Notes: generated from the letters alone by a model not told the origin. A stretch of DNA of 64,000 bases from Longimicrobiales bacterium (GCA_028278645.1 JANQDZ010000067.1:1-64000), one strand, 5' to 3'; counted from the first letter of the stretch, positions 1 to 64,000 are shown. A program made the numbers and translations.

Positions 1-2
1 CC

Positions 3-1844
3 GTCCACGAGTTGGGTATCTCGGGGACCGGTACCCGCATAGGGATCCTGGATGGCCATTTTTTCCCTGGGCATGCCCTTGTTCGAGGCCGCCCGCCGCT
101 GGCAGTCAAGGACTTTGTGGAGGGTGACGGATCGGTGGAACCCAAGCCGGGGGATCCGATGGGATCCGCCGACCACGGAACCGGTCTTTGGTCACTTATC
201 AGCGGAAACCTTCCCGGCACGCTGACCGGGTCCGCCCCCGGCTCCGATATACTCCTGGCCAGGGTCACGAGTGACGGCGATTCCTTTACCGCCGATGAAG
301 ACCGATGGGTGGCGGGCCTGGAGTGGTTGGAGGCGCAGGGCGCCCGCGTGGTCCTTTCCGGGGTGTCCTTCCGCAACTTCGACCAAGGCGGGTATGGAGG
401 CGGTGAGCTGGATGGAGACGTGGCACCAGCCACAATCGCGGCGGACGAGGCGGCACGGAGGGGTGTCCTTCTGGTGACCCCGATGGGGAACGGTGGTCCG
501 GGACCCGGGACTTTGGGCTCGCCCGCCGACGGCGACTCGGTCCTCTCGGTGGGCTCGGTCAGCCTGTTCGGGATCCCCTCGGATTTCTCCGCCAGGGGTC
601 CAACGTCGGACGGACGACAAAAACCGGAGCTCTGGGCCCCGGGGGAGATGGTGCCAGTAGCCACGACCTCAGGGGATGATAGTATGGCTGAGGCACAGGG
701 GACCGAGTTCGCCGGTGCCCTGCTGGCCGGAGCGGCAGCCCTGTTCGTCGAGGCCTACCCGGAGAGGGGCCCCATGGACATCGTCCGGGCCTTGGAAGCA
801 TCCATAGGCCCCTCACCGCCCATGGGTCCCTCAAACGGGGTGCCCAATGTTGCGGCAGCCGTCCTCTTTCCTGAAGGGATCTCGGCTTTTCCCCTCGAGG
901 AGGTGACACCCGATGGGCAGGTGACCAGTTTGGCTCCCCAGTTCCGGTGGAACGTCCCTGTGACCCACCCATTGGGGCTCCCGGTGACGTTTACCCTGGA
1001 GGTCGCGGGGGACTCTCTGTTCCAGGAGGTTCTGATCTCGGATACGGTGGTTGGAACCTTCGCACGACGGCTTCCGGAAGCCCTTCCCCCGGAACGAGAG
1101 GTCTTCTGGCGGGTCCAAGCTCGGTCTGCCCAGGGTGTTGGCAGGGCGACTCCGACCCACGGGCCCTACCAGGTGCCGGCCTGGGTTTCCCTGGACGTGT
1201 TGAACGATCCGAGCGGGACGCAGATTGCCGACCCGCAGCCGGATTTCCGCTGGACCGCCGTCGAGCTGCCCGGGCCAGCGGGGCCCTTAACCTTCGAGCT
1301 CCAGGTATTCTCGGATCGGGAGGGGGAGGTGATCCAGAGTTACCCTGGCCTGGAGGGGGAGAATCATCGCCCAGACGAGCCTCTGCCGTTTAATGTTCCC
1401 CTCCGTTGGAGCGTGATCGCGGAAGCACGAACCGGGGCCGTTGATACTGTGACGAGTGCGGCGCCGTTTGTTGTGACCGGTGGGGAGAACCCTCCGATCA
1501 CCATACTCTATCAAAATTTCCCGAATCCCTTCCCGAACGAAGACGTGGCCGGGACGGAGACCAGGATCTGGTTCGATCTCGCCGAAGAATCCCGTGTCGA
1601 TCTGGCGGTCTATGACATGCGAGGGCGGTTGGTGAGGACATTGATCCCCAGCCGGGGATGTGGGCCAACAACCCTTCCACCGGGCCTCTATGGGAGGGAG
1701 AGCGGCCCCCCGCCGGATCCGTGTACGACCCTCACCTGGGACGGTCGGGACGACGGTGGAAGGCAGGTGGGCTCTGGCGTCTACCTGCTCCGCCTCCAAG
1801 CCGGTGGAGTGACCGAGGTTCGGAGGGTAGTGTTTTGGCGGTAA
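3..1844 (+). CDS. Secreted subtilase-like (S8) protein lacking the catalytic Ser; 5' end outside window
   Basis: The frame is open to the left window edge, so the N-terminus and any signal peptide are missing. The Asp motif (ILDGH, codon about position 51) and the His motif (ADHGTG, His codon at 174-176) are present, as is an oxyanion-type region (MGNGGPGPG). At the Ser motif, where active subtilases have GTSMAAP, the sequence reads GTEFAGA: codon 705-707 is GAG, giving Glu for Ser. The middle third looks like beta-sandwich repeats. The last about 110 residues resemble the FlgD-Ig/T9SS-type C-terminal domain (NFPNPF, LAVYDMRGRLVRTL, GSGVYLLRL). The fold is clear, but proteolytic activity is doubtful. 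A non-catalytic surface role is an inference. The stop codon overlaps the start of the next gene. Confidence 0.85.
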   Translation, partial: VHELGISGTGTRIGILDGHFFPGHALVRGRPPLAVKDFVEGDGSVEPKPGDPMGSADHGTGLWSLISGNLPGTLTGSAPGSDILLARVTSDGDSFTADEDRWVAGLEWLEAQGARVVLSGVSFRNFDQGGYGGGELDGDVAPATIAADEAARRGVLLVTPMGNGGPGPGTLGSPADGDSVLSVGSVSLFGIPSDFSARGPTSDGRQKPELWAPGEMVPVATTSGDDSMAEAQGTEFAGALLAGAAALFVEAYPERGPMDIVRALEASIGPSPPMGPSNGVPNVAAAVLFPEGISAFPLEEVTPDGQVTSLAPQFRWNVPVTHPLGLPVTFTLEVAGDSLFQEVLISDTVVGTFARRLPEALPPEREVFWRVQARSAQGVGRATPTHGPYQVPAWVSLDVLNDPSGTQIADPQPDFRWTAVELPGPAGPLTFELQVFSDREGEVIQSYPGLEGENHRPDEPLPFNVPLRWSVIAEARTGAVDTVTSAAPFVVTGGENPPITILYQNFPNPFPNEDVAGTETRIWFDLAEESRVDLAVYDMRGRLVRTLIPSRGCGPTTLPPGLYGRESGPPPDPCTTLTWDGRDDGGRQVGSGVYLLRLQAGGVTEVRRVVFWR

Positions 1845-2638
1845 AGCTCTGGGTGCTGGGTTCGGGTACGTTCATTCCCGATCCGGCGAGGGGTTCGGCG
1901 GCCCACTGGCTGGACACGGGTCGGTTCAGGATCCTTTTCGACTGCGGCCCAGGAAGCCTCCGGACCCTGGCTCGTCTGGGTCTTCCGTGGCAGGACGTGA
2001 CCCACGTAGTCGTCACCCATTTTCACATGGACCACGTCGGGGAGCTGGGCTATCTCCTGTTCTCATTGAGACATGGCCAGGCTTCGTCCCGAGAAGTCGA
2101 GTTGACGATCCTTGGCCCCGAGGGAATCGGGGAACATTTGGACGCCTTGGCTCGGGCCCACGGAGAGCGCCTGTTGGAATTGGGGTTTCCCTTCTCGGTT
2201 CGGGAGCTTTCTCCGGGCGAGACCTGGATCGAGCCGTCCCGAGGTTTCCAACTTTCTGCCATAAGAACCCTGCACACGCCGGAGTCCCTGGGGTTTCGAT
2301 TCGAGACCGGGGACGGTGTTGTGGGGTTCACCGGCGATACGGGGCCCAGCCCGGAATTGGGGCCCTTTTTCAGGGGCTGTGATGTGCTTCTGGCCGAATG
2401 CAGTAATCCGGAGGGGGAGGAGATGCCAGGCCACCTCTCCCCTGGGAGTTTGGCCTCCCTCGCGACGGCGGCTGCACCTGGGCTCTTGGTCCCGGTCCAC
2501 TGTTACCCGCCCCTGGATCCGGAGGCGGTGCCTTCCCTCGTGAGGAAGGCGGGTTTTGGTGGCCGGGTCCTCACAGGTTGGGACGGACTGTGTTTAGATT
2601 TATCGGATGGTGTGGTAACGGTTGAGCCCTCTCACTAG
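1835..2638 (+). CDS. MBL-fold metallo-hydrolase (RNase Z/ElaC-like group)
   Basis: The 267-residue product starts MAVKLWVLGSGTF, typical of the RNase Z-like branch of the metallo-beta-lactamase superfamily. The metal-binding motif THFHMDHVGEL is intact at about residue 50. Later ligands are supplied by GFTGDTGPS and the PVHCYPP histidine. I chose TTG at 1835 because a GGAGGG ribosome-binding site lies 7 bases upstream and homologous sequence begins immediately after it. The longer open frame starting at 1658 is antisense-like sequence inside the preceding gene. It overlaps the subtilase-like gene by 10 bases, which suggests translational coupling. The substrate cannot be named; RNA processing or a small phosphodiester are both possible. 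Confidence 0.88.
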   Translation: MAVKLWVLGSGTFIPDPARGSAAHWLDTGRFRILFDCGPGSLRTLARLGLPWQDVTHVVVTHFHMDHVGELGYLLFSLRHGQASSREVELTILGPEGIGEHLDALARAHGERLLELGFPFSVRELSPGETWIEPSRGFQLSAIRTLHTPESLGFRFETGDGVVGFTGDTGPSPELGPFFRGCDVLLAECSNPEGEEMPGHLSPGSLASLATAAAPGLLVPVHCYPPLDPEAVPSLVRKAGFGGRVLTGWDGLCLDLSDGVVTVEPSH

Positions 2639-2650
2639 AGCGAGCACGTC

Positions 2651-3700
2651 ATGCTGGTCGTAATGAAGCACAGCGCTTCTGCTCAGGAAATCAGAGACGT
2701 AGTAGATATGATCCAGGAGATGGGGTACGAGGCCCGTCCCATCCCCGGACGTCAGAGGACCTCGGTCGGCCTGATCGGGAATGACGGGCAGGTCGAACCG
2801 ACCCTATTCCAGAGTTTGCCGGGGGTCCTGGAGGTCATTCCAGTAAGCCACTCCTATAAGCAGGTGTCCAGGGAGTGGAAGGAAGAGAGCACGGTGGTGA
2901 CTCTCCCCAACGGAACGAACATCGGCGGAAACGAGGTTGTTCTGATGGCTGGCCCGTGCGCGGTGGAGGGCGAAGAGATGATCCTGGACCTCGCCCAGAC
3001 CCTCTCCAGGATGGGCGCGACCATTTTGAGGGGTGGGGCCTTTAAGCCCAGAACGTCCCCTTACTCCTTCCAGGGCCTGGGCGTCAAAGGTTTGCAGTAT
3101 CTGGCGAAGGCTCGGGAAGAGACCGGAATGGCCATCGTCACCGAAGTTCTGGACGTTGAAACGGCCGAGGCTGTGGCGGAATACGCGGATATCCTCCAGG
3201 TGGGCGCCCGGAACATGCAGAACTACCCCCTTCTCAGGAAGGTGGGGAATATCAAAAAACCCATACTTCTCAAGAGGGGACTCTCAGCTACCATCGAAGA
3301 GCTTCTTTTGGCCGCTGAGTACGTGATCGCCGAGGGGAATCCGAACGTAATCCTGTGTGAGAGGGGTGTAAGAAGCTTCGACACCCAAACGCGAAACCTC
3401 CTGGATTTAACGGCAATTCCGGTGGTGAAGTCCCTTTCCCACCTGCCCATCATCGCCGATCCCAGCCACGGAACCGGCGTCCGAGCCAAAGTCACGCCCA
3501 TGGCCCGGGCTGCGGTGGCGGCTGGGGCTGACGGCCTGATGGTGGAGGTCCACGCCGATCCGAACCATGCGCTGTCGGACGGTGCTCAATCCCTCTACCC
3601 GGACCAATTCCAGGAACTCCTGGACCAGATCCGAGTCATCGCCCGGGCCATCCACCGGGCCATGACCCCTCCGTTGGCCCACCAGGCAGGGTTTGAATAG
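2651..3700 (+). CDS. aroF: 3-deoxy-7-phosphoheptulonate synthase, type I-beta with N-terminal ferredoxin-like domain
   Basis: It catalyses the first step of the shikimate pathway, joining phosphoenolpyruvate and erythrose 4-phosphate. The 349-residue protein has a regulatory ferredoxin-like/ACT-type N-domain of about 70 residues ([19 protein letters not shown]). The KDO8P/DAHP synthase barrel follows, with [54 protein letters not shown] and ADPSHGTG. This layout matches the Thermotoga-type enzyme rather than the long E. coli AroG form. The ATG start is 12 bases after the upstream stop. Feedback inhibition through the N-domain is known for the family but is not shown here. Confidence 0.96.
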
Positions 3701-3795
3701 CCCGGGAACCCGAAGGGAACTCCGGGAGCTCCCCAAGGGCGTCATTGATCCGTCCAGGCCATCCTTACGCCCGACGGAAAACCCCTTCTTTCGGG

Positions 3796-4188
3796 ATGAG
3801 CGACCCGCAAAAGAAGTCCGGGAATCGGGCCGAAGTAGGAAGGTGGGGGGAGGAGGAAGCGGCGGCTTACCTCGTGGCCCGGGGTTGGACCATCCTGGCA
3901 CGTAACTACCGATGGGGCCATAAGGAAATCGACTTGATCGTCAGGAAAGGGATCACCACGGCGTTCGTGGAGGTGAAATGCCGAAGGGGATCCACCTGTG
4001 GCCATCCTTTGGAGGCCATCACCCCCTCGAAGCGGCGGGAGATTGCCGACGTCGCACGAGCATGGCTCCGCCAATCACCCCAACCCCCCGGGACCCTGGT
4101 CCGGTTCGACGCCATCGGAATCCAAATCGGCGTCGGCGGGGCTGCGAGCCTGGTTCATGTCCCGGACGCGTGGAGACTGGACCGGTAG
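3796..4188 (+). CDS. yraN: YraN/UPF0102 family putative endonuclease-fold protein
   Basis: The 130-residue protein is of normal family length. It has the conserved N-terminal NRAEVGRWGEEEAAAYL helix and the nuclease-fold core RNYRWGHKEIDLIV followed by TAFVEVKCRR, that is, the D...ExK arrangement of the PD-(D/E)XK superfamily. ATG at 3796 (MSDPQKKSGNRAE) fits the family start better than the upstream in-frame codon at 3745. Its cellular role is not established. Here it lies between aroF and the SRP RNA gene in the same orientation. Confidence 0.9.
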   Translation: MSDPQKKSGNRAEVGRWGEEEAAAYLVARGWTILARNYRWGHKEIDLIVRKGITTAFVEVKCRRGSTCGHPLEAITPSKRREIADVARAWLRQSPQPPGTLVRFDAIGIQIGVGGAASLVHVPDAWRLDR

Positions 4189-4281
4189 ACCGGAACTCAC
4201 CGACGGTCGCCGACGGCTGCCAGCCTTGGGCGTAAATGCCGAAAAAACCTTGGAATACCTTGATTTCCGGGGGTTCTCCGC

Positions 4282-4311
4282 TTGACTCGAGCCGGCACTT
4301 TTGCGTACTTT
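4282..4311 (+). promoter_or_regulatory. Sigma-70-type promoter for the SRP RNA
   Basis: TTGACT at 4282-4287 and TACTTT at 4306-4311 are separated by 18 bases. The predicted start is about 5-6 bases downstream, at the first paired bases of the SRP RNA. Position and spacing fit a vegetative promoter. Confidence 0.7.
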
Positions 4312-4316
4312 GAAGG

Positions 4317-4416
4317 GTGCCCCAGGTCCGCAGAGCGAAAGCCCACGAATCCCGTCAGGACCCCGCAGGTAGCAGCGGTAAGTGTGGTGATCGTTGCTGC
4401 GGGGTGCCTGGGGCAT
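4317..4416 (+). ncRNA. ffs: Signal recognition particle RNA (small bacterial type, 4.5S)
   Basis: The ends pair (GTGCCCCAGG at 4317-4326 with CCTGGGGCAT at 4407-4416). The apical domain carries the SRP54-binding consensus GTCAGG...GGTAGCAGCGGTAAG (about 4354-4382), which matches the symmetric and asymmetric loops of domain IV. The length is about 100 bases, and a T-rich stretch follows at 4417-4425, consistent with termination. The position directly upstream of dnaX is a common bacterial arrangement. The RNA binds Ffh and targets membrane and secreted proteins to FtsY and SecYEG. Confidence 0.92.
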
Positions 4417-4463
4417 TTCTTTTCTGAGGCCATCACCTACCCCGTTTTTTTACCGGTGGTTTC

Positions 4464-6086
4464 GTGTCCCACACTGCCCTAGCCCGAAAATACCGGCCCA
4501 GACGGTTCGCCGAAGTCGCGGCCCAAGAGCACGTCTCCGAAACCCTACGGAGGGCCATCGCCGGCGAACGGGTCGGCCATGCCTACCTGTTCTGCGGTCC
4601 CCGGGGGATCGGGAAAACCACGGCGGCCCGGGTCCTGGCCATGGCCCTGAACTGTCCCCATAGGACGGAAGAGGGGGAGCCCTGCGGCGAGTGCGAGAGC
4701 TGCACAAGGATCTGGGGTGGTCAAACCGCCCTGGACGTGGTGGAGATCGACGCTGCGTCCAACCGGGGGGTGGAGGACGCCAGGGATCTGAGAGAAAGGG
4801 CCATGTACGCCCCGTCGGTGGAAGGCCGCTTCAAGGTCTACATTCTTGACGAGGCGCACATGCTGACCCGGGAGGCATGGAACGCCCTCCTGAAGATTCT
4901 GGAGGAACCACCCCCCAGGGTGATCTTCGTATTCGCCACGACCGAGCCCCAAAAAATCCAGCAGTCGGCATCACCCATTCTTTCCCGGTGCCAGAGGTTC
5001 GATTTCCGACGGATTGGCGTGGGCGATATCACCCGACGCCTTCAGGAGGTTCTCGAGGGAGAGGGTGCGGACGCTCCGGAAGAAGCCCTCAGGACAATCG
5101 CCCGGCGGGCCGAGGGGGGGTTACGTGACGCCCTGTCCCTCCTGGACCAGGTTTTGGCTCTGACCGGTGGCGACGTGTCCCAGGAGGGTGTCCGGCGGGT
5201 TTTGGGCCTGGTGGAGGATGAGAGGTACCTGGAGCTCCTGGAGATCCTTCGAGAGCGCAGACACGGCGAGGTCTTCTCTTTCGTCGAAACCCTCCTCGAA
5301 GACGGGTACGACATGATGGAATTCCACCGTGGTTTGGTGGACATCCTCCGGATTCTCCTCAGGTTCCGGCTGGGAGAGGGGGAGGGTGGTAGAGGCGTCA
5401 GGGAGGACCTCAGGGACTCCTTCCGGGCCAGTGCCGAGGGTTTTTCGGCCGGCGACCTGGTCCGGATGTTGGCTCAGGCGACTGAACTGGAGGCGACGGG
5501 GAGCATCCGGCGCAGCGCGCACCCACGCCTCCTGATGGAGATGCTCCTCCTCCGCCTCAGCTACATGGATCGGACGATCCAGCTCGAGGCCCTCCTGAAG
5601 GGCTTGGGCGGAGAAGATCCGCCAACCGAGGTGTTCACCGATCCCGAACCGTCGGCCCGTCCCAGGGAAACTACTGGCCCCTCTGAAGCCTCCGGATCCG
5701 AGGCCGGGGCGGAGAAGGTGTCTCTAACCGACGCTTGGGATAGGGCCCTGGAAAACCCCAAAGACCTGCCCAAAGGCGTCCTTCCCTTCCTGAAGGCCGC
5801 GAAGGTGGAGTTCCCCAGCGGGGAGGAAATTCGGCTGTTGGTCCCCCCGGGCCCCGGGTTTGACCGCCTTCAAGAACCGGCAGTTTTGCGGGAGCTGAAG
5901 AACGCTCTCAAGCGGCATTTTGGCCGTGTTCCAGAGCTGTCCATCCAACCGAATGGCTCTGACGACGACCCCCCGGAGAGGATCACCGAAGGCGCTGTTC
6001 GAGGCGGGCGCTTGCGGGAGCTGGTAGACAAGGAACCCGCCCTCGGAGAGGCTGTAGAAGAACTCGATCTCGAGCTTCTGGACTGA
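4464..6086 (+). CDS. dnaX: DNA polymerase III subunit gamma/tau
   Basis: This is the clamp-loader ATPase of the replicase. It starts with GTG (MSHTALARKYRPRRFAEV), the normal family start. Walker A is GPRGIGKTTAARV at about residue 46. The zinc module has four cysteines (CPHRTEEGEPCGECESC). Walker B/DExH is VYILDEAHML, the sensor region is ATTEPQKI and the SRC motif is LSRCQRFDF. The C-terminal third (after about residue 390) is a short tau-like tail of low conservation. I did not see a slippery A-run that would clearly give a gamma frameshift product. It is the first gene of a dnaX-ybaB-recR cluster. Confidence 0.97.
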   Translation: MSHTALARKYRPRRFAEVAAQEHVSETLRRAIAGERVGHAYLFCGPRGIGKTTAARVLAMALNCPHRTEEGEPCGECESCTRIWGGQTALDVVEIDAASNRGVEDARDLRERAMYAPSVEGRFKVYILDEAHMLTREAWNALLKILEEPPPRVIFVFATTEPQKIQQSASPILSRCQRFDFRRIGVGDITRRLQEVLEGEGADAPEEALRTIARRAEGGLRDALSLLDQVLALTGGDVSQEGVRRVLGLVEDERYLELLEILRERRHGEVFSFVETLLEDGYDMMEFHRGLVDILRILLRFRLGEGEGGRGVREDLRDSFRASAEGFSAGDLVRMLAQATELEATGSIRRSAHPRLLMEMLLLRLSYMDRTIQLEALLKGLGGEDPPTEVFTDPEPSARPRETTGPSEASGSEAGAEKVSLTDAWDRALENPKDLPKGVLPFLKAAKVEFPSGEEIRLLVPPGPGFDRLQEPAVLRELKNALKRHFGRVPELSIQPNGSDDDPPERITEGAVRGGRLRELVDKEPALGEAVEELDLELLD

Positions 6087-6120
6087 GGCTCAGTTGAACT
6101 CCGACCCTGGAAACGATGGA

Positions 6121-6438
6121 ATGAACAACCTTCAACAACTGCTCCAGATGGGGCAGCAGCTTCAGAGCAAAGTGGCCGAGATTCAGGAGCGGCTTGATGC
6201 CCAGGAGATCTCGGCCTCCTCAGGCGGTGGAATGGTCAAAGCGACGGTGGACGGGAAGGGCGCGATCAAGTCTCTCTCCATCGATGGCACCGTGGTGGAT
6301 CCCGAGGACGTGGAGATGCTGGAAGACCTGGTTTTGGCCGCGGTCACCGAAGCCCAGAACAAGGCGAGAGTGCACTACGAAGAGGAGATGAAGAAAGCCA
6401 CGGGCGGGCTACCGATGAATCTTCCGGGACTATTCTGA
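6121..6438 (+). CDS. ybaB: YbaB/EbfC family nucleoid-associated protein
   Basis: The 105-residue protein begins MNNLQQLLQMGQQLQSKVAEIQ, has the ASSGGGMVKATVDGKGAIKSLSID core, and ends PGLF as the family often does. ATG at 6121 gives the usual family length; an in-frame upstream codon at 6094 would add nine residues without conserved sequence. It is a small DNA-binding dimer, and its place between dnaX and recR is conserved in many bacteria. Confidence 0.95.
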   Translation: MNNLQQLLQMGQQLQSKVAEIQERLDAQEISASSGGGMVKATVDGKGAIKSLSIDGTVVDPEDVEMLEDLVLAAVTEAQNKARVHYEEEMKKATGGLPMNLPGLF

Positions 6439-6460
6439 GACCCTCCCGAAAACACTCTCC

Positions 6461-7054
6461 ATGTCCGTCATCGACCAGCTGACCCAGGAGTTGTCCCGTT
6501 TCCCGGGGATCGGCCCCAAGACCGCGGTTCGTCTCGTCTACCACCTCATGAAACGGCCGAAGGAAGAGGCCCATCGACTCAGTCAGGCCGTCCGTGACCT
6601 GGCCGACCGAATCCGGCCCTGCCTTACCTGCGGGAACTTCAGTGAGGCCGAGCACTGCGAGGTTTGCTCCGATCCCGGGCGGGACCGATCCACGATCTGT
6701 GTCGTGGAGGAAGCCTACGAGGTGGGAGCAATCGAACGGACGGGCCAGTACAGAGGTCAGTACCATGTTCTCGGCGGCCACCTCTCCCCTCTGGACGGCA
6801 TCGGACCCGAGGATCTGAACCTTGAAACCCTCTTGACCCGTGTGACTCAAGGGGAGGGTAAGGTGTCTGAAGTAATTGTGGCGACGAATGCATCTGTGGA
6901 GGGAGAGGCCACAGCGGTTTATCTTGAAAATGTGGTCCGTCCCCTCGGCCCCCGGGTTACACGCCTTGCCAGAGGGATCCCGGTTGGGAGTGATTTGGAG
7001 TATGTGGACGGAACCACCATCGCTGAAGCCCTCTCGGGCCGCAGGGAGATGTGA
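6461..7054 (+). CDS. recR: Recombination mediator RecR
   Basis: The 197-residue protein has an N-terminal helix-hairpin-helix (LSRFPGIGPKTAVRLVYHL), a C4 zinc finger (CLTCGNFSEAEHCEVC), and a Toprim domain (ICVVEEAYEVGAIE ... GEGKVSEVIVATN). The C-terminal segment TRLARGIPVGSDLEYVDGTTI is typical. It works with RecO/RecF to load RecA at gaps. The stop overlaps a GTG of the next frame, though I prefer a later start for that gene. Confidence 0.97.
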   Translation: MSVIDQLTQELSRFPGIGPKTAVRLVYHLMKRPKEEAHRLSQAVRDLADRIRPCLTCGNFSEAEHCEVCSDPGRDRSTICVVEEAYEVGAIERTGQYRGQYHVLGGHLSPLDGIGPEDLNLETLLTRVTQGEGKVSEVIVATNASVEGEATAVYLENVVRPLGPRVTRLARGIPVGSDLEYVDGTTIAEALSGRREM

Positions 7055-7065
7055 GGACGCATGAA

Positions 7066-7365
7066 ATGAAAAAAGGTCTGAAAACCGCTGGAATCGCTGT
7101 TCTGGCCGTTGCCGCCGTGGGCGCTGTGGCCGCTTTGGTGGTGAGGGACCAACTGGACCGGCACCAGAGGGACCTTTTCAGTCCCCAACCCCTGAGGAGA
7201 CTGGCGTGCCTCGGACATATGGCCAGGGCCGACGCGACAGTGGACAACATCACTCTCCTGAGGGACTTCGTTGCCTGGGAGCCGCGGAAACTACTGAAGA
7301 ACCGGGCAAAGATGATCTTGAAGAGAATGGAGGCCGAAGCCCAGCGTCCCCTGGCTGCCGGGTGA
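7066..7365 (+). CDS. Small single-span membrane protein of unknown function
   Basis: The 99-residue product starts at ATG 7066 with GAGG 9 bases upstream. An MKKGLK start is followed by one hydrophobic segment (TAGIAVLAVAAVGAVAALVV, residues about 7-26), then a basic soluble tail with RDQLDRHQRDLFS and EPRKLLKNRAKMIL. I do not recognise a family. It follows recR by 11 bases and is probably in the same transcript, which ends at the terminator at 7432. Confidence 0.75.
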   Translation: MKKGLKTAGIAVLAVAAVGAVAALVVRDQLDRHQRDLFSPQPLRRLACLGHMARADATVDNITLLRDFVAWEPRKLLKNRAKMILKRMEAEAQRPLAAG

Positions 7366-7431
7366 GTTCACTGAACCCCCAGGAACTTGCCATGGCCTTT
7401 TGGGAACACGAGTTTATGTGTCTTGGTCCAG

Positions 7432-7461
7432 CCCTGACCGGGTTTGAGTCAGGGTCCTTTG
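7432..7461 (+). terminator. Rho-independent-type terminator after the dnaX-recR cluster
   Basis: CCCTGAC (7432-7438) pairs with GTCAGGG (7448-7454) across a 9-base loop and is followed by a T-rich stretch (CCTTTGTTTG). It sits in the 170-base gap before mglA. Confidence 0.55.
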
Positions 7462-7537
7462 TTTGTCGGCGAACCCCCGGTTGAGTCGGCCGCCGATGAG
7501 ACACCACACACTGGAAATGGGAGCGTAGGATCGACCT

Positions 7538-8116
7538 ATGTCGATGATCAACTACGCCAGCCGCGAAATAAACTGCAAAGTCGTCTATTACGGCTCAGGA
7601 CTGGGCGGTAAGACGACCAATCTCGAATACGTCTACTCCAGGGTGAATCCGGATACGAAGGGGAAGATGATTTCCCTGGCCACCGAGACGGAGCGGACGC
7701 TCTTCTTCGACTTCCTACCCATCGACCTCGGGGAGATTCGGGGGTTCCGGACGAGGTTCCACCTCTACACCGTTCCGGGGCAGGTCTATTACAACGCGAG
7801 CCGCCGCCTCATCCTGAAGGGTGTGGACGGCTTGATCTTCGTAGCCGATTCGCAGCGGTCTCGTCTGGAAGCCAATATCGAGGCCATGCACAACCTGTAC
7901 GAGAACATGGAATCGTACGGGTACGATGTGGAAACCATCCCCTTCATCATCCAATACAACAAGCGAGACCTCCCGGACATCATGTCCGTGGAAGAGCTCC
8001 GCTCCGTTCTGAACCCCATGGGAGTCCCGGATTTCGAAGCTGTGGCCGTGGAGGGCGAAGGCGTGTTCCAGACCCTCAGCGCCGTCAGCAAGCTGGTCGT
8101 GAAGTCTTTAAGCTGA
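7538..8116 (+). CDS. mglA: MglA-type Ras-like GTPase
   Basis: The 192-residue protein starts [19 protein letters not shown], as MglA does. The P-loop is [10 protein letters not shown] (about residues 20-29), a form characteristic of MglA. The switch II region is [14 protein letters not shown], with the Pro-Gly-Gln seen in this family, and the G4 motif is YNKRDL. In Myxococcus the family sets cell polarity for gliding and type IV pili. The usual MglB (roadblock) partner is not next to it; the following genes are pgsA and cinA. Confidence 0.94.
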
Positions 8117-8123
8117 GGCGCCC

Positions 8124-8768
8124 ATGGCCCCTGGCCGTCTCACCCCACCCAACCTCATCACGTTCGGTCGGATTCTGGCCTGTCCGATCGTGTGTATTCT
8201 GATCTTCCTCCCTTCCGTCACGGGGCGCCTCTTTTCCTTCGTCTTTTTCCTGGCCGCCGCACTCAGCGACCTCTGGGATGGGTACCTGGCCAGAAAACAC
8301 GGCATGGTCACCGACCTCGGGAAGCTTCTCGATCCCCTGGCCGACAAGCTCCTTTTGGCCGCCACGGTCATTCCCATTTACGTCATCTCCCACCGGCCCG
8401 GGGCGATCGGTCCTCTCCCCTGGTGGGGTCCCCTTCCGCTCTGGGTGGTGTTGGTGCTCTTCGGGCGGGAGATCTTCATTACGGCATTCCGGGCGTGGGC
8501 TGCCGGCAGAGGAGTGGTGATCTCCGCCGGGAAGTCCGGGAAGCGGAAAGCGCTGAGCCAGAACCTGTTCATCGGCGGGGCTCTCCTTTGGTATCCCCTC
8601 CTCATGCTAGCCTCGGAACGAGGATGGCAGGGTGGATTCTGGGGTTTCTGGCAGGGTCTCCACGGGACTTGGATCGGGATCACCCTTTCAGTGGCCATCC
8701 TGCTAACGGTCTACTCCATGGTGGACTACCTCTGGAGCTATCGAAACCTGGCCGGAGTCAAGCGTTGA
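8124..8768 (+). CDS. pgsA: CDP-diacylglycerol--glycerol-3-phosphate 3-phosphatidyltransferase
   Basis: This is the membrane enzyme that commits CDP-diacylglycerol to phosphatidylglycerol synthesis. The 214-residue protein has several hydrophobic helices. Its CDP-alcohol phosphotransferase motif runs at about residues 48-74, with D-x2-DG-x2-AR-x8-G-x3-D-x3-D all present (DLWDGYLAR ... DLGKLLDPLADK). It starts 7 bases after mglA, and its stop overlaps the cinA start. Confidence 0.93.
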   Translation: MAPGRLTPPNLITFGRILACPIVCILIFLPSVTGRLFSFVFFLAAALSDLWDGYLARKHGMVTDLGKLLDPLADKLLLAATVIPIYVISHRPGAIGPLPWWGPLPLWVVLVLFGREIFITAFRAWAAGRGVVISAGKSGKRKALSQNLFIGGALLWYPLLMLASERGWQGGFWGFWQGLHGTWIGITLSVAILLTVYSMVDYLWSYRNLAGVKR

Positions 8769-10057
8769 TCGAAGGCCCCGGCCCCCTTGGGCCACCGTCG
8801 GCTTCGGTGGTCTGCGTAGGTGATGAGCTGCTTTTTGGACAGACGGCGGACACGAACGGATCCTGGCTGTCCGGACAGCTCTCTTCCCTGGGCTTTAAGG
8901 TCGTGCGCCGGTTCGTAGTAGGTGACGTCCACGAAGAGATCCAGAAGACCGTCCAGGAAGCCCTCGAATCGGCGGAGGTCGTTCTGGTTTCTGGTGGTCT
9001 GGGCCCCACGCCTGATGACCTGACCCGTGAGGCCGTTGCCGGGCTCCTGGGCATTCGGTTGACACCGGATGCGGAGCTCCTCCACGACCTCCGAGGGCGA
9101 TTTCGGACCCGAGGTTTTAATGAGCTGCCACAGGGTGCCGGGGGGATGGCCCTGATCCCGGCAGAAGGCAGTGTCTTGGCGAACCCCCACGGGGCCGCCC
9201 CCGGCCTGGTCTTGGAGGATCCCGGCGGCGGCTTTTGTATTCTCCTCCCAGGGATTCCCAGAGAACTGGAAGGGATCTTCGAATCGGGCGTCCGTGACTT
9301 CCTTTCCGCGGCCTTCCCGGACCGGTTGGAGAAGGTGGTGCACCGTGTGATCCACACCCACGGCGTGCCTGAATCCGTTCTCATGAACGAGCTTCTGCCC
9401 CTGCTCCCAGAACATCCCGGGGATGTCTCCCTGGCGTTTCTCCCGGACCAGCTCGGCGTCCGGCTCCGGATAAGTACCCGGCAGGGCGGAAGCCGGCGGG
9501 ACGCGGAGGAGAGACTCCAACGGCTCGAGGGAGCAATGGAGCCGGTCCTGAGCCGATACCGCTTCCGAGCGGACTCAGGAGACCTGGCCGAGGCTGTGGG
9601 GGAGGCTCTTCTGCACGATGGCCACACTGTGGCCGTGGCCGAGAGCTGCACCGGGGGCCTGATCGCCAAACGTCTAACCGATCGCCCAGGGTCCTCCGGG
9701 TACTTCCTGGGCGGTGTCGTGGCATACGCCAACGAGGCGAAGATCGACAGACTCGAGGTGGCCGAGGGTTTGATCGAGGACCATGGCGTGGTCAGCGAGC
9801 CCGTGGCCCGGGCCATGGCGGAGGCGGTGAGGCAGAGGTTCGGTGCCAGCCTGGGCCTGGGAATCACCGGGATCGCCGGCCCTGGCGGTGGGTCAGCGGA
9901 AAAACCGGTCGGCACCGTTTATATGGCCGTCGCCTCAGGGAGGGGCACAGAGGTTCGAAAGGAGTATTTTCTGGGAGACCGGGAAGCGGTCCGAGGGCGG
10001 GCAGCTCATGCGGCTTTGGGATTGCTCCTGAAGCTCTTGGACGGGAGGATCAAGTGA
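8765..10057 (+). CDS. cinA: CinA: competence/damage-inducible protein with NMN deamidase domain
   Basis: The protein is about 430 residues. The N-terminal MoCF-like domain has CVGDELLFGQTADTN and SGGLGPTPDDLTREA. The C-terminal nicotinamide mononucleotide deamidase domain has AVAESCTGGLIAKRLTDRPG and GITGIAGPGGG. The start is TTG at 8765, overlapping the pgsA stop; a GGAG lies upstream, and the long in-frame extension back to 8192 is the shadow of pgsA. It recycles pyridine nucleotides. The overlap at both ends (10054 with the next gene) suggests one transcript. Confidence 0.94.
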   Translation: MIEGPGPLGPPSASVVCVGDELLFGQTADTNGSWLSGQLSSLGFKVVRRFVVGDVHEEIQKTVQEALESAEVVLVSGGLGPTPDDLTREAVAGLLGIRLTPDAELLHDLRGRFRTRGFNELPQGAGGMALIPAEGSVLANPHGAAPGLVLEDPGGGFCILLPGIPRELEGIFESGVRDFLSAAFPDRLEKVVHRVIHTHGVPESVLMNELLPLLPEHPGDVSLAFLPDQLGVRLRISTRQGGSRRDAEERLQRLEGAMEPVLSRYRFRADSGDLAEAVGEALLHDGHTVAVAESCTGGLIAKRLTDRPGSSGYFLGGVVAYANEAKIDRLEVAEGLIEDHGVVSEPVARAMAEAVRQRFGASLGLGITGIAGPGGGSAEKPVGTVYMAVASGRGTEVRKEYFLGDREAVRGRAAHAALGLLLKLLDGRIK

Positions 10058-10902
10058 CGGACCTCTGCAGGGAGGGAAAGGCCCCTGGGGCCCAGGGGAT
10101 CGAGCTCTCCTGGCGTCTTTGGGAGTCTCCTGAGCCCAGGTCCGCGCTTCTCCTGGTGCATGGCTTGGGGGAGCATTCGGGTCGGTACCACGACTTTGCG
10201 TCTTCCCTTGCCCAGGCAGGCACGTCGGTCTTCTCCTTCGATCTCAGGGGCCACGGGAGATCACCGGGGCAGCGGGGAGACGTGGACGCGTTCCCAAGGC
10301 TCCTCGAGGACCTTCTGGGGATGGAAACCGAGATGGCTCGGCAGCTGCCCGGCCACCTCCCCAGGTACCTGATGGGCCATTCTCTCGGCGGGTTGATTTG
10401 TATCAGGAGACTCCAGGTTTTCCGGGGCCCATTCGAAGGTGCGATCATTTCCGCGCCGTGGATGGCCACCGCGCTCCCGACCTGGCTCCGGAGGGTGGGC
10501 CGGTTCCTGGGCGTGGCTCTCCCGACAGTCCCGCTCCCGGCCGGGATCAATCCCGGGCGCCTGACCAGGGATCCGGAGATGGTGCGGGCATGGCGTGAGG
10601 ACCCCTTGATCCACACCCGGCTCACCGGGCGGTTTTTCCGGGAGGCCGAGCGTGAGCAGCGGAGGGTCTGGCTCTCCTCCATGCCCGAAGGAATGCCCCT
10701 CCTGTTCCTCATCCCGACGGACGACCGGGTGGTGCGGAGCTCCGTGACAGAAACCTTCGCAGGAGGAATTGTGGGATCCGAGACCCAAGTGGAGATTCTT
10801 GAAGGGCGCAGGCACGAACCGCTGAACGACCTGGATCGCCATCAAGTTTACCAAATGGTGATAGATTGGTTGGCGGCCCATACGGGGGCCGATCCGAACT
10901 GA
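10054..10902 (+). CDS. Alpha/beta hydrolase, monoacylglycerol-lipase-like
   Basis: The 282-residue protein has the oxyanion segment LLVHGLGEHSGRY, the strand SFDLRGHGRSPG, the nucleophile elbow MGHSLGGL (Ser at about residue 111), a candidate acid LIPTDDRVV, and a late His in EGRRHEPLND. This arrangement matches the serine aminopeptidase S33/monoglyceride lipase group. GTG at 10054 overlaps the cinA stop. The substrate is unknown; a lipid ester is likely but inferred. Confidence 0.88.
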   Translation: MTDLCREGKAPGAQGIELSWRLWESPEPRSALLLVHGLGEHSGRYHDFASSLAQAGTSVFSFDLRGHGRSPGQRGDVDAFPRLLEDLLGMETEMARQLPGHLPRYLMGHSLGGLICIRRLQVFRGPFEGAIISAPWMATALPTWLRRVGRFLGVALPTVPLPAGINPGRLTRDPEMVRAWREDPLIHTRLTGRFFREAEREQRRVWLSSMPEGMPLLFLIPTDDRVVRSSVTETFAGGIVGSETQVEILEGRRHEPLNDLDRHQVYQMVIDWLAAHTGADPN

Positions 10903-10956
10903 CCCCGATTGCCGGGGTTTCCATGAATCTGAAACGGGCATGGCTCGTACAAAGAG

Positions 10957-11661
10957 ATGACGAACGACGAATCGAAGAATGGCGAAGTTCCAGCTTCCGA
11001 GGGTGGCGTGGTTCCGGACTCTGAAGATGGAGCTGAGGTCGAGGGTGCTGAAGCCGAAGTGGAGGGGCCCTCGGAGGGGACGGACAGTTCGGACATTGGT
11101 GGATCCGCTGATGGACCTGGGGCAGAGCCCGGAGACACGGCCGGAATCGAGGATGGGGCGGAATTAGATGATCCTGGAGGAGCGGAGGAGGCCGGTGAAG
11201 GCGAGGACCTGGCGGCCTTACAGGAGGAGCTGAAGCGGTTGAGGGACCAGCATCTTCGTCTTGCGGCGGATTTCGAGAATTACCGGAAACGGGCCTCCGC
11301 AGAGTTGACCGGGAATTGGGTCAGGGCCCGGGCCGACCTGGTGCGATCCCTGGTGGAGGGCCTGGACGACCTCCAGCGTGTCAGCTGCTTCACCAGCGAG
11401 GACACCACGGTGGAGGCGCTAATAGAGGGGGTTGACCTCGTTGAACGAAACATCCTCAAAGCCCTGACCGAGGCCGGGCTCGAAGTGCTGAACCCGGAGG
11501 GGGAACGGTTCGACCCAAATATCATGGAAGCCATGATGAGGGTCCCGGCCGAGGAAGACGGCCAGGACGAGACGGTCCACCAGGTTTTCCTGAAAGGCTA
11601 CATGTTCAAGGACCAGCTGGTCCGCCCGGCTAGGGTGAGCGTGTACAAGGATGACGACTAG
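10957..11661 (+). CDS. grpE: Nucleotide exchange factor GrpE
   Basis: The 234-residue protein has a long acidic, low-complexity N-terminus (about 70 residues rich in Glu, Gly and Asp). The GrpE coiled coil follows (LAALQEELKRLRDQHLRLAADFENYRKR), then the beta-wing domain ending DQLVRPARVSVYK. It releases ADP from DnaK. Its stop codon is followed within two bases by a structured repeat element, with dnaJ beyond; dnaK is not adjacent. Confidence 0.95.
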   Translation: MTNDESKNGEVPASEGGVVPDSEDGAEVEGAEAEVEGPSEGTDSSDIGGSADGPGAEPGDTAGIEDGAELDDPGGAEEAGEGEDLAALQEELKRLRDQHLRLAADFENYRKRASAELTGNWVRARADLVRSLVEGLDDLQRVSCFTSEDTTVEALIEGVDLVERNILKALTEAGLEVLNPEGERFDPNIMEAMMRVPAEEDGQDETVHQVFLKGYMFKDQLVRPARVSVYKDDD

Positions 11662-11662
11662 G

Positions 11663-11969
11663 CTAGAAGCCTGATCGGAGTGGGGTGCGGCCGCGCGCAG
11701 GGGTCTTGCGAGGTTCAGGCGAGGAAGAGCGACAAACGCGATGCTGAAGTATCGGGGAGGAGCTCTGACGCTGTATGAGGCCGCTATCCCCCTGCGCCCA
11801 AACGAAAAGACTATATGGACTTAATCGATTGTGGGTTACGGCGGCACGGCCCCATCTTCTTCGTTGGCGCTCCTCGACGTAGCTTTGGCTATGCCGTCGG
11901 AGCGCCGCCTTGAACCTGGGCCGTGGCGTTCGTAACGCGGCTCGCCCCCCACTCCGATCAGGCTTCCAG
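11663..11969 (+). ncRNA. Candidate structured RNA element, copy 1 (grpE-dnaJ)
   Basis: A 307-base element fills the grpE-dnaJ gap. Its ends pair perfectly over 20 bases (11666-11685 with 11947-11966). Inside, CACGGCCC (about 11845) pairs with GGGCCGTG (about 11919), and GGCGCTCC (11866-11873) pairs with GGAGCGCC (11899-11906), topped by a TAGC/GCTA stem. There is also a GATGC-TGAA-GTATC hairpin. A related element lies at 14307-14656 on the minus strand, with the same outline but different, compensating bases in the stems. No open reading frame fits. I know of no named family that it matches. Confidence 0.7.
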
Positions 11970-12003
11970 AACTCCCCTCGGGGAGGGTTCACGAGATGGT
12001 TGA

Positions 12004-13149
12004 ATGACGACACCGACAAAAGATTTCTATGAGATCCTGGGGGTGAAGGAGAAAGCCTCCCAGGCAGAGATCAAAAAAGCCTACCGAAAGCTGGCGAAGC
12101 AGTACCATCCGGACGCCAACCGGGGGAATCCCAAGGCTTCGGAAAGGTTCAAGGAGATCGGCGAAGCCTATTCCGTCCTCTCCGACGAAAAGAAGAGGAA
12201 ACAGTACGACCAGATGAAACGCCTGGGTGCATTCGGCCTGGGCGGGCAGCCGGGGAAGGGACCTTTCTCCAGGAGTGGGCCCGGACCCGGGTTCGGCGGG
12301 ACTCAACCCGGCGGAGGCTTTTCGTTCGACGATCTCTCGGGCTTCGGCGGAGGGATCTCCGATCTGTTCAGCAGCATCTTCGACAGGGGCGGGAAGAAGG
12401 AGCCCAGCAAAACCCGGAAGGGACCGGCCAAGGGCAGGAATGTTGAGTACCTGGTGGAGGTGGCTTTCGAGACCGCCGTCCGAGGGGGACGGATAGGGAT
12501 CAACGTGCCGATCACCGAAGAGTGTGCCACCTGTGGTGGATCAGGGGCCACTCCTGGGACCTCTTCGAAGACCTGCTCCGAGTGTAAGGGCTCCGGCAAT
12601 GTCTCGTTTGGTCAGGGCGGCTTCGCCGTGAAGCGTCCCTGCCCGGCATGTATGGGCCGAGGGACCATCCCTGAAAAACCCTGTAAGCCCTGTGACGGAA
12701 GCGGAACCGTCCGGCAGAACCGGAAGATCCAGGTGACGGTGCCGAAGGGGGTAGAGAACGGCTCAAAAGTCAGGCTTACTGGCCAGGGGGAGCGCGGTTC
12801 GGCCGGTGGCGTGCCGGGAGATCTGGATATCACCTTCAAGGTGAAGCCTCATCGGTTCTTCCAGAGGGATGGATTGGACCTGGAGGTGACGGTTCCCATC
12901 AACATCGCACAGGCGTCTCTGGGATCGAAGATCAAAGTCCGCACTCTCGACGGGAAAAAGGTCGTGCTGCGTATTCCTCCCGGGACCCAAACCGGGACCC
13001 GTTTCAGGATCCGTGGCCAGGGGGTGGAGAAGGGTGGGAGAATCGGGGACCTCTTCGTAGAGGTGAAGCTGGAAGTTCCAGACGAGCTTTCAGCCGAAAG
13101 CCAGAAACTCATGGAGGCTCTGGCGACGGACGCGGAGCTCAAATACTGA
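12004..13149 (+). CDS. dnaJ: Chaperone DnaJ (type I)
   Basis: The 381-residue protein has a J-domain with the HPD motif ([17 protein letters not shown]), a Gly/Phe-rich linker, and a zinc-binding domain with four CxxCxGxG-type repeats ([32 protein letters not shown]). A C-terminal substrate-binding domain follows ([14 protein letters not shown]). It stimulates DnaK ATPase. It is separated from grpE by the structured element and is transcribed in the same direction. Confidence 0.96.
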
Positions 13150-13185
13150 GCCGTCGTCGATCAGGAGAGGCCCTTCGCCCCGGGT

Positions 13186-14265
13186 TCAAACCCTGCTTAA
13201 AATCCGTCCTCCGCCCAGGACTCGTTCATCGGAGAAAAGGACTCCGGACTGGCCCGGGGTGACGGCGAACTGAGGATCAAGCAGGGCCAGGCCCAATACC
13301 TCTCCCTCAACGCTTTCGACACGGGCAGGACAGGCTATTCCACGGTGCCGAAGTTGAACCTGGATCTCGGCGCCTACCGCCAGCGGGTCCGCCAGCCAGT
13401 TCAAACCCTCAAGGAAGACCCTGTCGGCGAGCATCTCGTTCCTGGGCCCCACCACCACCTCACGCGTTTCCGGCCTCACCGCGACCACGAACATGGCCTC
13501 CGGGAATCCCCCGGGAAGGCCCTTCCGCTGCCCGACGGTATAGCCGGCGTAGCCCTCGTGGCTTCCCACCCTTTCACCCTCGGCGGTCACGATGGCCCCA
13601 GGTTGAAAAGCTTGATGTGTGGTTGGCAGACGTTTCCGAAGCAGGTCCCGGTAGTCTCCGGTAGGAACGAAACAGATCTCTTGGGATTCCGGTTTGTCGG
13701 CCGTAACCAAGCCCCGGTCCCTTGCCAGGGCTCTTACCTCCGCCTTCGAATGGTTTCCGAGGGGAAAGTGGAGGAAAGGCAGGGAAGATCTGGGTAATCC
13801 CCACAGGAAATAAGCCTGGTCCTTCGCCCGGTCTGCGCCCCTCAGGAGGATCGGGCCATGCGGGCCGCCCCTTTCCACCCGGACATAATGGCCGGTAGCG
13901 ATCCCGTCAGCGCCCATGTCCTGGGCCCGGCTCAGAAGGTCGCCGAACTTGGTAAAGGAGTTACACCGGACGCAGGGGTTTGGAGTTCTTCCGTTGGCGT
14001 ACTCGTCCACGAAGTTGTCGATGACATCCCGGGTGAATTCCTCCTCCACGTCGAAGACCGAGTGGGGAATCTCCAGGGCCCGGGCCACGGTTTTTGCGTC
14101 TTGCACACCTTCCAGCCCGCAGCAACTCTTCGCGTGGGAGGCCTCACCGGTATAGCAGAAGGTCCTCAGAGTCGCGCCTACGACCTCGTGGCCCGCCTCC
14201 ACCAATAGCGCAGCCGCCAGGGATGAATCCACCCCCCCGGACATGGCAACAAGGATCCGGCTCAC
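13186..14265 (-). CDS. mnmA: tRNA 2-thiouridine(34) synthase MnmA
   Basis: The product is 359 residues. The start is GTG at 14265, with AGGAG 6 bases upstream; translation reads MSRILVAMSGGVDSSLAA, containing the PP-loop. The longer frame to 14523 would run into the repeat element. Other features are the catalytic cysteine in NPCVRCNSF and the second in IACPARVES, plus GHYVRVE, DQAYFLWGL and SQEICFVPTGDYR. It inserts sulfur at U34 of Glu, Gln and Lys tRNAs using persulfide from IscS or relay proteins. It converges with dnaJ. Confidence 0.95.
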   Translation of the reverse strand: MSRILVAMSGGVDSSLAAALLVEAGHEVVGATLRTFCYTGEASHAKSCCGLEGVQDAKTVARALEIPHSVFDVEEEFTRDVIDNFVDEYANGRTPNPCVRCNSFTKFGDLLSRAQDMGADGIATGHYVRVERGGPHGPILLRGADRAKDQAYFLWGLPRSSLPFLHFPLGNHSKAEVRALARDRGLVTADKPESQEICFVPTGDYRDLLRKRLPTTHQAFQPGAIVTAEGERVGSHEGYAGYTVGQRKGLPGGFPEAMFVVAVRPETREVVVGPRNEMLADRVFLEGLNWLADPLAVGAEIQVQLRHRGIACPARVESVEGEVLGLALLDPQFAVTPGQSGVLFSDERVLGGGRILSRV

Positions 14266-14306
14266 GGAGAGCTCCTGGGGTGGTCCGGTCGTGACATGGG
14301 CGAGGG

Positions 14307-14656
14307 CTAGAAGGGTGTTGCGAAAAGGAGGCGAGCCTCGTTTCGAGCGCCACGGGGCCATATGCAAGGCGGGGCTTCGAAGGCATAGCCATGCGCTACG
14401 TCGAGAAGTCCCAACGATGCAGATGGCCCCGTGCCGTCGGGGCGAGCGGCCTGCCCGCTGGCAGGTTCGCGGTGGTCTTCCGCGAGACCGCCAAGCGCAG
14501 CGGAGGCGAAACCCGAAGGGCACAGGGAGGTTGCGGCGCTATACTTCGTCAGAACTCCTCTCCGATGCTTCAGCATCGCCATCGTCGTCCTTCCTTGTCT
14601 AGCATCCGCAAGCTCCCTATGCGAGGCCGCACCCCCTTTTCGCAACACCCTTCTAG
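14307..14656 (-). ncRNA. Candidate structured RNA element, copy 2 (bshB1-mnmA)
   Basis: This 350-base element reads on the minus strand, the same direction as the flanking genes. The ends pair perfectly over 22 bases (14307-14328 with 14635-14656). Its internal stem CACGGGGCCAT/ATGGCCCCGTG, the next helix GGGACTTC/GAAGCCCC (one mismatch) with a TAGC/GCTA top, and a GATGC-TGAA-GCATC hairpin all match the plan of copy 1 while the sequence differs. It has extra hairpins in the centre compared with copy 1. Its outer edge contains the bshB1 stop codon, and its other end is 42 bases from the mnmA start. Confidence 0.7.
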
Positions 14657-15375
14657 AACGTCGAGACGGGGAGGGCTCCCAAGGAGGGGACCTGAAGCGT
14701 CTCACGGGTCCAGAACGGCTCACCGTACTCGACCCGAATGAGGGATCCCACTCTGGCCGCGTGGGCCTTGATTTGCTCTTCCAAGGACCTGCCCCCTCCA
14801 GGGAAAATCTCACCGGCTTGAACAGTGCCTCCGAACTGGGAGTTGTATGCGGCCACGGCGGCCAGCTTTCTGTCCATCTGCTCGGAGATGTCCACCACGA
14901 AAGTGGGTTTTTGCGGCTCCTCCCGGAAGGAGAGGGCGTGCACCACCTTGTGAGGTCGATGAGGTGCTCCTCGTGCCGGAAAGTTCTTCAAACCCGCTAG
15001 ATAGGCGGAGTCGTAGACCAACTCTGCCGCCGCTCTGTGGTCCGGATGCCGTCCCTGGAGCCAATGGGTGATGACGGTCCGGGGTCTCAGCTCCCGCAGG
15101 AGCCCTGCGACGATGATCCGGGCCTTCGGTGTGTTCTGCAGGTTGGCGTCGTGGAGCTCCGCGTTCCTCCGGACCGCAAGGCCGAGGAGCTCGGCGGCGG
15201 CATCGGCCTCCCGCGCTCGGAGCTCAGGTGATCCCTGGCTCCCCATCTCCCCTCGGGTGAGGTCCAGCACACCGGTGCGTTCCCCTATTTCCTTGGAGAC
15301 CAGGAGAGACCCACCACAAATCAGCTCCGCATCGTCGGGATGAGCTACGACGGCTAAGACGTCGAGAGGTTCCAT
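14653..15375 (-). CDS. bshB1: Bacillithiol biosynthesis deacetylase BshB1
   Basis: The 240-residue PIG-L/LmbE-family zinc deacetylase has AHPDDAELICGGSL at the N-terminus (AHPDD metal motif), TRGEMGSQGSPELRAREA, and the second metal motif HWLQGRHPDHRAAAEL. RGEMGSQG...REA is typical of BshB1 rather than BshB2. It removes the acetyl group from GlcNAc-malate. The TAG stop lies inside the terminal stem of the structured element. Confidence 0.9.
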   Translation of the reverse strand: MEPLDVLAVVAHPDDAELICGGSLLVSKEIGERTGVLDLTRGEMGSQGSPELRAREADAAAELLGLAVRRNAELHDANLQNTPKARIIVAGLLRELRPRTVITHWLQGRHPDHRAAAELVYDSAYLAGLKNFPARGAPHRPHKVVHALSFREEPQKPTFVVDISEQMDRKLAAVAAYNSQFGGTVQAGEIFPGGGRSLEEQIKAHAARVGSLIRVEYGEPFWTRETLQVPSLGALPVSTF

Positions 15376-15426
15376 AGTGGTGTTCGAAGCTGGAGGAACG
15401 GTCGGGATGCGGCCCAGTTGCCGCCC

Positions 15427-16713
15427 TTATTCGTAACGAAGGGCGTCCACCGGATCCAGTCTGGAGGCCCGGACGGCCGGTAGCAACCCGAACAACATCC
15501 CGGTCAACAGAGCCATGGTCAGAGCCGCCAAAACCGACCAGACGGGGATGGAGGCCGGGATGGGTGTGGCCCTCTCCACCAGCTCGGCCGCAACGGCCCC
15601 CAGGATCATGCCTGATGCTCCGCCGAGGAACGTGAGAACCCCGGCCTCGACCAGGAATTGCCAGAGGATCTCCCTTCTCGTGGCGCCAACAGCCTTCCGG
15701 ACGCCGATCTCGCGGGTACGCTCGGTGACGGAGATCAGCATGATTCCGATCACCCCCACACCTCCTACCATGAGCCCTACGGAGGAGAGGGCGAGCATCA
15801 CAATAAAAAAGACACCGGTCAGCTGATTGAACATGTCCACCAGCTGGGAGGACTGGAGAATGGCGAAGTTGTTTTCTTCCTGTGGACCGAGACCCCTGAG
15901 GGTCCTGAGGAGGCTGATGATCTGGTCCTGGACGATCTCCGTCGGGACCCCTTCCTCGGGGACCACCAGGACCTGGAAAAACATGTCGTCGGCCTTGAGA
16001 CGCTTCAGTGCCGCCGTGAAAGGAACGACGGCGAAGTGCTGGACCACATCGGAGAACACGTTGTCGCCGATGTCAAAAACCCCAATCACGGTGAAGAGCT
16101 CGTTGACGGCCCGCCGGCCCGATGCGATCCGCACCCGCTTCCCGATGGGATCGAGGGAGCCAAAAAGTTCTTCGGCCAGCGCGGTGGAGATGACGATGAC
16201 CCCCCGCGCCTGCTCGACCTCTGTCCGAATGAAATTCCGTCCCGCCGAGAAGTCTCCGATAGTATATCCGGTCCATCCCTCGGAATCTGCGCTGGCCTGT
16301 ACGCCTCTGACCCGCCGGCCTGCATAGGAGATGGAGAGGCTCATGTCGAAGTCCACGATGGCCTCGCGGACGGCTGGCAGACGGCCGATGCGTTCGGCTT
16401 CCAAGGGGGTGATCTTTGGCTTGTTCCACCAGGGTGGGCGACCCGAACCGTCTGTCACGATGCGCACGTCGGTCATGTCGAACCGCGTCACGATCAGGTT
16501 CTCTTGACCTGCCGATTCGAAGGCTTCCAGCACGCTGCTTCGGATTCCGGTGATGAGGGCCGCCATGGTGACCACCACAGCCACGCCGATGGCCACGCCG
16601 AGGATCGTGAGGCTGGTTCGGACCCGGTTGGCGTTGATGGCGGACAGGGCGATCCGGACCCCTTCCTCCAACATGCCCCAAGCCCCTCCCGGGGCTCCGT
16701 TGGGATTACTCAT
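15427..16713 (-). CDS. ABC transporter permease (MacB/LolC-type), distal gene of export operon
   Basis: The 428-residue protein has the MacB-type layout: one N-terminal membrane helix (LTILGVAIGVAVVVTMAALI), a large periplasmic domain, and three C-terminal helices including MVGGVGVIGIMLISV. It ends VRASRLDPVDALRYE, the hallmark tail of this permease family. No ATP-binding domain is present. ATG at 16713 overlaps the stop of the preceding permease by 8 bases (ATGAGTAA), so the two are coupled. Confidence 0.9.
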   Translation of the reverse strand: MSNPNGAPGGAWGMLEEGVRIALSAINANRVRTSLTILGVAIGVAVVVTMAALITGIRSSVLEAFESAGQENLIVTRFDMTDVRIVTDGSGRPPWWNKPKITPLEAERIGRLPAVREAIVDFDMSLSISYAGRRVRGVQASADSEGWTGYTIGDFSAGRNFIRTEVEQARGVIVISTALAEELFGSLDPIGKRVRIASGRRAVNELFTVIGVFDIGDNVFSDVVQHFAVVPFTAALKRLKADDMFFQVLVVPEEGVPTEIVQDQIISLLRTLRGLGPQEENNFAILQSSQLVDMFNQLTGVFFIVMLALSSVGLMVGGVGVIGIMLISVTERTREIGVRKAVGATRREILWQFLVEAGVLTFLGGASGMILGAVAAELVERATPIPASIPVWSVLAALTMALLTGMLFGLLPAVRASRLDPVDALRYE

Positions 16714-18034
16714 AACGGAGCGCGTCGACCGGGTCGAGTTTGGCCGCACGGGCGGCGGGGTAGACCCCTGCGATCATCCCGACCGCGACACCCAACCCCA
16801 CCCCCAGGGTCACCCACTCCGGAGCTACCGCGGCGGGCATGGGGGAGAGGGCGGCCACCAGCCAGGCCAGGGCGATGCCCACCGCTACTCCGATGGCGGC
16901 ACCCACGCCCGACAGGGTCGCCGACTCGATCAGGACCTGGACCACGATGTCACGCCGTCGGGCTCCGATGGCCTTCCTGACACCGATCTCCCGGGTACGC
17001 TCCATGACCGAGACGAGCATGATGTTCATGATCACGATCCCGCCCACCACCAGAGAGATTCCCACCAAGCCTGGGAGGGCGGTAAAGAGGACTCTGGATA
17101 TGGTGTCCCAGAAACCCAGGGATTCTTCGGCTGTTTCCAGCTCGAAGCTGTTGGGTTCGGAGGGCCGGAGACCGTCTTTTGTCCTCATGATGGCTTCGAT
17201 CTCCATCATGGCCGGCTGAATGTCCTGCGGGGTTTCGGTTTGAACCAGGATGTTTTCGATGAACCCCCTAGGGCTCACCACCGTTTGGATCGGAGAGAGG
17301 CCGGGGGCGATGGCCCGGTTGTCCAGGGAGATTCCGAAGATCGACCCTTGCTCCTCCAGGACACCGATGATCCGGTAAGGGAACCCCCGAATGCGGACCG
17401 ATCTCCCCAGGGGATCCAGTCCCTGGAAGAGAACCTCGGCGGTCCTTATCCCCAGGATGACCACGGCCACGCCGCGTTCCGCTTCTTGGGCGCTGAAAGG
17501 CCGGCCCCGTTCCACCACCAGGTTCCGGATCTGGAGGAGTTCCGGCGGACCGGCCGAAATGATTACGTTTTCGACCTTCCTGCCGTTGTCTCCCTCCAGC
17601 GTTCCCATGTTGTCACTCTCGGCCGCGACGATGGCGGGGACCGTGAGGTTTTCCTTGATGATCTCGGCGTCCTCGTGGGTGAGGCGCCGCCGCCGGGCCC
17701 ACTGTCTGGCCTCCCTTGTGCCCGCCTGGATCTGGACGGAGGGAGCCCGGGTGATGGTGATGGTATTGATGCCGAAGATTTGACTGGCGAAGTCCTCCTT
17801 GATGTACTGGTCCATCCCCTCCACGACGCTCACCACCACCAGGAGGAACATGACCCCGATGATCACACCCAGGAGTGAGAAGAAGCTTTTCAGCTTCTCC
17901 GTCCTGATCTGCGTCAGAGCCAGAAAGACGCCTTCCCAGACATTCATGCCGCGGAGCCCCTGGGTCGACGCCTCGGAGGGGTTGGCGAGAACATCATGCG
18001 CAAGATCATGGGCCTGACTGGCTCCCCTCTCCAA
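16706..18034 (-). CDS. ABC transporter permease (MacB/LolC-type)
   Basis: The protein has 442 residues in the longest frame. The first about 29 residues are poorly supported, and a start at about 17947 (MNVWEGVFLAL) is equally plausible. Topology matches the downstream permease: N-terminal helix (FFSLLGVIIGVMFLLVVVSV), a periplasmic domain, three C-terminal helices and the tail AAKLDPVDALRYE. It is paralogous to its neighbour, so the pair probably forms a heterodimer. It lacks a nucleotide-binding domain. Confidence 0.88.
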   Translation of the reverse strand: MERGASQAHDLAHDVLANPSEASTQGLRGMNVWEGVFLALTQIRTEKLKSFFSLLGVIIGVMFLLVVVSVVEGMDQYIKEDFASQIFGINTITITRAPSVQIQAGTREARQWARRRRLTHEDAEIIKENLTVPAIVAAESDNMGTLEGDNGRKVENVIISAGPPELLQIRNLVVERGRPFSAQEAERGVAVVILGIRTAEVLFQGLDPLGRSVRIRGFPYRIIGVLEEQGSIFGISLDNRAIAPGLSPIQTVVSPRGFIENILVQTETPQDIQPAMMEIEAIMRTKDGLRPSEPNSFELETAEESLGFWDTISRVLFTALPGLVGISLVVGGIVIMNIMLVSVMERTREIGVRKAIGARRRDIVVQVLIESATLSGVGAAIGVAVGIALAWLVAALSPMPAAVAPEWVTLGVGLGVAVGMIAGVYPAARAAKLDPVDALRYE

Positions 18035-19328
18035 CCTCCTCCTCCAACAACCGAACCGGATCTTCGTCTTTTAATTCTCGGATTCTCTGGTAGGGTCCGG
18101 CGACAACGGTGTCCCCCACCTGGATCCCCGAGATCACCTCGAAATACTCCTGGCCCGTGATGCCGATCTCCACAGGAGTGAAGTACGCCAAACCTTCACG
18201 CACGATGAAGACGCCTTCAATATCCTGGGCCTGCTGACTTCTGGCGACCGGGCCTTCCGGTCTCTGCTCCTGTTGAACGTTCGACGGTTGTTCGTCGAGC
18301 TCCGCTCCGCCGGAGACCGAATCCCCTTCCGGTTCCCTCACCGTCAGGGAGATGATGGGAATGGAGGCCACCCCCGTCCGGGTCGCCGTGATGATGTCGG
18401 CCGTGGCGGACAGGTCAGGGCGCAGCTGGAGCCCGGGATCGTCAAGCGTGATCACCACCTCGAAATCGATGGCTGCCGTCTGGCCGGTCCCCGCGGTCTG
18501 TGAGGGAGGGCGGATAGCGCTGTTTCCGATTTCCGTGACCCTACCGCTGAACGTCCGATCTGGAAATGCGTCGAGCTCGAGGATCGCGCTGTCCCCCAGG
18601 GCGATTTCGGGGACGTCCGTCTCGTCGACCTCCATGACAGCTTCCACGACCGAAAGATCACTGATGGTGAGGATGAGGCTCCCGGGGTTGTTCATGGTAC
18701 CCAGCACGACCGTCTCGCCGGCTTCCACGTTCAACCGTGTGACTTTCCCGGACATGGGCGCCGTGATGATGGTCTTCGCCAGCTGGTCCTGAGATTCCTC
18801 CAACGCAGCGTCTGCCTGGGACACCCCGAACTCGGCGGCCTCAAAAAGGGCCTGGGCGACTTCGAGGTTCGTGGCTGCGTCCTCTACCTGCTGCCGGCTC
18901 ACCAGCGTGGAATCACGAGCCCATAGGGATGCCATCCGAGTGTTGTCCCGGTCCGACCGAAGGAGGTTGGCCCGCTGTTGGGCCGCCTGGGCTCGAGCCT
19001 GGGAAAGTGTGGCTTGGGCCCTGGACACCGCGGCCTCCAGCTGACTGGGATCGATTCGAAGAAGAACCGTGCCTTCGGTGACGTCATCGCCTTCTTCGAC
19101 ATTCAGCTCGATGATGCGTCCCATGACGTCGGCGCTGATGTCCACGGCCCGTCTTGCCCGCACGTTCCCGCTGGCGGTGACGGTCGCTACCAGGTCCCGA
19201 TTCTGTACCTCCTCCATCCGGACCTCCAGGCCTCGTCCGTTCCCGCCTTGGAGGATGCTGATGACCGTGGCCGAGCCCAGCACCAGAACCAGAGCGACGC
19301 CAACGATAATCTTCCCGCGTTTGGTCAT
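18006..19328 (-). CDS. Periplasmic adaptor (HlyD/MacA-type membrane fusion protein)
   Basis: The 440-residue protein has an N-terminal membrane anchor (IIVGVALVLVLGSATVISI). Split biotinyl-lipoyl halves (TASGNVRARRAVDISADVMG ... VLLRIDPSQLEAA, and ITAPMSGKVTRLNVEAGE) flank a long coiled-coil hairpin (about residues 95-180). A beta-barrel and membrane-proximal domain follow. It bridges the inner-membrane permeases to the TolC-like channel encoded just upstream. Confidence 0.9.
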   Translation of the reverse strand: MTKRGKIIVGVALVLVLGSATVISILQGGNGRGLEVRMEEVQNRDLVATVTASGNVRARRAVDISADVMGRIIELNVEEGDDVTEGTVLLRIDPSQLEAAVSRAQATLSQARAQAAQQRANLLRSDRDNTRMASLWARDSTLVSRQQVEDAATNLEVAQALFEAAEFGVSQADAALEESQDQLAKTIITAPMSGKVTRLNVEAGETVVLGTMNNPGSLILTISDLSVVEAVMEVDETDVPEIALGDSAILELDAFPDRTFSGRVTEIGNSAIRPPSQTAGTGQTAAIDFEVVITLDDPGLQLRPDLSATADIITATRTGVASIPIISLTVREPEGDSVSGGAELDEQPSNVQQEQRPEGPVARSQQAQDIEGVFIVREGLAYFTPVEIGITGQEYFEVISGIQVGDTVVAGPYQRIRELKDEDPVRLLEEEVGEGSQSGP

Positions 19329-19352
19329 GAATCTATGCCTTTCCGGACTGCC

Positions 19353-20864
19353 TTACGGGGTCCGAAGAGATGTCCCGACTACGTTTTCAAGACTCGCCAA
19401 CGCATCGTGATACGCAAAAATGGCGGCGATTCGATCCCGATCGGCTCCCGCCTTCACGGTTTCGGCTTCGACAAGCTCAAGAAAGGTAGCTAATCCCAGG
19501 CGATACCGTTCCTGGGCCAGCCGGAGCTGCTCATCGGCCCAGACCTGGTTCTCCTCCTCGATCAGTGCCGCCTCATAGGCCGTGTTCAGGGTTGCCAGTC
19601 CGCTGGCGATATCGGCCTTGAGGGCCAGCTCCGAGTTCCTGAGTTGATACTGGATGTCGTCCTCTGCTATACGGGCAGCTTCCAGATCCCGTTGGCGTCG
19701 CCGGCCCTGAAAGATAGGGATGCTGATGGAGAAAGACGCCGACGGAGGTTGCCGAACGAAGTCGAAGGGGAACGAGTTGTTCTGGTTGATCACAGCCTGC
19801 CGTTCGGCTTCCGTGAAGAGGAACTGGGAGCAGTCCGTTGGGGGCAGAGGATCCGCAAGCCGGGAATAGAGGTCGTTGGTGGCCTCGCAGTTGGCGATCC
19901 TCCCGAGGGCCGCCCCTTGAGCTTGGGCCACCAGGAAATCCGGATTTGATGCCTCACGGGCAAACCCGCTGGTCCCGGCCGTGAGTGACAGCGTTGGGAA
20001 GTACGCGGACCGGGCCATCTTCACCGAATATTCTTGGACCTTCTGAGAAGCCCGGAGGCTCCGGAGGGAGGGGTTCCTCTCAAGAGCCAAGGAGACCAGC
20101 TCCGATTCCCTCCATCGAGGTTCGGCCAACGCGAAGTCGGTGACCAGTGAGAACCCGTCCTGGGGATCCAGCCCCATGGCCTGAGCCAAGCGGAACTTCC
20201 CTGTTCGAACCGCATTCTCGCTCACCAAGACCTGGACCCTTGCACGGCCCACCGCCACCTCGGCCTGCCGGGTGTCCAGAGGCGTCCCGGACCCCACCTC
20301 CAACTGCCCCTCTGCAAGCCTCAGATTGCCCTCTGCCCGTTCCAGCTCCTGTTGGGCTACCGAGAGGGCTTCCTCCTGCCGAAGGACCTCCAGGTAGGCC
20401 TGGGTGACCTGGAACACCACCCCGGCTTCGCTGGCTTCTCCCTGGGCCACTTGGGCATCCCGATCTGCCTTTGCCTGGGGGAGGGCCAGGAGTACACGCC
20501 CATCAAGAGTGTACGAGAGGCCCAGGCTGTAAGATGAAAAGTAGTAGGACGGTTGGTTTCCGAACCCCAATTCGGTCAGGGTCACGCTTCCTACCTGACG
20601 CTCACCGGATCCCTGCCAGGAGAAGCTTGAGCTGGCGCTGGCCGAAGGAATCAAGGCTCCGTAGGCGGCCTTGATGTTCCAGTCAGCGATCTCGGTGTTG
20701 TTGAGCTCGGCCTGGTGCAAAGGACTGAACCGGTTGGCGATCTGAACAGCCTCTTCCAAGGAGAGCGCTTCCGGAATCAACTGCTGGCCGAGGACGGGCG
20801 AATCAGCCCAAGAAACAAAAAGGAGGGCTGCTAGAAGCGCCCCCGAATATCGATGGGTCGTCAC
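19353..20864 (-). CDS. TolC-family outer-membrane channel
   Basis: The 503-residue product starts at GTG 20864, with AAGGAG 7 bases upstream; the frame extending to 21005 has no supporting signal. A signal peptide (GALLAALLFVSWADSPVLGQ) precedes two OEP repeats with long alternating coiled-coil helices (LSLEEAVQIANRFSPLHQAE; RYRLGLATFLELVEAETVKA). It is the first gene of the four-gene export operon. A stem-loop (TGCGAAA/TTTCGCA at 20889-20923, with an inner GGGCGCG/CGCGCCC-type helix) lies in the leader. Confidence 0.92.
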   Translation of the reverse strand: MTTHRYSGALLAALLFVSWADSPVLGQQLIPEALSLEEAVQIANRFSPLHQAELNNTEIADWNIKAAYGALIPSASASSSFSWQGSGERQVGSVTLTELGFGNQPSYYFSSYSLGLSYTLDGRVLLALPQAKADRDAQVAQGEASEAGVVFQVTQAYLEVLRQEEALSVAQQELERAEGNLRLAEGQLEVGSGTPLDTRQAEVAVGRARVQVLVSENAVRTGKFRLAQAMGLDPQDGFSLVTDFALAEPRWRESELVSLALERNPSLRSLRASQKVQEYSVKMARSAYFPTLSLTAGTSGFAREASNPDFLVAQAQGAALGRIANCEATNDLYSRLADPLPPTDCSQFLFTEAERQAVINQNNSFPFDFVRQPPSASFSISIPIFQGRRRQRDLEAARIAEDDIQYQLRNSELALKADIASGLATLNTAYEAALIEEENQVWADEQLRLAQERYRLGLATFLELVEAETVKAGADRDRIAAIFAYHDALASLENVVGTSLRTP

Positions 20865-21087
20865 AGCGGTACTCCTTAGAAAGAGCGATGCGAAACGGGC
20901 GCGACCGCGCCCCACCTTTCGCAAACCCTTCTGACGGTAGGGGGACGTGAGAACACATGGTCGGAGAACTCTACGGCCTGCCGAAGGCCACGGTTTCATC
21001 GGCATATCCTATTCCAATCGGGTTCCGCTCATCAGGGATGATACGAAGCCCGTGCAATGTGTCTTCAATGGGGAGGATTGGGGATGG

Positions 21088-21789
21088 TCAACCGAGAGAT
21101 TCTCTTTCAGCCGTATACCCCTGGGAAGGGATCTCGAGGCGGAGAATCCGGCCCTGGTTGTCGAACCAAATGTCCCGGGACGAGTTGCCCCCTTCGAGGT
21201 GGAACCGGCGAGCGTCGGGCACCAGGATTCCCCCGACCCGTATCTCCTCCCGGCCGACCAGGGAGAGAGTCATTCGGCTTTGCTGGCCACCGCGCGGGGC
21301 AAGGATACTCAGTGACACGGCGGGCCCGTTTTCCAGGAATGGATTGAGTAGGTAATGGTGATGGACGACGCCTTGATCGAGGAGGATGGAACCGGGTCCT
21401 GCCCGGAACTCTCTGAGCTGTTCGCCGGACGCCGAAACGGTCCGGACCAGGTATCGGTCCCCCGGAACGCGTACGGAGATGTCCGTGGCCTCCGTCCCGG
21501 TCACCCTGATCTGATACTCGGAAACATCGAGGGTAGCGCCTTGGACATCCATGGCCGGAGCCAGGCCGATGGCACCGGTTGCCAGCTCCAGATCCACGGT
21601 CCCAGTGAGGAAGAACCGGCCTTGTTGGCTCGGTCCGATCTGCCGAATCGAGAACTCTTCCCGGCCCACCTCCTCACCGTTCAGGTAGATCCGGAACGCG
21701 TTTTCGTCCACGACCACATTCTGGCCGTAGGCCCCCAAGGGAAGCAGGGTCAGCAAGAGTGTGGTTGTTGCCAACGTGCGATGTTTCAT
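21088..21789 (-). CDS. Secreted protein of unknown function
   Basis: The 233-residue protein has a clear signal peptide (MKHRTLATTTLLLTLLPLGAYGQ). The mature part is predicted mostly beta, with segments such as FRIYLNGEEVGREEFSIRQ and FYLEGGN-type strands, somewhat like periplasmic lipid- or polysaccharide-associated beta proteins. I cannot assign a family. It is upstream of and parallel to the TolC operon, separated by 223 bases. Confidence 0.75.
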   Translation of the reverse strand: MKHRTLATTTLLLTLLPLGAYGQNVVVDENAFRIYLNGEEVGREEFSIRQIGPSQQGRFFLTGTVDLELATGAIGLAPAMDVQGATLDVSEYQIRVTGTEATDISVRVPGDRYLVRTVSASGEQLREFRAGPGSILLDQGVVHHHYLLNPFLENGPAVSLSILAPRGGQQSRMTLSLVGREEIRVGGILVPDARRFHLEGGNSSRDIWFDNQGRILRLEIPSQGYTAERESLG

Positions 21790-21843
21790 GAGGCAGCGTT
21801 CCTCTTTGGGTGTACCTCTCCTTTACCTCCTGTTGGTACCCTT

Positions 21844-22659
21844 TCAGTCACTGGAGGGTTCGCGAAACTGACTGTTCCCGCTGGGCCCTTCGGACGAAGG
21901 AACGTCCACGGAAAGGATCTCTGCGAGCGATTCTACGTATCGATAAAAGATGGCTTCTCCTTTCGACGCTGAAGCTCGAGAGGGAAACCCCAGAGTACCC
22001 CTGGATCCTGGCGGGGGTGTGGCAACCCTTCCCTGGGCATATCTTCGGTAGGTCCTGGGGTCGGGCACGACGTCTGCTGCCTGGCCGATCCTCACCAGGT
22101 TCGGGGCCAGATACAACATCAGGGATGTTTCCAGCTCCCCGCCATGTTCTGAAAGGGGCGAAGCTTCGAGGAGATTGCCTACGTCGATGGTAAAAATGTT
22201 CACCACCGTTGTGGTGGAGGAGGAGGTCATCGCCATGAGCAGGGCATCCAGATGAGGCTCGTGCTGGTACGCGGTCAGGAGGATGAACTCCTGAATCCCA
22301 TGGTCCTCCCATTTCGCCAGCAGTTCGTTCAAAGCCCTGTGAAGTGTTTTCCGCTGGATGCCTGTGGACCCGGCATAGGACTCCTTCCCCGGGTTCCAGA
22401 CACCATATTCGAAACTTGGTGCCAGGAGAATCCTGGACCTTCTGGATACTTCCTGAGCCACCCTCTCGACGATGAAGGTATTGGTGCCCAAAGGGAGATG
22501 GGGCCCGTGTTGAACGAGGGCACCAACGGGGAGAATGAGGCGCGGATCGGTGGCCAAGATCCGTCCTACTTCGGGCCAAGGCAGGTGGCCAAGGGACCAT
22601 GACGGATCGAGACTCCCACGTGCCGCTTTCCCCGAGTAGAACTCTGGCTCAGTCCTCAT
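21844..22659 (-). CDS. Creatininase-family amidohydrolase
   Basis: The 271-residue product starts at ATG 22659. The family signature ILPVGALVQHGPHLPLGTNTF provides metal ligands (in place of the usual E/DQHG), followed by YGVWNPGKESYAGSTGI, TAYQHEPHLDAL and EHGGELETSLML. The fold is the metal-dependent creatininase/MftE group. Upstream frame to 22938 has no support. Its 5' end overlaps the divergent sensor-kinase gene by about 60 bases, which is unusual; if the start is later, no good initiation codon is visible. The substrate is unknown. Confidence 0.85.
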   Translation of the reverse strand: MRTEPEFYSGKAARGSLDPSWSLGHLPWPEVGRILATDPRLILPVGALVQHGPHLPLGTNTFIVERVAQEVSRRSRILLAPSFEYGVWNPGKESYAGSTGIQRKTLHRALNELLAKWEDHGIQEFILLTAYQHEPHLDALLMAMTSSSTTTVVNIFTIDVGNLLEASPLSEHGGELETSLMLYLAPNLVRIGQAADVVPDPRTYRRYAQGRVATPPPGSRGTLGFPSRASASKGEAIFYRYVESLAEILSVDVPSSEGPSGNSQFREPSSD

Positions 22660-25600
22660 GGCATATCCTCTGGGCGGGTGTTCTGGGCCTGGCCGCGTGG
22701 ACCCGTTGGCCCGTTCCCTGGTGGCTCCTGATACCGGCAGGATGCTTCCTGCTCTGGGCGCTCCGGTCCAGACCGAGGAGGCGCCTCCAGGCGGTTGCCG
22801 CTCTATCCCTCCTGGCTGGGACAGTATTGGGCTTCGCGGCCCAAAGCCAGCTGCGGCCACCCGGTCCCGAGGAAGACAGCCTCTGGACTCGGGAGGCCGA
22901 CCGGGTGGGGGAGGATCTGACCCAGCGGTTCGAAGCACTCCTGGAGTCGGGGGATCGGGCCGTCCAGGAGGCGACGGCCCTCATGGCTGGCCCCGTCGCC
23001 ACCGACCTCCAGGGGGGGCTTTCCCGGATTCGCCGGCGGTGGAGTGTGTCCGCGCTGGCGATCTACGATGAAGAGGGGCAGCCACTGGCTTGGGTGGGGA
23101 TCCATCGAGGAAAGATGCCGGACGCAATTCGTAGGGCGGAAGCTCCCTACTCATTCGCAGGGGGACCCCTGTTCCGGTACCTCTACTTTACTACGACTCT
23201 GCGGGATGGCAGAGGCACGGCCGTAGCCGCGATCCTCCTCCAGGCAAACCTTCCGGCGGGGCTGGAGGGATCGGGTTTCGCCTCCCGTTTCGGGCGTGAA
23301 ACCGGGATTCCCGTCGAAATCCTTCCCCCTCAACGCGCGGTCCCTGAGCGGGTGGTCCTGGAACTGGAATGGGCCGAAGAACCGCTTCTCAGCGTAGAGA
23401 TGTCCGACCTGACTCCCGAGGAGCTCTGGGAGTCCCGGGTCCGGTTCTGGGTAAGGTTCGTAGGCCTCACGGCTTTGGTGGCCTGGGGCCTACTGGTTGT
23501 TGGGTCCAGGGGGTTTTCGGGGCACGGTCCTGGGGTAGCGGTTTCGTTGGTAGGGCTAGCTCTTCTCCTACCCGCTCACCACCTGGCTCCGGGGATCGCC
23601 CTTACCTCCCCGGCCCAATTCCTTCTTCCCGGCCCCTTCGAGGTGAGCCTCGGGCAGGTTCTGGCTTTTCTGGTGGGCCTCGGGGTGCTTTGCGGCCTTC
23701 TCCCCCTCCGGAGGTGGAGGAGGGCGAGGCCCCTTTTGGTGGGCGGGGCCCTGGCGGTGGCTTTTCCGTTGTCCGAAGCGTTCATGCGGGCTGGTCCCTC
23801 CGCCGCCCTCCTCTCAAGCGGTCCCGAGGGGTTCTTCCCATACCAGCTCGCTCTCGGGCTCCTCTTGGGACTGGTGGCGTACCTCGCCCTCAGCCTCAGC
23901 GGATGGGATAGGAAGAAGCCCACGAGCCTTCCGTTATTGGCGGCTGGATCGATCCTCGCCCTGGCCCTCTCGTTCATTCTGGCCCTTCAAGCCCGCTCCG
24001 GTCCAGGCATTCCTTCTTTTGCCCTGGCCGCATTTGCTGTGGCTGGGTACCTGATGGCGCTGGGCATGCGCGGGAAGATCCGAGGTAGCTACACTCTCAT
24101 ATGGGTCATGGCAGCTCTCCTCGGGGCGAGTGCGGCCCTTCCTGCTGCTTGGGGCACCCAAATCCAGGCTCGAATGGGGGAAGCCGAGGCTCAGCTGGGG
24201 GACCTTGGAGCCGAGGCGGATCCCTACCTGGAGTTCCGACTCCACGAGATGGCGGAAGCGGCCGATTCCCTGGACGCCTACTTCGCTTCCCCGGTGGAGC
24301 TCCTCTTCGAGATCTGGGCTTCTACCGGCACACACGGTGACCCCCTTCCCATGTGGATCACACTGTGGTCCCCCGGAGACCTTCCGCAGGAGAACCTCTC
24401 CATGGGAGTCCACGGTCCTCGGCCACTGGAGGTGGACGACCACCTGGACGAAGCCCGGGGGGAAGGCAGGCCTGTAATCCGGCATTTGGAGTTGGAGGAC
24501 GCACGGTATGTCCTCCTCGTCCCCTTGGATGGGGATCGGGTCCTTTCAGCCTGCGTCCCGCCCCTGGGATCGACTGCCATCTCCTCGGCCCTCGGACCCA
24601 TCTTCGCGGCCATGGGCCAGCCCGGGGTGGGCCCGCTGAGCCTGGTTCCGGTCCGGTCCACCCAGGGGTTAGGAGGGGAAGGGGTAGTGGAATGGGACCG
24701 TGGAGAAGAGGGGTGGCGAGGAAACACTCTCCTCCGATTCGGCGACGGTGGGTATCTCGCCCGGCAGGCCGTGTCTCTCCCCAGACCCATCAACCTCTTG
24801 GCGAGGGGGACGCTTGCCCTGGTCCTCGATCTTTTGCTTCTCCTGGCTGTTTGGGGCCTCGGTAGGGCCATGGCCAGGGGCCGGGATATCCGGCCACGGG
24901 ACGCCTTCAGGATCCTCGGAAGTTTTCGGGCTCGGGTCACCTTTGCCCTGTTCGGGTTTTTCTTCCTCTCCATCGCAATCTTCGGAACCCTGGCGTTCAG
25001 GACCCTGTCCGGTGCCGCCGAAAGGACGGCCTCCGCAATCGCGGAACGGTTGGTGGAGGATGGAGCCTTGGGCTACCTGGACGTGTCGGGCCAGATGGAG
25101 CTCCTGGCACAGGAGGTTGGTGCGGACCTGCTGGAGTACAGGAACGGGGAGCTCATCGAAGGGTCGGCCGAAGAGTTGGTGGAGCTGGGGCTGTATGAGG
25201 GATGGGTGCCGGAGCCCATTTTCCGGACGCTTGAGGACCAAGCGGACGTCAGGGGTACCCACCAGGCCTCCTTGGCCCGGTGGGAGTACGTCATGGCCTT
25301 CCGGCGCCTCCCCGATGGGGACATCCTTGGGACACCCGTCCCGGTGGAGGCCGGTGCTACGGCTCTCCGACGGCAGGAGGTGGCAGACCTATTGGGCTTC
25401 GCCATCGTCCTCGGGGCCGCCCTCTCCTTGGCTTTGGCGTTCCTGGTCGGAGGAACCCTCACCCGGCCCATCGAAACCCTCCAAGTTGCCTCCGAACGGG
25501 TTGGATCGGGGAATCTGAAAGTCCGCCTTCCGGCCGACCGCAGTGACGAGTTCGGATCGGTGTTCAGTGCGTTCAACAGGATGGTCTTGGGGATCCGCCG

Positions 25601-26672
25601 AGCACGCCGTGCCCTCCTCAGGACCACCCGCCGAACGCAGGCCATCGTGGAAGAAGCGGCCACCGGGGTCGTGGCCCTGGATTCCTCCGGGCTGGTAACG
25701 CTGGTTAATCCGAGGGCGGAGGCCCTCCTAAAGGAGGAGATCCAACCCGGAGAGCCTCTGCCGGGGAGGGAAGGGGAGGCGAAAGAACTCACCCGGTGGG
25801 TGGACCTCTACTTTCGAGATGGTCTCAGGGAAGCCACCACCGAGCTCCAGATGGGGAGGCGACGAATCCGAGTGAGGGCCCGGCGGGTGACGGGAGAGGA
25901 CCCCTTCGCAGGCGCCGTTCTGAGCTTGGAGGACGTCACCGACGAGCTCCGGACCGAGAGGATTCTGGCCTGGGGTGAGATGGCCCAGCAGGTGGCCCAC
26001 GAAGTGAAGAACCCTCTCACCCCCATCAAGCTCAGCGTGCAGCACCTGCAAAGAGCCTGGGAAGACCGGCGGGCGGACTTCGGGGATATCCTGGGAAAAA
26101 ACGTCGGCGTGATTCTCCGGGAGATCGAACACCTTGCTGCCATCGCCAAGAGCTTCTCCCGATTCGGGGCGCCAAAAGCGGCCGGGGAGGTGCCCCTGGA
26201 GGCCGTTGACGTCCGGGCGGTGACCGGAGAAGTCATGAATCTGTACAGGGGCGGGGAAGGAGCTCTGGAGTTCGAGTCCGCAGTGTCGGGCGAGATACCC
26301 TTGGTCCAGGGCAGGGAAACAGAGCTTCGGGAAGTCCTCATCAATCTCCTGGAGAATTCCCGAACGGCCATTCCCGAGGAAGGGAAAGTGGTCATCGACG
26401 CCGAGCGCACCACCCAGGGAGTGGAGATCACCGTTCGTGATAGCGGTAAAGGGATATCTCCAGATCTGCTGCCACGGATCTTCGAGCCCCATTTCTCGAC
26501 GCGATCCACCGGCACGGGCCTGGGTTTGGCCATCGTCCGGCGATTGGTGGAATCGTGGGGAGGGAGCGTGACGGCCGAAAGCAGGGAAGGCGAAGGAACC
26601 GAGGTCCGGATTCTGGTTCGGCCATGGGGTGAAAGCGCTGGCGACGGCGACGGAACGGAGGCGGAGGAATGA
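22599..26672 (+). CDS. Large NtrY-like membrane sensor histidine kinase
   Basis: The product is 1357 residues. The N-terminus has several membrane helices, an extracytoplasmic region (about 90-280), a second helix cluster (about 285-500), another sensor region, and a final helix pair near 780-940. The HAMP domain is at about 955-1005 (RPIETLQVASERVGSGNLKVRL) and a PAS-like domain at about 1010-1100. The HisKA H-box AHEVKNPLTPIKLSVQHL is at about 1130, as in NtrY. HATPase has LINLLENSRTAI, RDSGKGIS and STGTGLGLAIV. No response regulator is adjacent. It is longer than typical NtrY (about 750) because of the extra N-terminal membrane modules. Confidence 0.92.
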   Translation: MTDRDSHVPLSPSRTLAQSSWHILWAGVLGLAAWTRWPVPWWLLIPAGCFLLWALRSRPRRRLQAVAALSLLAGTVLGFAAQSQLRPPGPEEDSLWTREADRVGEDLTQRFEALLESGDRAVQEATALMAGPVATDLQGGLSRIRRRWSVSALAIYDEEGQPLAWVGIHRGKMPDAIRRAEAPYSFAGGPLFRYLYFTTTLRDGRGTAVAAILLQANLPAGLEGSGFASRFGRETGIPVEILPPQRAVPERVVLELEWAEEPLLSVEMSDLTPEELWESRVRFWVRFVGLTALVAWGLLVVGSRGFSGHGPGVAVSLVGLALLLPAHHLAPGIALTSPAQFLLPGPFEVSLGQVLAFLVGLGVLCGLLPLRRWRRARPLLVGGALAVAFPLSEAFMRAGPSAALLSSGPEGFFPYQLALGLLLGLVAYLALSLSGWDRKKPTSLPLLAAGSILALALSFILALQARSGPGIPSFALAAFAVAGYLMALGMRGKIRGSYTLIWVMAALLGASAALPAAWGTQIQARMGEAEAQLGDLGAEADPYLEFRLHEMAEAADSLDAYFASPVELLFEIWASTGTHGDPLPMWITLWSPGDLPQENLSMGVHGPRPLEVDDHLDEARGEGRPVIRHLELEDARYVLLVPLDGDRVLSACVPPLGSTAISSALGPIFAAMGQPGVGPLSLVPVRSTQGLGGEGVVEWDRGEEGWRGNTLLRFGDGGYLARQAVSLPRPINLLARGTLALVLDLLLLLAVWGLGRAMARGRDIRPRDAFRILGSFRARVTFALFGFFFLSIAIFGTLAFRTLSGAAERTASAIAERLVEDGALGYLDVSGQMELLAQEVGADLLEYRNGELIEGSAEELVELGLYEGWVPEPIFRTLEDQADVRGTHQASLARWEYVMAFRRLPDGDILGTPVPVEAGATALRRQEVADLLGFAIVLGAALSLALAFLVGGTLTRPIETLQVASERVGSGNLKVRLPADRSDEFGSVFSAFNRMVLGIRRARRALLRTTRRTQAIVEEAATGVVALDSSGLVTLVNPRAEALLKEEIQPGEPLPGREGEAKELTRWVDLYFRDGLREATTELQMGRRRIRVRARRVTGEDPFAGAVLSLEDVTDELRTERILAWGEMAQQVAHEVKNPLTPIKLSVQHLQRAWEDRRADFGDILGKNVGVILREIEHLAAIAKSFSRFGAPKAAGEVPLEAVDVRAVTGEVMNLYRGGEGALEFESAVSGEIPLVQGRETELREVLINLLENSRTAIPEEGKVVIDAERTTQGVEITVRDSGKGISPDLLPRIFEPHFSTRSTGTGLGLAIVRRLVESWGGSVTAESREGEGTEVRILVRPWGESAGDGDGTEAEE

Positions 26673-26676
26673 TTCC

Positions 26677-27198
26677 TTGGAGTTGAGGGATTGGATGGTG
26701 GATCGGGAGGAGCGGATCGCGGCCCTTTGGCTGGCTCGCCTGCGCTCCAGGGAGGGACAATCCGGTGACGGGAGGGACGGCCTCCTGGGGTTTCTCCTGT
26801 CGAGCCTCGTGGTATTCCTGTCCAGGTGCCTCGGAGGAAAGAAGGACCTGGGCGAGGAGGTCTGGCACCAAGCCACCTATCTCTACGGTTCGCTTGCCCT
26901 CAGGCGGGCCCTTTCAGCCGGGGAGGTGGTGGAGGAGCTCGGGATCCTCAGGGAGATTCTGCTCAAGCTTCTGTTGAAGAATCCGGCAGATAGCTGGGAA
27001 AGCCGGTCGTTCCAGCGGGACCTGCTGACGTTGAACCGGCTCTTGGATCAAGGCGTCGTCAGGGCCAGCGTGGCCTATGTCGACGATCTGTTCTTCGCCC
27101 ACCTTCAGGGATCCGGGATTCCGGAAGGCGTAACCCCGGATCTGGTGGAAGAAACCCGACGTCAGTTGGAAGGACTCAGAGCCGATCTGGACGGCTGA
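26677..27198 (+). CDS. RsbRD-N-like regulatory protein (tentative)
   Basis: The 173-residue helical protein starts at TTG 26677, with GGAGG 9 bases upstream inside the end of the kinase gene. The pattern EERIAALWLARLRS ... LLGFLLSSLVVFLS ... RRALSAGEVVEELGILREILLKLL resembles the RsbRD N-terminal globin-like sensor domain found in stressosome and signalling proteins. It follows the kinase by four bases and is probably co-expressed, so it may modulate or sense for that pathway. The family call is tentative. Confidence 0.6.
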   Translation: MELRDWMVDREERIAALWLARLRSREGQSGDGRDGLLGFLLSSLVVFLSRCLGGKKDLGEEVWHQATYLYGSLALRRALSAGEVVEELGILREILLKLLLKNPADSWESRSFQRDLLTLNRLLDQGVVRASVAYVDDLFFAHLQGSGIPEGVTPDLVEETRRQLEGLRADLDG

Positions 27199-27252
27199 AC
27201 CGCACTTTCCCGGGTGATCCGGTTTTGAACCGGCACCAGGAGTGAAGTTTGG

Positions 27253-28728
27253 ATGAAGGGTGACGAGGGAAGCACCGCACGGACCAGGCCCCTGGGTGAT
27301 ATGCCCTTGGGGGAGCTTCAGCCGGCGGCTCAGGAGGTGGCGGATTGGATTACTGGGTATCTGACCAGTGTTTCAGAGTACCCTGTTTTGGCGCAGGTCC
27401 AGCCGGGGGAGATTCGGTCGAGGCTACCCCTCCAACTCCCCGAGGCTGGAGAATCGTTCCCGGCCATCTTCCGGGACTTCGAGGAGTTGGTGCTCCCGGG
27501 CGTGACGCACTGGAATCACCCAGGCTTCTTCGCCTATTTCTCCATCACCGGATCGGCCCCCGGTGTCCTGGGCGAAATGTTGGCTTCGGCCCTGAACATC
27601 AACGCCATGGTCTGGCGGAGTTCCCCTGTGGGGACCGAGTTGGAGGAGCATGTCCTGGCATGGCTCCGGGACCTCCTGGGCCTTCCGGAGGAGTTCGACG
27701 GGACAATCAACGACACGGCCTCCTCTTCTTCCCTTTACGCTCTCGCGGCCGCAAGAGAGGCCAAGCTCCCAGAAACGGGAGCCCACGGCCTCTGCGGTGA
27801 ACCCCCCTGCCGTTTTTATGCCTCCGAGCAGTCCCACGCCTCCATCGACAAAGCCGTCATCACCTTGGGGTTCGGACGGAACGGAATCAGGAAGATTCCC
27901 ACGGACGAGGCTTTTCGGATGGACCCGGCGGAACTCCGAAAGGCGGTCGAGGAGGATCTCGAGGCGGGGATTAAGCCGTTGGGTGTCATAGCAACCCTCG
28001 GGACGACCGCCACGACCAGCGTGGACCCGATCGCCCAGATCGTGGACGTGGCCAAAGAGTACGATCTCTGGGTCCATGTCGACGCGGCTTATGGAGGGCC
28101 TGCCGCTGCTGCTGAAGAGTTCCGACCGCTTTTTTCGGGCTGGGAGAGGGCCGATTCCGTCGTGGTGAACCCACATAAGTGGCTCTTCACCCCCATCGAC
28201 TGCTCCGTTCTTTATGTGCGGGATCCCGAACAGCTGAGAAGGGCGTTCAGTCTCACGCCGGAGTACCTCACCACTGCCGAGACCGGTGTTGCCCGAAACC
28301 TCATGGACTACGGGATGTCACTGGGTCGGAGATTCCGGTCCTTGAAACTCTGGTTTGTCCTACGGTACTTCGGGGCCGAAGGGATCCGTGACCGGATCCG
28401 GCAGCACGTGGCCATGGCTAGGGAGGTGGCGGTTTGGGTAGACGCCGAAGGCGGATGGGAGCGGGTCGCCCCCGTGCCTTTCAGCACCGTGGTTCTGAGG
28501 TATGCCCCGGCCGTTCGCTCAGGGGAAGAACAGGACCGGATCAACCGGGCCATCATGGACCGGGTCAACGAGTCCGGGGAGTTCTTTCTCTCTCACGCCG
28601 CGCTGAACGGACGCTTCTGTCTACGCATCGCCATTGGCAACCTCAGGACCCGGTGGGAGGACCTGGAACGGTGCTGGTCTCTCCTCAAGGAAGCTGCAGC
28701 GAAGGAGGCCGAAGCAGCGGTCAGCTAG
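27253..28728 (+). CDS. Pyridoxal-phosphate-dependent aromatic-L-amino-acid decarboxylase family protein
   Basis: The 491-residue group II decarboxylase has an N-terminal swap region (THWNHPGFFAYFSITGSAPGVLGEML), ASEQSHASIDKA, LGTTATTSVDPI, and the cofactor-binding VHVDAAYGGPA. The PLP lysine is in VVNPHKWLFTPIDC. Length and motifs match AADC/tyrosine/tryptophan decarboxylases. The substrate specificity cannot be set from sequence alone. It stands alone between the kinase unit and a convergent membrane protein. Confidence 0.93.
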   Translation: MKGDEGSTARTRPLGDMPLGELQPAAQEVADWITGYLTSVSEYPVLAQVQPGEIRSRLPLQLPEAGESFPAIFRDFEELVLPGVTHWNHPGFFAYFSITGSAPGVLGEMLASALNINAMVWRSSPVGTELEEHVLAWLRDLLGLPEEFDGTINDTASSSSLYALAAAREAKLPETGAHGLCGEPPCRFYASEQSHASIDKAVITLGFGRNGIRKIPTDEAFRMDPAELRKAVEEDLEAGIKPLGVIATLGTTATTSVDPIAQIVDVAKEYDLWVHVDAAYGGPAAAAEEFRPLFSGWERADSVVVNPHKWLFTPIDCSVLYVRDPEQLRRAFSLTPEYLTTAETGVARNLMDYGMSLGRRFRSLKLWFVLRYFGAEGIRDRIRQHVAMAREVAVWVDAEGGWERVAPVPFSTVVLRYAPAVRSGEEQDRINRAIMDRVNESGEFFLSHAALNGRFCLRIAIGNLRTRWEDLERCWSLLKEAAAKEAEAAVS

Positions 28729-28780
28729 GTCCCTTTCAGGCCCCGGCTTCGCGAGAGGGTGCCAAGGGCCCTCAGCCGGT

Positions 28781-29218
28781 TCAGCCGACCTCCAGCTGAT
28801 CCGCTCTGGGCCAGGCGAGGACCATGGCCACCAGGGCCAAGCCGGCCATGGTGAATCCCCCGGCCATCTCACCGGTGAGGAGCACACCCACAAGAGCGAT
28901 TAAGGCTCCTCCCTCCCGAAGGGCGAACCCGACGATGGTGGTCGTCCTGTGCCAGGCTATCGTCTCTCCCTCGTCTGCCTCCCGGGGAGGTCGGTTGAAG
29001 AGTCGGGGCAGGAAGAAGGCCGTAAGGATAGCCACGAGGGCAACGAGGTTGAATAGGAGTCCCAGGTAGGCGGGAAGGCCTTCGGGCGGGGAGAAGCTTC
29101 CGCTGCTCAGGAGGTACCAGACCACCGCTCCGAGAATCACGACTCCCATGAGAATCCCGAAGCAGATGATACCGAGTTGCCTCAGGTGTGCTTGGACCGC
29201 CTCGGACGGATTTCGCAC
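28781..29218 (-). CDS. Four-helix membrane protein, unknown function
   Basis: The 145-residue protein has about four hydrophobic segments (IICFGILMGVVILGAVVWYLL; LGLLFNLVALVAILTAFFLP; VGFALREGGALIALVGVLLTG; FTMAGLALVAMVLAWP). A short cytoplasmic N-terminus (MRNPSEAVQAHLRQ) precedes them. I recognise no family. It lies between the decarboxylase (convergent) and the pnt operon terminator. Confidence 0.7.
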   Translation of the reverse strand: MRNPSEAVQAHLRQLGIICFGILMGVVILGAVVWYLLSSGSFSPPEGLPAYLGLLFNLVALVAILTAFFLPRLFNRPPREADEGETIAWHRTTTIVGFALREGGALIALVGVLLTGEMAGGFTMAGLALVAMVLAWPRADQLEVG

Positions 29219-29273
29219 GGCAGAACCTCCATTCGGATACAGCCTAGGCTTCGTCGGCCACGAAGCATCGTAA

Positions 29274-29309
29274 CAAAACCCCCTCCGGAGAACGAGCCTC
29301 CGAAGGGGG
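29274..29309 (-). terminator. Terminator of the pnt operon
   Basis: On the minus strand CCCCCTTCGGAGG pairs with CTCCGGAGGGGG across a short loop and is followed by TTTTGTT. It lies 47 bases beyond the pntB stop. Confidence 0.8.
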
Positions 29310-29355
29310 TGCGTACTGTCGGGTCGGGGTCTTCAGGTGGACCCGAACCCGAAGG

Positions 29356-30738
29356 TCAATCCAGCTCCCTGACTTCCCGAACCAGGTCCTGCATGGACGG
29401 CTTGGCCGACCCGAAGAACATCATGGATTTTTCCATATAGAAGAGGGGATTGTCGATCCCGGCGAAGCCTGGGCTCAGGCTCCTCTTCATAATGATGACG
29501 TTCTTGGCGTAGTCCACGTCCAGGATGGGCATTCCGGCGATCACACTCTGCGGGTTCCGGGCCTCGGGGTTCACCACGTCGTTGGCGCCGACGATGAGAG
29601 CGACGTCCGTGTCCTTGAACTGGTCGTTGATCTCTTCGTCGTCGTAGAGCTGATCGTAGGGCACGTCGGCCTCGGCCAGTAGCACGTTCATGTGCCCGGG
29701 CATCCGGCCGGCCACGGGGTGCACGGCGTATTTGACGTCGATGCCCCGGTCTTCCAGGAGGTCCTGGAGCTTCTTCAGGTCGTGCTGGGCCTGCGCCACC
29801 GCGAGGCCGTAGCCCGGGACGATGATGACGGACTGGGCATAACCCAGGATCATGGCAGCGCCTTCAGCATCCACGGAGCGGGCTGTTTTGTCGCCAGCGC
29901 CGATCTGGTCCGCCGTAGCGCCTTCGGTCCCGAACCCGCCGAACACCACGTTGGCCAGGGATCGGTTCATGGCCTTGCACATGATGTTGGTGAGGATCAG
30001 CCCGGAAGCACCCACCAGAGCGCCCGAAATGATGAGGACCATGTTCCCCAGAATGAACCCGGCCATGGAGGCCGCCAGCCCCGAGTAGGAGTTCAGGAGG
30101 GAGATGGCCACCGGCATGTCGGCGCCGCCAATGGCGTTCACCAGGAGGATCCCCAGGAGGAGGGCCACCCCGATGAAGGCCAGGAAGATGGTCATGTCCG
30201 GGTCCCAGCCCACCATGTAAACGCCTGACACGATGATGAAAAGGAAGAGCACCGCGTTCAGGAACCGCAGGAAGTTGTTGGTCACCGGGTTTCCGGTGAT
30301 GTAGCCGGCCAGCTTCCCGAAGGCCACGGCCGATCCGGAGAAGGTCACCGCACCGATAAGCATGGCCAGCATGATGGTGGAGCCTGGCCCGGCTGGGAGA
30401 ACGCCAGCCTGCTGGAGGTTCAAAAACTCCGCGCCGGCAACCAGAGCCGAAGCCCCGCCGCCGAATCCGTTGAATATGCCCACCATCTCGGGCATGGCCG
30501 TCATCTTCACCATCCTGGCCGCCGTCGCCCCAACCAGGGAGCCGATGAGCACCCCTGTGATGATCCAGGTCCAGGTCAGAATCTCCGTCTGGACCAGGGT
30601 CACAGCGATGGCGATAAGCATGGCGAGGGCCGCCATCTGATTCCCTCTTCGGGCCGTGGCCGGGGAGGAAAGCTGCTTAAGGCCGGCGAGGAAGAGGAAG
30701 GCCGAAATCAGGTAGGCCAGATCCGCGTAAAAAGTCAC
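29356..30738 (-). CDS. pntB: NAD(P) transhydrogenase subunit beta
   Basis: The 460-residue protein has about nine membrane helices in the first about 260 residues, with the glycine-rich GIFNGFGGGASALVAGAEF. The NADP-binding domain III follows: VPGYGLAVAQAQHDL, HPVAGRMPGHMNVLLAEADVPYDQL, VGANDVVNPEAR and MKRSLSPGFAGIDNPLF. Together with the alpha subunits it couples proton flow to hydride transfer from NADH to NADP+. It is the last gene of the operon. Confidence 0.96.
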   Translation of the reverse strand: MTFYADLAYLISAFLFLAGLKQLSSPATARRGNQMAALAMLIAIAVTLVQTEILTWTWIITGVLIGSLVGATAARMVKMTAMPEMVGIFNGFGGGASALVAGAEFLNLQQAGVLPAGPGSTIMLAMLIGAVTFSGSAVAFGKLAGYITGNPVTNNFLRFLNAVLFLFIIVSGVYMVGWDPDMTIFLAFIGVALLLGILLVNAIGGADMPVAISLLNSYSGLAASMAGFILGNMVLIISGALVGASGLILTNIMCKAMNRSLANVVFGGFGTEGATADQIGAGDKTARSVDAEGAAMILGYAQSVIIVPGYGLAVAQAQHDLKKLQDLLEDRGIDVKYAVHPVAGRMPGHMNVLLAEADVPYDQLYDDEEINDQFKDTDVALIVGANDVVNPEARNPQSVIAGMPILDVDYAKNVIIMKRSLSPGFAGIDNPLFYMEKSMMFFGSAKPSMQDLVREVRELD

Positions 30739-30798
30739 AGGATGTTCCTCGTTCTTGTGTTCGTAGTCTCGTCAAATCCGGGTATCATTCGCCGGACC

Positions 30799-31095
30799 TT
30801 ATTTCTTTTTGAACATCTCGAGCATGCGATCGGTCACCATAAAACCGCCCACCACGTTGATGGTGGCGAAAATGATGGCGACCAGACCGAGGATGGCGAC
30901 GATGGGCTCATCGCCCATGTCCGCCTTGGCCGAGATGATGAGTCCCCCGATGATGGCGATGCCGGAAATGGCATTCGCGCCGGACATGAGGGGCGTGTGT
31001 AGCGTCGGGGGCACCTTCGTAATGACTTCCTTCCCGGCAAGTGTCGCCAGGATGAAGACATACAGACCCACCAACATGATCGGCATGCTTTCCAT
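30799..31095 (-). CDS. pntAB: NAD(P) transhydrogenase alpha subunit, membrane part
   Basis: The 98-residue protein has about three hydrophobic helices: GLYVFILATLAGKEVI, then HTPLMSGANAISGIAIIGG (a segment typical of the alpha-2 subunit), then IVAILGLVAIIFATINVVGGF. It ends MFKKK. A separate small subunit marks the split-alpha (three-gene) form of the enzyme. Spacing to pntB and pntAA is about 60-85 bases. Confidence 0.93.
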   Translation of the reverse strand: MESMPIMLVGLYVFILATLAGKEVITKVPPTLHTPLMSGANAISGIAIIGGLIISAKADMGDEPIVAILGLVAIIFATINVVGGFMVTDRMLEMFKKK

Positions 31096-31179
31096 TCAAG
31101 AATCTCCCGATGTGGAGGTTCGACCTTCTATCGTTCTCGCCGGCGTCAGCAGCGTATGAGCCTGTGACTCTGGCCGTGC

Positions 31180-32310
31180 TTAGCCCAGAGCCTCTCGCGT
31201 TGCGTCGTGCCGAATGTCGTTCTGATGGGTCACGCAAACTCCATCGATGACCTCGTTCTCGAAGTCCAGGTTCAAAGACCCGTCTTCCTTGTTCACCAGT
31301 TCCATCACGAAGGTGACGAGGTTCTTCGAGAACATCATGCTGGCGTGGTATGGCATGGTAGCCGGCAGGTTCACCGGGCCCAGGATCTGGACCTCGTTGT
31401 GAACCACCGTTTCCCCGGCCTGGGTCAGCTCACAGTTCCCGCCGGTCTCGGCCGCCAGGTCCACGATAGCGGAGCCGGGCTTCATGCTCTCCACCATCTC
31501 CTTCGTGATGAGGGTGGGGGCCTCACGTCCAGGGATCTGGGCCGTGGTCACGACCACGTCCACCTCTTTGACGGAGTCGGCGATGAGCTGCAGCTCTTGC
31601 TCATGCTGGTCCTCGGAGAGCTCTTTGGCGTAGCCTCCCTCGTCCTCCATGTCCCCCACGTCCAACTCCAGGAACTTCGCGCCCAGGCTCTCGCACTGCT
31701 CCTTCACCGCGGGCCGAACGTCGAAGGCTTCCATGACCGCGCCCAGGCGACGGAACGTGGCCAGGGCCTGAAGGCCCGCCACACCGGCACCCAACGTCAG
31801 GGTCTTGGCCGGCCGAACCGTTCCGGCGGCGGTCGTGAGCATGGGAAGGAACTTTCCGATGGCGTTTGAGCCCAGCAGGACAGCTTTGTACCCGGACACG
31901 GTGGCCTGGGAGGAAAGAATGTCCATGGATTGGGCCCGAGTGATCCTCGGCATGAGCTCCATGGCCATGGTGGTGACCCCAGCGTCGCGAAGGGCCTTCA
32001 CGATCTCCAGGTTCATAGTGGGCTGGAGGGAGCTCACCACGATCTGGTCCTTGGCCAGGATCCCGACCTCTTCCACCGAGGTCGGCTGGACTTTCAGGAT
32101 GATATCGGCGCCTGAGGCCGCCGAGGATGCATCCGGGGCTATGGTGGCCCCTTGTGCCTCGTACTCGGCGTCCAGGAAGCCGGCCTTGAGGCCCGCGTCC
32201 TTTTCCACCACAACGTCGATTTCTTTCTTTTTCAGGAACTTCACTCCGTCCGGAACCAGGCCCACACGCGTCTCGTTCGGATTGGTTTCCTTAAGGACCG
32301 CGACCTTCAT
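31180..32310 (-). CDS. pntAA: NAD(P) transhydrogenase alpha subunit, NAD-binding part
   Basis: The 376-residue protein is homologous to alanine dehydrogenase. It begins MKVAVLKETNPNETRVGLVPDGVKFL, contains MELMPRITRAQSMDILSSQA and the dinucleotide-binding TLGAGVAGLQALATFRRLGAVMEAFD, and later TTAQIPGREAPTLI. It binds NAD(H) and lacks the C-terminal membrane helices, which are supplied by the next gene. It is the first gene of the operon and is preceded by a 290-base structured leader. Confidence 0.95.
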   Translation of the reverse strand: MKVAVLKETNPNETRVGLVPDGVKFLKKKEIDVVVEKDAGLKAGFLDAEYEAQGATIAPDASSAASGADIILKVQPTSVEEVGILAKDQIVVSSLQPTMNLEIVKALRDAGVTTMAMELMPRITRAQSMDILSSQATVSGYKAVLLGSNAIGKFLPMLTTAAGTVRPAKTLTLGAGVAGLQALATFRRLGAVMEAFDVRPAVKEQCESLGAKFLELDVGDMEDEGGYAKELSEDQHEQELQLIADSVKEVDVVVTTAQIPGREAPTLITKEMVESMKPGSAIVDLAAETGGNCELTQAGETVVHNEVQILGPVNLPATMPYHASMMFSKNLVTFVMELVNKEDGSLNLDFENEVIDGVCVTHQNDIRHDATREALG

Positions 32311-32601
32311 GCGTCAACTCCGTGTCGAGGAGTACAGTTTAAAACGTCCGTGGTCTGCTTCGTTCGGCGGGGGGCGAAAGCAATAACCGTGCCCAGATCC
32401 AACCCTCCGCGCCGGCTCCGTCACCCCAAAAAAAGCTTGGGACTGTTCCTCAAGAGCCGAGGAAAACTAACGCTCTTTCCGGGGGTCGCAACGTCCGCTG
32501 ACGGATGGGTACCACCCGGTCAGGTTCAGGTTTAGTGGGTCCTCTGCGGGACCGGGGAGCCACGGTGCTCCAGGGAAGGGGCAAGGAGGAGACTTCTTGT
32601 C
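32311..32601 (-). promoter_or_regulatory. pnt leader region with a row of hairpins, unassigned
   Basis: The gap holds at least four consecutive short stems: TCCG/CGGA, GGGT/ACCC, GGTCC/GGACC (about 32538-32556) and GGAGC/GCTCC (about 32557-32573). On the minus strand, in the direction of pnt transcription, a fragment reads AACCTGACC...CAGCG, faintly like part of a TPP riboswitch, but the partner helices and CTGAGA loop are absent. A run of seven T's on that strand follows AAGC at about 32432-32440. It could be the HAD gene terminator plus a leader. No family is assigned. Confidence 0.35.
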
Positions 32602-33306
32602 CTATTCCGTGAGGTAAGACACCGCCTCCGAGAAGGTAGGGAACCGTAGGAAGTCCTCGTGTATGGGAGGCACATTGTCGTAGTGCCACATCTCGTAAGG
32701 CTCCACCAGGATCGCCCTGGCCCCAACCGCCAGGGCGGGATTGATATCGCTTCGAAGGCTGTTTCCGATCATGGTGGCATGAGAGGGCTCGTGGATCCCA
32801 AAACTGTGAACGACCTCTTGGAATGTAACGGGGGTTTTTCGTTCCACGATCCGAACTCGGTCCAGCGGGATTATCTCCGTGACCCCGGCCTCCCTGATAC
32901 GCTCCAGCTGGTATTGGGTTTGAGCGGCCTGGGAAAAGATCGCCGTCGGGATCTTCTCGGACAAAGCCAGAAGAGATTCCAAACTTCCGTCCATGACCTT
33001 TGGCCGCCCGAGGAAATCTCGCCCGAGGCCAGCACACCGCTCGGCCACTTTCGGGTCAGGGTTTCGCCCCTTCTTCCGACAAAGCCGTACGTAGGTCTCT
33101 CGGAAAGAGGGGGCCATTCTGAACGGACCCATCCCGTGAGCAGCCAGCAGCTCCGGGTCCACCTCATCATAATGGACTTTATGGGAAACATCCCTGGAGA
33201 AGCCCTCCGCTTCCAGGAAGGCAAACAACGCCTCCCTCGCGTGTTGGAAGGCCGGGGCTGTCTCCACCAGCGTGTCGTCGAAGTCCACCAGGACCAACTC
33301 TATCAT
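32602..33306 (-). CDS. HAD-superfamily hydrolase (phosphatase)
   Basis: The 234-residue product starts at ATG 33306 ([16 protein letters not shown]), giving the nucleophile motif DFDDT near the N-terminus. A helical cap follows, then [15 protein letters not shown] (motif II region), a Lys in [12 protein letters not shown], and [23 protein letters not shown] (motif IV, D-x3-D-like). The layout matches small-molecule phosphatases such as phosphoglycolate- or YjjG-like enzymes. The substrate is unknown. The frame upstream to 33456 is not supported. Confidence 0.88.
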
Positions 33307-33443
33307 CTCACACCCGTTTTTCGATTCTCCGCACCAGCCTCTTCCGGAGCGTTCCATGGTACGGCCGAACCTCACCCTCCCCTCCGTCCATGGCTCCGCC
33401 CCGGGAGGATGCCTCTGTTGGGTCAGGACTCTCGGAAGGAAGG

Positions 33444-33486
33444 CCCGGGAAGGCAAGGCCTTTCCCGGGGAAGGCCTTGCCCGGGG
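33444..33486. repeat. Perfect palindrome upstream of comM
   Basis: GGCAAGGCCTT (33452-33462) and AAGGCCTTGCC (33471-33481) form an 11-bp inverted repeat with an 8-base centre, extended by flanking CCCGGG-type bases. It lies 50 bases before comM and between two divergent genes, so it may be a regulator site or a cruciform/hairpin. Confidence 0.6.
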
Positions 33487-33532
33487 GCAGAGCGGGAGAA
33501 CTGGAACCAGGAGACGGGGAGGAACGGAAGAC

Positions 33533-34590
33533 GTGTTGGCCCAACTTTTGTCACCTGCCCTCCGGGGGATTGAGAGCTACCTGGTGCGGGTGGAGGTGGA
33601 TTTGGGGATCGGCCTCCCGGGTTTCGCCGTGGTGGGCCTGGCCGAAGGGGCTGTCCGGGAAGGAAGGGAAAGGGTGTGGGCCGCTCTGAAGAACTCCGGG
33701 TATTCCATCCCACCCAAGAAGATCACCGTAAACCTGGCGCCGGCCGACATCCGGAAAGAAGGCAGCGCTTTGGACCTGCCTTTGGCGCTGGGCCTCCTGG
33801 CCGGGGCAGGACACCTCCCGGCCCAGGGGTTGAATGGGTTCGCCTTCGCGGGAGAGCTTGGGTTGGACGGGACTCTGCGCTCCATCAAAGGGGTCCTGTC
33901 GATGGCGGAAGGATGCCGAGCCGAAGGGGTCCCTACCCTGGTTGTTCCGGAAGCAAATGCGAGGGAAGGGGCTGCCGTGGAGGGCGTCGAGGTCTTAGGA
34001 GCCAAAACCCTCGAAGACGTGGTGCTCCATCTGTTGGGTGAGAAGCCGATCCCATCCCCCACTGACAGTCCACCCGCTCTGGATCGGGGAAGTGAGAGTG
34101 AGATCGGGGACTTGAGCGAAGTCCGGGGCCAGGGGCATGCGAAGCGAGCGCTGGAGGTTGTGGCGGCAGGCGGTCACAACGTTCTCCTGTTCGGCCCTCC
34201 CGGTGCTGGAAAAACCATGCTGGCACGTCGACTCCCAGGGATACTCCCGCCGCTTTCCCTCCAGGAGGCACTGGAGACAACACGGGTCCATTCTGTGGCG
34301 GGGATCCTTCAGGAAAGGCAACCTCTCGTGCGCCGGCGCCCTTTTCGTGCCCCCCACCACACGGTAAGCGATGCGGGCCTGGTGGGAGGTGGGGGCGTCC
34401 CTCGGCCCGGCGAGGTCAGCCTTGCCCACAACGGTGTTCTTTTCCTGGACGAGCTGCCGGAGTACCGGAGGAACGTCCTGGAGGCCCTTCGGCAGCCGCT
34501 GGAGGACGGGCTGGTAGTGCTGGCCCGGGCCCGGGTGTCCTTACGGTTCCCCTCCAGGTTCGTTTTGGTGGCCGCCATGAATCCGTGCTG
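33533..34590 (+). pseudogene. comM: comM (YifB, Mg-chelatase-like helicase), 3' part displaced by island
   Basis: GTG at 33533 starts [36 protein letters not shown], the normal family start. The N-terminal Lon-like domain, Walker [14 protein letters not shown] and the Mg-chelatase core ([31 protein letters not shown]) are intact. The conserved [14 protein letters not shown] motif breaks after MNPC, at about 34590; the following codons are island DNA and reach a stop at 34720. About 350 residues of a usual 500 remain. ComM is the branch-migration helicase of natural transformation, so this allele is probably null. The C-terminal remainder should lie beyond the window at the other island end. 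Confidence 0.92.
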
Positions 34591-36116
34591 TTGTGTTGCC
34601 TTTCTGTCACTGTTGAGGAAGAAGGGGGGGAATTGGAGGGGGGTGAGGTCGGAGAAGGGGGCACCGGCGTCGGAGGAAGGTAACAGAGTTCGATGGTCAC
34701 CTCGTCGGTACCGACCGTAATCTCCTGGACCAGGCTCTCGACGATCTGGTGTCTCTCGCGGAAGGTGAGTTCTCCCCATCGGCTGTAAAGACTCTGGGCC
34801 TCGGTGAGGATCTCGTCCGAAGAGAGGTATTGGATCCGGAGGAAATCGGCTTCCCCCTGGAGACGGGGGATCTCCTCCTCCAGTTGGCCGAGCCGTTCCT
34901 CCAGGGGCCGGTAGCGGGACCCGAAGGCCTCAACACTGAGTTCATCGTCGATGTAGGCTCGATAGACCTTCTCCCGCTCTGTCTCCACGCTCCTCCGCTC
35001 CCGGTCCAGGGCCTGGATCAGCTCCTCCTTCTCTCGAATGGTATGATCGGCCTGGTCCAGGTAGGCGGCCACCTGCTTCGGCGAGAGGAAGAACGCCTTG
35101 AGCTGCTCTTCGAAGACGGCTTCCAGGTCCACGACGGGGATCTTGTTCCGGCAAGCGTAGCAAACGTACTTCGGGGTGTTGGAGGGGACGTACATTTTTC
35201 GGCCGCAGTGGCAGCGAGTGATCCCGGTGAAGAGTTGACGGGGCGGTTTGGCCATCTTCCTCCTGGAGCGGCGTTGCTCCCTTAGGATGCCGTTCACCTG
35301 CTCCCAGAGCTCTTCGGAGACGATGGGCTCCACCGGAGTCCAGACCCACTCGCTTTCGGGCTTTTCCTTCCAGGCCTTTCCTTCGCCAAGGCTCTGGGTG
35401 TAGTTGGCGCGACGCCAGCCCTTGGCCGTGGGATCTCGAAGGAGGCGGTCCACCGTAGTGTCGGAGAAGTTGGCCCCCTTCCGGGTTCGATGACCCCTCT
35501 CGTTCAGGAGCCGGGCCACCGTCTTTTTCCGCCGGTGCTCCAGGAACAACTCGTACATGAGCCTTCGCACCGGCGCCTCGTCCAGGTCCGGCACCAGGCG
35601 GCCCTCGTCCCAACGATACCCGAAGGGAGCGGCACCCCCCAGGGGCTTACCCATCTTGGCCCGGATCTTCACCGAGGCAGCCACCCGGTCGGAGATCTCC
35701 TCCCGCTCCCACTGGGCCATGGCGGCGATCATCGTATAGAAGAGCCGGCCGGCGGGGGAGCTGGTGTCGATGGCCTCCTGAAGGGAGACGAGGTCGGCGT
35801 CGTGCTCCCGGAAGTAGTCGGCAAAGTCCAGGAGCTCCCGGGTATTCCGGGCCAGGCGGGCGAGCTTGGAGAAGATAAGGGCCGAAATGTGGCCGCTGCG
35901 CACGTGCTCCATCATCCGTTTGGCCTCGGGGTGGCCTTGCACCGCCTTGCCGGAGACGGCCTCGAGATGGTAGACCTCCCGGACCTTCCATCCTTTTGAA
36001 TCGGCGTACATCCGGGCTCGGCGTTGGTGGTGCTCCGGGCTGTCTCCCTGAGCCTGGTCCTCGGTGGAGACCCGGATCCAGATTCCCACCGACTTTGGAT
36101 TTTCCTGAGCTACCAT
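34416..36116 (-). CDS. Large serine recombinase (island integrase)
   Basis: The N-terminal resolvase domain has the catalytic serine in [15 protein letters not shown] and the [20 protein letters not shown] and [25 protein letters not shown] motifs. The recombinase domain and a zinc ribbon ([21 protein letters not shown]) follow, then a coiled coil (about 355-440). I prefer ATG 36116, with an AGGCGAGG element 3 bases upstream, over GTG 36137. About 508 codons lie in the island; the frame has no stop at the junction and continues about 58 codons through antisense comM to 34416, with a low-complexity Pro/Ser run at the edge. It presumably catalysed the insertion. Confidence 0.92.
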
Positions 36117-36481
36117 GGTCCTCGCCTCGAATGACACAGGAAGGTTGTGGAGGCCTTTCGGGGAGTATTCGGCACGAGGAGAAAGGAGGCAAGCCTCTTG
36201 GCATTAGCCCGTGAAGGTGAGGACCGATCGCTATGACCCCCGCCCTTCCAGAGGGAGGGAAACCCGCTGCTCGGCCTCGGCAAGTGGCCGTTCCAGAACG
36301 AGCTGTTCCACTGCGTTTCGAACGCGCCTGAGGTACACAACATGTGTCTTACTGAGCTTTCGAAGATCGCTTACGAAGGCAGCCGTCGCCTTGTCGGACG
36401 AGGGCAATCGTGAGCCAGGGCTCCTGGGAGAATGCGTCGCTCCTACGAAGGGGCGTATCAAGCCCATGAAGGCTGAGCAGA
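36117..36481. other. Region between recombinase and first attC-like site
   Basis: This holds the recombinase leader and no convincing gene. A minus-strand open frame of 101 codons (36231-36536) runs through the attC-like site at its 5' end and is only partly protein-like (DLRKLSKTHVVYLRRVRNAVEQL); it may be a decayed or very small cassette gene. Confidence 0.4.
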
Positions 36482-36557
36482 TCTGAACGTCATGCCGGTA
36501 GCGAAAGACCCGAAGGGCTGCGAACGAAGTGAGCACGCGGCAGGACCGCTGTTAGCA
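36482..36557 (-). other. attC-like recombination site (array A, after the TPR-like gene)
   Basis: Read on the minus strand the site runs from TGCTAAC (R'') to GTTCAGA (R'), 76 bp, with inner pairing TGCCG/CGGCA. It follows the TPR-like gene stop (36642) by 85 bases. The layout R''-L''-...-L'-R' is that of an integron attC, though R' departs from the full consensus. Confidence 0.6.
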
Positions 36558-36641
36558 GAAACCGGGCCCCGTCCGGCTATTGTCGGGCAGCGCCCCCGCG
36601 ACTGACCCGAGTAGTTGGGCTTTCCTCCACACTGGCTATTC

Positions 36642-37463
36642 TCACCCTCCGGGGCCTTCGGCGCGGTCCACCCTCTCCAGCAGTTTCTCCTCGTATTCTT
36701 CTGCCAGAGTCGGGTCTTCTAGGATTACCTCGAGGCTTTCTCCACCGATGGCAATCCTGCGGAGGAAGGCCGCATCGATCGCTTCTCGATAAGTATTGAG
36801 AGCTCGAACCTGGTATGCCTGCCAAGGTAGAGTCCAAGGGAGCACATAGTCACGGGAGTGCGGCGAGCCATATGCGGCGACCTCCCAGTACTCCTGGGAT
36901 TCTTCCCATGTTTTCAGGTCCTTTACTGCCTTTAGGTAGTGTTCCAGCGGAGAGAAGTCATACCTCTCATAGTTACTAAAGCCTTCCAACTCACGAACCA
37001 GCCCGAGCAAATACCGGGCGGCGACCCTCTCTCCCGTCGTCGACGCCGCTCTAAACCCTGCCTCGGCTGCTAAGCGCGCCTCATACAAATGCACATCCGC
37101 GGGCCCGGTGGGTTCGGACAGGCGGGCCACCCACCTCTCGATGAACTCGTTGCGCCAAAGGCGTCCGAGATCAAACTCGGGACCGATGGCCTGGCCGATG
37201 TGGGCGTAGGCCTTGCCCTCCCAGTACGCGGGTTTGGACGGTTGAAGGGCCAGGGCCGTGGAGTATTGGTCGATAGCGTCCGCGAAGGCCCCGCCCCAAA
37301 GGCTTGCCTGGGCGCGACGCTCGATGTCCATCAAAGACTCCGGCGCGCGGTTCGCAAAATGGGATGAGATCACCCAGGAGGCCAAAGCACCCAAACCCAC
37401 GCCCAGTAGAGTGTGAGCGACAGTTGAGCTAAGTCGCCTGCGTTTCTTAGTCACTTGAGGCAT
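36642..37463 (-). CDS. Membrane-anchored TPR-like protein (cassette gene)
   Basis: The 273-residue protein has a basic N-terminus (MPQVTKKRRRLSS) and one membrane helix (TVAHTLLGVGLGALASWVI, about residues 14-32). A helical outside or cytoplasmic domain follows, with a TPR-like pair (LWGGAFADAIDQYSTALALQPSKPAYWEGKAYAHIGQ) and further helical hairpins. I recognise no catalytic motif. It sits between two attC-like sites, so it is a single-gene cassette. Its function is unknown; TPR proteins often serve as scaffolds or sensors in conflict systems, but that is inference. Confidence 0.75.
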   Translation of the reverse strand: MPQVTKKRRRLSSTVAHTLLGVGLGALASWVISSHFANRAPESLMDIERRAQASLWGGAFADAIDQYSTALALQPSKPAYWEGKAYAHIGQAIGPEFDLGRLWRNEFIERWVARLSEPTGPADVHLYEARLAAEAGFRAASTTGERVAARYLLGLVRELEGFSNYERYDFSPLEHYLKAVKDLKTWEESQEYWEVAAYGSPHSRDYVLPWTLPWQAYQVRALNTYREAIDAAFLRRIAIGGESLEVILEDPTLAEEYEEKLLERVDRAEGPGG

Positions 37464-37554
37464 TCGCCTTCAACTCAGACCGGACCCCGGCTACTCGCCA
37501 ACGAATCCGGGGATTCGCAATCCCGCTCATGGACCTTGGGTTAAAGCCCGTTTC

Positions 37555-37681
37555 TGCTAACGGTTCGCACGCTACCGGCATTCGCGATGGGCGCGACGTT
37601 TGCCACCGAAAACGGCGTGACCGCGTAAATGAGCCGAAGGCCGCCAGCCATCGGCGAGCCGCGGTAGGCGTGCTGTTAGCC
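37555..37681 (-). other. attC-like recombination site (array A, after the RT gene)
   Basis: Minus strand: GGCTAAC (R'', 37681-37675) to GTTAGCA (R', 37561-37555), 127 bp. The arms pair further through GCACGC/GCGTGC and CTACCG/CGGTAG with an unpaired spacer, as in attC hairpins. The RT stop codon TAA is inside R'', which is typical of cassette genes. Confidence 0.75.
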
Positions 37682-39529
37682 GCCCCCCTTATATCGCATT
37701 ACCCCTTCTAACACCTTGTCATTCATCAAACCGCACACATCGGCCCTCAGTTTGTCCTCGGCAGAGGGGCCCAGGTTTCCACCCATGAGCGACTTTGCCA
37801 CCAGTACCTTGTACAAGGGATAGTCCGCCGCCGCATGATACAGGTAAGACTTGAGCTGGTGATCCAGTTGGCTCAGGCGGCGGAGTTCCCCCAGGTGCCC
37901 GAGGACCCGCAATCCCTCCAACAACCCATTCCTGGCCAGTTCGCCCTCCAACCACTGTCTCCCACTTGAGGAAAGCTTGGGCCAGACGGCTGCAACCTGT
38001 CTCCCGGCCCATTCCCTTTGGCGCCAGGATTCCTTGGTCAACTTCAGGTACTCCAGAAGCCCCTCGTCGCTATCGTATTTCACTTTCAGCCATAGTCCGG
38101 CACATAGCGCCGATACGTCCTCGCGCCGATTCGCCCATACCAAGTCCGGGAGTTCTCGGACTTTCCTGAGGTTTCGGCTCCCCAGGGGGATCCTCCACGA
38201 CACCAACAAGTGACAGGCTTCGAACATCGACAGGTCATCAACACATTGTCCTGATGTTAGGAAGTGGTGGATATGTCCGAAGCGAGTAGGGGAGTAACCC
38301 AAGGCCCTATAGTAGGCGAATACCCATGTCCGCACTGCCGGAATGGTCTCTAGGATCTCTGGAACGCGGGTCTCCACGGCCGGGTCTCGAGCCTGTTTGA
38401 AAAGGGTTAGGTAGCGTTTTAGTACCTTCACCCAGTGCCCGGTCTGGGCGGCCTGCCAATGATCTTCGAAGCGGCGTCGAGCGATCGTACCAGCTCGTTT
38501 GAAACGGCGGAGCCGCAGCAAATTCCGGAAAACAGTCAGCCAGAGGTTTTCCCTAATCCACAGATAGCCTGAAGCTTGGGTCGCCGACAGGATTACTGAT
38601 TTGCCCGCGTTGATCCGCACCCCGAGGGTGTTGAGGCGTGCATCCAAGCCTCCGAGTATCCGCTTCCCTTCTGTCCGATTCTCAACGCCAATGTTTATGT
38701 CATCCATCCACCGGGCGAATTCGTCCTTTACCTCACCGTGTAGGTAATGGTCAACATCATAAAGGAAGGCGTGCGCCAACAGCCGTGGGGCGTCAAAATC
38801 CAATTGCGGGAGGCCCACACCCGAGTGCGGTATGTAGTCTGGACGCCAGACAAAAGCCTCCAACAGATATAGCAGGAGGTCCAAGACCTTCTCTTCAGCG
38901 GCATTCAGGGCGGCCAGCTTGTTCCTGAGGAGGTACAATGGGATGGTGTCGAAGTAGTTGGCGATATCAGTAAGGATGACATAGTCGTGCGATCTTGAGA
39001 ATCCCCATATTCGCCTCTGAAACTCCGGCCAGAGAATCCACCACGGGTACTCCGGGGATTCCTCCCAATCCTCAATGTTCGGCGGTCTATGAGACCGGCT
39101 GTAATAGCTGTTTCTGGTTGGTGCCTGAGCGATGACAACATCGGAGATCGCATCCGAGATCGCTTGAAGGAGGACCGCATCGGCAGGCGTGGGAAGCACC
39201 AATCGGCGGGTGATCCCGAGATTTTTTTCCAGCCTCACAACGGTGGCTTCCCTCGGCCGGTATGTCCCCGAAAGAACGTCTTTTCGCACGCGGGCCATGA
39301 AGGCTTGCCGCGCCCGGTGGACATCAAGGTGGTCATGAAGGTCCGCGATGCCCTGGTCCCGAAGACCCTTTCGCACGGTCTTCCATGATTTCTCGAGGTG
39401 ATCAGGACTCAGAACGTCCTCTAGACTAACTGGCGACATCGGACTCAGGCCCAGGTCCTTTTCTGCATCTGGCTTTGTTGTTGAGGCCGGTTGGGGCACT
39501 ATTCTCTGCGAGGGAACAAGGCCTTCCAC
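37676..39529 (-). CDS. Reverse transcriptase of the unknown-group/defence type
   Basis: The 617-residue protein has RT motif A ILTDIANYFDTI (about 188-199), motif B-like GVGLPQLDFDAPRLLAHAFL, and motif C RWMDDINIG (about 270-278). Motif C has Trp-Met-Asp-Asp in place of the usual Tyr/Phe-x-Asp-Asp, but the catalytic aspartates are kept. A motif D-like GVRINAGKSVILSATQ follows. The C-terminal about 300 residues are helical without an endonuclease or maturase domain, like AbiA/AbiK and other DRT proteins and unlike group II intron RTs. GTG 39529 overlaps the MBL-PRTase gene by 31 bases. The stop lies in an attC-like site. A DRT-type antiphage role is inferred. Confidence 0.88.
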   Translation of the reverse strand: MEGLVPSQRIVPQPASTTKPDAEKDLGLSPMSPVSLEDVLSPDHLEKSWKTVRKGLRDQGIADLHDHLDVHRARQAFMARVRKDVLSGTYRPREATVVRLEKNLGITRRLVLPTPADAVLLQAISDAISDVVIAQAPTRNSYYSRSHRPPNIEDWEESPEYPWWILWPEFQRRIWGFSRSHDYVILTDIANYFDTIPLYLLRNKLAALNAAEEKVLDLLLYLLEAFVWRPDYIPHSGVGLPQLDFDAPRLLAHAFLYDVDHYLHGEVKDEFARWMDDINIGVENRTEGKRILGGLDARLNTLGVRINAGKSVILSATQASGYLWIRENLWLTVFRNLLRLRRFKRAGTIARRRFEDHWQAAQTGHWVKVLKRYLTLFKQARDPAVETRVPEILETIPAVRTWVFAYYRALGYSPTRFGHIHHFLTSGQCVDDLSMFEACHLLVSWRIPLGSRNLRKVRELPDLVWANRREDVSALCAGLWLKVKYDSDEGLLEYLKLTKESWRQREWAGRQVAAVWPKLSSSGRQWLEGELARNGLLEGLRVLGHLGELRRLSQLDHQLKSYLYHAAADYPLYKVLVAKSLMGGNLGPSAEDKLRADVCGLMNDKVLEGVMRYKGGG

Positions 39530-41046
39530 GGCCTCCCCTCATATTCACCGTCCTTCCAGAGGATTGGCAGACTACAGTTGGGCGTGTTATATGAAAAGAC
39601 TATGAGCTTCTGGCCCCGGCCATATCCTAGAGCAAAGCGCTCTTTCTTCGCTTCTCCCCACGCTCGCTGATCCCCGAAGAGCTCCTTGCCAATCTCAAAA
39701 GCCAGTTTCTGCGCGTGGAGTCTTACTTGTGGGTTTTCAAAGACCAGGCTCTTTGCGTCAAAGCAGCCATCTGACTCGCGGAGTTGTGTCCCAACACGAA
39801 TGTTCAGCTGGACTCCTGCCCCATTCAGAGTCTCTTCCACGTGCTGAACCCCTTCCTGGAATGCTACCACCGCGAAGTAGGTCAGCCGCGTCGCGCGGAG
39901 CCATTCTTGGGTTTCCGAAGACAGGGACTTGACGTGTTTTGCCCTCTTTTTCGATAGACCAAGCCACTCCTGAAAGATCCGCGTCGCTTGGTTCCCCGTG
40001 CCGAGCATGTCATCGAGGAAGATCACTTCGACCTTATGAGGATCGTAGGTCTCGGCGAGTGTCGGCAACGAATCGAACGCGAACCTCTTTCTCTCCCACT
40101 CTTTGAAGGCTTTGCTGCACAAATAATTCACCTGGCTCGAACTATCCTTCATGCTTCCGAGAAGGCAAAAAAGGACTTGGCGGTCCGTTTCCTCGGCATA
40201 GCTGTCATAGAACTCTCGGAAGATGTCGGTGATCACCTGGTCATCCAAATAATGGATCCGCTCCAACAGAGGAAACACAGCCTGAGCATCCAAATAACCC
40301 CTGAACTGGAGTAGCCATTCCCGAATTCGGTCCTCGGTGACACGTGCATAGTGGGTCTGAAAGCGCCTGGCCATTTCGGCAATTCGCGCTGCAATGGGCA
40401 GTGACCTCAGGAACTTCTCCGCACCGCCCCGGCTCTCACGACTGGGGCCAAGGTGAAGGTCGGCAAAAGAGGGGGCATCAAACATATCGCCATGTCCAGG
40501 AACGATGTGGGTGGCTATCCTCAAGATTCGTTCTCGGCTCCTCTGTTGTCTCTCAGGTTGTTTTGACCACGCCTTCCAGGCCTCCGACTCCCAGTCGCGG
40601 TCACACTCGAAGATGTCGCCGGAGATCACTACGGTGCCGTTTTTCGCCTCCACTACAACGCTGACATCATGATCCGTATGGCCAGGGGTATGAATCACAG
40701 AGATGCCCTCGGAGATGTGGAAGGCATCCGATGCAAAATCATGGACCGTGAACTCGTCCTGCCTGGAGACGTCTGTGTCGAGAAGAAAAGTGGCTCCAGG
40801 AAAGAGGTTGTTGTTTCCGATGTGGTCCGATTGACCGTGCGTATTGACGACATGGTCTATGTCGGACGGTGCCAGGCCATGGTTCTTCAGGGCCCGAATC
40901 AGGTCATCCTTCTGATGAGGCAACCCGGTGTCGGCCAGTACGTTTTTCTCCCCCTTGATTAGGGTCACGGTCCCAGAGGCCCTTTGTTTTCCCGGTCCCT
41001 TCCAGTCGGCGTATCCGGGCAATAAGACGAAGACTTCGTTCTTCAT
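39499..41046 (-). CDS. MBL-fold/phosphoribosyltransferase-like fusion, partner of the RT
   Basis: The 515-residue protein starts at ATG 41046, with AGGAGACC 7 bases upstream. Residues about 1-210 are an MBLAC1-like metallo-beta-lactamase fold: NTHGQSDHIGNNNLFP, HTPGHTDHDVSVVV, ISGDIFECDRDWE and IVPGHGDMF. The first motif has Gln where the second His of HxHxDH is expected. A helical linker (about 220-330) leads to a phosphoribosyltransferase-like domain with the PRPP loop VEVIFLDDMLGTGNQATRIF (about 337-356), the kind found in conflict systems (PRTase-CE). It overlaps the RT start and so forms one translational unit. Acting on a nucleotide or NAD-like substrate is an inference. Confidence 0.82.
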   Translation of the reverse strand: MKNEVFVLLPGYADWKGPGKQRASGTVTLIKGEKNVLADTGLPHQKDDLIRALKNHGLAPSDIDHVVNTHGQSDHIGNNNLFPGATFLLDTDVSRQDEFTVHDFASDAFHISEGISVIHTPGHTDHDVSVVVEAKNGTVVISGDIFECDRDWESEAWKAWSKQPERQQRSRERILRIATHIVPGHGDMFDAPSFADLHLGPSRESRGGAEKFLRSLPIAARIAEMARRFQTHYARVTEDRIREWLLQFRGYLDAQAVFPLLERIHYLDDQVITDIFREFYDSYAEETDRQVLFCLLGSMKDSSSQVNYLCSKAFKEWERKRFAFDSLPTLAETYDPHKVEVIFLDDMLGTGNQATRIFQEWLGLSKKRAKHVKSLSSETQEWLRATRLTYFAVVAFQEGVQHVEETLNGAGVQLNIRVGTQLRESDGCFDAKSLVFENPQVRLHAQKLAFEIGKELFGDQRAWGEAKKERFALGYGRGQKLIVFSYNTPNCSLPILWKDGEYEGRPWKALFPRRE

Positions 41047-41123
41047 GGCACGGTCTCCTGGCCGTCTGAAGACTCGGATTTGTTCCCCTCATCCCCATCA
41101 GACTTCAGTTGCTTGGCAGGGGC

Positions 41124-41208
41124 GGCTAACTCCGGCAACGCGCCCGACATGTCCGAATACGGTCTCACTGGCCGTCTTGGCGACAGATGTCTGAAAAGGA
41201 CGTTATGG
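41124..41208 (-). other. attC-like recombination site (array A, upstream of MBL-PRTase)
   Basis: Minus strand: CCATAAC (R'') to GTTAGCC (R', 41130-41124), 85 bp. TAAC pairs with GTTA and is followed by TCC/GGA. R' fits the GTTRRRY consensus; R'' is degenerate. It would bound the RT cassette on its 5' side, 78 bases before the start codon. Confidence 0.5.
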
Positions 41209-41748
41209 TCGAAACGTCGTGGGTCACGGCAGCGCACATTACTCCGACGCAATAGGGGGGTGAAGAACCTTAATCAGCTCGACTAGAGACCGCTAGGGCC
41301 TCCCAAAGACGCTTACCCGTGAAGTGGAAGTGTACTAGGAAACCGAGCGCGGGCCATCCAGCGGCTCGGAGACCCGAACTTGGAGAGAGATCCGTCTTCA
41401 GCCGCTCTCCCTCGGCCTGGAGCCAGGCTTCAACGGCTCTGATGCCGGCCTGAGGCTCTCGGATTCCCGGCCCGCGATCCGCGTCTGGAATCCCTTAGTC
41501 GGGACGTCCTCCCAAACCGCATCGGATCGCGCGCTGCACGGATGTGCGGCGAGGTCGGGTCGTGACAAGAGCTCCGAGGTCAGAAGAATCCATGTCCTTT
41601 CCAGGGTGGACTTCGGGGACTTGGGGGAAGTGAGGGCAGGGGGATCGAAGTTGATCTCCTGCACCCAGTATGCGACGGAGGAGAGAGAGAAGCTCAGGAA
41701 AGGGATGTTTCGAAGTCCCCAGAGTCCCCCAGGTCCACCCGGGCACAG
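41209..41748. other. 540-base stretch without a supported gene
   Basis: I see no protein-like frame with a ribosome-binding site. Short frames here (for example minus 41398-41664) have biased, repetitive composition. The stretch separates array A from the conjugation-type ATPase gene and may be cassette remnant. Confidence 0.5.
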
Positions 41749-44700
41749 CTATTTCCCCTTCAGACGCTTGCCGGCCTTGAGGATCACCGAGGCGATGGCC
41801 TGGGTCCGGGTGCTCTTTTCGCCCTCCTCCATAGGCTGGTACCGGGTTTTTACCCGCCAACCTCGGACCGTCTCCTCTCTGGAAGCGCTGTGGGCTTCCC
41901 TCTCCTCTAAAAAGGCGAAAAGCTCCTCGGGGGTGAGGAAGTGAACCTTGGTGAGGTTCTCCTCCTCTAAGGCCGTGCTCACGGCCTCCCGGGCTTTGGC
42001 CAGGACCTTCCGCTCGGGAGATACCACCGCCACCGCCTCAAACCCCCCTGCCAGGCATTTCTGGACGTTGCTCACCTCCTGCCCCGGCGAGCTCGCTATC
42101 GAGACCTCGCAGGCTACGGTGTCCTGGCCTCGCTCCAGGGCCACGTCCACCCGGCCCAGCCCGTCCAGAACGGGTTTCTCGATGATGACGTGCCATCCCC
42201 GGTTCCCGGCCCAGCGCTTGATGAGCTCCTGGAGATACTGGTGTTGGGCCCCGCCTCGCCCCAGTGCCGGCGGGGGTTCCACTGGTGGGGTGTGCTCCCC
42301 CAGGGACTTCCTCTCCCGGGTGGGCTGCTTCCCCGGGGCTTTGCGGGGCGCCTTTTCCCCGGGGTGGGTCTGAGCCCTGCTTCTGACCCCTTCCACCTCC
42401 TGAGGCCCTTTCAGAGGCCGTGGAGCGGCTTCTGGAACGCGGGTCGCCTTTCGCCGGAGGCTCCTCTCGACCTCCTCCAGGGGTGTCGCATAGCGCTCCC
42501 GGGACCGGGCAAGGGCTTGCTCTCGGCGGGCCCGGGCGACGTTCGGATCGGCGGGGGCATGGGGCAAGGTTCGGAGGTTGAAGTCCCAGTCGGCCCGCTC
42601 TACCCGGCAGAGGGCCTCCCCCACACCAAGCGTCTGAAGATCCGCTGAGCCGAACGATGCGAACGCCTCGGCCAGGCGGCGGGCGTCCCGATCCCCCACC
42701 CGGAAGCAGACCCGGACCGCGGGATTGGTGAGGAGAGAGCTGGTCAACTCCGGACTCCGGTTCTGGAGCTGCCCCAGTTCCTGGTGGGCCAGGGTGAGGC
42801 CGAGGCCGTACTTCCGGGCCCCAGCCAGGATCTGAGCCATGGAGGGGGTGACGAAGTGCTGGAACTCGTCCACGTAAAGCCAGAAGGGGCGGCGCTCGGC
42901 TTCGGCCACCGCCTGCCGGGCCAGGGTGAGCTGCTGGAACTTGGCCACCAGGAGGGAGCCCAAAAGGTGGGCGTTCTCCTGGCCGATGGCCCCCTGGGCG
43001 AGCTTGGCCAGGAAGATACGGCCCTGGCTCATGATCTCGGCGAAGTCCACCCGGTTTTCCCGCTGAGAGACCATGTGCCGGAGGGGCTTGGGGGCCAGGA
43101 AGGCGTCCAGGCGGGTCAGGACAGGGCCTTGAGGTCGCCCGGACAGGAGGGGAAACTCCCGCTCCCAGAAATACACCACCTCGGGGTCGCGGATCGAGGG
43201 GAGGAAGGCCCGCCGGAAGGGCTCCTCCACCAGGAAGCGCTGGAGGTCGGCCAGCGTGCCTCCCTCCTCGGATTCCAGGAAAGCCAACACGGCGTTTCGG
43301 AGGACCGCCGTCATCTGGTCTCCCCAGCTGGTGGCCAGGCGGCGGAAGACGGCCACCAGGTCCGAGGCCAGGAGCGTCTTCTCCAGGGCCGAGTGAGCCT
43401 GGAGGAGGTTGAGCCCCACGGGCCAGGCCTCGTCTCCGGGGTCCAAGACAACTACCTCGTCCAGGCGCTCAAGGGGGATGGAGCCCAGCACGCGGTCCAC
43501 CAGGTCCCCGTGGGGGTCCAGGACGCCCACACCCTCTCCGGCTTCAATGTCCTGGAGGATCAGGTTCAGGAGGAGGTGGCTCTTACCGGTCCCGGTGGCG
43601 CCGACGAGGTGGATGTGACGGAGGCGCTGCTCGGAGGAGAGGGTCACCGCCGCCGCCTCCCCCGCGTGGAGGTTTTCGCCCAGGACCAGGGACTGGCCGA
43701 GGGCGGTGGCAGGAGCGGCCCGTGTCTTCCTCCGCTCCCGGGCCAGCTTCTCGGCTCGGACCGAGGCCGAGGGGAGGTGAACCAGAGAGACGAGCTCCTC
43801 AAGGTTCAGGAGCATCCCGCACCGCCGGCTCTGGCGGGCCAGGAGGTCGTGCTCGTGGTCGTAGGGATCATAGTCGGCGTCCGAAAGAGGGATCAGCTCG
43901 TTCGAGGTGGGGCGTGCGAACTGCCGGAGACCCCCGCCCAGGGCCCGGGCTATTGCCCAAGCCCGATCCGAGGCCGGGCTCAGGGCGCCGATCCGGACCA
44001 ATGCTGCGTAGAGGGGGCTCGCCACTTTGGCTTTGGCCAAGGGCAGGACGTCGGGGGCGTCCGAGAAAAACGCTCCGCCCTCCCGGTCCGTCACCGCTCG
44101 CAGCATGCTCTCGGACCAGGGGTGCCGGGTGGGCTGGAAGAGGACCTGGAGGACGGCGATCTCGCCCTCGTGGAGATCGGCCAGGGCGCCCGTGAGGCCG
44201 ATCAGGGGGTCCGGCTCGAAGGCTCGGAAAGTCCTCATGGGGAGCATGAACTCGTGGGAGAGGCCGAAGTCTACCACCACGCCCTCGCCGACCCCCGTTC
44301 CTTCCCAGCAGCCCACCAAGAAGTTGGCCTCCTCCGTGAGGGCTCCCTCGGGGAAGTAGGCGACGAGCTGTTGGCGAAGGATGGGGCCGTTCTCCGGATG
44401 GCAAGCGAATTGGACCAGCGTTCGCTCTGGCAGGCCCACCAACTCAAAACTCAGGGGAGAGGTGATCGACGAGAGGGAAAGGAGGAGCTGCTCAGCCGCC
44501 TCCCGGGTGACCTTGACCTCCGGCGGCAGCGATACCTGAAGTTCCAGCAGGGGTCCGCGTCCTGGTAACTCTTCTGGCTCGGGCTCCCAGAACTCCTCAT
44601 CGGCCAGAACGCCCACCGCCCTTGAGGGTGGGGCCGGGCCGGCGAAAAAGGCTCGCACCCGGTCCGCCAGGGAGCTCAGGATCGTGGGCTTCCGGGCGTC

Positions 44701-44895
44701 GTCGTCGACCGGCAAAGATGTCAGCGGTCTGAGGGAGTAGAACGGACGGAAAGGGGGCTCCAGCTGCACAGGATAAGGCCAGACCTGCCAACCCCGGCCC
44801 CGGCGTTCCCAGGCGTAAAACGAGGTCGTGAGGCGCTCTACGAGGGTCGCTGCAGGCTCTGGGACGGTGGGGACGAAGGACTCCGGGTCGGGCAT
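41749..44895 (-). CDS. HerA/TraD-like DNA-pump ATPase with C-terminal nuclease-like domain
   Basis: The 1048-residue protein has an N-terminal about 400-residue domain (PFYSLRPLTSL ... ELQVSLPPEVKVTREAAEQL). The ATPase has Walker A VGATGTGKSHLLLNL (about 430-444), GVLDPHGDLVDRVL, and Walker B FWLYVDEFQHFVTPS (about 672-686), then GLGLTLAHQELGQL, the TraD/VirD4/DUF87 arrangement. After a charged linker (about 800-900) comes a restriction-endonuclease-like domain (GLGRVDVALERG ... TVACEVSIASSPGQE). It is paralogous to the ATPase at 62767. It probably moves DNA during conjugation or mobilisation; no relaxase is nearby. Confidence 0.85.
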   Translation of the reverse strand: MPDPESFVPTVPEPAATLVERLTTSFYAWERRGRGWQVWPYPVQLEPPFRPFYSLRPLTSLPVDDDARKPTILSSLADRVRAFFAGPAPPSRAVGVLADEEFWEPEPEELPGRGPLLELQVSLPPEVKVTREAAEQLLLSLSSITSPLSFELVGLPERTLVQFACHPENGPILRQQLVAYFPEGALTEEANFLVGCWEGTGVGEGVVVDFGLSHEFMLPMRTFRAFEPDPLIGLTGALADLHEGEIAVLQVLFQPTRHPWSESMLRAVTDREGGAFFSDAPDVLPLAKAKVASPLYAALVRIGALSPASDRAWAIARALGGGLRQFARPTSNELIPLSDADYDPYDHEHDLLARQSRRCGMLLNLEELVSLVHLPSASVRAEKLARERRKTRAAPATALGQSLVLGENLHAGEAAAVTLSSEQRLRHIHLVGATGTGKSHLLLNLILQDIEAGEGVGVLDPHGDLVDRVLGSIPLERLDEVVVLDPGDEAWPVGLNLLQAHSALEKTLLASDLVAVFRRLATSWGDQMTAVLRNAVLAFLESEEGGTLADLQRFLVEEPFRRAFLPSIRDPEVVYFWEREFPLLSGRPQGPVLTRLDAFLAPKPLRHMVSQRENRVDFAEIMSQGRIFLAKLAQGAIGQENAHLLGSLLVAKFQQLTLARQAVAEAERRPFWLYVDEFQHFVTPSMAQILAGARKYGLGLTLAHQELGQLQNRSPELTSSLLTNPAVRVCFRVGDRDARRLAEAFASFGSADLQTLGVGEALCRVERADWDFNLRTLPHAPADPNVARARREQALARSRERYATPLEEVERSLRRKATRVPEAAPRPLKGPQEVEGVRSRAQTHPGEKAPRKAPGKQPTRERKSLGEHTPPVEPPPALGRGGAQHQYLQELIKRWAGNRGWHVIIEKPVLDGLGRVDVALERGQDTVACEVSIASSPGQEVSNVQKCLAGGFEAVAVVSPERKVLAKAREAVSTALEEENLTKVHFLTPEELFAFLEEREAHSASREETVRGWRVKTRYQPMEEGEKSTRTQAIASVILKAGKRLKGK

Positions 44896-44907
44896 CGGGT
44901 CCTCGAC

Positions 44908-45573
44908 TCAGCCCTGGAAGAACTGCCGGAGCATGGGCTTTCGCTCCAGCTCCGAGAGGGCCCGGAGGCCTTTGGCCTTGGTCATCTCGTCCACCACGCC
45001 CAGGACGGCTTGGTGGACGGCACTCTGGAACATGAGGGCGGTGTCGATGCGGTAGTAGGTGGCCGGCCGGAACCAGCGCACGTAAAGGCCGCCGAGAAGG
45101 GGCATGGCCGCCAGGGCGTCGTCCCACCCCTCCACCTGGCCCACCAGGTAGCGGGCGAAGACCCAGAAGAGGAGCGGAATACCGGGAATGGCCAGGATGA
45201 GCCCGGCGAAGGTGCCAAAGAGCATGGTGAAGAAGCCCGAGAGAAGGAAGATCCCTACGCCGAGGCCGAGTAAGGCCAAAGGTCCGTAGGGGGAGGGAAG
45301 CTCCCCGAGCCACCAGGAGACGAAGAATCCGTTGCCGAAGGGTGCGCCGCAGATGTCGAAGACGTTCCTTCCCCGACCGACCCGCAGGTACTCCCGTTGA
45401 GCGGAAAAGAGACCGCCCTCACGCCAGTCGACCCGGGAGACCTTGGCATCGGGGAGTTGCCTCCGCTTGATACCCTCCTCTACGGAGGCGTAGAACTCCA
45501 TGGGGGAGGCCTGGAGGTTTTCGATGAGTTGGTACCAGTGGGAGAAAACAATCGGTGCGGATGCAGTAGCCAT
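44908..45573 (-). CDS. Two- to three-helix membrane protein next to the DNA pump
   Basis: The 221-residue product starts at ATG 45573, with GGGAGG 5 bases upstream. A soluble N-terminal about 85 residues (HWYQLIENLQASPMEFYASVEEGIKRRQLP) is followed by hydrophobic segments LALLGLGVGIFLLSGFFTML and FGTFAGLILAIPGIPLLFWVF, then a cytoplasmic tail. I do not recognise a family. It ends 12 bases before the TraD-like gene, so the two are probably one operon; a membrane anchor for the pump is a reasonable guess. Confidence 0.75.
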   Translation of the reverse strand: MATASAPIVFSHWYQLIENLQASPMEFYASVEEGIKRRQLPDAKVSRVDWREGGLFSAQREYLRVGRGRNVFDICGAPFGNGFFVSWWLGELPSPYGPLALLGLGVGIFLLSGFFTMLFGTFAGLILAIPGIPLLFWVFARYLVGQVEGWDDALAAMPLLGGLYVRWFRPATYYRIDTALMFQSAVHQAVLGVVDEMTKAKGLRALSELERKPMLRQFFQG

Positions 45574-46093
45574 AACAGCCTCCCGGCCAGCGTACCGTAT
45601 CTGAAGGTAGGCGCAGGTGGGGGGCTGACCACCACGATAGAGAAAAGAAGGGATGAGGGGCAAGGGGAATCGTACCCGGCTTCCGTCGGTACACCGGGGG
45701 CCCGGAGTGGAATGCGGCTAAGCTCTTGTGTTTTTGGCCTCCAGGACGGATCTTGCCTTCACCTCCACGTGGAGAGGCGCCCCCTCATTTCTGTTTTGAC
45801 CCCTTCAGCGGTGGCCGAAGAGACTCCTTCGGTCCTGGGCGGTTTTTTTTCGGGGTGCAGATGCCTACCTACTGCAGTTCTCTGTTGGACATCGAGAGGC
45901 AATGGCACCTCCCTTCCAGGGGAGTTTTGGATCAAATCGGGCTCTGGACCGTTCCGACTGGGCACATCCCGCCAGAACGAAAGTGTAAAGGGCTTTCGGA
46001 GGAAGACCAGCTTGCCGCTGCTCTCGGAAGAGGCGGCAGTCGCGCACCGCCGTCCGCCACGTTTGGTTCACCCTCCAGCGGAGGACGCGAAGC
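45574..46093. other. Divergent intergenic region
   Basis: This lies between a minus-strand operon and a plus-strand operon, so promoters for both are expected; I find no convincing -35/-10 pair. A plus-strand frame ending at 46097 overlaps the next gene's ATG as ATGA, and from ATG 45861 would code 78 residues (MPTYCSSLLDIERQWHLP), but its codon use is not clearly coding. An eight-T run is at about 45843-45850. Confidence 0.4.
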
Positions 46094-46384
46094 ATGAGGA
46101 AGACCCCGATTCTGGCTTTCATCGGCGCGCTGCTCGGGATACCTCTGAGTTACTACTTTCAGCCCGAGATCGTCCGAGCGAAGCTCTCGCTCTCGGAGTA
46201 TCTCACCCATCTGCCGGAGATAGTGACGGATGAGAGTGGAGCCTACATCGCGCCCGTAATCTTGACCGTTCTCATCTCTGCGATGGTGCTCGGCGTAGTG
46301 GGCATGTTCATGGATCAGGGGGGAACACAGCAGATCGGAGGCGCGAACGACGAGGACTCCGATTCCCCCGAGTCTGCGCCTTGA
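46094..46384 (+). CDS. Small two-helix membrane protein
   Basis: The 96-residue protein starts at ATG 46094, with GGAGG about 8 bases upstream. Hydrophobic segments are TPILAFIGALLGIPLSYYF and YIAPVILTVLISAMVLGVVGMF, with an acidic C-terminal tail (ANDEDSDSPESAP). Its family is unknown. It is the first gene of a three-gene plus-strand unit and overlaps the next start. Confidence 0.7.
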   Translation: MRKTPILAFIGALLGIPLSYYFQPEIVRAKLSLSEYLTHLPEIVTDESGAYIAPVILTVLISAMVLGVVGMFMDQGGTQQIGGANDEDSDSPESAP

Positions 46385-46989
46385 GGATGTTGGTTGTCAT
46401 GGCGGCGGCTGCCGCCTTGACTTCGTCGGTGGTGCTGTGTGGGGCCTTGCCGTCGCTGCCGAGCGTCGAGCTCCGGGCGGATGAACATCGGGTTTTCCGG
46501 ACTGGGGACATCGTGTTCGTCCGAGGCCGGTCTTGGCGAAGCCACGTCGTGAGGTTGCTGGACAGGGATAACGGCGATTTCTCGCACGTCGGCTTGGTGA
46601 GGGTCGAACAAGGGGCGCCCTACGTCATCCATGCGACGCCGACTCCCTCGGAGGGCTCGAAGGCCGGCTCCGTCAGGAGGGAGGAGTTGAGTGACTTCCT
46701 TTCCTCGGACCGGATCGCTCAGGCCGGCCTATTCCGATTGAGACAGGATCCTGGTGGCGTCGCAGAGGCCGCTGCCTCCGTCGCCCACGCCTTCGCGACC
46801 AGAGGCGCCCCTTTCGATCACAAGTTCGACTTGTCGATGGCTGAAGCACTCTACTGCACAGAGCTCGTTTGGCGGGCCTACCGTCAGGTGGGTGTTGAGC
46901 TGGTCGACACCGGCCCCGATGGGAAGACGATTCTGCTGCCGTCGGCCTTGCGGGAGAGTGTGTATCTCGAGGAGATCGCCAGGTTCTGA
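46381..46989 (+). CDS. YiiX/YebB-like permuted NlpC/P60 cysteine hydrolase, secreted
   Basis: The protein has about 200 residues with a hydrophobic N-terminus (MLVVMAAAAALTSSVVLC), a likely signal peptide. The permuted papain-fold motifs are FRTGDIVFVRGRSW, the catalytic His in DFSHVGLVRVE, and the catalytic Cys in EALYCTELVWRAYRQ. YiiX-like enzymes cut lipid or amide bonds; a cell-wall or lipid role for transfer is inferred. TTG 46381 overlaps the preceding stop; ATG 46387 is an alternative start. Confidence 0.82.
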   Translation: MRMLVVMAAAAALTSSVVLCGALPSLPSVELRADEHRVFRTGDIVFVRGRSWRSHVVRLLDRDNGDFSHVGLVRVEQGAPYVIHATPTPSEGSKAGSVRREELSDFLSSDRIAQAGLFRLRQDPGGVAEAAASVAHAFATRGAPFDHKFDLSMAEALYCTELVWRAYRQVGVELVDTGPDGKTILLPSALRESVYLEEIARF

Positions 46990-47009
46990 GTTCGATTTCG
47001 GAGGTCCCC

Positions 47010-48299
47010 ATGAAGAACGCGTGGTCCCTCTACCTCGGCCGTGAGGTTTCGGCCGATGAGGCTTTGCTTGCGCCGGGCAGCCTTCGCCCGGTCTGCCCCC
47101 GCTGTGAGGAGCTTGTCCACCTCGTCCGCCGTTTGAGGGCTCCCCACTTCTCTCACTGGCCTCGCACCCCCGACTCGCCACGTTGTACCCGGCGGGTGAC
47201 AAGTGGGGGTGGGGAGAGTACTCCCTCCCCGCCAGGACCGTCCCGTGAGGAACGATGGCACGAGAGCCAGGCCTTTCGTCGGGCGTTACTCGAAGCCCAC
47301 GGACTCCCCGCGCCTGAGGCTCCAGGGCCACCCACCTTGGCCCTCCTCAGGGAAGTCGCCGAACTGATCCAAAACACCTGGCGAACGGGGGAGCAGGTCT
47401 TCCCCCGTTCCGCCAGTGCCCTCATCAGTGAGGTGCTCCGGGGGCCCGATGTCGGGTCTCCCGAGCTGAACACCACAGTCCAACGCGAGCTGGTGCTCCA
47501 TCTCTGGAGACATCTCCACCTGCCCCAAGTGGAGGATGATCTCTCCTTTTTACTTCTGCTGGCCCTGGTATCGGTTGATGCGGAGCCGGAGGAGATCGAA
47601 GGGGCCTTGAGCCGCACAACGGCCTTTGCCGGCTTTGTCGATCGTCTCCTCTTCGCCGCCATCCGGCTGCTGGCACTGGTCCCCTGGAGGGAGCGGATGG
47701 CCCCGGGGCCGGCTCCACCGCCCCCCAGAGTGCCCCCGAGGGATCCCAAGCCACCGGGGCCGGTGCCGGGACCCGCCCCGGAAACCCCGGTGGTTCGATG
47801 CGACGACTGTCATGACCCCCTGGGTGAGGGCGAGGGCGGCTACTGCCAGCGGTGCCGGGTGCCGCTTTGCGCCGAGCATGCCGAGCAGCACGCAAAATGG
47901 AGCTGCCCCGATTGCGGCCAGAATCCCTGCGACACCCGCTCGACGGGCCCATTCGTCCGGTGTTGGGTGTGCGAGGAGTGGCTTTGTTCCGAGTGCTGTA
48001 ACCCCTGTGAGTGCTGCGGGGAAGAGATCTGTGACGACTGCTTCCACGACCGGTGGAGTTGTGAGGGTTGTGGGGAGGAATTCTGCGACAACCAACCCGA
48101 GGAGGAAGAGAAAAGCGAATGCCCGGCCTGTGACCTCCCCTATTGCGAGCGGTGCGCCGAGGAATACCTCCTCACCTGTGCCGAGTGCAAAGGAGAGATC
48201 TGCCAGCAATGCTCCGAGGAGTGCTCCGACTGCGGCGCGTTCACCTGTGACGGATGTGCGGACGCCCACCAGACGAATCACGACCCTGCGTTTGTCTGA
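47010..48299 (+). CDS. CoiA-like N-terminal domain fused to a cysteine-rich multi-zinc-finger tail
   Basis: The 429-residue product starts at ATG 47010, with GGAGG just upstream. The N-terminus (LYLGREVSADEALLAPGSLRPVCPRCEELV ... RAPHFSHWP) resembles the zinc-ribbon front of CoiA competence proteins. A middle helical region (about 100-230) and a Pro-rich linker follow. The last about 170 residues carry more than ten CxxC pairs (CDDCHDPLGEGEGGYCQRC, CPDCGQNPC, CECCGEEICDDC, CAECKGEICQQC), looking like tandem treble-clef or B-box/RING-like fingers. A nucleic-acid- or protein-binding role is likely. I know of no named family with this exact architecture. Confidence 0.75.
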   Translation: MKNAWSLYLGREVSADEALLAPGSLRPVCPRCEELVHLVRRLRAPHFSHWPRTPDSPRCTRRVTSGGGESTPSPPGPSREERWHESQAFRRALLEAHGLPAPEAPGPPTLALLREVAELIQNTWRTGEQVFPRSASALISEVLRGPDVGSPELNTTVQRELVLHLWRHLHLPQVEDDLSFLLLLALVSVDAEPEEIEGALSRTTAFAGFVDRLLFAAIRLLALVPWRERMAPGPAPPPPRVPPRDPKPPGPVPGPAPETPVVRCDDCHDPLGEGEGGYCQRCRVPLCAEHAEQHAKWSCPDCGQNPCDTRSTGPFVRCWVCEEWLCSECCNPCECCGEEICDDCFHDRWSCEGCGEEFCDNQPEEEEKSECPACDLPYCERCAEEYLLTCAECKGEICQQCSEECSDCGAFTCDGCADAHQTNHDPAFV

Positions 48300-48595
48300 G
48301 GGCTTGGGCTTCGGCCGATCTGGATTCCGAGGAGGCGGAAGGCATGATGTGGGCGGTTACGGGGCCCATCTTCTTCTGGCTCCAGGCCACAATCCTGACA
48401 TCGCCTCCCCTCACCTGGACAGGGGATTCCGCAACCTCGGAGCGCAAAAGTGGGTTTCTGGCGCCTGCGATCCCCTCGGCGGTCTTCAGCGCCTGGTTTT
48501 CAAACGAGGAGCGGTGGTGTCTGAGACTTGTCCGGAGGTCCGCAGTCAGTTTGATCTTCCTACCGTTCGAAAGCCCTCGGATCCGGGCGTTCTCA

Positions 48596-48750
48596 AAAAC
48601 CGTTCAAGGCTTCCGAGCCGGCCCTTCCACGCCCTTCAGGTGACCTGCGACGGCTGACGGGGCCAATCGTCACTGAGGTTGCGGCCAACTTGGAGCGGGT
48701 TTCGCCGAGGGCCACCTATAGCTGCCCGAGCTAGAGGCCCAGTGTTATGT
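48596..48750 (-). other. attC-like recombination site (array B, distal end)
   Basis: Minus strand: ACATAAC (R'', at 48750) through ACTGGGCC to GGCCGGCTCGGAAGCC and TTGAAC (L') before R' at about 48596. It is 155 bp and shares the inner CCGAGCCGGCCC motif and the TGAAC-R' layout with the other long sites. R' itself (GGTTTTT) is degenerate. It lies 78 bases after the stop at 48828; the adjoining 48300-48595 stretch contains no supported gene. Confidence 0.5.
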
Positions 48751-48827
48751 GAAGTCGATCTCCGAGCACGCGGACTCACGATCTCTTCAGCGAATCTTCT
48801 TTGGATGTCTGCGGCCGGATCACTGAC

Positions 48828-49649
48828 TCACCGGAGCGGGTCATCGGTGATAATGTGTCGATAGACCGAATGAAGGCTCCGCCGCAATTCGAAGATCTGT
48901 CCGTTCATCATTGGGCTCGTCCAGAACTCACCGAAGCGATTGGCTGGGTGCACCGCTACGACTCGCTCCTCGTACATCCACTTGAACCACTCCGACGATT
49001 CGCTTTCCTCCGGCAGATTGCCGTCGATGTACTCGTAGACGTCTTCCATAGAGGCACTGCCTCGCTGCTCCTCGAGCCACAGTCGGACGAACTCGAAGGA
49101 CGCACCCATTGCTATGAACAACGGTAGCGCGGCGTCCTCGGTCCACCCGGTCACGAGTAGGCGCTGCGCTTGGATCAATCGACCGAGTCCTGCGAGAAGG
49201 AGCTGGTCTTCCCCATCGATCTGATCGTAGACGCGCAGTGCTTCGTCAGCCGAGCCAACGCCCCCATTCACCTCCCTAGCCCGCCGTAGATCGGTGGCGG
49301 AGAGGTGGGTGTCTATGCGTTGAGACACGTCAGCCTGCACTGAAGGGAGCGACAGATCAGCGCCTGCTTCTTCGAAGAAGAGTGGTCCAGGCACAAGCGT
49401 AAACTGGCCCTTCTCCCATGGATTCGGCTCAGATAGAAGGAGCGCGGCATACAGACGGATCTCGGCCGGGGACATTCCGACGGCTTCGCCCCATTCCCAA
49501 TCCTCGGAGATTGGCGTCTCGTTCACGGCACTCCAAGCCGATCCAGGCACCGAGATAAACGCGAAGTCAGGGCCGGAAATTGAGAAATCCGGCAGCAGGC
49601 TCCCTTCCAAGATCGGGCGAATTCTGAGTTCAGGTTCCCAAGGCCACAT
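48828..49649 (-). CDS. Unknown cassette protein
   Basis: The 273-residue product starts at ATG 49649 (MWPWEPELRIRPILEGSLLPDFSIS); a longer frame to 49760 adds sequence reaching towards the attC-like site and is less likely. The composition is acidic and helical in the second half (SQRIDTHLSATDLRRAREVNGG, LLAGLGRLIQAQRLLVTG, ASFEFVRLWLEEQRG). I see no catalytic motif and recognise no family. It is the last cassette gene of array B. Confidence 0.7.
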   Translation of the reverse strand: MWPWEPELRIRPILEGSLLPDFSISGPDFAFISVPGSAWSAVNETPISEDWEWGEAVGMSPAEIRLYAALLLSEPNPWEKGQFTLVPGPLFFEEAGADLSLPSVQADVSQRIDTHLSATDLRRAREVNGGVGSADEALRVYDQIDGEDQLLLAGLGRLIQAQRLLVTGWTEDAALPLFIAMGASFEFVRLWLEEQRGSASMEDVYEYIDGNLPEESESSEWFKWMYEERVVAVHPANRFGEFWTSPMMNGQIFELRRSLHSVYRHIITDDPLR

Positions 49650-49796
49650 TGACGCTCTCAGACTCGAACCAAGAACTGTGTGAGGGCCGGACCGATACCC
49701 GACCGGAATGCAGAGACCCCTAACTGCGGGTCGCTCTTCCAGGGCCGCAACGCAAACCACCTACCCCATGGTCGGAGCACCGTTTCTGCCGACTTC

Positions 49797-49921
49797 ACAT
49801 TACGTTCAGGGCCTCCGAACCGGCCCAGATCTCTTGGCTCCACGGATGCAGCCCCAAGTCTCACCACGGCCACCCCTCTGCGGTCATGCACCAACAAGTC
49901 CTTGTCAGCGGGCCAACACTA
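49797..49921 (-). other. attC-like recombination site (array B, after the TIR gene)
   Basis: Minus strand: R'' is degenerate and overlaps the TIR stop TAG (49921-49919) followed by GTTGGCCC. The other arm carries GGGCCGGTTCGGAGGCCC, then CTGAAC and GTAATGT (R', 49803-49797). About 125 bp. The inner motif is shared with three other sites. Confidence 0.45.
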
Positions 49922-50851
49922 TCGGTAGTCGACTTCCGCTTCATCAAGCGCGTAGTCTTCCGCCTGAGCTCGTGACCGGCCCATCGAGCGCGCTGTCTCG
50001 TAGGCCTTTTTGAACACCTGCAACTCAGCGTCGTCGAGTCGTATCAGCTCGTCCGCCAAGCGGCCAGTTGCTGCCGCCGAGGTTCTCAGACGATGCGAAT
50101 CGAGCCATTCGAATATGTCTGCGTAGCGGTAGAACTCATTCTCGTTATGCTCGCGCAGCCAGAAGAACGCGAAGTCCTGAGCGGCTTCTCTGCCGAGCTT
50201 CATTGTTGACCTGGCGAAGCCATAGGCACCAATGAACTCATCGATCCGCTCGGCCGGCCACTCATCAAGCCACTCTTCTGGCCAGGATTGAGCACGCCAT
50301 TTCGGCATACCGAGGCCCGACTTGGAGCGGGCGAACTCGAACAGGCGCTTGGTGCTGTCGAGTCTCTTCGAGACCGAGTCTTCCCAAGGGATCTCTGGGT
50401 GTCGCGCAGGTGCCGGGCCGGATCCAAGATCAGATGCGAGGCCGCGGAACTTCGACTCGAATTCCGCATTCTCGCGGAAGTCTACGTACAGCTTCGATTT
50501 GAGATAGGACGGTAGTGCGACGGCTGGATCTCCGGCTCTCAGCAGAGGAATGAACTTCTCCTCGGGGGATCCGTGATAAAGCTCGCCGCAGACTATCCTC
50601 TTCTCATAACCCACACCGCCAGCGCCGGCGTTGGCCTTGGCCGCAAACTCCGGCGTGCAGATCAGCAGTACGAAGTCAGACTCGCGTACCGCAGACTCCA
50701 TGTACTTGAGGAGGTCCGCACCAGCTCTCAGGTCCCAGCAGTCGAGTCGGACGGAGAATCCGGTCTGCTTAAGCGCGTTGCCCAGCTTTTCGGCCCAGGC
50801 CTTCGTCTCTTCGGGTTCCCACGAGTAGCTAATGAACACCGATTTGGCCAT
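49919..50851 (-). CDS. TIR-domain protein (cassette gene)
   Basis: The 310-residue product starts at ATG 50851 (MAKSVFISYSWEPEETKAWAEK). Residues about 1-135 form a TIR/SEFIR domain: VFISYSWE, LKQTGFSVRLDCWDLRAGADLLKYM, SDFVLLICTPEF, GYEKRIVCGELYHG and FIPLLRAG. The C-terminal half is helical, with a repeated Trp-rich segment (WPEEWLDEWPAERIDEFI), and could be a sensor or oligomerisation domain. TIR domains in bacteria often degrade NAD+ or make cyclic ADP-ribose signals in antiphage systems; that activity here is inferred. The stop overlaps an attC-like site. Confidence 0.87.
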   Translation of the reverse strand: MAKSVFISYSWEPEETKAWAEKLGNALKQTGFSVRLDCWDLRAGADLLKYMESAVRESDFVLLICTPEFAAKANAGAGGVGYEKRIVCGELYHGSPEEKFIPLLRAGDPAVALPSYLKSKLYVDFRENAEFESKFRGLASDLGSGPAPARHPEIPWEDSVSKRLDSTKRLFEFARSKSGLGMPKWRAQSWPEEWLDEWPAERIDEFIGAYGFARSTMKLGREAAQDFAFFWLREHNENEFYRYADIFEWLDSHRLRTSAAATGRLADELIRLDDAELQVFKKAYETARSMGRSRAQAEDYALDEAEVDYR

Positions 50852-50933
50852 ATGTCTTCCCGGGCCACCGTCGATCCTGGCGGGCAAGCTAAACCAGGTA
50901 CCGCTCACGGAGACCGGTCGCTCCAGCGATTAC

Positions 50934-51088
50934 ACTAAACGTTTGGGGCCTCCGAACCGGCCCAAACCCGGTCAATCCCAGGCCGCATCACTCAGAGACT
51001 ATCGGTCCGCTCCCAAACTCGCCAGGATAGACGCTGGTTACTCTGGAGCGGCCGAAGGCCGCATAGGCGGAACCCGTTTCGTTTTAGG
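50934..51088 (-). other. attC-like recombination site (array B, after the HEPN gene)
   Basis: Minus strand: CCTAAAAC (R'', containing the HEPN gene stop TAA at 51086-51084) to GGCCGGTTCGGAGGCCC, CCAAAC and GTTTAGT (R', 50940-50934). About 155 bp. CTAAAAC/GTTTAG pairing and the shared inner motif support it. Confidence 0.6.
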
Positions 51089-52016
51089 CTGATGGTCCTT
51101 CTTCTTCATACGGCTCCCTGTTGGGACCTCCATCCCCACCCGTACTCCCGAAGAGGATACCCTCCAACTCCCTCTTCTGGGGAACGTGCTTTTTTTCGAT
51201 CATGCGTAGGAGGACCGTCCTCAAGAGGGCATAAGTGTCCACCAAATCATCGACCTGGTGCTTTGGCCGACCGTGTGCAGCCGCTGATCGCTTGTCGTAA
51301 AGGCCACTCACTTCCCGCTGGCGCTCATGCCTGGCGTCCCCTGGAGGTTCGAGGTAGGCAGCGATGAGTGAGGAGACCCGAAATCTGAGTTCCGATGTAG
51401 ACGGTGAGAAAAGGGCTTCAAGGGCTCCCCAAAGTGATATGAGTATCAGAGCAGTGTTGGAAATGAATGCGGAGTTGTCTATTGCGTCAGCCGCAAGGCG
51501 GAACTCCGTGTGATCCTGATATAGCTTCAAGGCAGATCTCCAGTTTTCCCGGATCCAGGACATCTCCTCGCTCGTGCTTCGGGCACCTTCGAGCTCCACG
51601 TGGAAGAACCTCGGCCACACCTCCAGAGGCCGGATGAAGCGGTCTTCATCCTTGGCTTTTCTTACGCTTTCCATGGAGCTGGTGGCGAGCAAGGGTACGG
51701 TCACCCTCGGTTCTACCCAAAGGCGGATCAGGAATACGATGAACCGGCCTATCTCATACTGCACGGAAAGTTCACCAGAGGGCGTGGGCGGTACCTGGAG
51801 CTCGGCCTTGATGTCGACGTCGCGGAGGTCGAGGTTCAGGCCATGTAGAACCTTGGCGTCATCGTTTAAGCTCTTCCCCGAGTAGAAGAACGGCGAGGTG
51901 CGCAGACGGGCGGCTGTCGGCCGAAGGGTCACCCCCCCTCCTAAATCGATCGGTGCATCATCCAGTGCCAGGTCTGATAATCCCAGGAACAGGGCCTTGG
52001 GTTCTTGGTGCTCCAC
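51084..52016 (-). CDS. Apea-like HEPN-domain protein (cassette gene)
   Basis: The 310-residue product starts at GTG 52016, with AAGGGGGAC upstream. The C-terminal half has the Apea-like HEPN layout: LISLWGALEALFSPSTSELRFRVSSLIAAYL, then SGLYDKRSAAAHGRPK, where R-S-A-A-A-H gives the R-x4-H ribonuclease motif (about residues 242-247). The N-terminal half is mixed alpha/beta. HEPN proteins with this motif are commonly metal-independent RNases in toxin or defence systems. It is a lone cassette, with no obvious antitoxin beside it. Confidence 0.85.
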   Translation of the reverse strand: MEHQEPKALFLGLSDLALDDAPIDLGGGVTLRPTAARLRTSPFFYSGKSLNDDAKVLHGLNLDLRDVDIKAELQVPPTPSGELSVQYEIGRFIVFLIRLWVEPRVTVPLLATSSMESVRKAKDEDRFIRPLEVWPRFFHVELEGARSTSEEMSWIRENWRSALKLYQDHTEFRLAADAIDNSAFISNTALILISLWGALEALFSPSTSELRFRVSSLIAAYLEPPGDARHERQREVSGLYDKRSAAAHGRPKHQVDDLVDTYALLRTVLLRMIEKKHVPQKRELEGILFGSTGGDGGPNREPYEEEGPSA

Positions 52017-52187
52017 TTGTCCCCCTTGATTCGTGCTGGTCTGCTGGATGGCGGGTCTCCCCCCCTAGGCACCCTTTCACCTCCGGTCGATCTCTTCAGT
52101 GTTTCAGGTCTTCCGCACACGGCGAAGTCGACCAATGAGAGCTCCGACGGCGGGGATCGACGTCACCCTTCCGTGGACCGCTTGCGT

Positions 52188-52278
52188 ATTACGCCTTGAG
52201 GTTGCCGGTGCCGCGCTCAGCGCCGTGCACTCTGAAGCGGGCATAGCGAGCTAAAGCGGCAACGTTTTTGATAGGCGT
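52188..52278 (-). other. attC-like recombination site (array B, after the AAA gene)
   Basis: Ends ACGCCT and AGGCGT pair, and GTTGCCG (52201-) pairs with CGGCAAC (about 52256). It is 91 bp, the same length as the site at 54969, with about three-quarters identical inner sequence. The R boxes have drifted, so the site may be inactive. Confidence 0.6.
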
Positions 52279-52331
52279 CCTTCTCCCATTTGGGCCCCGA
52301 TGAAGCAGCCAACCCGGAGCCACTATCGCGT

Positions 52332-54941
52332 TCACCTACCTCGCTTTCGCATGCCCTTCGCCCAATCATCTAGCTTCTTTATGTCCGACCGGATTCCTGA
52401 AGGGCCCGGTACCGGATCGACGATGGCAGGAGCTTCGTCATGCCCCCTGAAGTACTTCGAACACTTCGTCATCGCCGCGTCTACGTCCTCAACGTCCCTC
52501 TGCTCGATATCAGTAAGCGGCTTGAGGCGGAGTGTCCGCACCTCTCGCCCAAAGCGGAGGACGACCTGATTTAGGAGTATCTCCTCGACGGCCCGCTCCC
52601 ACGCCTCCCTGAGAAATCCATACAGCTCACGGGCCAGAGGTTCGTAGGCTGTCTCTCCCAGTTTATTCCTGACAGCCTCCGCGGTCTGAAGCTTAGCGTT
52701 TAGGAACTTGATCCGATCGGTCACCTTCATGGCGATCCACGGCACTCCGTTCTCGGGCACGCCAGCTTCCTTGCCACGGCGATGGAGATACGTGAGGTGC
52801 AGCGGAACGCCAACGGCATCCGCATGCTCCATCAGACCTAAAAGGAACACTGCATCGTGGGTGAAGATGATTACCTGACGGTTTCCTGCTTCTTTCACCA
52901 GCCGGTCTCCAGCAAACCGCCGCCATCGGTGGTCGAGTGAGCACACGGGATCGTCCAGCACGACCGAGGAGCGGTGGGATGCGGTTGAGAGCTCGGCCAA
53001 GAACCCAGCGAGGGCGACACATCGTTTTTCGCCCTCACTTAGAATCGCTTCTGGCATTCCGGCCTGCTCGGCAACCAGCCGGACCCGATAACGTTGCCTT
53101 CCGTACTTCCCCCCGACAGAAGCCAATTCCACTTGAGACGAGTACATCCCTAGTCTTTGGACTTCGCTCTCGAATGCACCAAGAAGAAGCGGCGAGACCA
53201 AGGATTCCGATAACGCCGTGGCTTTTCTTGTGATCGACGACGTGTCGGTTGTCTTGATGGCCAAGTCGAGCGCGGACAGTTGGGCTGCAATGGCGATCTC
53301 ATCCCCAACCGTAGACAGATGACTGGTCAGGCGAGTTCGATCCTCCAGGTCCGCCAACTCCTCCCGAAGCGCTTGCCTGACGGGAGAGTCTTTTTCGGCC
53401 TGGAGGACTCCCTTTCTTCGTTCGATTGATGAAATGAGGCCACGGATGTTCTCTGCCGGCGACGGCGGGAGGGTCGGAACGGAAGATGGTTCCCAATCGG
53501 TGTCGATTCGGGATAGCCCCCGTTGCCTTGCCCTGGCCAGCACATAGAACCGCCTTACGGTAGGCCATTCATCCCCAAGGTCCGCCTCACTCAAGAGATC
53601 CCGGGAGGGTGGGAAGCTGGCGCGACGAACCCCCTCCATTCCTTGCCGAAGGGATCGTTCAGCGTCTTTGAATCTCTGTTGGGTCTCCTTCTGCACATAC
53701 GTTTCGAAACCGACTAACCGATCCTTCGCCGCGTCATCAAGCTCCTGCAGGCAAAGGACGCAACGGGATTGTTTGTCCACGACAGGGAAAGGTCGCTCTG
53801 GATAGGCCTTTGCTCCAGAAAAGCTTCGCGCGGCCTCCCAGAGAGCATTCCACACCTCCGATCCCACTCCGTCCAGTGGCTCCGACCCGAAAGCCTGTTT
53901 CGCCGCTAGTTCCGCTGCCTCCTTCCTGGAATCGCGCTCTTTCACCAACTGGATGAGTTCTTCTTGGCTTTCTGGCCCAACCGTATCCAGAGCCAGTTCC
54001 ACCCTTGTGAGTACTCGATCGAGTTTTTGCCTCCTCAGTTCAAGTTCCCGGATCTTCTCGACTGGGTCAGCGGCAAGGTCGGCTGAGAGTTGTTTCTTCC
54101 GAGCGATCTCCCTGTCGTCGAGCTTGGAAAGGTCTTCGAATGTTCTCCGCTTTGATTCTTTTGTGATGGCAGCGACGCTTCTCTGCACAGTGGACCCGGT
54201 GCGGAAAGCGCTCTTGAGCACTCCAATCCTTGATCCTTTTGCCAGCTTCTCTCTCCGGGATTCAAGCTCTTTCTTCAGTTCCAGGCAGGCCTCGGCCAGT
54301 TTCTTGAGTACCTCCAAAGCAATCGGCCGGAAGGCGATTTCGTTCGCTCCAGTGACATGTGCCAAAGCGGCGGCTGAATCGAAAACGAACACTCTCGAAA
54401 GGACGGGATCGGTCGGCTGCCCATCTGACCAAAGGACGGAGCGAGGTGTGCCGCCGACTGTCACCTCCGGGACGGCGGAAGCCGGTTTTTCGGTGAACGG
54501 GCCAAACACATTCCCCAGAATCTCCTCGCTCGGAGAGCGACAAAGACATGCGTTTCGAAGGATCCGCGCATAGCCGGACTTTCCTGTCGCGTTCTCTCCG
54601 TAGACGATGTTCAAACCGGTTTCGGAGAACACCAGCTCGGAGGATTCGCTGACGGCATTCACGTTTTTGAGTCGGTGAATCTTCCGAAGGAGAACGGCCT
54701 CACCAGACGGTGATTCGGATTTGAAAGTGGACAAGGGAACCGTCGGGCCGTCGGTGATGGCTCCATGCGCCGATGGCTCCTCAAGAGCGAGCGCTAAGAG
54801 GTCTTCAAAGTCGCTTTGTCCGAGTGCGCCGTTCATAAGCAACCTCACGACTGCCTCTTGTTGCCAAACCGGGCGCTTCTCGGCCCAGTCAATAATCTCA
54901 GAGATCGCTTTAGAATTGGGATCGTCGTTTTCAGGACTCAT
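52332..54941 (-). CDS. SMC/RecF-like AAA ATPase with CxxC zinc hook (cassette gene)
   Basis: The 869-residue protein has an ABC-type split ATPase: Walker A VYGENATGKSGYARIL (about 108-123), signature ILSEGEKRCVALAGF (about 630-645), Walker B SSVVLDDPVCSLDH (about 660-673) and H-loop IIFTHDAVF. Between them are coiled coils around RCVLCLQELDDAAK (CxxC, about 395), as in Rad50/RloC zinc hooks. The C-terminal about 170 residues are helical and could carry an effector. The architecture recalls RloC/PrrC-type nucleases and other defence ATPases, but I cannot confirm an anticodon-nuclease active site. A GAGG lies 5 bases before ATG 54941. Confidence 0.85.
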   Translation of the reverse strand: MSPENDDPNSKAISEIIDWAEKRPVWQQEAVVRLLMNGALGQSDFEDLLALALEEPSAHGAITDGPTVPLSTFKSESPSGEAVLLRKIHRLKNVNAVSESSELVFSETGLNIVYGENATGKSGYARILRNACLCRSPSEEILGNVFGPFTEKPASAVPEVTVGGTPRSVLWSDGQPTDPVLSRVFVFDSAAALAHVTGANEIAFRPIALEVLKKLAEACLELKKELESRREKLAKGSRIGVLKSAFRTGSTVQRSVAAITKESKRRTFEDLSKLDDREIARKKQLSADLAADPVEKIRELELRRQKLDRVLTRVELALDTVGPESQEELIQLVKERDSRKEAAELAAKQAFGSEPLDGVGSEVWNALWEAARSFSGAKAYPERPFPVVDKQSRCVLCLQELDDAAKDRLVGFETYVQKETQQRFKDAERSLRQGMEGVRRASFPPSRDLLSEADLGDEWPTVRRFYVLARARQRGLSRIDTDWEPSSVPTLPPSPAENIRGLISSIERRKGVLQAEKDSPVRQALREELADLEDRTRLTSHLSTVGDEIAIAAQLSALDLAIKTTDTSSITRKATALSESLVSPLLLGAFESEVQRLGMYSSQVELASVGGKYGRQRYRVRLVAEQAGMPEAILSEGEKRCVALAGFLAELSTASHRSSVVLDDPVCSLDHRWRRFAGDRLVKEAGNRQVIIFTHDAVFLLGLMEHADAVGVPLHLTYLHRRGKEAGVPENGVPWIAMKVTDRIKFLNAKLQTAEAVRNKLGETAYEPLARELYGFLREAWERAVEEILLNQVVLRFGREVRTLRLKPLTDIEQRDVEDVDAAMTKCSKYFRGHDEAPAIVDPVPGPSGIRSDIKKLDDWAKGMRKRGR

Positions 54942-54968
54942 CGATCCTCAGAGTAAGAGGGAGAAGGC

Positions 54969-55059
54969 GTCTAACGTTCAGTAGTTGCCGGCGCGGCGCC
55001 CCGAGCCGTGCTCTCCGAAGCGAACACCGTGAGCAAAGGCGGCAACTTTCTTGTTATCT
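54969..55059 (-). other. attC-like recombination site (array B, after the DUF3800-like gene)
   Basis: Minus strand: AGATAAC (R'') to GTTAGAC (R', 54975-54969), 91 bp, with inner GTTGCCG/CGGCAAC arms and CTGAAC before R'. Both R boxes fit the integron consensus. It lies between the stop at 55085 and the ATPase start at 54941. Confidence 0.8.
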
Positions 55060-55084
55060 GACTTCGACACACGCTCCGTTCAGG

Positions 55085-56029
55085 TCAATGACCGCCGTGG
55101 AAGGTGAACCGCTTAACAGAAATCAGTCCATCTTCTTGTTGATCCAAAGCGACTACCAGGGGCCGCAATCGGTTCCTAGAATCCGATATCCAGTTCACTA
55201 GTTCTAGCACCTTTGCGGGCAATCCATCGGGAAGCGGGACGACGAGCTCGCTTGTCGGGATAACACCCTCGCGCCGATAGGCATCAAGAACCTCATTCAC
55301 GGTCCCAGCAACGAGATCCGCGATTCCGACAAGGTCCTCAATACTCTGGTCACCATGATCCGAGGCCGTGGTACCACATCTCAAATGACCCAGATCGTGT
55401 TGAACCAACACTGAGGCGACATGGCCAAACGCCTTCGTCAATTCCCCAAGCCGCGCGGGATTGGCAGCGACCTCGTCTTCGTCGGTGAACCAAAGGATGT
55501 TTTGGCGCGGTCGCGAAAGACCAGCTACCAGGAAACCTAGTAGATGTGTGATCCTCAAGAACTTCTCGAACGAACCCTGCTTCCAGTGCGCGAACGCATC
55601 GTATGGGGGGCTCCCAGGATCAATGGCACCGTCCTTGGTGAACAGGCTGTCAATCGATCGGTCAACCAGGAAAGTGATGGTCCCTCCGCTGAGCGTTCCG
55701 ACTTCCCTAAGGAACTGGGGCAGGATTCGTTGGCGGACTCGGTCCCGCAGTTTCTTATACTCCATCCTGCGGCTCCCGAGACCGTGTTGGGTCCGGATGT
55801 TCCGGCGGGATGGTTCCCAGTCTTGCCAGGTTTCTAGATCGGTCAGGAGAAACGTGTAACTCCGGTATAGAGCCCCTTGGTGCTCCCCCCCGTAGTCAGA
55901 TCCGACCAGCACAGTCGTGGCCCTACCTAGGTCTGGGAATTGACTCGGGTCCGACCCCTGAGCACTCAAAAATAGACTCTCGATGTTGCTCAATAAGCCG
56001 AGGTTTGTCGTCCGAAGGGGATGCCACAT
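55085..56029 (-). CDS. Possible DUF3800-like (RNase H-fold) protein (cassette gene)
   Basis: The product is 314 residues from ATG 56029 (MWHPLRTTNLGLL). The longer frame to 56203 would read through an attC-like site and is rejected. An early strand-turn VLVGSDYGGEHQGALYRSYTF, a middle ITFLVDRSIDS, and a late QSIEDLVGIADLVAGTV resemble the pattern of DUF3800 proteins, whose C-terminal lQlADliag motif is recognisable. DUF3800 members occur in defence islands. The call rests on pattern only. No close ribosome-binding site was found. Confidence 0.6.
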   Translation of the reverse strand: MWHPLRTTNLGLLSNIESLFLSAQGSDPSQFPDLGRATTVLVGSDYGGEHQGALYRSYTFLLTDLETWQDWEPSRRNIRTQHGLGSRRMEYKKLRDRVRQRILPQFLREVGTLSGGTITFLVDRSIDSLFTKDGAIDPGSPPYDAFAHWKQGSFEKFLRITHLLGFLVAGLSRPRQNILWFTDEDEVAANPARLGELTKAFGHVASVLVQHDLGHLRCGTTASDHGDQSIEDLVGIADLVAGTVNEVLDAYRREGVIPTSELVVPLPDGLPAKVLELVNWISDSRNRLRPLVVALDQQEDGLISVKRFTFHGGH

Positions 56030-56074
56030 CTTCCTACGTTTCTGAGTAACTAGCCGCCAACTCGGTTCGAGGTC

Positions 56075-56233
56075 AGAAAACGTCCCAGCTGTTGCCGAAC
56101 CGGCCTTACCCGACGGTTCCCAGGTCCAGCTTTCTTCGACTCGATCTTCTTCGTGCCGCGTTCTCCTATTGGGTGTGGCCGGTTGGGAGGAAGGCCGCCC
56201 CAAGCGGCCGAAGCTGGCAACAGCATTGTAATG
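56075..56233 (-). other. attC-like recombination site (array B, after the nuclease-like gene)
   Basis: GCTGTTGCC (56088-) pairs with GGCAACAGC (about 56216-). Inner segments GGCCGGTT and CCAACCGGCC and the overall about 158-bp length match the site at 56798. R' on the minus strand is about GTTTTCT. Both R boxes are weak. Confidence 0.5.
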
Positions 56234-56269
56234 AGATGGCCCTCACATCTTAGGTGACCTAACCCACGG

Positions 56270-56767
56270 TCAGTCGTACCGGAGATGCTCGAGAATCTGC
56301 AACAACCTAAACGCGTCGTTTCCCTCGTTGTTTTTCCTCGCGCGGGCTACCTCCCTGAGTTGGCCGACTCGTCGGGCATACTCTCCATTGATCACCAGTT
56401 CAAGGCCCGGCTCAAGCTCAGCCAAATTCCGCGTGATATACCCCTTCGGCACATTCGGCGACCAAAACTGGAAGCACTTCGTTCCAAAGCTTTTCAACTC
56501 TCTGCGAGCATATTTCTTCTGCCGCGCATGCTTCGCCTTAATCCGGTCCACCGTCGTTCGGTTGTCTTTGTAGAGGAGTCCGCCGATGTGCGTTGTCACC
56601 TCGCAAAGGAAAGCGGTGTTATCCCGGAAGCGGAGCCCGACAACATCCAACTCTTCCAACCCTTGGATTCCTCCTCCGGGGGGGCGGGCGTTGTAGCTGA
56701 CCACATCGCAACCCTCGATGACCTTCAGATAGGCTCCAACCAACTCTTCACCGACCTCTGGTCTCAC
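56270..56767 (-). CDS. PD-(D/E)XK-like nuclease-fold protein (cassette gene)
   Basis: The 165-residue protein begins MRPEVGEELVGAYLKVIEGCD. The core GLEELDVVGLRFRDNTAFLCEVTTHIGG gives Asp, then E-x-T where PD-(D/E)XK enzymes have E-x-K, followed by KDNRTTVDRIKAKHARQKKYA, which could supply a shifted lysine. Its small size fits a single nuclease-fold domain. Whether it cuts DNA is uncertain. Confidence 0.65.
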   Translation of the reverse strand: MRPEVGEELVGAYLKVIEGCDVVSYNARPPGGGIQGLEELDVVGLRFRDNTAFLCEVTTHIGGLLYKDNRTTVDRIKAKHARQKKYARRELKSFGTKCFQFWSPNVPKGYITRNLAELEPGLELVINGEYARRVGQLREVARARKNNEGNDAFRLLQILEHLRYD

Positions 56768-56797
56768 GGATCCTCCCCAATTGCTTCAAGGGCTTTC

Positions 56798-56954
56798 TCG
56801 TAACGTTCTCAGGGCTCCGAACCGGCCCTATCAGAGCCCTCCTTCGCACCACACTTCCTTCGTCTAGTCACTCCACCTCCCGAAGCCCCGGTTCTCACAG
56901 GCCGGTTGGGACGGAGGCCGCGCAGCGACCGGAGCCGGAGCCCGGGTGTTAAGC
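56798..56954 (-). other. attC-like recombination site (array B, after the PD-(D/E)XK pair)
   Basis: Minus strand: GCTTAAC (R'', 56954-56948) to GTTACGA (R', 56804-56798), 157 bp. GGGCTCCG pairs with CGGAGCCC, and ACCGGCC with GGCCGGT. GAGAAC precedes R'. It starts 44 bases after the gene stop at 56998 and ends 31 bases before the next start. Confidence 0.75.
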
Positions 56955-56997
56955 GAGGGGCGCTCCAACCTGCCCTCCTTGCCCACTCACCCCCTAT

Positions 56998-57687
56998 TCA
57001 TAGGGCCCGTAGTACCGGTACCAGGCTTGCCTCAAACCGAACACGATCCGCCCCAGTCAGGACGCCGAACTGCGGATTCAGCTCGTACAGCTGCAAGTAG
57101 TCCTGGATATCGCGGCGTGCCCCGGTGGGAACGTTAGACACGAAGGCCGCCTCAAACCCCTTCCCACAGTGGATGCATCCCTGATAGCGTCCCGTCCCCG
57201 CGCGGTGGGTGGCCTTCGACAGATCTGTCACCATTCCGAGATTAGTCCTCGAATGAGGCTTTAGGGCTGTGGCTGAGGAGTAGCACTTGCATTCGATGGC
57301 CACAGCCAACTCGGCCAACGTTACCGAGGCCATTGGCCCAGGATGGCTGACCTGGAACACGCCGACGTCAACCTCGTGCGACATGCCAGAATGCCCGGTG
57401 ACCTCAATACCGTTCCAAACCTGGTAGTACTGACCCGACGTCCCGGTGAACGACACATACGAGTAGGATGGGCCCGGTCCACCGGGTGAGCCTCGCAAGC
57501 GCACCTCCCGGCCGGGTGGGTTGTGGAGGGTGGGATTTAGCCTGGCAGTCCGAAGGGCACTCAATACCGAGAGGAAGATCAAGGCCTCGTATAGGTTGCC
57601 GTCGGAGGTCGGCAAGACCACGCGGCTGGCCCCTGCATACCGAGCGAGGCGTTTCACCTCGCGGGTCAACTTCGCCCGGTCAGCCAC
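56998..57687 (-). CDS. PD-(D/E)XK restriction-endonuclease-like protein (cassette gene)
   Basis: The 229-residue product starts at GTG 57687, with GAGG 7 bases upstream, overlapping the preceding gene's stop by 8 bases. The core SHEVDVGVFQV ... LAELAVAIECKCYSS gives the D...ExK triad of a PD-(D/E)XK nuclease. The segment GCIHCGKGFEAAFVSN may bind a metal. The earlier frame to 57801 is a shadow of the neighbour. A restriction-type effector is inferred; no methyltransferase is present. Confidence 0.75.
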   Translation of the reverse strand: MADRAKLTREVKRLARYAGASRVVLPTSDGNLYEALIFLSVLSALRTARLNPTLHNPPGREVRLRGSPGGPGPSYSYVSFTGTSGQYYQVWNGIEVTGHSGMSHEVDVGVFQVSHPGPMASVTLAELAVAIECKCYSSATALKPHSRTNLGMVTDLSKATHRAGTGRYQGCIHCGKGFEAAFVSNVPTGARRDIQDYLQLYELNPQFGVLTGADRVRFEASLVPVLRAL

Positions 57688-58141
57688 GTTTGTCCTCCCC
57701 CAGATCAATCTCTGGCAAGTCGCTACCGAGCGCCAAGCCTTCCAGACGGGCGAGCGATGCTCGTATCTCCTCGCGGTGCGCCCCCAGGGCCTCAAGGTCA
57801 ACTAGGTCGACTCGATCGTCTCCTTCAGGTCCAAAGGCGATCGCCTCGAAGTCTGGACGATCGGTTTCCGTTGGTTCTGCCAGCCCTAGCGCAATGTCGA
57901 GCGGGTCCAAGACGACTTGTCGCACCGCCGACAAGACCACCCACAATCCGGGGCTCTCCCGGTATTCTCCCGGCACATCGAAGATCGGTCGGAGGTCCGA
58001 GCGTTCTTTGCTCGAATCCAGATTGGAGGAACGGAGGGCTTGGAGATCCTCCAACGCTCGAGTTCGCAGCATCGTCCGGGGTCCGACGGGGAGCGCAGAG
58101 AAGTGGAGGTCAAGCAGTTGGATTAGCTCTTCGGGATCCAT
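57680..58141 (-). CDS. Small acidic partner protein of the PD-(D/E)XK gene
   Basis: The 153-residue, acidic, mostly helical protein starts MDPEELIQLLDLHFSALP. It has no recognisable domain. It is the first gene of a two-gene cassette and is coupled to the nuclease-like gene by overlap, so it may be its sensor, inhibitor or specificity partner (inference). A ribosome-binding site is weak. Confidence 0.65.
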   Translation of the reverse strand: MDPEELIQLLDLHFSALPVGPRTMLRTRALEDLQALRSSNLDSSKERSDLRPIFDVPGEYRESPGLWVVLSAVRQVVLDPLDIALGLAEPTETDRPDFEAIAFGPEGDDRVDLVDLEALGAHREEIRASLARLEGLALGSDLPEIDLGEDKRG

Positions 58142-58669
58142 TTTTATTCCGATCAGTTTGAGACACCCAGTGGGCTACCGGGCACTGCCCGCCCCATTTC
58201 GCACATCGGCTCGAAGCCCTTCGCTTAACGTTTGCATCTCCGACCTTTTGGTCCGTTGGCGGATCGGCGTGGTTCGGGATGTGTGGCGAAAGAGGCGGAA
58301 TGGCGAAAAGGTGCCTGGAAGACCGCTGTGGCCCCCCGACGTATCTCCCCTCGCCATCAAACCCATCCCGGGCCCATCCTATCCGATCCGGCTCAGGCCA
58401 CCGCCCGGGGGGGAGGAGCGCAGGCCCGCTGGCGCCGCCGGCCCCAGGCACCGGTGGTGCTTGGAGCTACGGCGCCCTTCTCGTACCGGATATGAAGTCA
58501 ATATGCATTTGGCCCAGGCGATCCGCCACGGGCACCGTCCGCCTGTCCTGGCGCAGGCGGCGAGGAGGTGCGCCCCGCGGGGTATAGCCCTCCCACGCCG
58601 ACGGCGTATCTGGATCACGCTTAAAGGTGCCTTCGGGGTGGTGGTGCCGGCGGGGAAATGGCGAGGGGT
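58142..58669. other. Head of array B: attC half-site and unassigned GC-rich region
   Basis: GCTTAAC at 58223-58229, followed by GTTTGC and GCATCTCC, reads on the minus strand as GCAAAC-GTTAAGC, a good L'-R' half of an attC-like site; I could not find its R'' partner. No integron integrase frame is present. The rest to 58669 has no convincing gene. Confidence 0.35.
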
Positions 58670-58888
58670 CTACGGACGCACGTTCTGGCCAGGTTGAGGA
58701 ACGGTGCCGTGTCCCACTCGTACCACGACCAGCTGATGAGCGCCCTGAGGTGGTTCTGCGCCAAAGGGCTGTAGAAGCCTGAGGAGGAGTTCCCTCTGAA
58801 AGGCCCCCGTCGGGAACAGCGGTTCCCCGGGGGCCTGAGCAGGGACGAACCGCAGCCCGCCCTGGCCGCGGTGGGCGATCCAGAGCAT
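58670..58888 (-). CDS. Small protein of unknown function
   Basis: The 72-residue frame starts at ATG 58888 (MLWIAHRGQGGLRFVPAQ), with GAGG 9 bases upstream, 22 bases after the lipoprotein stop. Third codon positions are strongly G/C, like its neighbours, which supports coding. No family is recognised. Confidence 0.45.
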   Translation of the reverse strand: MLWIAHRGQGGLRFVPAQAPGEPLFPTGAFQRELLLRLLQPFGAEPPQGAHQLVVVRVGHGTVPQPGQNVRP

Positions 58889-58910
58889 CTGGCTGTCCTC
58901 ACAATCCAGG

Positions 58911-59333
58911 CTAGAAGATCCGGGTTCCGGGACCCCTCCACCCTCGCTCGGTCTTCTCGAACTCAAAGCTCCCTTCCACGGTTACGCGCTCACCCTGACG
59001 CGCGGGCTGATATCCCTGGGCCTCCATGAAGATGTCCATTCTCTCCGGAGCCACAGTCCGGAAGGAGGCCTCACCCAGGTAGCGTCGGTCCCAGTAGCAG
59101 CTTTCCAGCACGTCGATCACCGCCTCGTACTCCAGGGAGTAGCGAGGGATTCCGATGGGATTGGCTTCTTGAGCGTTCGTCTTTCGGAACTCGGCTAGCT
59201 GGAGACGCCCATCGGATTCCCTCCCGACCCGTTCTCGGAGGTAATCCTCGACGGCGCTGACCGAAGGGCCCGAGGTGCACGCCGCCACGGAGAGGGTTAG
59301 GAGGACCACTAGGAAAACACCTGCCCTTTTCAT
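58911..59333 (-). CDS. Lipoprotein of unknown function
   Basis: The 140-residue product starts at ATG 59333, with AAGGAGGG 9 bases upstream. It has a signal peptide with lipobox (MKRAGVFLVVLLTLSVAAC, lipidated Cys at 19). The mature domain is about 120 residues (VEDYLRERVGRESDGRLQL ... YSLEYEAVIDVLESCYWDRR), a small alpha/beta domain of unknown family. It lies downstream of the secreted or membrane protein at 59409 in the same direction. Confidence 0.8.
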   Translation of the reverse strand: MKRAGVFLVVLLTLSVAACTSGPSVSAVEDYLRERVGRESDGRLQLAEFRKTNAQEANPIGIPRYSLEYEAVIDVLESCYWDRRYLGEASFRTVAPERMDIFMEAQGYQPARQGERVTVEGSFEFEKTERGWRGPGTRIF

Positions 59334-59408
59334 CGTTCCGATCCCTCCTTGGTTGTTGCCACGATCCATGCCTCCGCTGAGGCAACTCGAAGGCGTGGAA
59401 GCTGTGCC

Positions 59409-59897
59409 TCAAAACCTCGTTGCGTAGGAGAGCCCCAGCCCCACGCCGCTGGGGGTGGGCTGGATGGTGAGATTCAGCCTCCGTCGCAGGTCCTCGTTGT
59501 GTGTTTGAGCCAGATCCATCGCTGAGATGATACCCCAGATCCGGCCAGCGAGATAACCCCCGACCCCGAGGAGGATCAGGGCATCATTTCCTTTGTTAAC
59601 GCAACTCCCGAGGAGTTCGTTCTGGCATCCTACGGATTCCCCGACGACCCACACGGCAATGCCTCCCAAGCTTATGGCCAGGGGTCTCAGGCCCGCCCGG
59701 GCATCCCCCACGTAGGCGTGACCAAGGACCGGGATGGCCAGCTCCAGGGCGGCGGCAGCGAACTCGTCCTTTTTCTCGGCCTGGTACCGACTCAAGGTCG
59801 CTTCGCTGGGTTCCTGGGCCTGGAGGGCCGGACCGGGGGTGGCCATTCCAAAAAATGAGACGGCCAAGGTTGCTAAGAGAGGCGGAAACGAACGCAT
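59409..59897 (-). CDS. Exported membrane-associated protein of unknown function
   Basis: The 162-residue product starts at ATG 59897, with GGAGG 5 bases upstream. A signal peptide (MRSFPPLLATLAVSFFGMA ... ALQAQ) is followed by hydrophobic stretches (ALELAIPVLGHAYVGDARAGL, AISLGGIAVWVVGESVG, ALILLGVGGYLAGRIWGIISA), like small DUF families of envelope proteins. It is the first gene downstream of the operator-like sites shared with the divergent XRE regulator, so it may be controlled by it. Confidence 0.75.
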   Translation of the reverse strand: MRSFPPLLATLAVSFFGMATPGPALQAQEPSEATLSRYQAEKKDEFAAAALELAIPVLGHAYVGDARAGLRPLAISLGGIAVWVVGESVGCQNELLGSCVNKGNDALILLGVGGYLAGRIWGIISAMDLAQTHNEDLRRRLNLTIQPTPSGVGLGLSYATRF

Positions 59898-59923
59898 GGG
59901 GTCCTCCAAGAGCGAGAGAAAGA

Positions 59924-59947
59924 GACTGATAGTCCGTAGACTGATGG
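59924..59947. promoter_or_regulatory. Operator-like repeat 1 (divergent region of the XRE regulator)
   Basis: This 24-bp site contains two GACTGAT half-sites 15 bp apart and a central AGTC-cgta-GACT inverted repeat. It is nearly identical to a second site 66 bp away and lies 27 bases from the start of the minus-strand gene at 59897. Confidence 0.65.
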
Positions 59948-59989
59948 TCAACATTGCTCCCGGGCGTCCACCCGTCAATAGCAGAATGG

Positions 59990-60013
59990 GACTCATTGTC
60001 CGTAGACTCATGG
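59990..60013. promoter_or_regulatory. Operator-like repeat 2
   Basis: The 24-bp site differs from repeat 1 at only three or four positions (GACTCAT half-sites, centre TGTC-cgta-GACT). It lies 24 bases upstream of the XRE regulator start, a position expected for autorepression. Confidence 0.65.
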
Positions 60014-60019
60014 GCCACA

Positions 60020-60037
60020 GGGGGGAGGATTTCCCCC
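60020..60037 (+). promoter_or_regulatory. Hairpin occluding the XRE ribosome-binding site
   Basis: GGGGG (60021-60025) can pair with CCCCC (60033-60037) directly before ATG 60038, with the loop AGGATTT. The Shine-Dalgarno sequence GGGGGAGG is half in the stem, which could reduce translation. Confidence 0.4.
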
Positions 60038-60304
60038 ATGGCCAAAAACGAGAAGCGGGAGCGGGAGCGGTGGCTGCGGGCTTTCGGACAAGCCGTCCGG
60101 GAGCGGCGGCTGCAGCTCGGGGTGTCCCAGGAGAAGCTCGGATTCCTCAGCGGCTTGGACCGCACCTACGTCAGCGCCCTGGAACGGGGTGTGAGGAACC
60201 CGACGGTGCTGGTGCTCTGGAAAGTGGCAAAAGGGTTGGAGGCGACTCTTGGTGAGATCCTCGGAAGGGCAGAGGAGATTACCAGGGCGTCTGGGGGGGA
60301 TTGA
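60038..60304 (+). CDS. XRE/Cro-type HTH regulator
   Basis: The 88-residue product starts at ATG 60038. A basic N-terminus (MAKNEKRERERW) is followed by the HTH_3 domain (FGQAVRERRLQLGVSQEKLGFLSGLDRTYVSALERGVRNPTV-type pattern, residues about 15-60) and a short C-terminal helix. It resembles restriction-modification controller proteins and small SinR-like regulators. Two operator-like repeats lie upstream, between it and divergent genes. Confidence 0.9.
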   Translation: MAKNEKRERERWLRAFGQAVRERRLQLGVSQEKLGFLSGLDRTYVSALERGVRNPTVLVLWKVAKGLEATLGEILGRAEEITRASGGD

Positions 60305-60320
60305 GCGGAAAGGTCGCAAG

Positions 60321-60348
60321 AAAAAGCCAGCACTGGGCATGTGCTGGC
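60321..60348 (-). terminator. Terminator of the minus-strand nuclease cluster
   Basis: GCCAGCAC (60326-60333) pairs with GTGCTGGC (60341-60348); on the minus strand the stem is followed by TTTTTC. It lies 9 bases beyond the stop at 60357. Confidence 0.75.
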
Positions 60349-60356
60349 TGTTGAGG

Positions 60357-61157
60357 TTACTGAGTGGTCACCAAGGTCTCCTCGGCCCGCTCCGGGTTCC
60401 CGGAACAGATCGGCAGGAAATCACACCACCCGCACCACATCCCGGGCCGCCTGTAGAAGTGTTCGGCGGTGACCTCTCGGGCCATGAGGCGGGCCTTGGC
60501 CAGGTACAGGAGCAGATCCTCAGGCGTCCGTGTGCTCGGATGCCACTCGATCTTGGGCTCCTTGGTTCGGACCAGGACCCAAAGAGCCACCTGCCGGGCT
60601 TCGGGCTCCGCGAGCTGGTAGGCCGTGAGCTGGTCCGAGAGGACAACCTCGTGCTCTCCGTAGGACGAGCCCGAGGTCTTGAAGTCCACCAGGGTCCGCT
60701 GGCCGTCCACCTCGCCCACGAGATCAATGATCCCTACGAAAGGCAGGTCTAGGCCTGTGACGTCCAGCCGGAAGGGCGTCTCTGACGCCACTACCTCTCC
60801 GATTCGGGGAAGCTCCTCCGCAAGAAACTTCTCGACGAGCGGCACTCCGGCATCGCGCATCTTCTCCCAGGAATCCCGCTGACTGTAGGTGAGCTCAAGC
60901 TCCTGGGTGCCGTTCCAGCCTTCCTCGAAAAACGCCGCGGCGTCCCCTCCGGTCTGGAAGAGGTGAGCCAGGGCCTGGTGGACAACCTGGCCGAAGACCA
61001 AGCTTGCCGAGGGATACCGGGGCCGGAGCCCCTCCAGGTAGTACAGGCGGTACTGTTCCGGGCAGTGGAGAAAGCGTTGGATCCGGGAGTGGGAGAGGTG
61101 AGGGGTTGTGGACAAGGGCAGGGACGGTTGTTTCGTCTGAAGGGTGGTGTTCGTCAT
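60357..61157 (-). CDS. PD-(D/E)XK nuclease (RecB/Cas4-like, Cys-cluster type)
   Basis: The 266-residue PDDEXK_1 protein has LSHSRIQRFLHCPEQYRLYYLEGL at the N-terminus, VFGQVVHQALAHL, and the catalytic core PFVGIIDLVGEVDGQRTLVDFKTSG (D...D-x-K). Cysteines in the C-terminal MWCGWCDFLPICSG, with the earlier CPEQY, form the 4Fe-4S pattern of Cas4/AddB-like exonucleases. No CRISPR array is present. It is the last gene of a minus-strand cluster with 61162 and 61763. Confidence 0.88.
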   Translation of the reverse strand: MTNTTLQTKQPSLPLSTTPHLSHSRIQRFLHCPEQYRLYYLEGLRPRYPSASLVFGQVVHQALAHLFQTGGDAAAFFEEGWNGTQELELTYSQRDSWEKMRDAGVPLVEKFLAEELPRIGEVVASETPFRLDVTGLDLPFVGIIDLVGEVDGQRTLVDFKTSGSSYGEHEVVLSDQLTAYQLAEPEARQVALWVLVRTKEPKIEWHPSTRTPEDLLLYLAKARLMAREVTAEHFYRRPGMWCGWCDFLPICSGNPERAEETLVTTQ

Positions 61158-61161
61158 TCAG

Positions 61162-61728
61162 CTACCCTCCAGGCTCGGGGCGGATCTGGCTCCCACAGGA
61201 GGGACAGTGGGGCGGTCGGGGGGCCCGGATCTCCGCTCCTCCGACCTCCACCTCCCTCTGGAGCCAAGCTTCCGCCAGGTAGAGGAGTCCTCGAATCCGG
61301 CCCGTGCTGGGCCGGACGCCCGTGAGGCGATGCATGGTGTTGGAGAACGAGAAGGGGTCGGGCCACCCGGTGGCGGTGGAGGCCTTGGGCACGGATAAGC
61401 CCGAGGCCTGGAGGAACCGGAAGGTCTTCAGAACCCGACCGAAGGCGAGAATGTGGCAGGGAGGGGGTAGGCCCGCTTTCTGGCATTGCCGGCCCAGGGT
61501 GCGGCGGCTGGTGTAGAGAAGGCTTGCGGCCCGCTCCACGCTCACCCGGCCGCGGCATTGGCGTTGGGGGAGCTCCAACAAGCGCTGGAGAAGATGGACT
61601 GCGTCAGGGTTGTCGGCAGCGAGGCCGCGGCGCCGGAGATACTCCGCGACGCCTACCACAGGATTCTCTTCTGGATCCACGGTCCTGGCCAGTGCCACCA
61701 CCCCCGGATCCCGTACAAGAGGGGACAT
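61162..61728 (-). CDS. AraC-like HTH protein with C-terminal zinc ribbon
   Basis: The 188-residue protein has a central AraC-type pair of helix-turn-helices (VSVERAASLLYTSRRTLGRQCQKAGL; FGRVLKTFRFLQASGLSVPKASTATGW; FSNTMHRLTGVRPST). An unusual C-terminal tail HCPSCGSQI could form half of a zinc ribbon. No effector domain is present. It is 4 bases from the nuclease gene and probably co-transcribed; a regulator or DNA-binding helper of the cluster is inferred. Confidence 0.7.
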   Translation of the reverse strand: MSPLVRDPGVVALARTVDPEENPVVGVAEYLRRRGLAADNPDAVHLLQRLLELPQRQCRGRVSVERAASLLYTSRRTLGRQCQKAGLPPPCHILAFGRVLKTFRFLQASGLSVPKASTATGWPDPFSFSNTMHRLTGVRPSTGRIRGLLYLAEAWLQREVEVGGAEIRAPRPPHCPSCGSQIRPEPGG

Positions 61729-61762
61729 GGGTACCTCCTTGGTTTTTTTGGGGTGTTCGGTG

Positions 61763-62611
61763 TCAGGGCTGACGAGAGGGGCGGGAGTTGGCCGGAAGGA
61801 CCTTCTGGATGTTCAAGAAGCCGTTCTCGGTGGGCTGGGTGATGATGCGGCAGGGGAGGTTCAGAGAGACGCCCTCTCGGACCTTCCCGGCGTGTTCAGA
61901 GTAGCCGGCTTGGTTGAGATGCTCAGCCAGTTGGCCGCGGCTCCCGTAGAGCCTAAGGGTCCGGCCGTTGGCCTGGATTGTGAGGAAGAGCCTCCGGCCC
62001 CATTTCCCGTCCGTCCCTCCGATGCGAAGCAGCTGGGCTGGCGTGGTCCCGTCCTCGTGGTCTGCAGGCTGGAGTTCCGGACTAGGTTCTGGGCGAGATT
62101 CTCGGCCGTTGGTGGTTAGGAACCGTCCGACAATCTCTTCCTGGAGGTCCAGGAGTTCCTGGGCCCGCCGTTCCACGTTCTCGGCCTCGGTCTCCTGCAC
62201 TGGGCAGGAGAACTCCACGGAAAGGGCGTCGATGCGGCCATCAGGGCTCACGCTCCGTTTGAGGAGCATACGGGAGCCGCCATTCTGATGAGTGGAAGTG
62301 TTATTCCGGTCTGTGTCCGCCTGCTGTTCGTGTACGGCCTTTTGCTCCTGGGTTTCGTGGGTGCCGGCATCCTCCAGGTTTCCGTGACGCTTCAGGACCG
62401 CCAGGATGTGCTTGCAGCGCCACTGGGGGTCCTGGGCGTGCTTCTGAAAATCCGGACAGCCGCATGTAAGTTCATTTGGGACCCCGCTTACCCGATAAGG
62501 ACCTCCGCCGGTCCTGGGGGAGTGGATTCGGAATCCTCCCTCTGTCTGGGCGATGATCCAGGGTTCGCTCTCTGCCCGCTCCATCCTCTTTTCCAGCTCC
62601 TCGCGTGTCAT
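61763..62611 (-). CDS. SWIM zinc-finger protein
   Basis: The 282-residue product starts at ATG 62611 (MTREELEKRMERAESEPWII). The N-terminal SWIM finger ELTCGCPDFQKHAQDPQWRCKHILAVL matches CxC-xn-CxH. A charged linker (about 80-115) and a C-terminal alpha/beta domain (RLFLTIQANGRTLRLYG, LAEHLNQAGYSEHAGKVREG) follow. SWIM domains bind DNA or protein and occur with helicases and recombination factors; here it is the first gene of the minus-strand cluster. Confidence 0.8.
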   Translation of the reverse strand: MTREELEKRMERAESEPWIIAQTEGGFRIHSPRTGGGPYRVSGVPNELTCGCPDFQKHAQDPQWRCKHILAVLKRHGNLEDAGTHETQEQKAVHEQQADTDRNNTSTHQNGGSRMLLKRSVSPDGRIDALSVEFSCPVQETEAENVERRAQELLDLQEEIVGRFLTTNGRESRPEPSPELQPADHEDGTTPAQLLRIGGTDGKWGRRLFLTIQANGRTLRLYGSRGQLAEHLNQAGYSEHAGKVREGVSLNLPCRIITQPTENGFLNIQKVLPANSRPSRQP

Positions 62612-62766
62612 GATGGGCCTCCTTTCGGCCTGGGACGTTGGTGGTTGGAAAGAGCTGATGGTCCCAGCGTAACGGACCCTCGGAGGTTTCCAAGGCGGAG
62701 AATCCTGCCGCAGGCGGCAGAAATGGGTGCCTAGGCGGTGGGAGCCCGAGGCGGGAGGATGGAGGG

Positions 62767-63951
62767 ATGAACGAGACACGGCCCGACAACCCGGTGGCGT
62801 TTTTTGCGCGCACGAACTTCCGCAACCAGCGGAAGCTTTTTGGGATTCGTCAGGCTGACCGCCTCCAACACATGTACATCATCGGGAAGACCGGGACGGG
62901 CAAGTCCACCCTTCTGGAAACCCTCATGCGGGAAGACCTCCGCCTAGGGAACGGGTTCGCCCTTCTGGATCCCCACGGCGATCTCGTGGAGCGCGTCCGG
63001 GCCGCCGTTCCGAGCGAGAGGGCAGGGGACCTCATCGACTTCGATGTCCCCAACGCTAGGGCTCCCCTCGGGTACAATCCCCTCTCGGGGGTCCCGGTGG
63101 CTAAGCGTTCCTTGGCGGCTTCCGGGATCCTAGAGGTCTTTAAGAAGCTATGGCCCGACTTCTGGGGGCCCAGGCTGGAGCATATCCTGCGGAATGCCCT
63201 CATCGCCCTCCTTGATCAACCCGAGGCCACCCTCGCCGACATCCTGCGCCTTTTCGACGACCGGGCGTTTCGTCGGCGAGTGGCCGAGCGGGTTCATAAC
63301 GCAAGGGTTCGGGACTTCTGGCTCCGGGAATTCGAAGGGTACCCCGTGCGGTTCCGGGCCGAGGCCGTCGCGCCAGTCCAGAACAAGGTGGGGGCTTTTC
63401 TAGCAGATTCGGTTCTTCACGGTATTCTGACGCAGACCAAGAGCGCCTTTGACTTCCGGCAGGTCATGGACGAGAGAAAAATCTTGTTGGTGAATCTGGC
63501 CAAAGGTATGCTGGGGGAAGATCCAGCCTCCCTCTTCGGCGCGCTTTTGGTTTCCGGCCTTGGCGTGGCGGCGCTGAGCCGCGCCGCGATGCCGGACTCG
63601 GAGCGGCGGGAATTCTTCCTCTACTTGGACGAGTTCCAGACCTTCACGACCCTTAGCTTGGCCAGCATGCTCTCGGAGCTGCGGAAGTACAGAGTCGGTT
63701 TAGCGCTGGCTCATCAGCACCTTTCACAGCTTGAGCTCCCGGTCCGGGACGCGATTCTAGGGAACGTGGGAACGACGATCAGCTTCCGACTGGGCCTGGC
63801 CGATGCCGAGATCCTGGAGAAGGAGTTCTGGCCAGAGTTTCGGGCGAGGGATCTTGTGGGATTGCCAAACTACCAGGGGTACGTGAGGCTCATGGTAGAT
63901 GGGAGGGTGAGGAAGGGATTTAGTGCGGATTTGATTCCGAGTCCTAGGTGA
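62767..63951 (+). CDS. HerA/TraD-like DNA-pump ATPase, second copy
   Basis: The 394-residue compact ATPase has Walker A MYIIGKTGTGKSTLLETL (about 36-53), then ALLDPHGDLVERVR, and Walker B EFFLYLDEFQTFTTLS (about 282-297), then GLALAHQHLSQLE, and the arginine-finger-like VGTTISFRLGLADAE. It is complete and ends 49 bases before the window edge. It aligns with the ATPase core of the 1048-residue protein at 41749 but lacks its N- and C-terminal domains. The plus-strand orientation suggests that further transfer genes lie beyond the window. Confidence 0.87.
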   Translation: MNETRPDNPVAFFARTNFRNQRKLFGIRQADRLQHMYIIGKTGTGKSTLLETLMREDLRLGNGFALLDPHGDLVERVRAAVPSERAGDLIDFDVPNARAPLGYNPLSGVPVAKRSLAASGILEVFKKLWPDFWGPRLEHILRNALIALLDQPEATLADILRLFDDRAFRRRVAERVHNARVRDFWLREFEGYPVRFRAEAVAPVQNKVGAFLADSVLHGILTQTKSAFDFRQVMDERKILLVNLAKGMLGEDPASLFGALLVSGLGVAALSRAAMPDSERREFFLYLDEFQTFTTLSLASMLSELRKYRVGLALAHQHLSQLELPVRDAILGNVGTTISFRLGLADAEILEKEFWPEFRARDLVGLPNYQGYVRLMVDGRVRKGFSADLIPSPR

Positions 63952-64000
63952 GTCCAGGAAACCGAGTCTGATCCGTGGAAAAATCGGGCTGGTTCTACGC

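Follow-up and report, generated by a model that had tools for sequence, protein, structure and literature searches.

Within the 64,000-nucleotide stretch of Longimicrobiales bacterium DNA that we analyzed (the window), two genes on the minus strand, both intact by ORF analysis, encode a reverse transcriptase (RT) and an MBL-phosphoribosyltransferase (PRTase) fusion. The first gene of the cassette (39499-41046), a single ORF with an ATG start and Pfam matches, specifies the 515-aa MBL-PRTase-CE fusion. The second (37676-39529), assigned to UG13a by PADLOC and by its place in a tree, specifies an RT of 617 aa when read from GTG 39529, which has the purine-rich stretch GAGGGGAGG upstream. The original prediction was that the genes overlap by 31 bases, a figure that holds only if this upstream GTG is the RT start. 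An in-frame alternative, GTG 39499, gives a 607-aa product and overlaps the TAG stop of the partner by one base (TAGTG). With this start, the conserved W49 is preceded by 38 residues, against 25-38 in most homologues, which makes it the better fit; RT residues 1-28 were without order in the AlphaFold2 model. Thus, with two candidate starts, the extent of the overlap is not fixed, but the layout suggests that translation of the RT and MBL-PRTase is likely to be coupled whichever GTG is used. The two genes have GC contents of 56.5 and 54.5% and GC3 values of 65.7 and 64.7%, while GC3 in nearby T4SS-type and housekeeping genes is 83-86%, above both.

Judging from the sequence, both genes lie in one integron cassette. 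The cassette ends in an attC site (37556-37681, minus strand) that holds the RT stop codon (GGCTAAC) and was recognized by similarity to sites on contig C50 and by its DNA fold. This site is 78% identical to the attC at C50:40964-41099 (E=5e-22) and matches about ten C50 integron sites at 71-88% identity, with nine beyond the best below E=0.01. In its single-stranded DNA fold the two ends are paired, and 5 of 200 shuffles folded as well (z=-2.2). At the other end, an attC-type core box, GTTAGCC (41124-41130, minus strand), marks the 5′ cassette boundary by sequence; this MBL-side flank had no C50 attC match and folded no better than shuffles. Of the attC-like sites predicted on both sides, then, the RT-side one is solid, but only the core box is clear on the MBL side. 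No attC separates the RT and MBL-PRTase genes. Beyond the RT, the next cassette gene (36642-37463, minus strand) encodes 273 aa with a weak TPR_11 match (E=0.0012, below the cut-off), and is followed by a second attC (36476-36560, minus strand) recognized by C50 attC matches (E=4e-12, alignment over 36510-36570). For attC sites B and C folding by itself gave a weak signal, so they were judged by their likeness to the resident array.

That array is a chromosomal integron on contig C50, with about ten similar attC sites over 29 kb beside an integrase-like ORF. Against the curated IntI model TIGR02249 (cut-off 265 bits), the ORF gave piecemeal matches of 110 and 101 bits, each below the cut-off, and its N-terminus looks incomplete. 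Since no integron integrase was seen among the genes around the window attC sites, these look like a small integrase-less attC cluster. The element on which they lie is inserted within comM and also encodes a serine recombinase (34416-36137). Phage-defence cassettes are known from both chromosomal and mobile integrons (Darracq et al. 2025; Kieffer et al. 2025; both cited in PMC12409362).

The RT matched the PADLOC model RT_UG13a at 581 bits over aa 35-608, with the next class, UG21, at only 109 bits, and matched Pfam RVT_1 (E=1e-8). Its RT domain (aa 36-320; 38570-39424, minus strand) contains motif A, TDIANYFDT, and motif C, WMDD, and all catalytic residues are present. Searching a collection of 84,980 species with a profile built from four UG13 RTs yielded 56 loci, of which the majority, though not every one, are UG13. 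All 27 aligned sequences matched the RT_UG13a model below 1e-60, and across these UG13 RTs the motif A residues and D276/D277 of motif C were invariant, while M275 was conserved in at least 90%. WMDD is thus a trait of the UG13 family: the motifs are there as first described, but their "WMDD variant" is the usual form. In an IQ-TREE phylogeny the RT grouped with six UG13 RTs (support 96/96) within the UG13 clade (97/94); its sister is a Pseudanabaena RT (99/99 support, 40-42% identity). By profile score and phylogeny, the RT class is UG13. This bears out the proposed membership of the UG/Abi (DRT) group; it also places the RT inside a class already named, which counts in part against the original interpretation.

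The tree group around the RT mixes Cyanobacteria, Bacillota, and Bdellovibrionota, and 120 further genomes from the same family gave no match to the RT; together these point to horizontal arrival. Scans of genome and viral contigs with the single RT sequence gave no match, whereas the four-sequence alignment succeeded in genome contigs. UG13 is listed by tools as a candidate phage-defence enzyme, and our literature search found no published functional test of it.

An AlphaFold2 model of the RT built with 27 sequences had a pLDDT of 88 and a pTM of 0.86. Together with Foldseek, it defined an all-helical C-terminal repeat domain (aa 325-612; 37694-38557, minus strand) with pLDDT mostly above 90. 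Group II intron RTs ranked first in Foldseek by E-value. When scores were normalized to the whole query, the best matches were UG15/DRT4 (up to 0.47), DRT6 (0.46), AbiK (0.44), and AbiA (0.41), and the alignments to AbiK, AbiA, DRT4, and DRT6 covered most of the RT chain (485-672 columns). Abi RTs carry out untemplated, protein-primed DNA synthesis, and tests by others have identified several UG/Abi RTs as defence proteins (PMC12632851).

The partner carries Lactamase_B (E=1e-16) and PRTase-CE (Pfam PF24390, E=3.5e-36) in one uninterrupted chain. The MBL domain (aa 3-193; 40468-41040, minus strand) is MBLAC1-like: its nearest PDB entry is human MBLAC1 (4v0h, E=9e-37), reportedly an endonuclease that acts on the 3′ ends of histone mRNA (PMC6303110), and it shares 45-53% identity with stand-alone MBL proteins from bacterial genomes of the same class (G012, G142, and G030). 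Alignment with these relatives located the zinc motif, H70-G-Q-S-D-H75 (40822-40839, minus strand). The window protein reads THGQSDH, against HGHLDH in the three bacterial relatives and HGHSDH in human MBLAC1. The second metal ligand has thus changed from His to Gln, and a complete HxHxDH is absent; the other ligands, H123, D144, and H185, are kept. The MBL domain named in the original prediction is real, but its motif is incomplete.

The PRTase-CE domain (aa 241-513; 39508-40326, minus strand) scored 125.8 bits against a cut-off of 27, and also matched PADLOC PRTase_III-A, the effector model for type III-A retrons (E=8e-31). Aligned with four other PRTase-CE proteins, in which it is kept or nearly so, the PRPP-binding loop LDDMLGTGN occupies aa 344-352 (39991-40017, minus strand), and the C-terminal LPILW motif is also kept. 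A PDB profile search with this domain gave only a weak match to ribose-phosphate pyrophosphokinase (E=0.06), and a Pfam scan found no winged-helix domain on the PRTase. We discarded an AlphaFold2 model of the whole fusion (pLDDT 34.5). The Pfam domains and the shared loop confirm the prediction of an MBL and a PRPP loop in one chain, and the PF24390 and PRTase_III-A matches agree with the suggestion that the PRTase belongs to a conflict-effector family.

PRTase-CE exceeded the cut-off in 6 of 298 genomes of the phylum, that of the window included. One (G032) contains a type III-A retron, with PRTase_III-A at 396 bits and RT_III-A at 453 bits; another (G053) has PRTase-CE fused to an NTPase-like region; two (G279 and G058) have PRTase genes beside an NTPase-like gene; and G009 has a partial PRTase-CE match. 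From these arrangements, PRTase-CE is, on sequence, a mix-and-match effector swapped among unrelated modules, one of which is an RT system. PRTases also occur in validated defence systems (PMC13092281) and in type III retrons (PMC12548924). No second MBL-PRTase fusion was found across some 400 genomes from the phylum, and scans of viral contigs for MBL-PRTase and for the MBL domain gave no match. In viral contigs the PRTase-CE profile detected four distant proteins, and no match to a UG13 RT profile lay near any of them.

We determined whether other UG13 RTs have a similar partner. A sensitive profile search found neither an MBL nor a PRTase-CE neighbour at any of the 44 other UG13 loci, 27 of which are flanked by 1.5 kb or more on each side. 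UG13 function in general therefore does not need the MBL-PRTase, which likewise counts in part against the original interpretation. Among 59 scanned UG13 neighbours, no family occurred more than twice. UG13 RTs are usually solo; some adjoin genes with matches to defence models, among them restriction-modification and MADS components, and many sit among housekeeping genes. The pairing with an MBL-PRTase was present in one genome only. As anticipated, we found no described system with this exact pair in the literature; the UG13 neighbours of Mestre et al. (2022) were not part of that comparison. Within the scope of our searches, the fusion and its combination with the RT thus appear new, while the RT and the two partner domains each belong to a class or family already known.

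Because the RT belongs to the UG/Abi group and the PRTase to a conflict-effector family, a role in phage defence is the natural reading. We favor a model, to which we assign a probability of roughly 0.5, in which the locus is a mobile anti-phage module that couples a UG13 RT, within one cassette, to a PRTase-CE effector with an N-terminal MBLAC1-like MBL domain. A defence role for the RT is probable; whether the RT and MBL-PRTase act as one system is evenly balanced. The data most likely fit a recent, lineage-specific recruitment of a PRTase effector by a UG13 defence RT.

How might such a module work? By analogy with AbiK, AbiA, and Abi-P2, whose architecture it shares, the RT could oligomerize and make protein-primed, untemplated DNA. 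Untemplated synthesis is the better guess because the cassette has almost no room for a template RNA and no Rfam match. We infer less firmly that the RT or its DNA product would either keep the PRTase inactive or activate it upon phage interference; the use of a PRTase effector by type III-A retrons is our model for this gating. Once active, the PRTase might, at a guess, spoil a PRPP-, nucleotide-, or NAD-related pool, and abortive infection would then halt phage growth. The MBL, minus one usual zinc ligand, may serve for binding or regulation or be a hydrolase with altered activity. Tentatively, the locus could represent a new DRT type, in which untemplated UG13 synthesis gates an MBL-PRTase with no ncRNA, built and spread as an integron cassette; such a type would bring the PRTase effector logic of retrons together with a class 1-type RT.

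The main rival is that the MBL-PRTase is a passenger: the UG13 RT would work alone, as is presumed of its solo relatives, and the MBL-PRTase would be a separate defence or metabolic gene sharing its transport and expression. The absence of the partner from all 44 other loci, the lack of a recurrent neighbour family beside UG13 RTs, and the use of PRTase-CE with several unrelated partners are all as expected under this explanation. However, a single cassette holds both genes, which overlap or touch and are not separated by an attC, and their compositions match. Most integron cassettes hold one gene, so the retention of two suggests selection as a unit. On balance, we consider independent modules less likely than a joint one, though a serious contender. 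A role outside defence, in metabolism or RNA repair, would fit the many UG13 RTs found among housekeeping genes and would reduce the resemblance to defence parts to the family level. We regard this as improbable, since several UG/Abi RTs are defence proteins (PMC12632851), PRTases function in validated defence systems and type III retrons (PMC13092281, PMC12548924), and the setting is a mobile integron.

We weighed two further explanations. The locus could be a toxin-antidote operon, in which a PRTase toxic on its own is silenced by the RT, the DNA product of the RT, or the MBL, with defence a by-product of the addiction that keeps the cassette in place. Integrons are rich in toxin-antitoxin cassettes, and a precedent for such silencing exists in retrons, where a complex of RT, ncRNA, and RT-DNA sequesters a toxic effector (PMC12548924). 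Yet the MBL lacks one zinc ligand, and the scheme overlaps our preferred model, differing mainly in purpose; as a distinct explanation it is unlikely. Alternatively, an undetected ncRNA could serve as the RT template, and the RNA-DNA hybrid would gate the PRTase in the manner of type III-A retrons. The match of the PRTase to type III-A retron effector models and the presence of a true III-A retron in the same phylum (G032) are compatible with this idea. However, the RT is UG13a rather than a retron RT, and no retron RT model appeared among its best 25 PADLOC matches. Only ~80 nt precede the MBL gene, the 3′ end of the cassette is an attC, positions 34000-46500 contain no Rfam match, and Pfam detects no winged helix on the PRTase. 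We consequently rejected membership of retron type III-A, which the RT class, the missing Rfam match and winged helix, and the lack of room for an msr/msd all contradict; a retron-like mechanism seems very unlikely.

A mobile module joining a UG13 RT to a PRTase-CE effector, our preferred reading, would offer a candidate effector for UG13. Here the effector domain that type III-A retrons use also adjoins an RT from another lineage. If the pair cooperates, this would mean that retrons and UG/Abi RTs exchange effectors and that a PRTase can be controlled by an RT that has no template RNA, and the role of untemplated DNA in such systems would become testable with a two-gene, 3.5-kb cassette.

Set against known systems, the RT itself is closest to the UG13 class, which it matches over its full length, with the same motifs and the same helical C-terminal domain; the other UG13 RTs in our set, however, stand alone or beside neighbours that vary, and none is partnered by an MBL-PRTase. 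Class 1-type UG/Abi RTs (AbiK, AbiA, and Abi-P2, with a like layout in DRT4/UG15 and DRT6) share the order of an RT domain followed by alpha-helical repeats. Compared by its predicted model, the window RT has moderate TM-scores (0.30-0.47) and ~10% identity to AbiK, AbiA, DRT4, and DRT6, and the MBL-PRTase partner gene is new to this group. The MBL domain resembles MBLAC1/LACTB2-type MBL-fold nucleases, aligning to human MBLAC1 over most of its length, but differs in the His-to-Gln change at the second ligand and in its fusion to a PRTase. In PRTase-CE proteins that accompany STAND-type or other NTPases, the effector domain is the same and includes the DDxxGTG loop and LPILW motif, whereas here the partner is an RT and an MBL is fused. 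Finally, retron type III-A, which consists of an RT, a PRTase, a winged helix, and an ncRNA, likewise has a PRTase-CE-type effector beside an RT; the window locus differs in having a UG13 RT and an added MBL, with no winged helix and no room for an msr/msd.

The reverse transcriptase (RT) cassette lies within a stretch that interrupts comM/yifB. The gene is broken at its conserved NPC|PCG motif (AATCCGTGC | CCGTGCGG; window 33272-36137 and contig C31), and its 3′ portion was found on C31 of the same genome, at about 6490-6943 (locus L178). A serine recombinase gene sits at the left end of this stretch, and within it, at 41749-44895, lies a gene whose product resembles type IV coupling proteins. 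Thus, the stretch interrupting comM is probably an integrative element, with the RT cassette positioned about 3-6.5 kb inward from its left end. Directly downstream of the coupling-protein gene is an inverted repeat (41601-41743) with 28-nt arms that are 82% complementary and separated by 87 nt.

The neighboring cassette gene (36642-37463, minus strand) encodes a 273-aa protein that gave a weak TPR match, no match to any other family, and possibly has an N-terminal membrane anchor. Elsewhere in this genome, contig C50 contains a chromosomal integron (38365 to about 70000; loci L156 and L157). Alongside an integrase-like ORF, it has some ten attC sites related to one another and roughly 20 ORFs of cassette size. 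Judged by eye, several of these ORFs encode beta-propeller lipoprotein-like products and one resembles a death-on-curing toxin.

In Leptospira weilii, a UG13 RT is plasmid-borne (loci L032 and L035), adjoined in both plasmids read by an annotated restriction endonuclease gene with a weak Mrr_cat match; the same RT is present on a third plasmid. Within the phylum of the window, contig C11 of genome G032 (loci L161 and L170) carries a type III-A retron, in which a PRTase with an extended C-terminus is followed by the retron RT.
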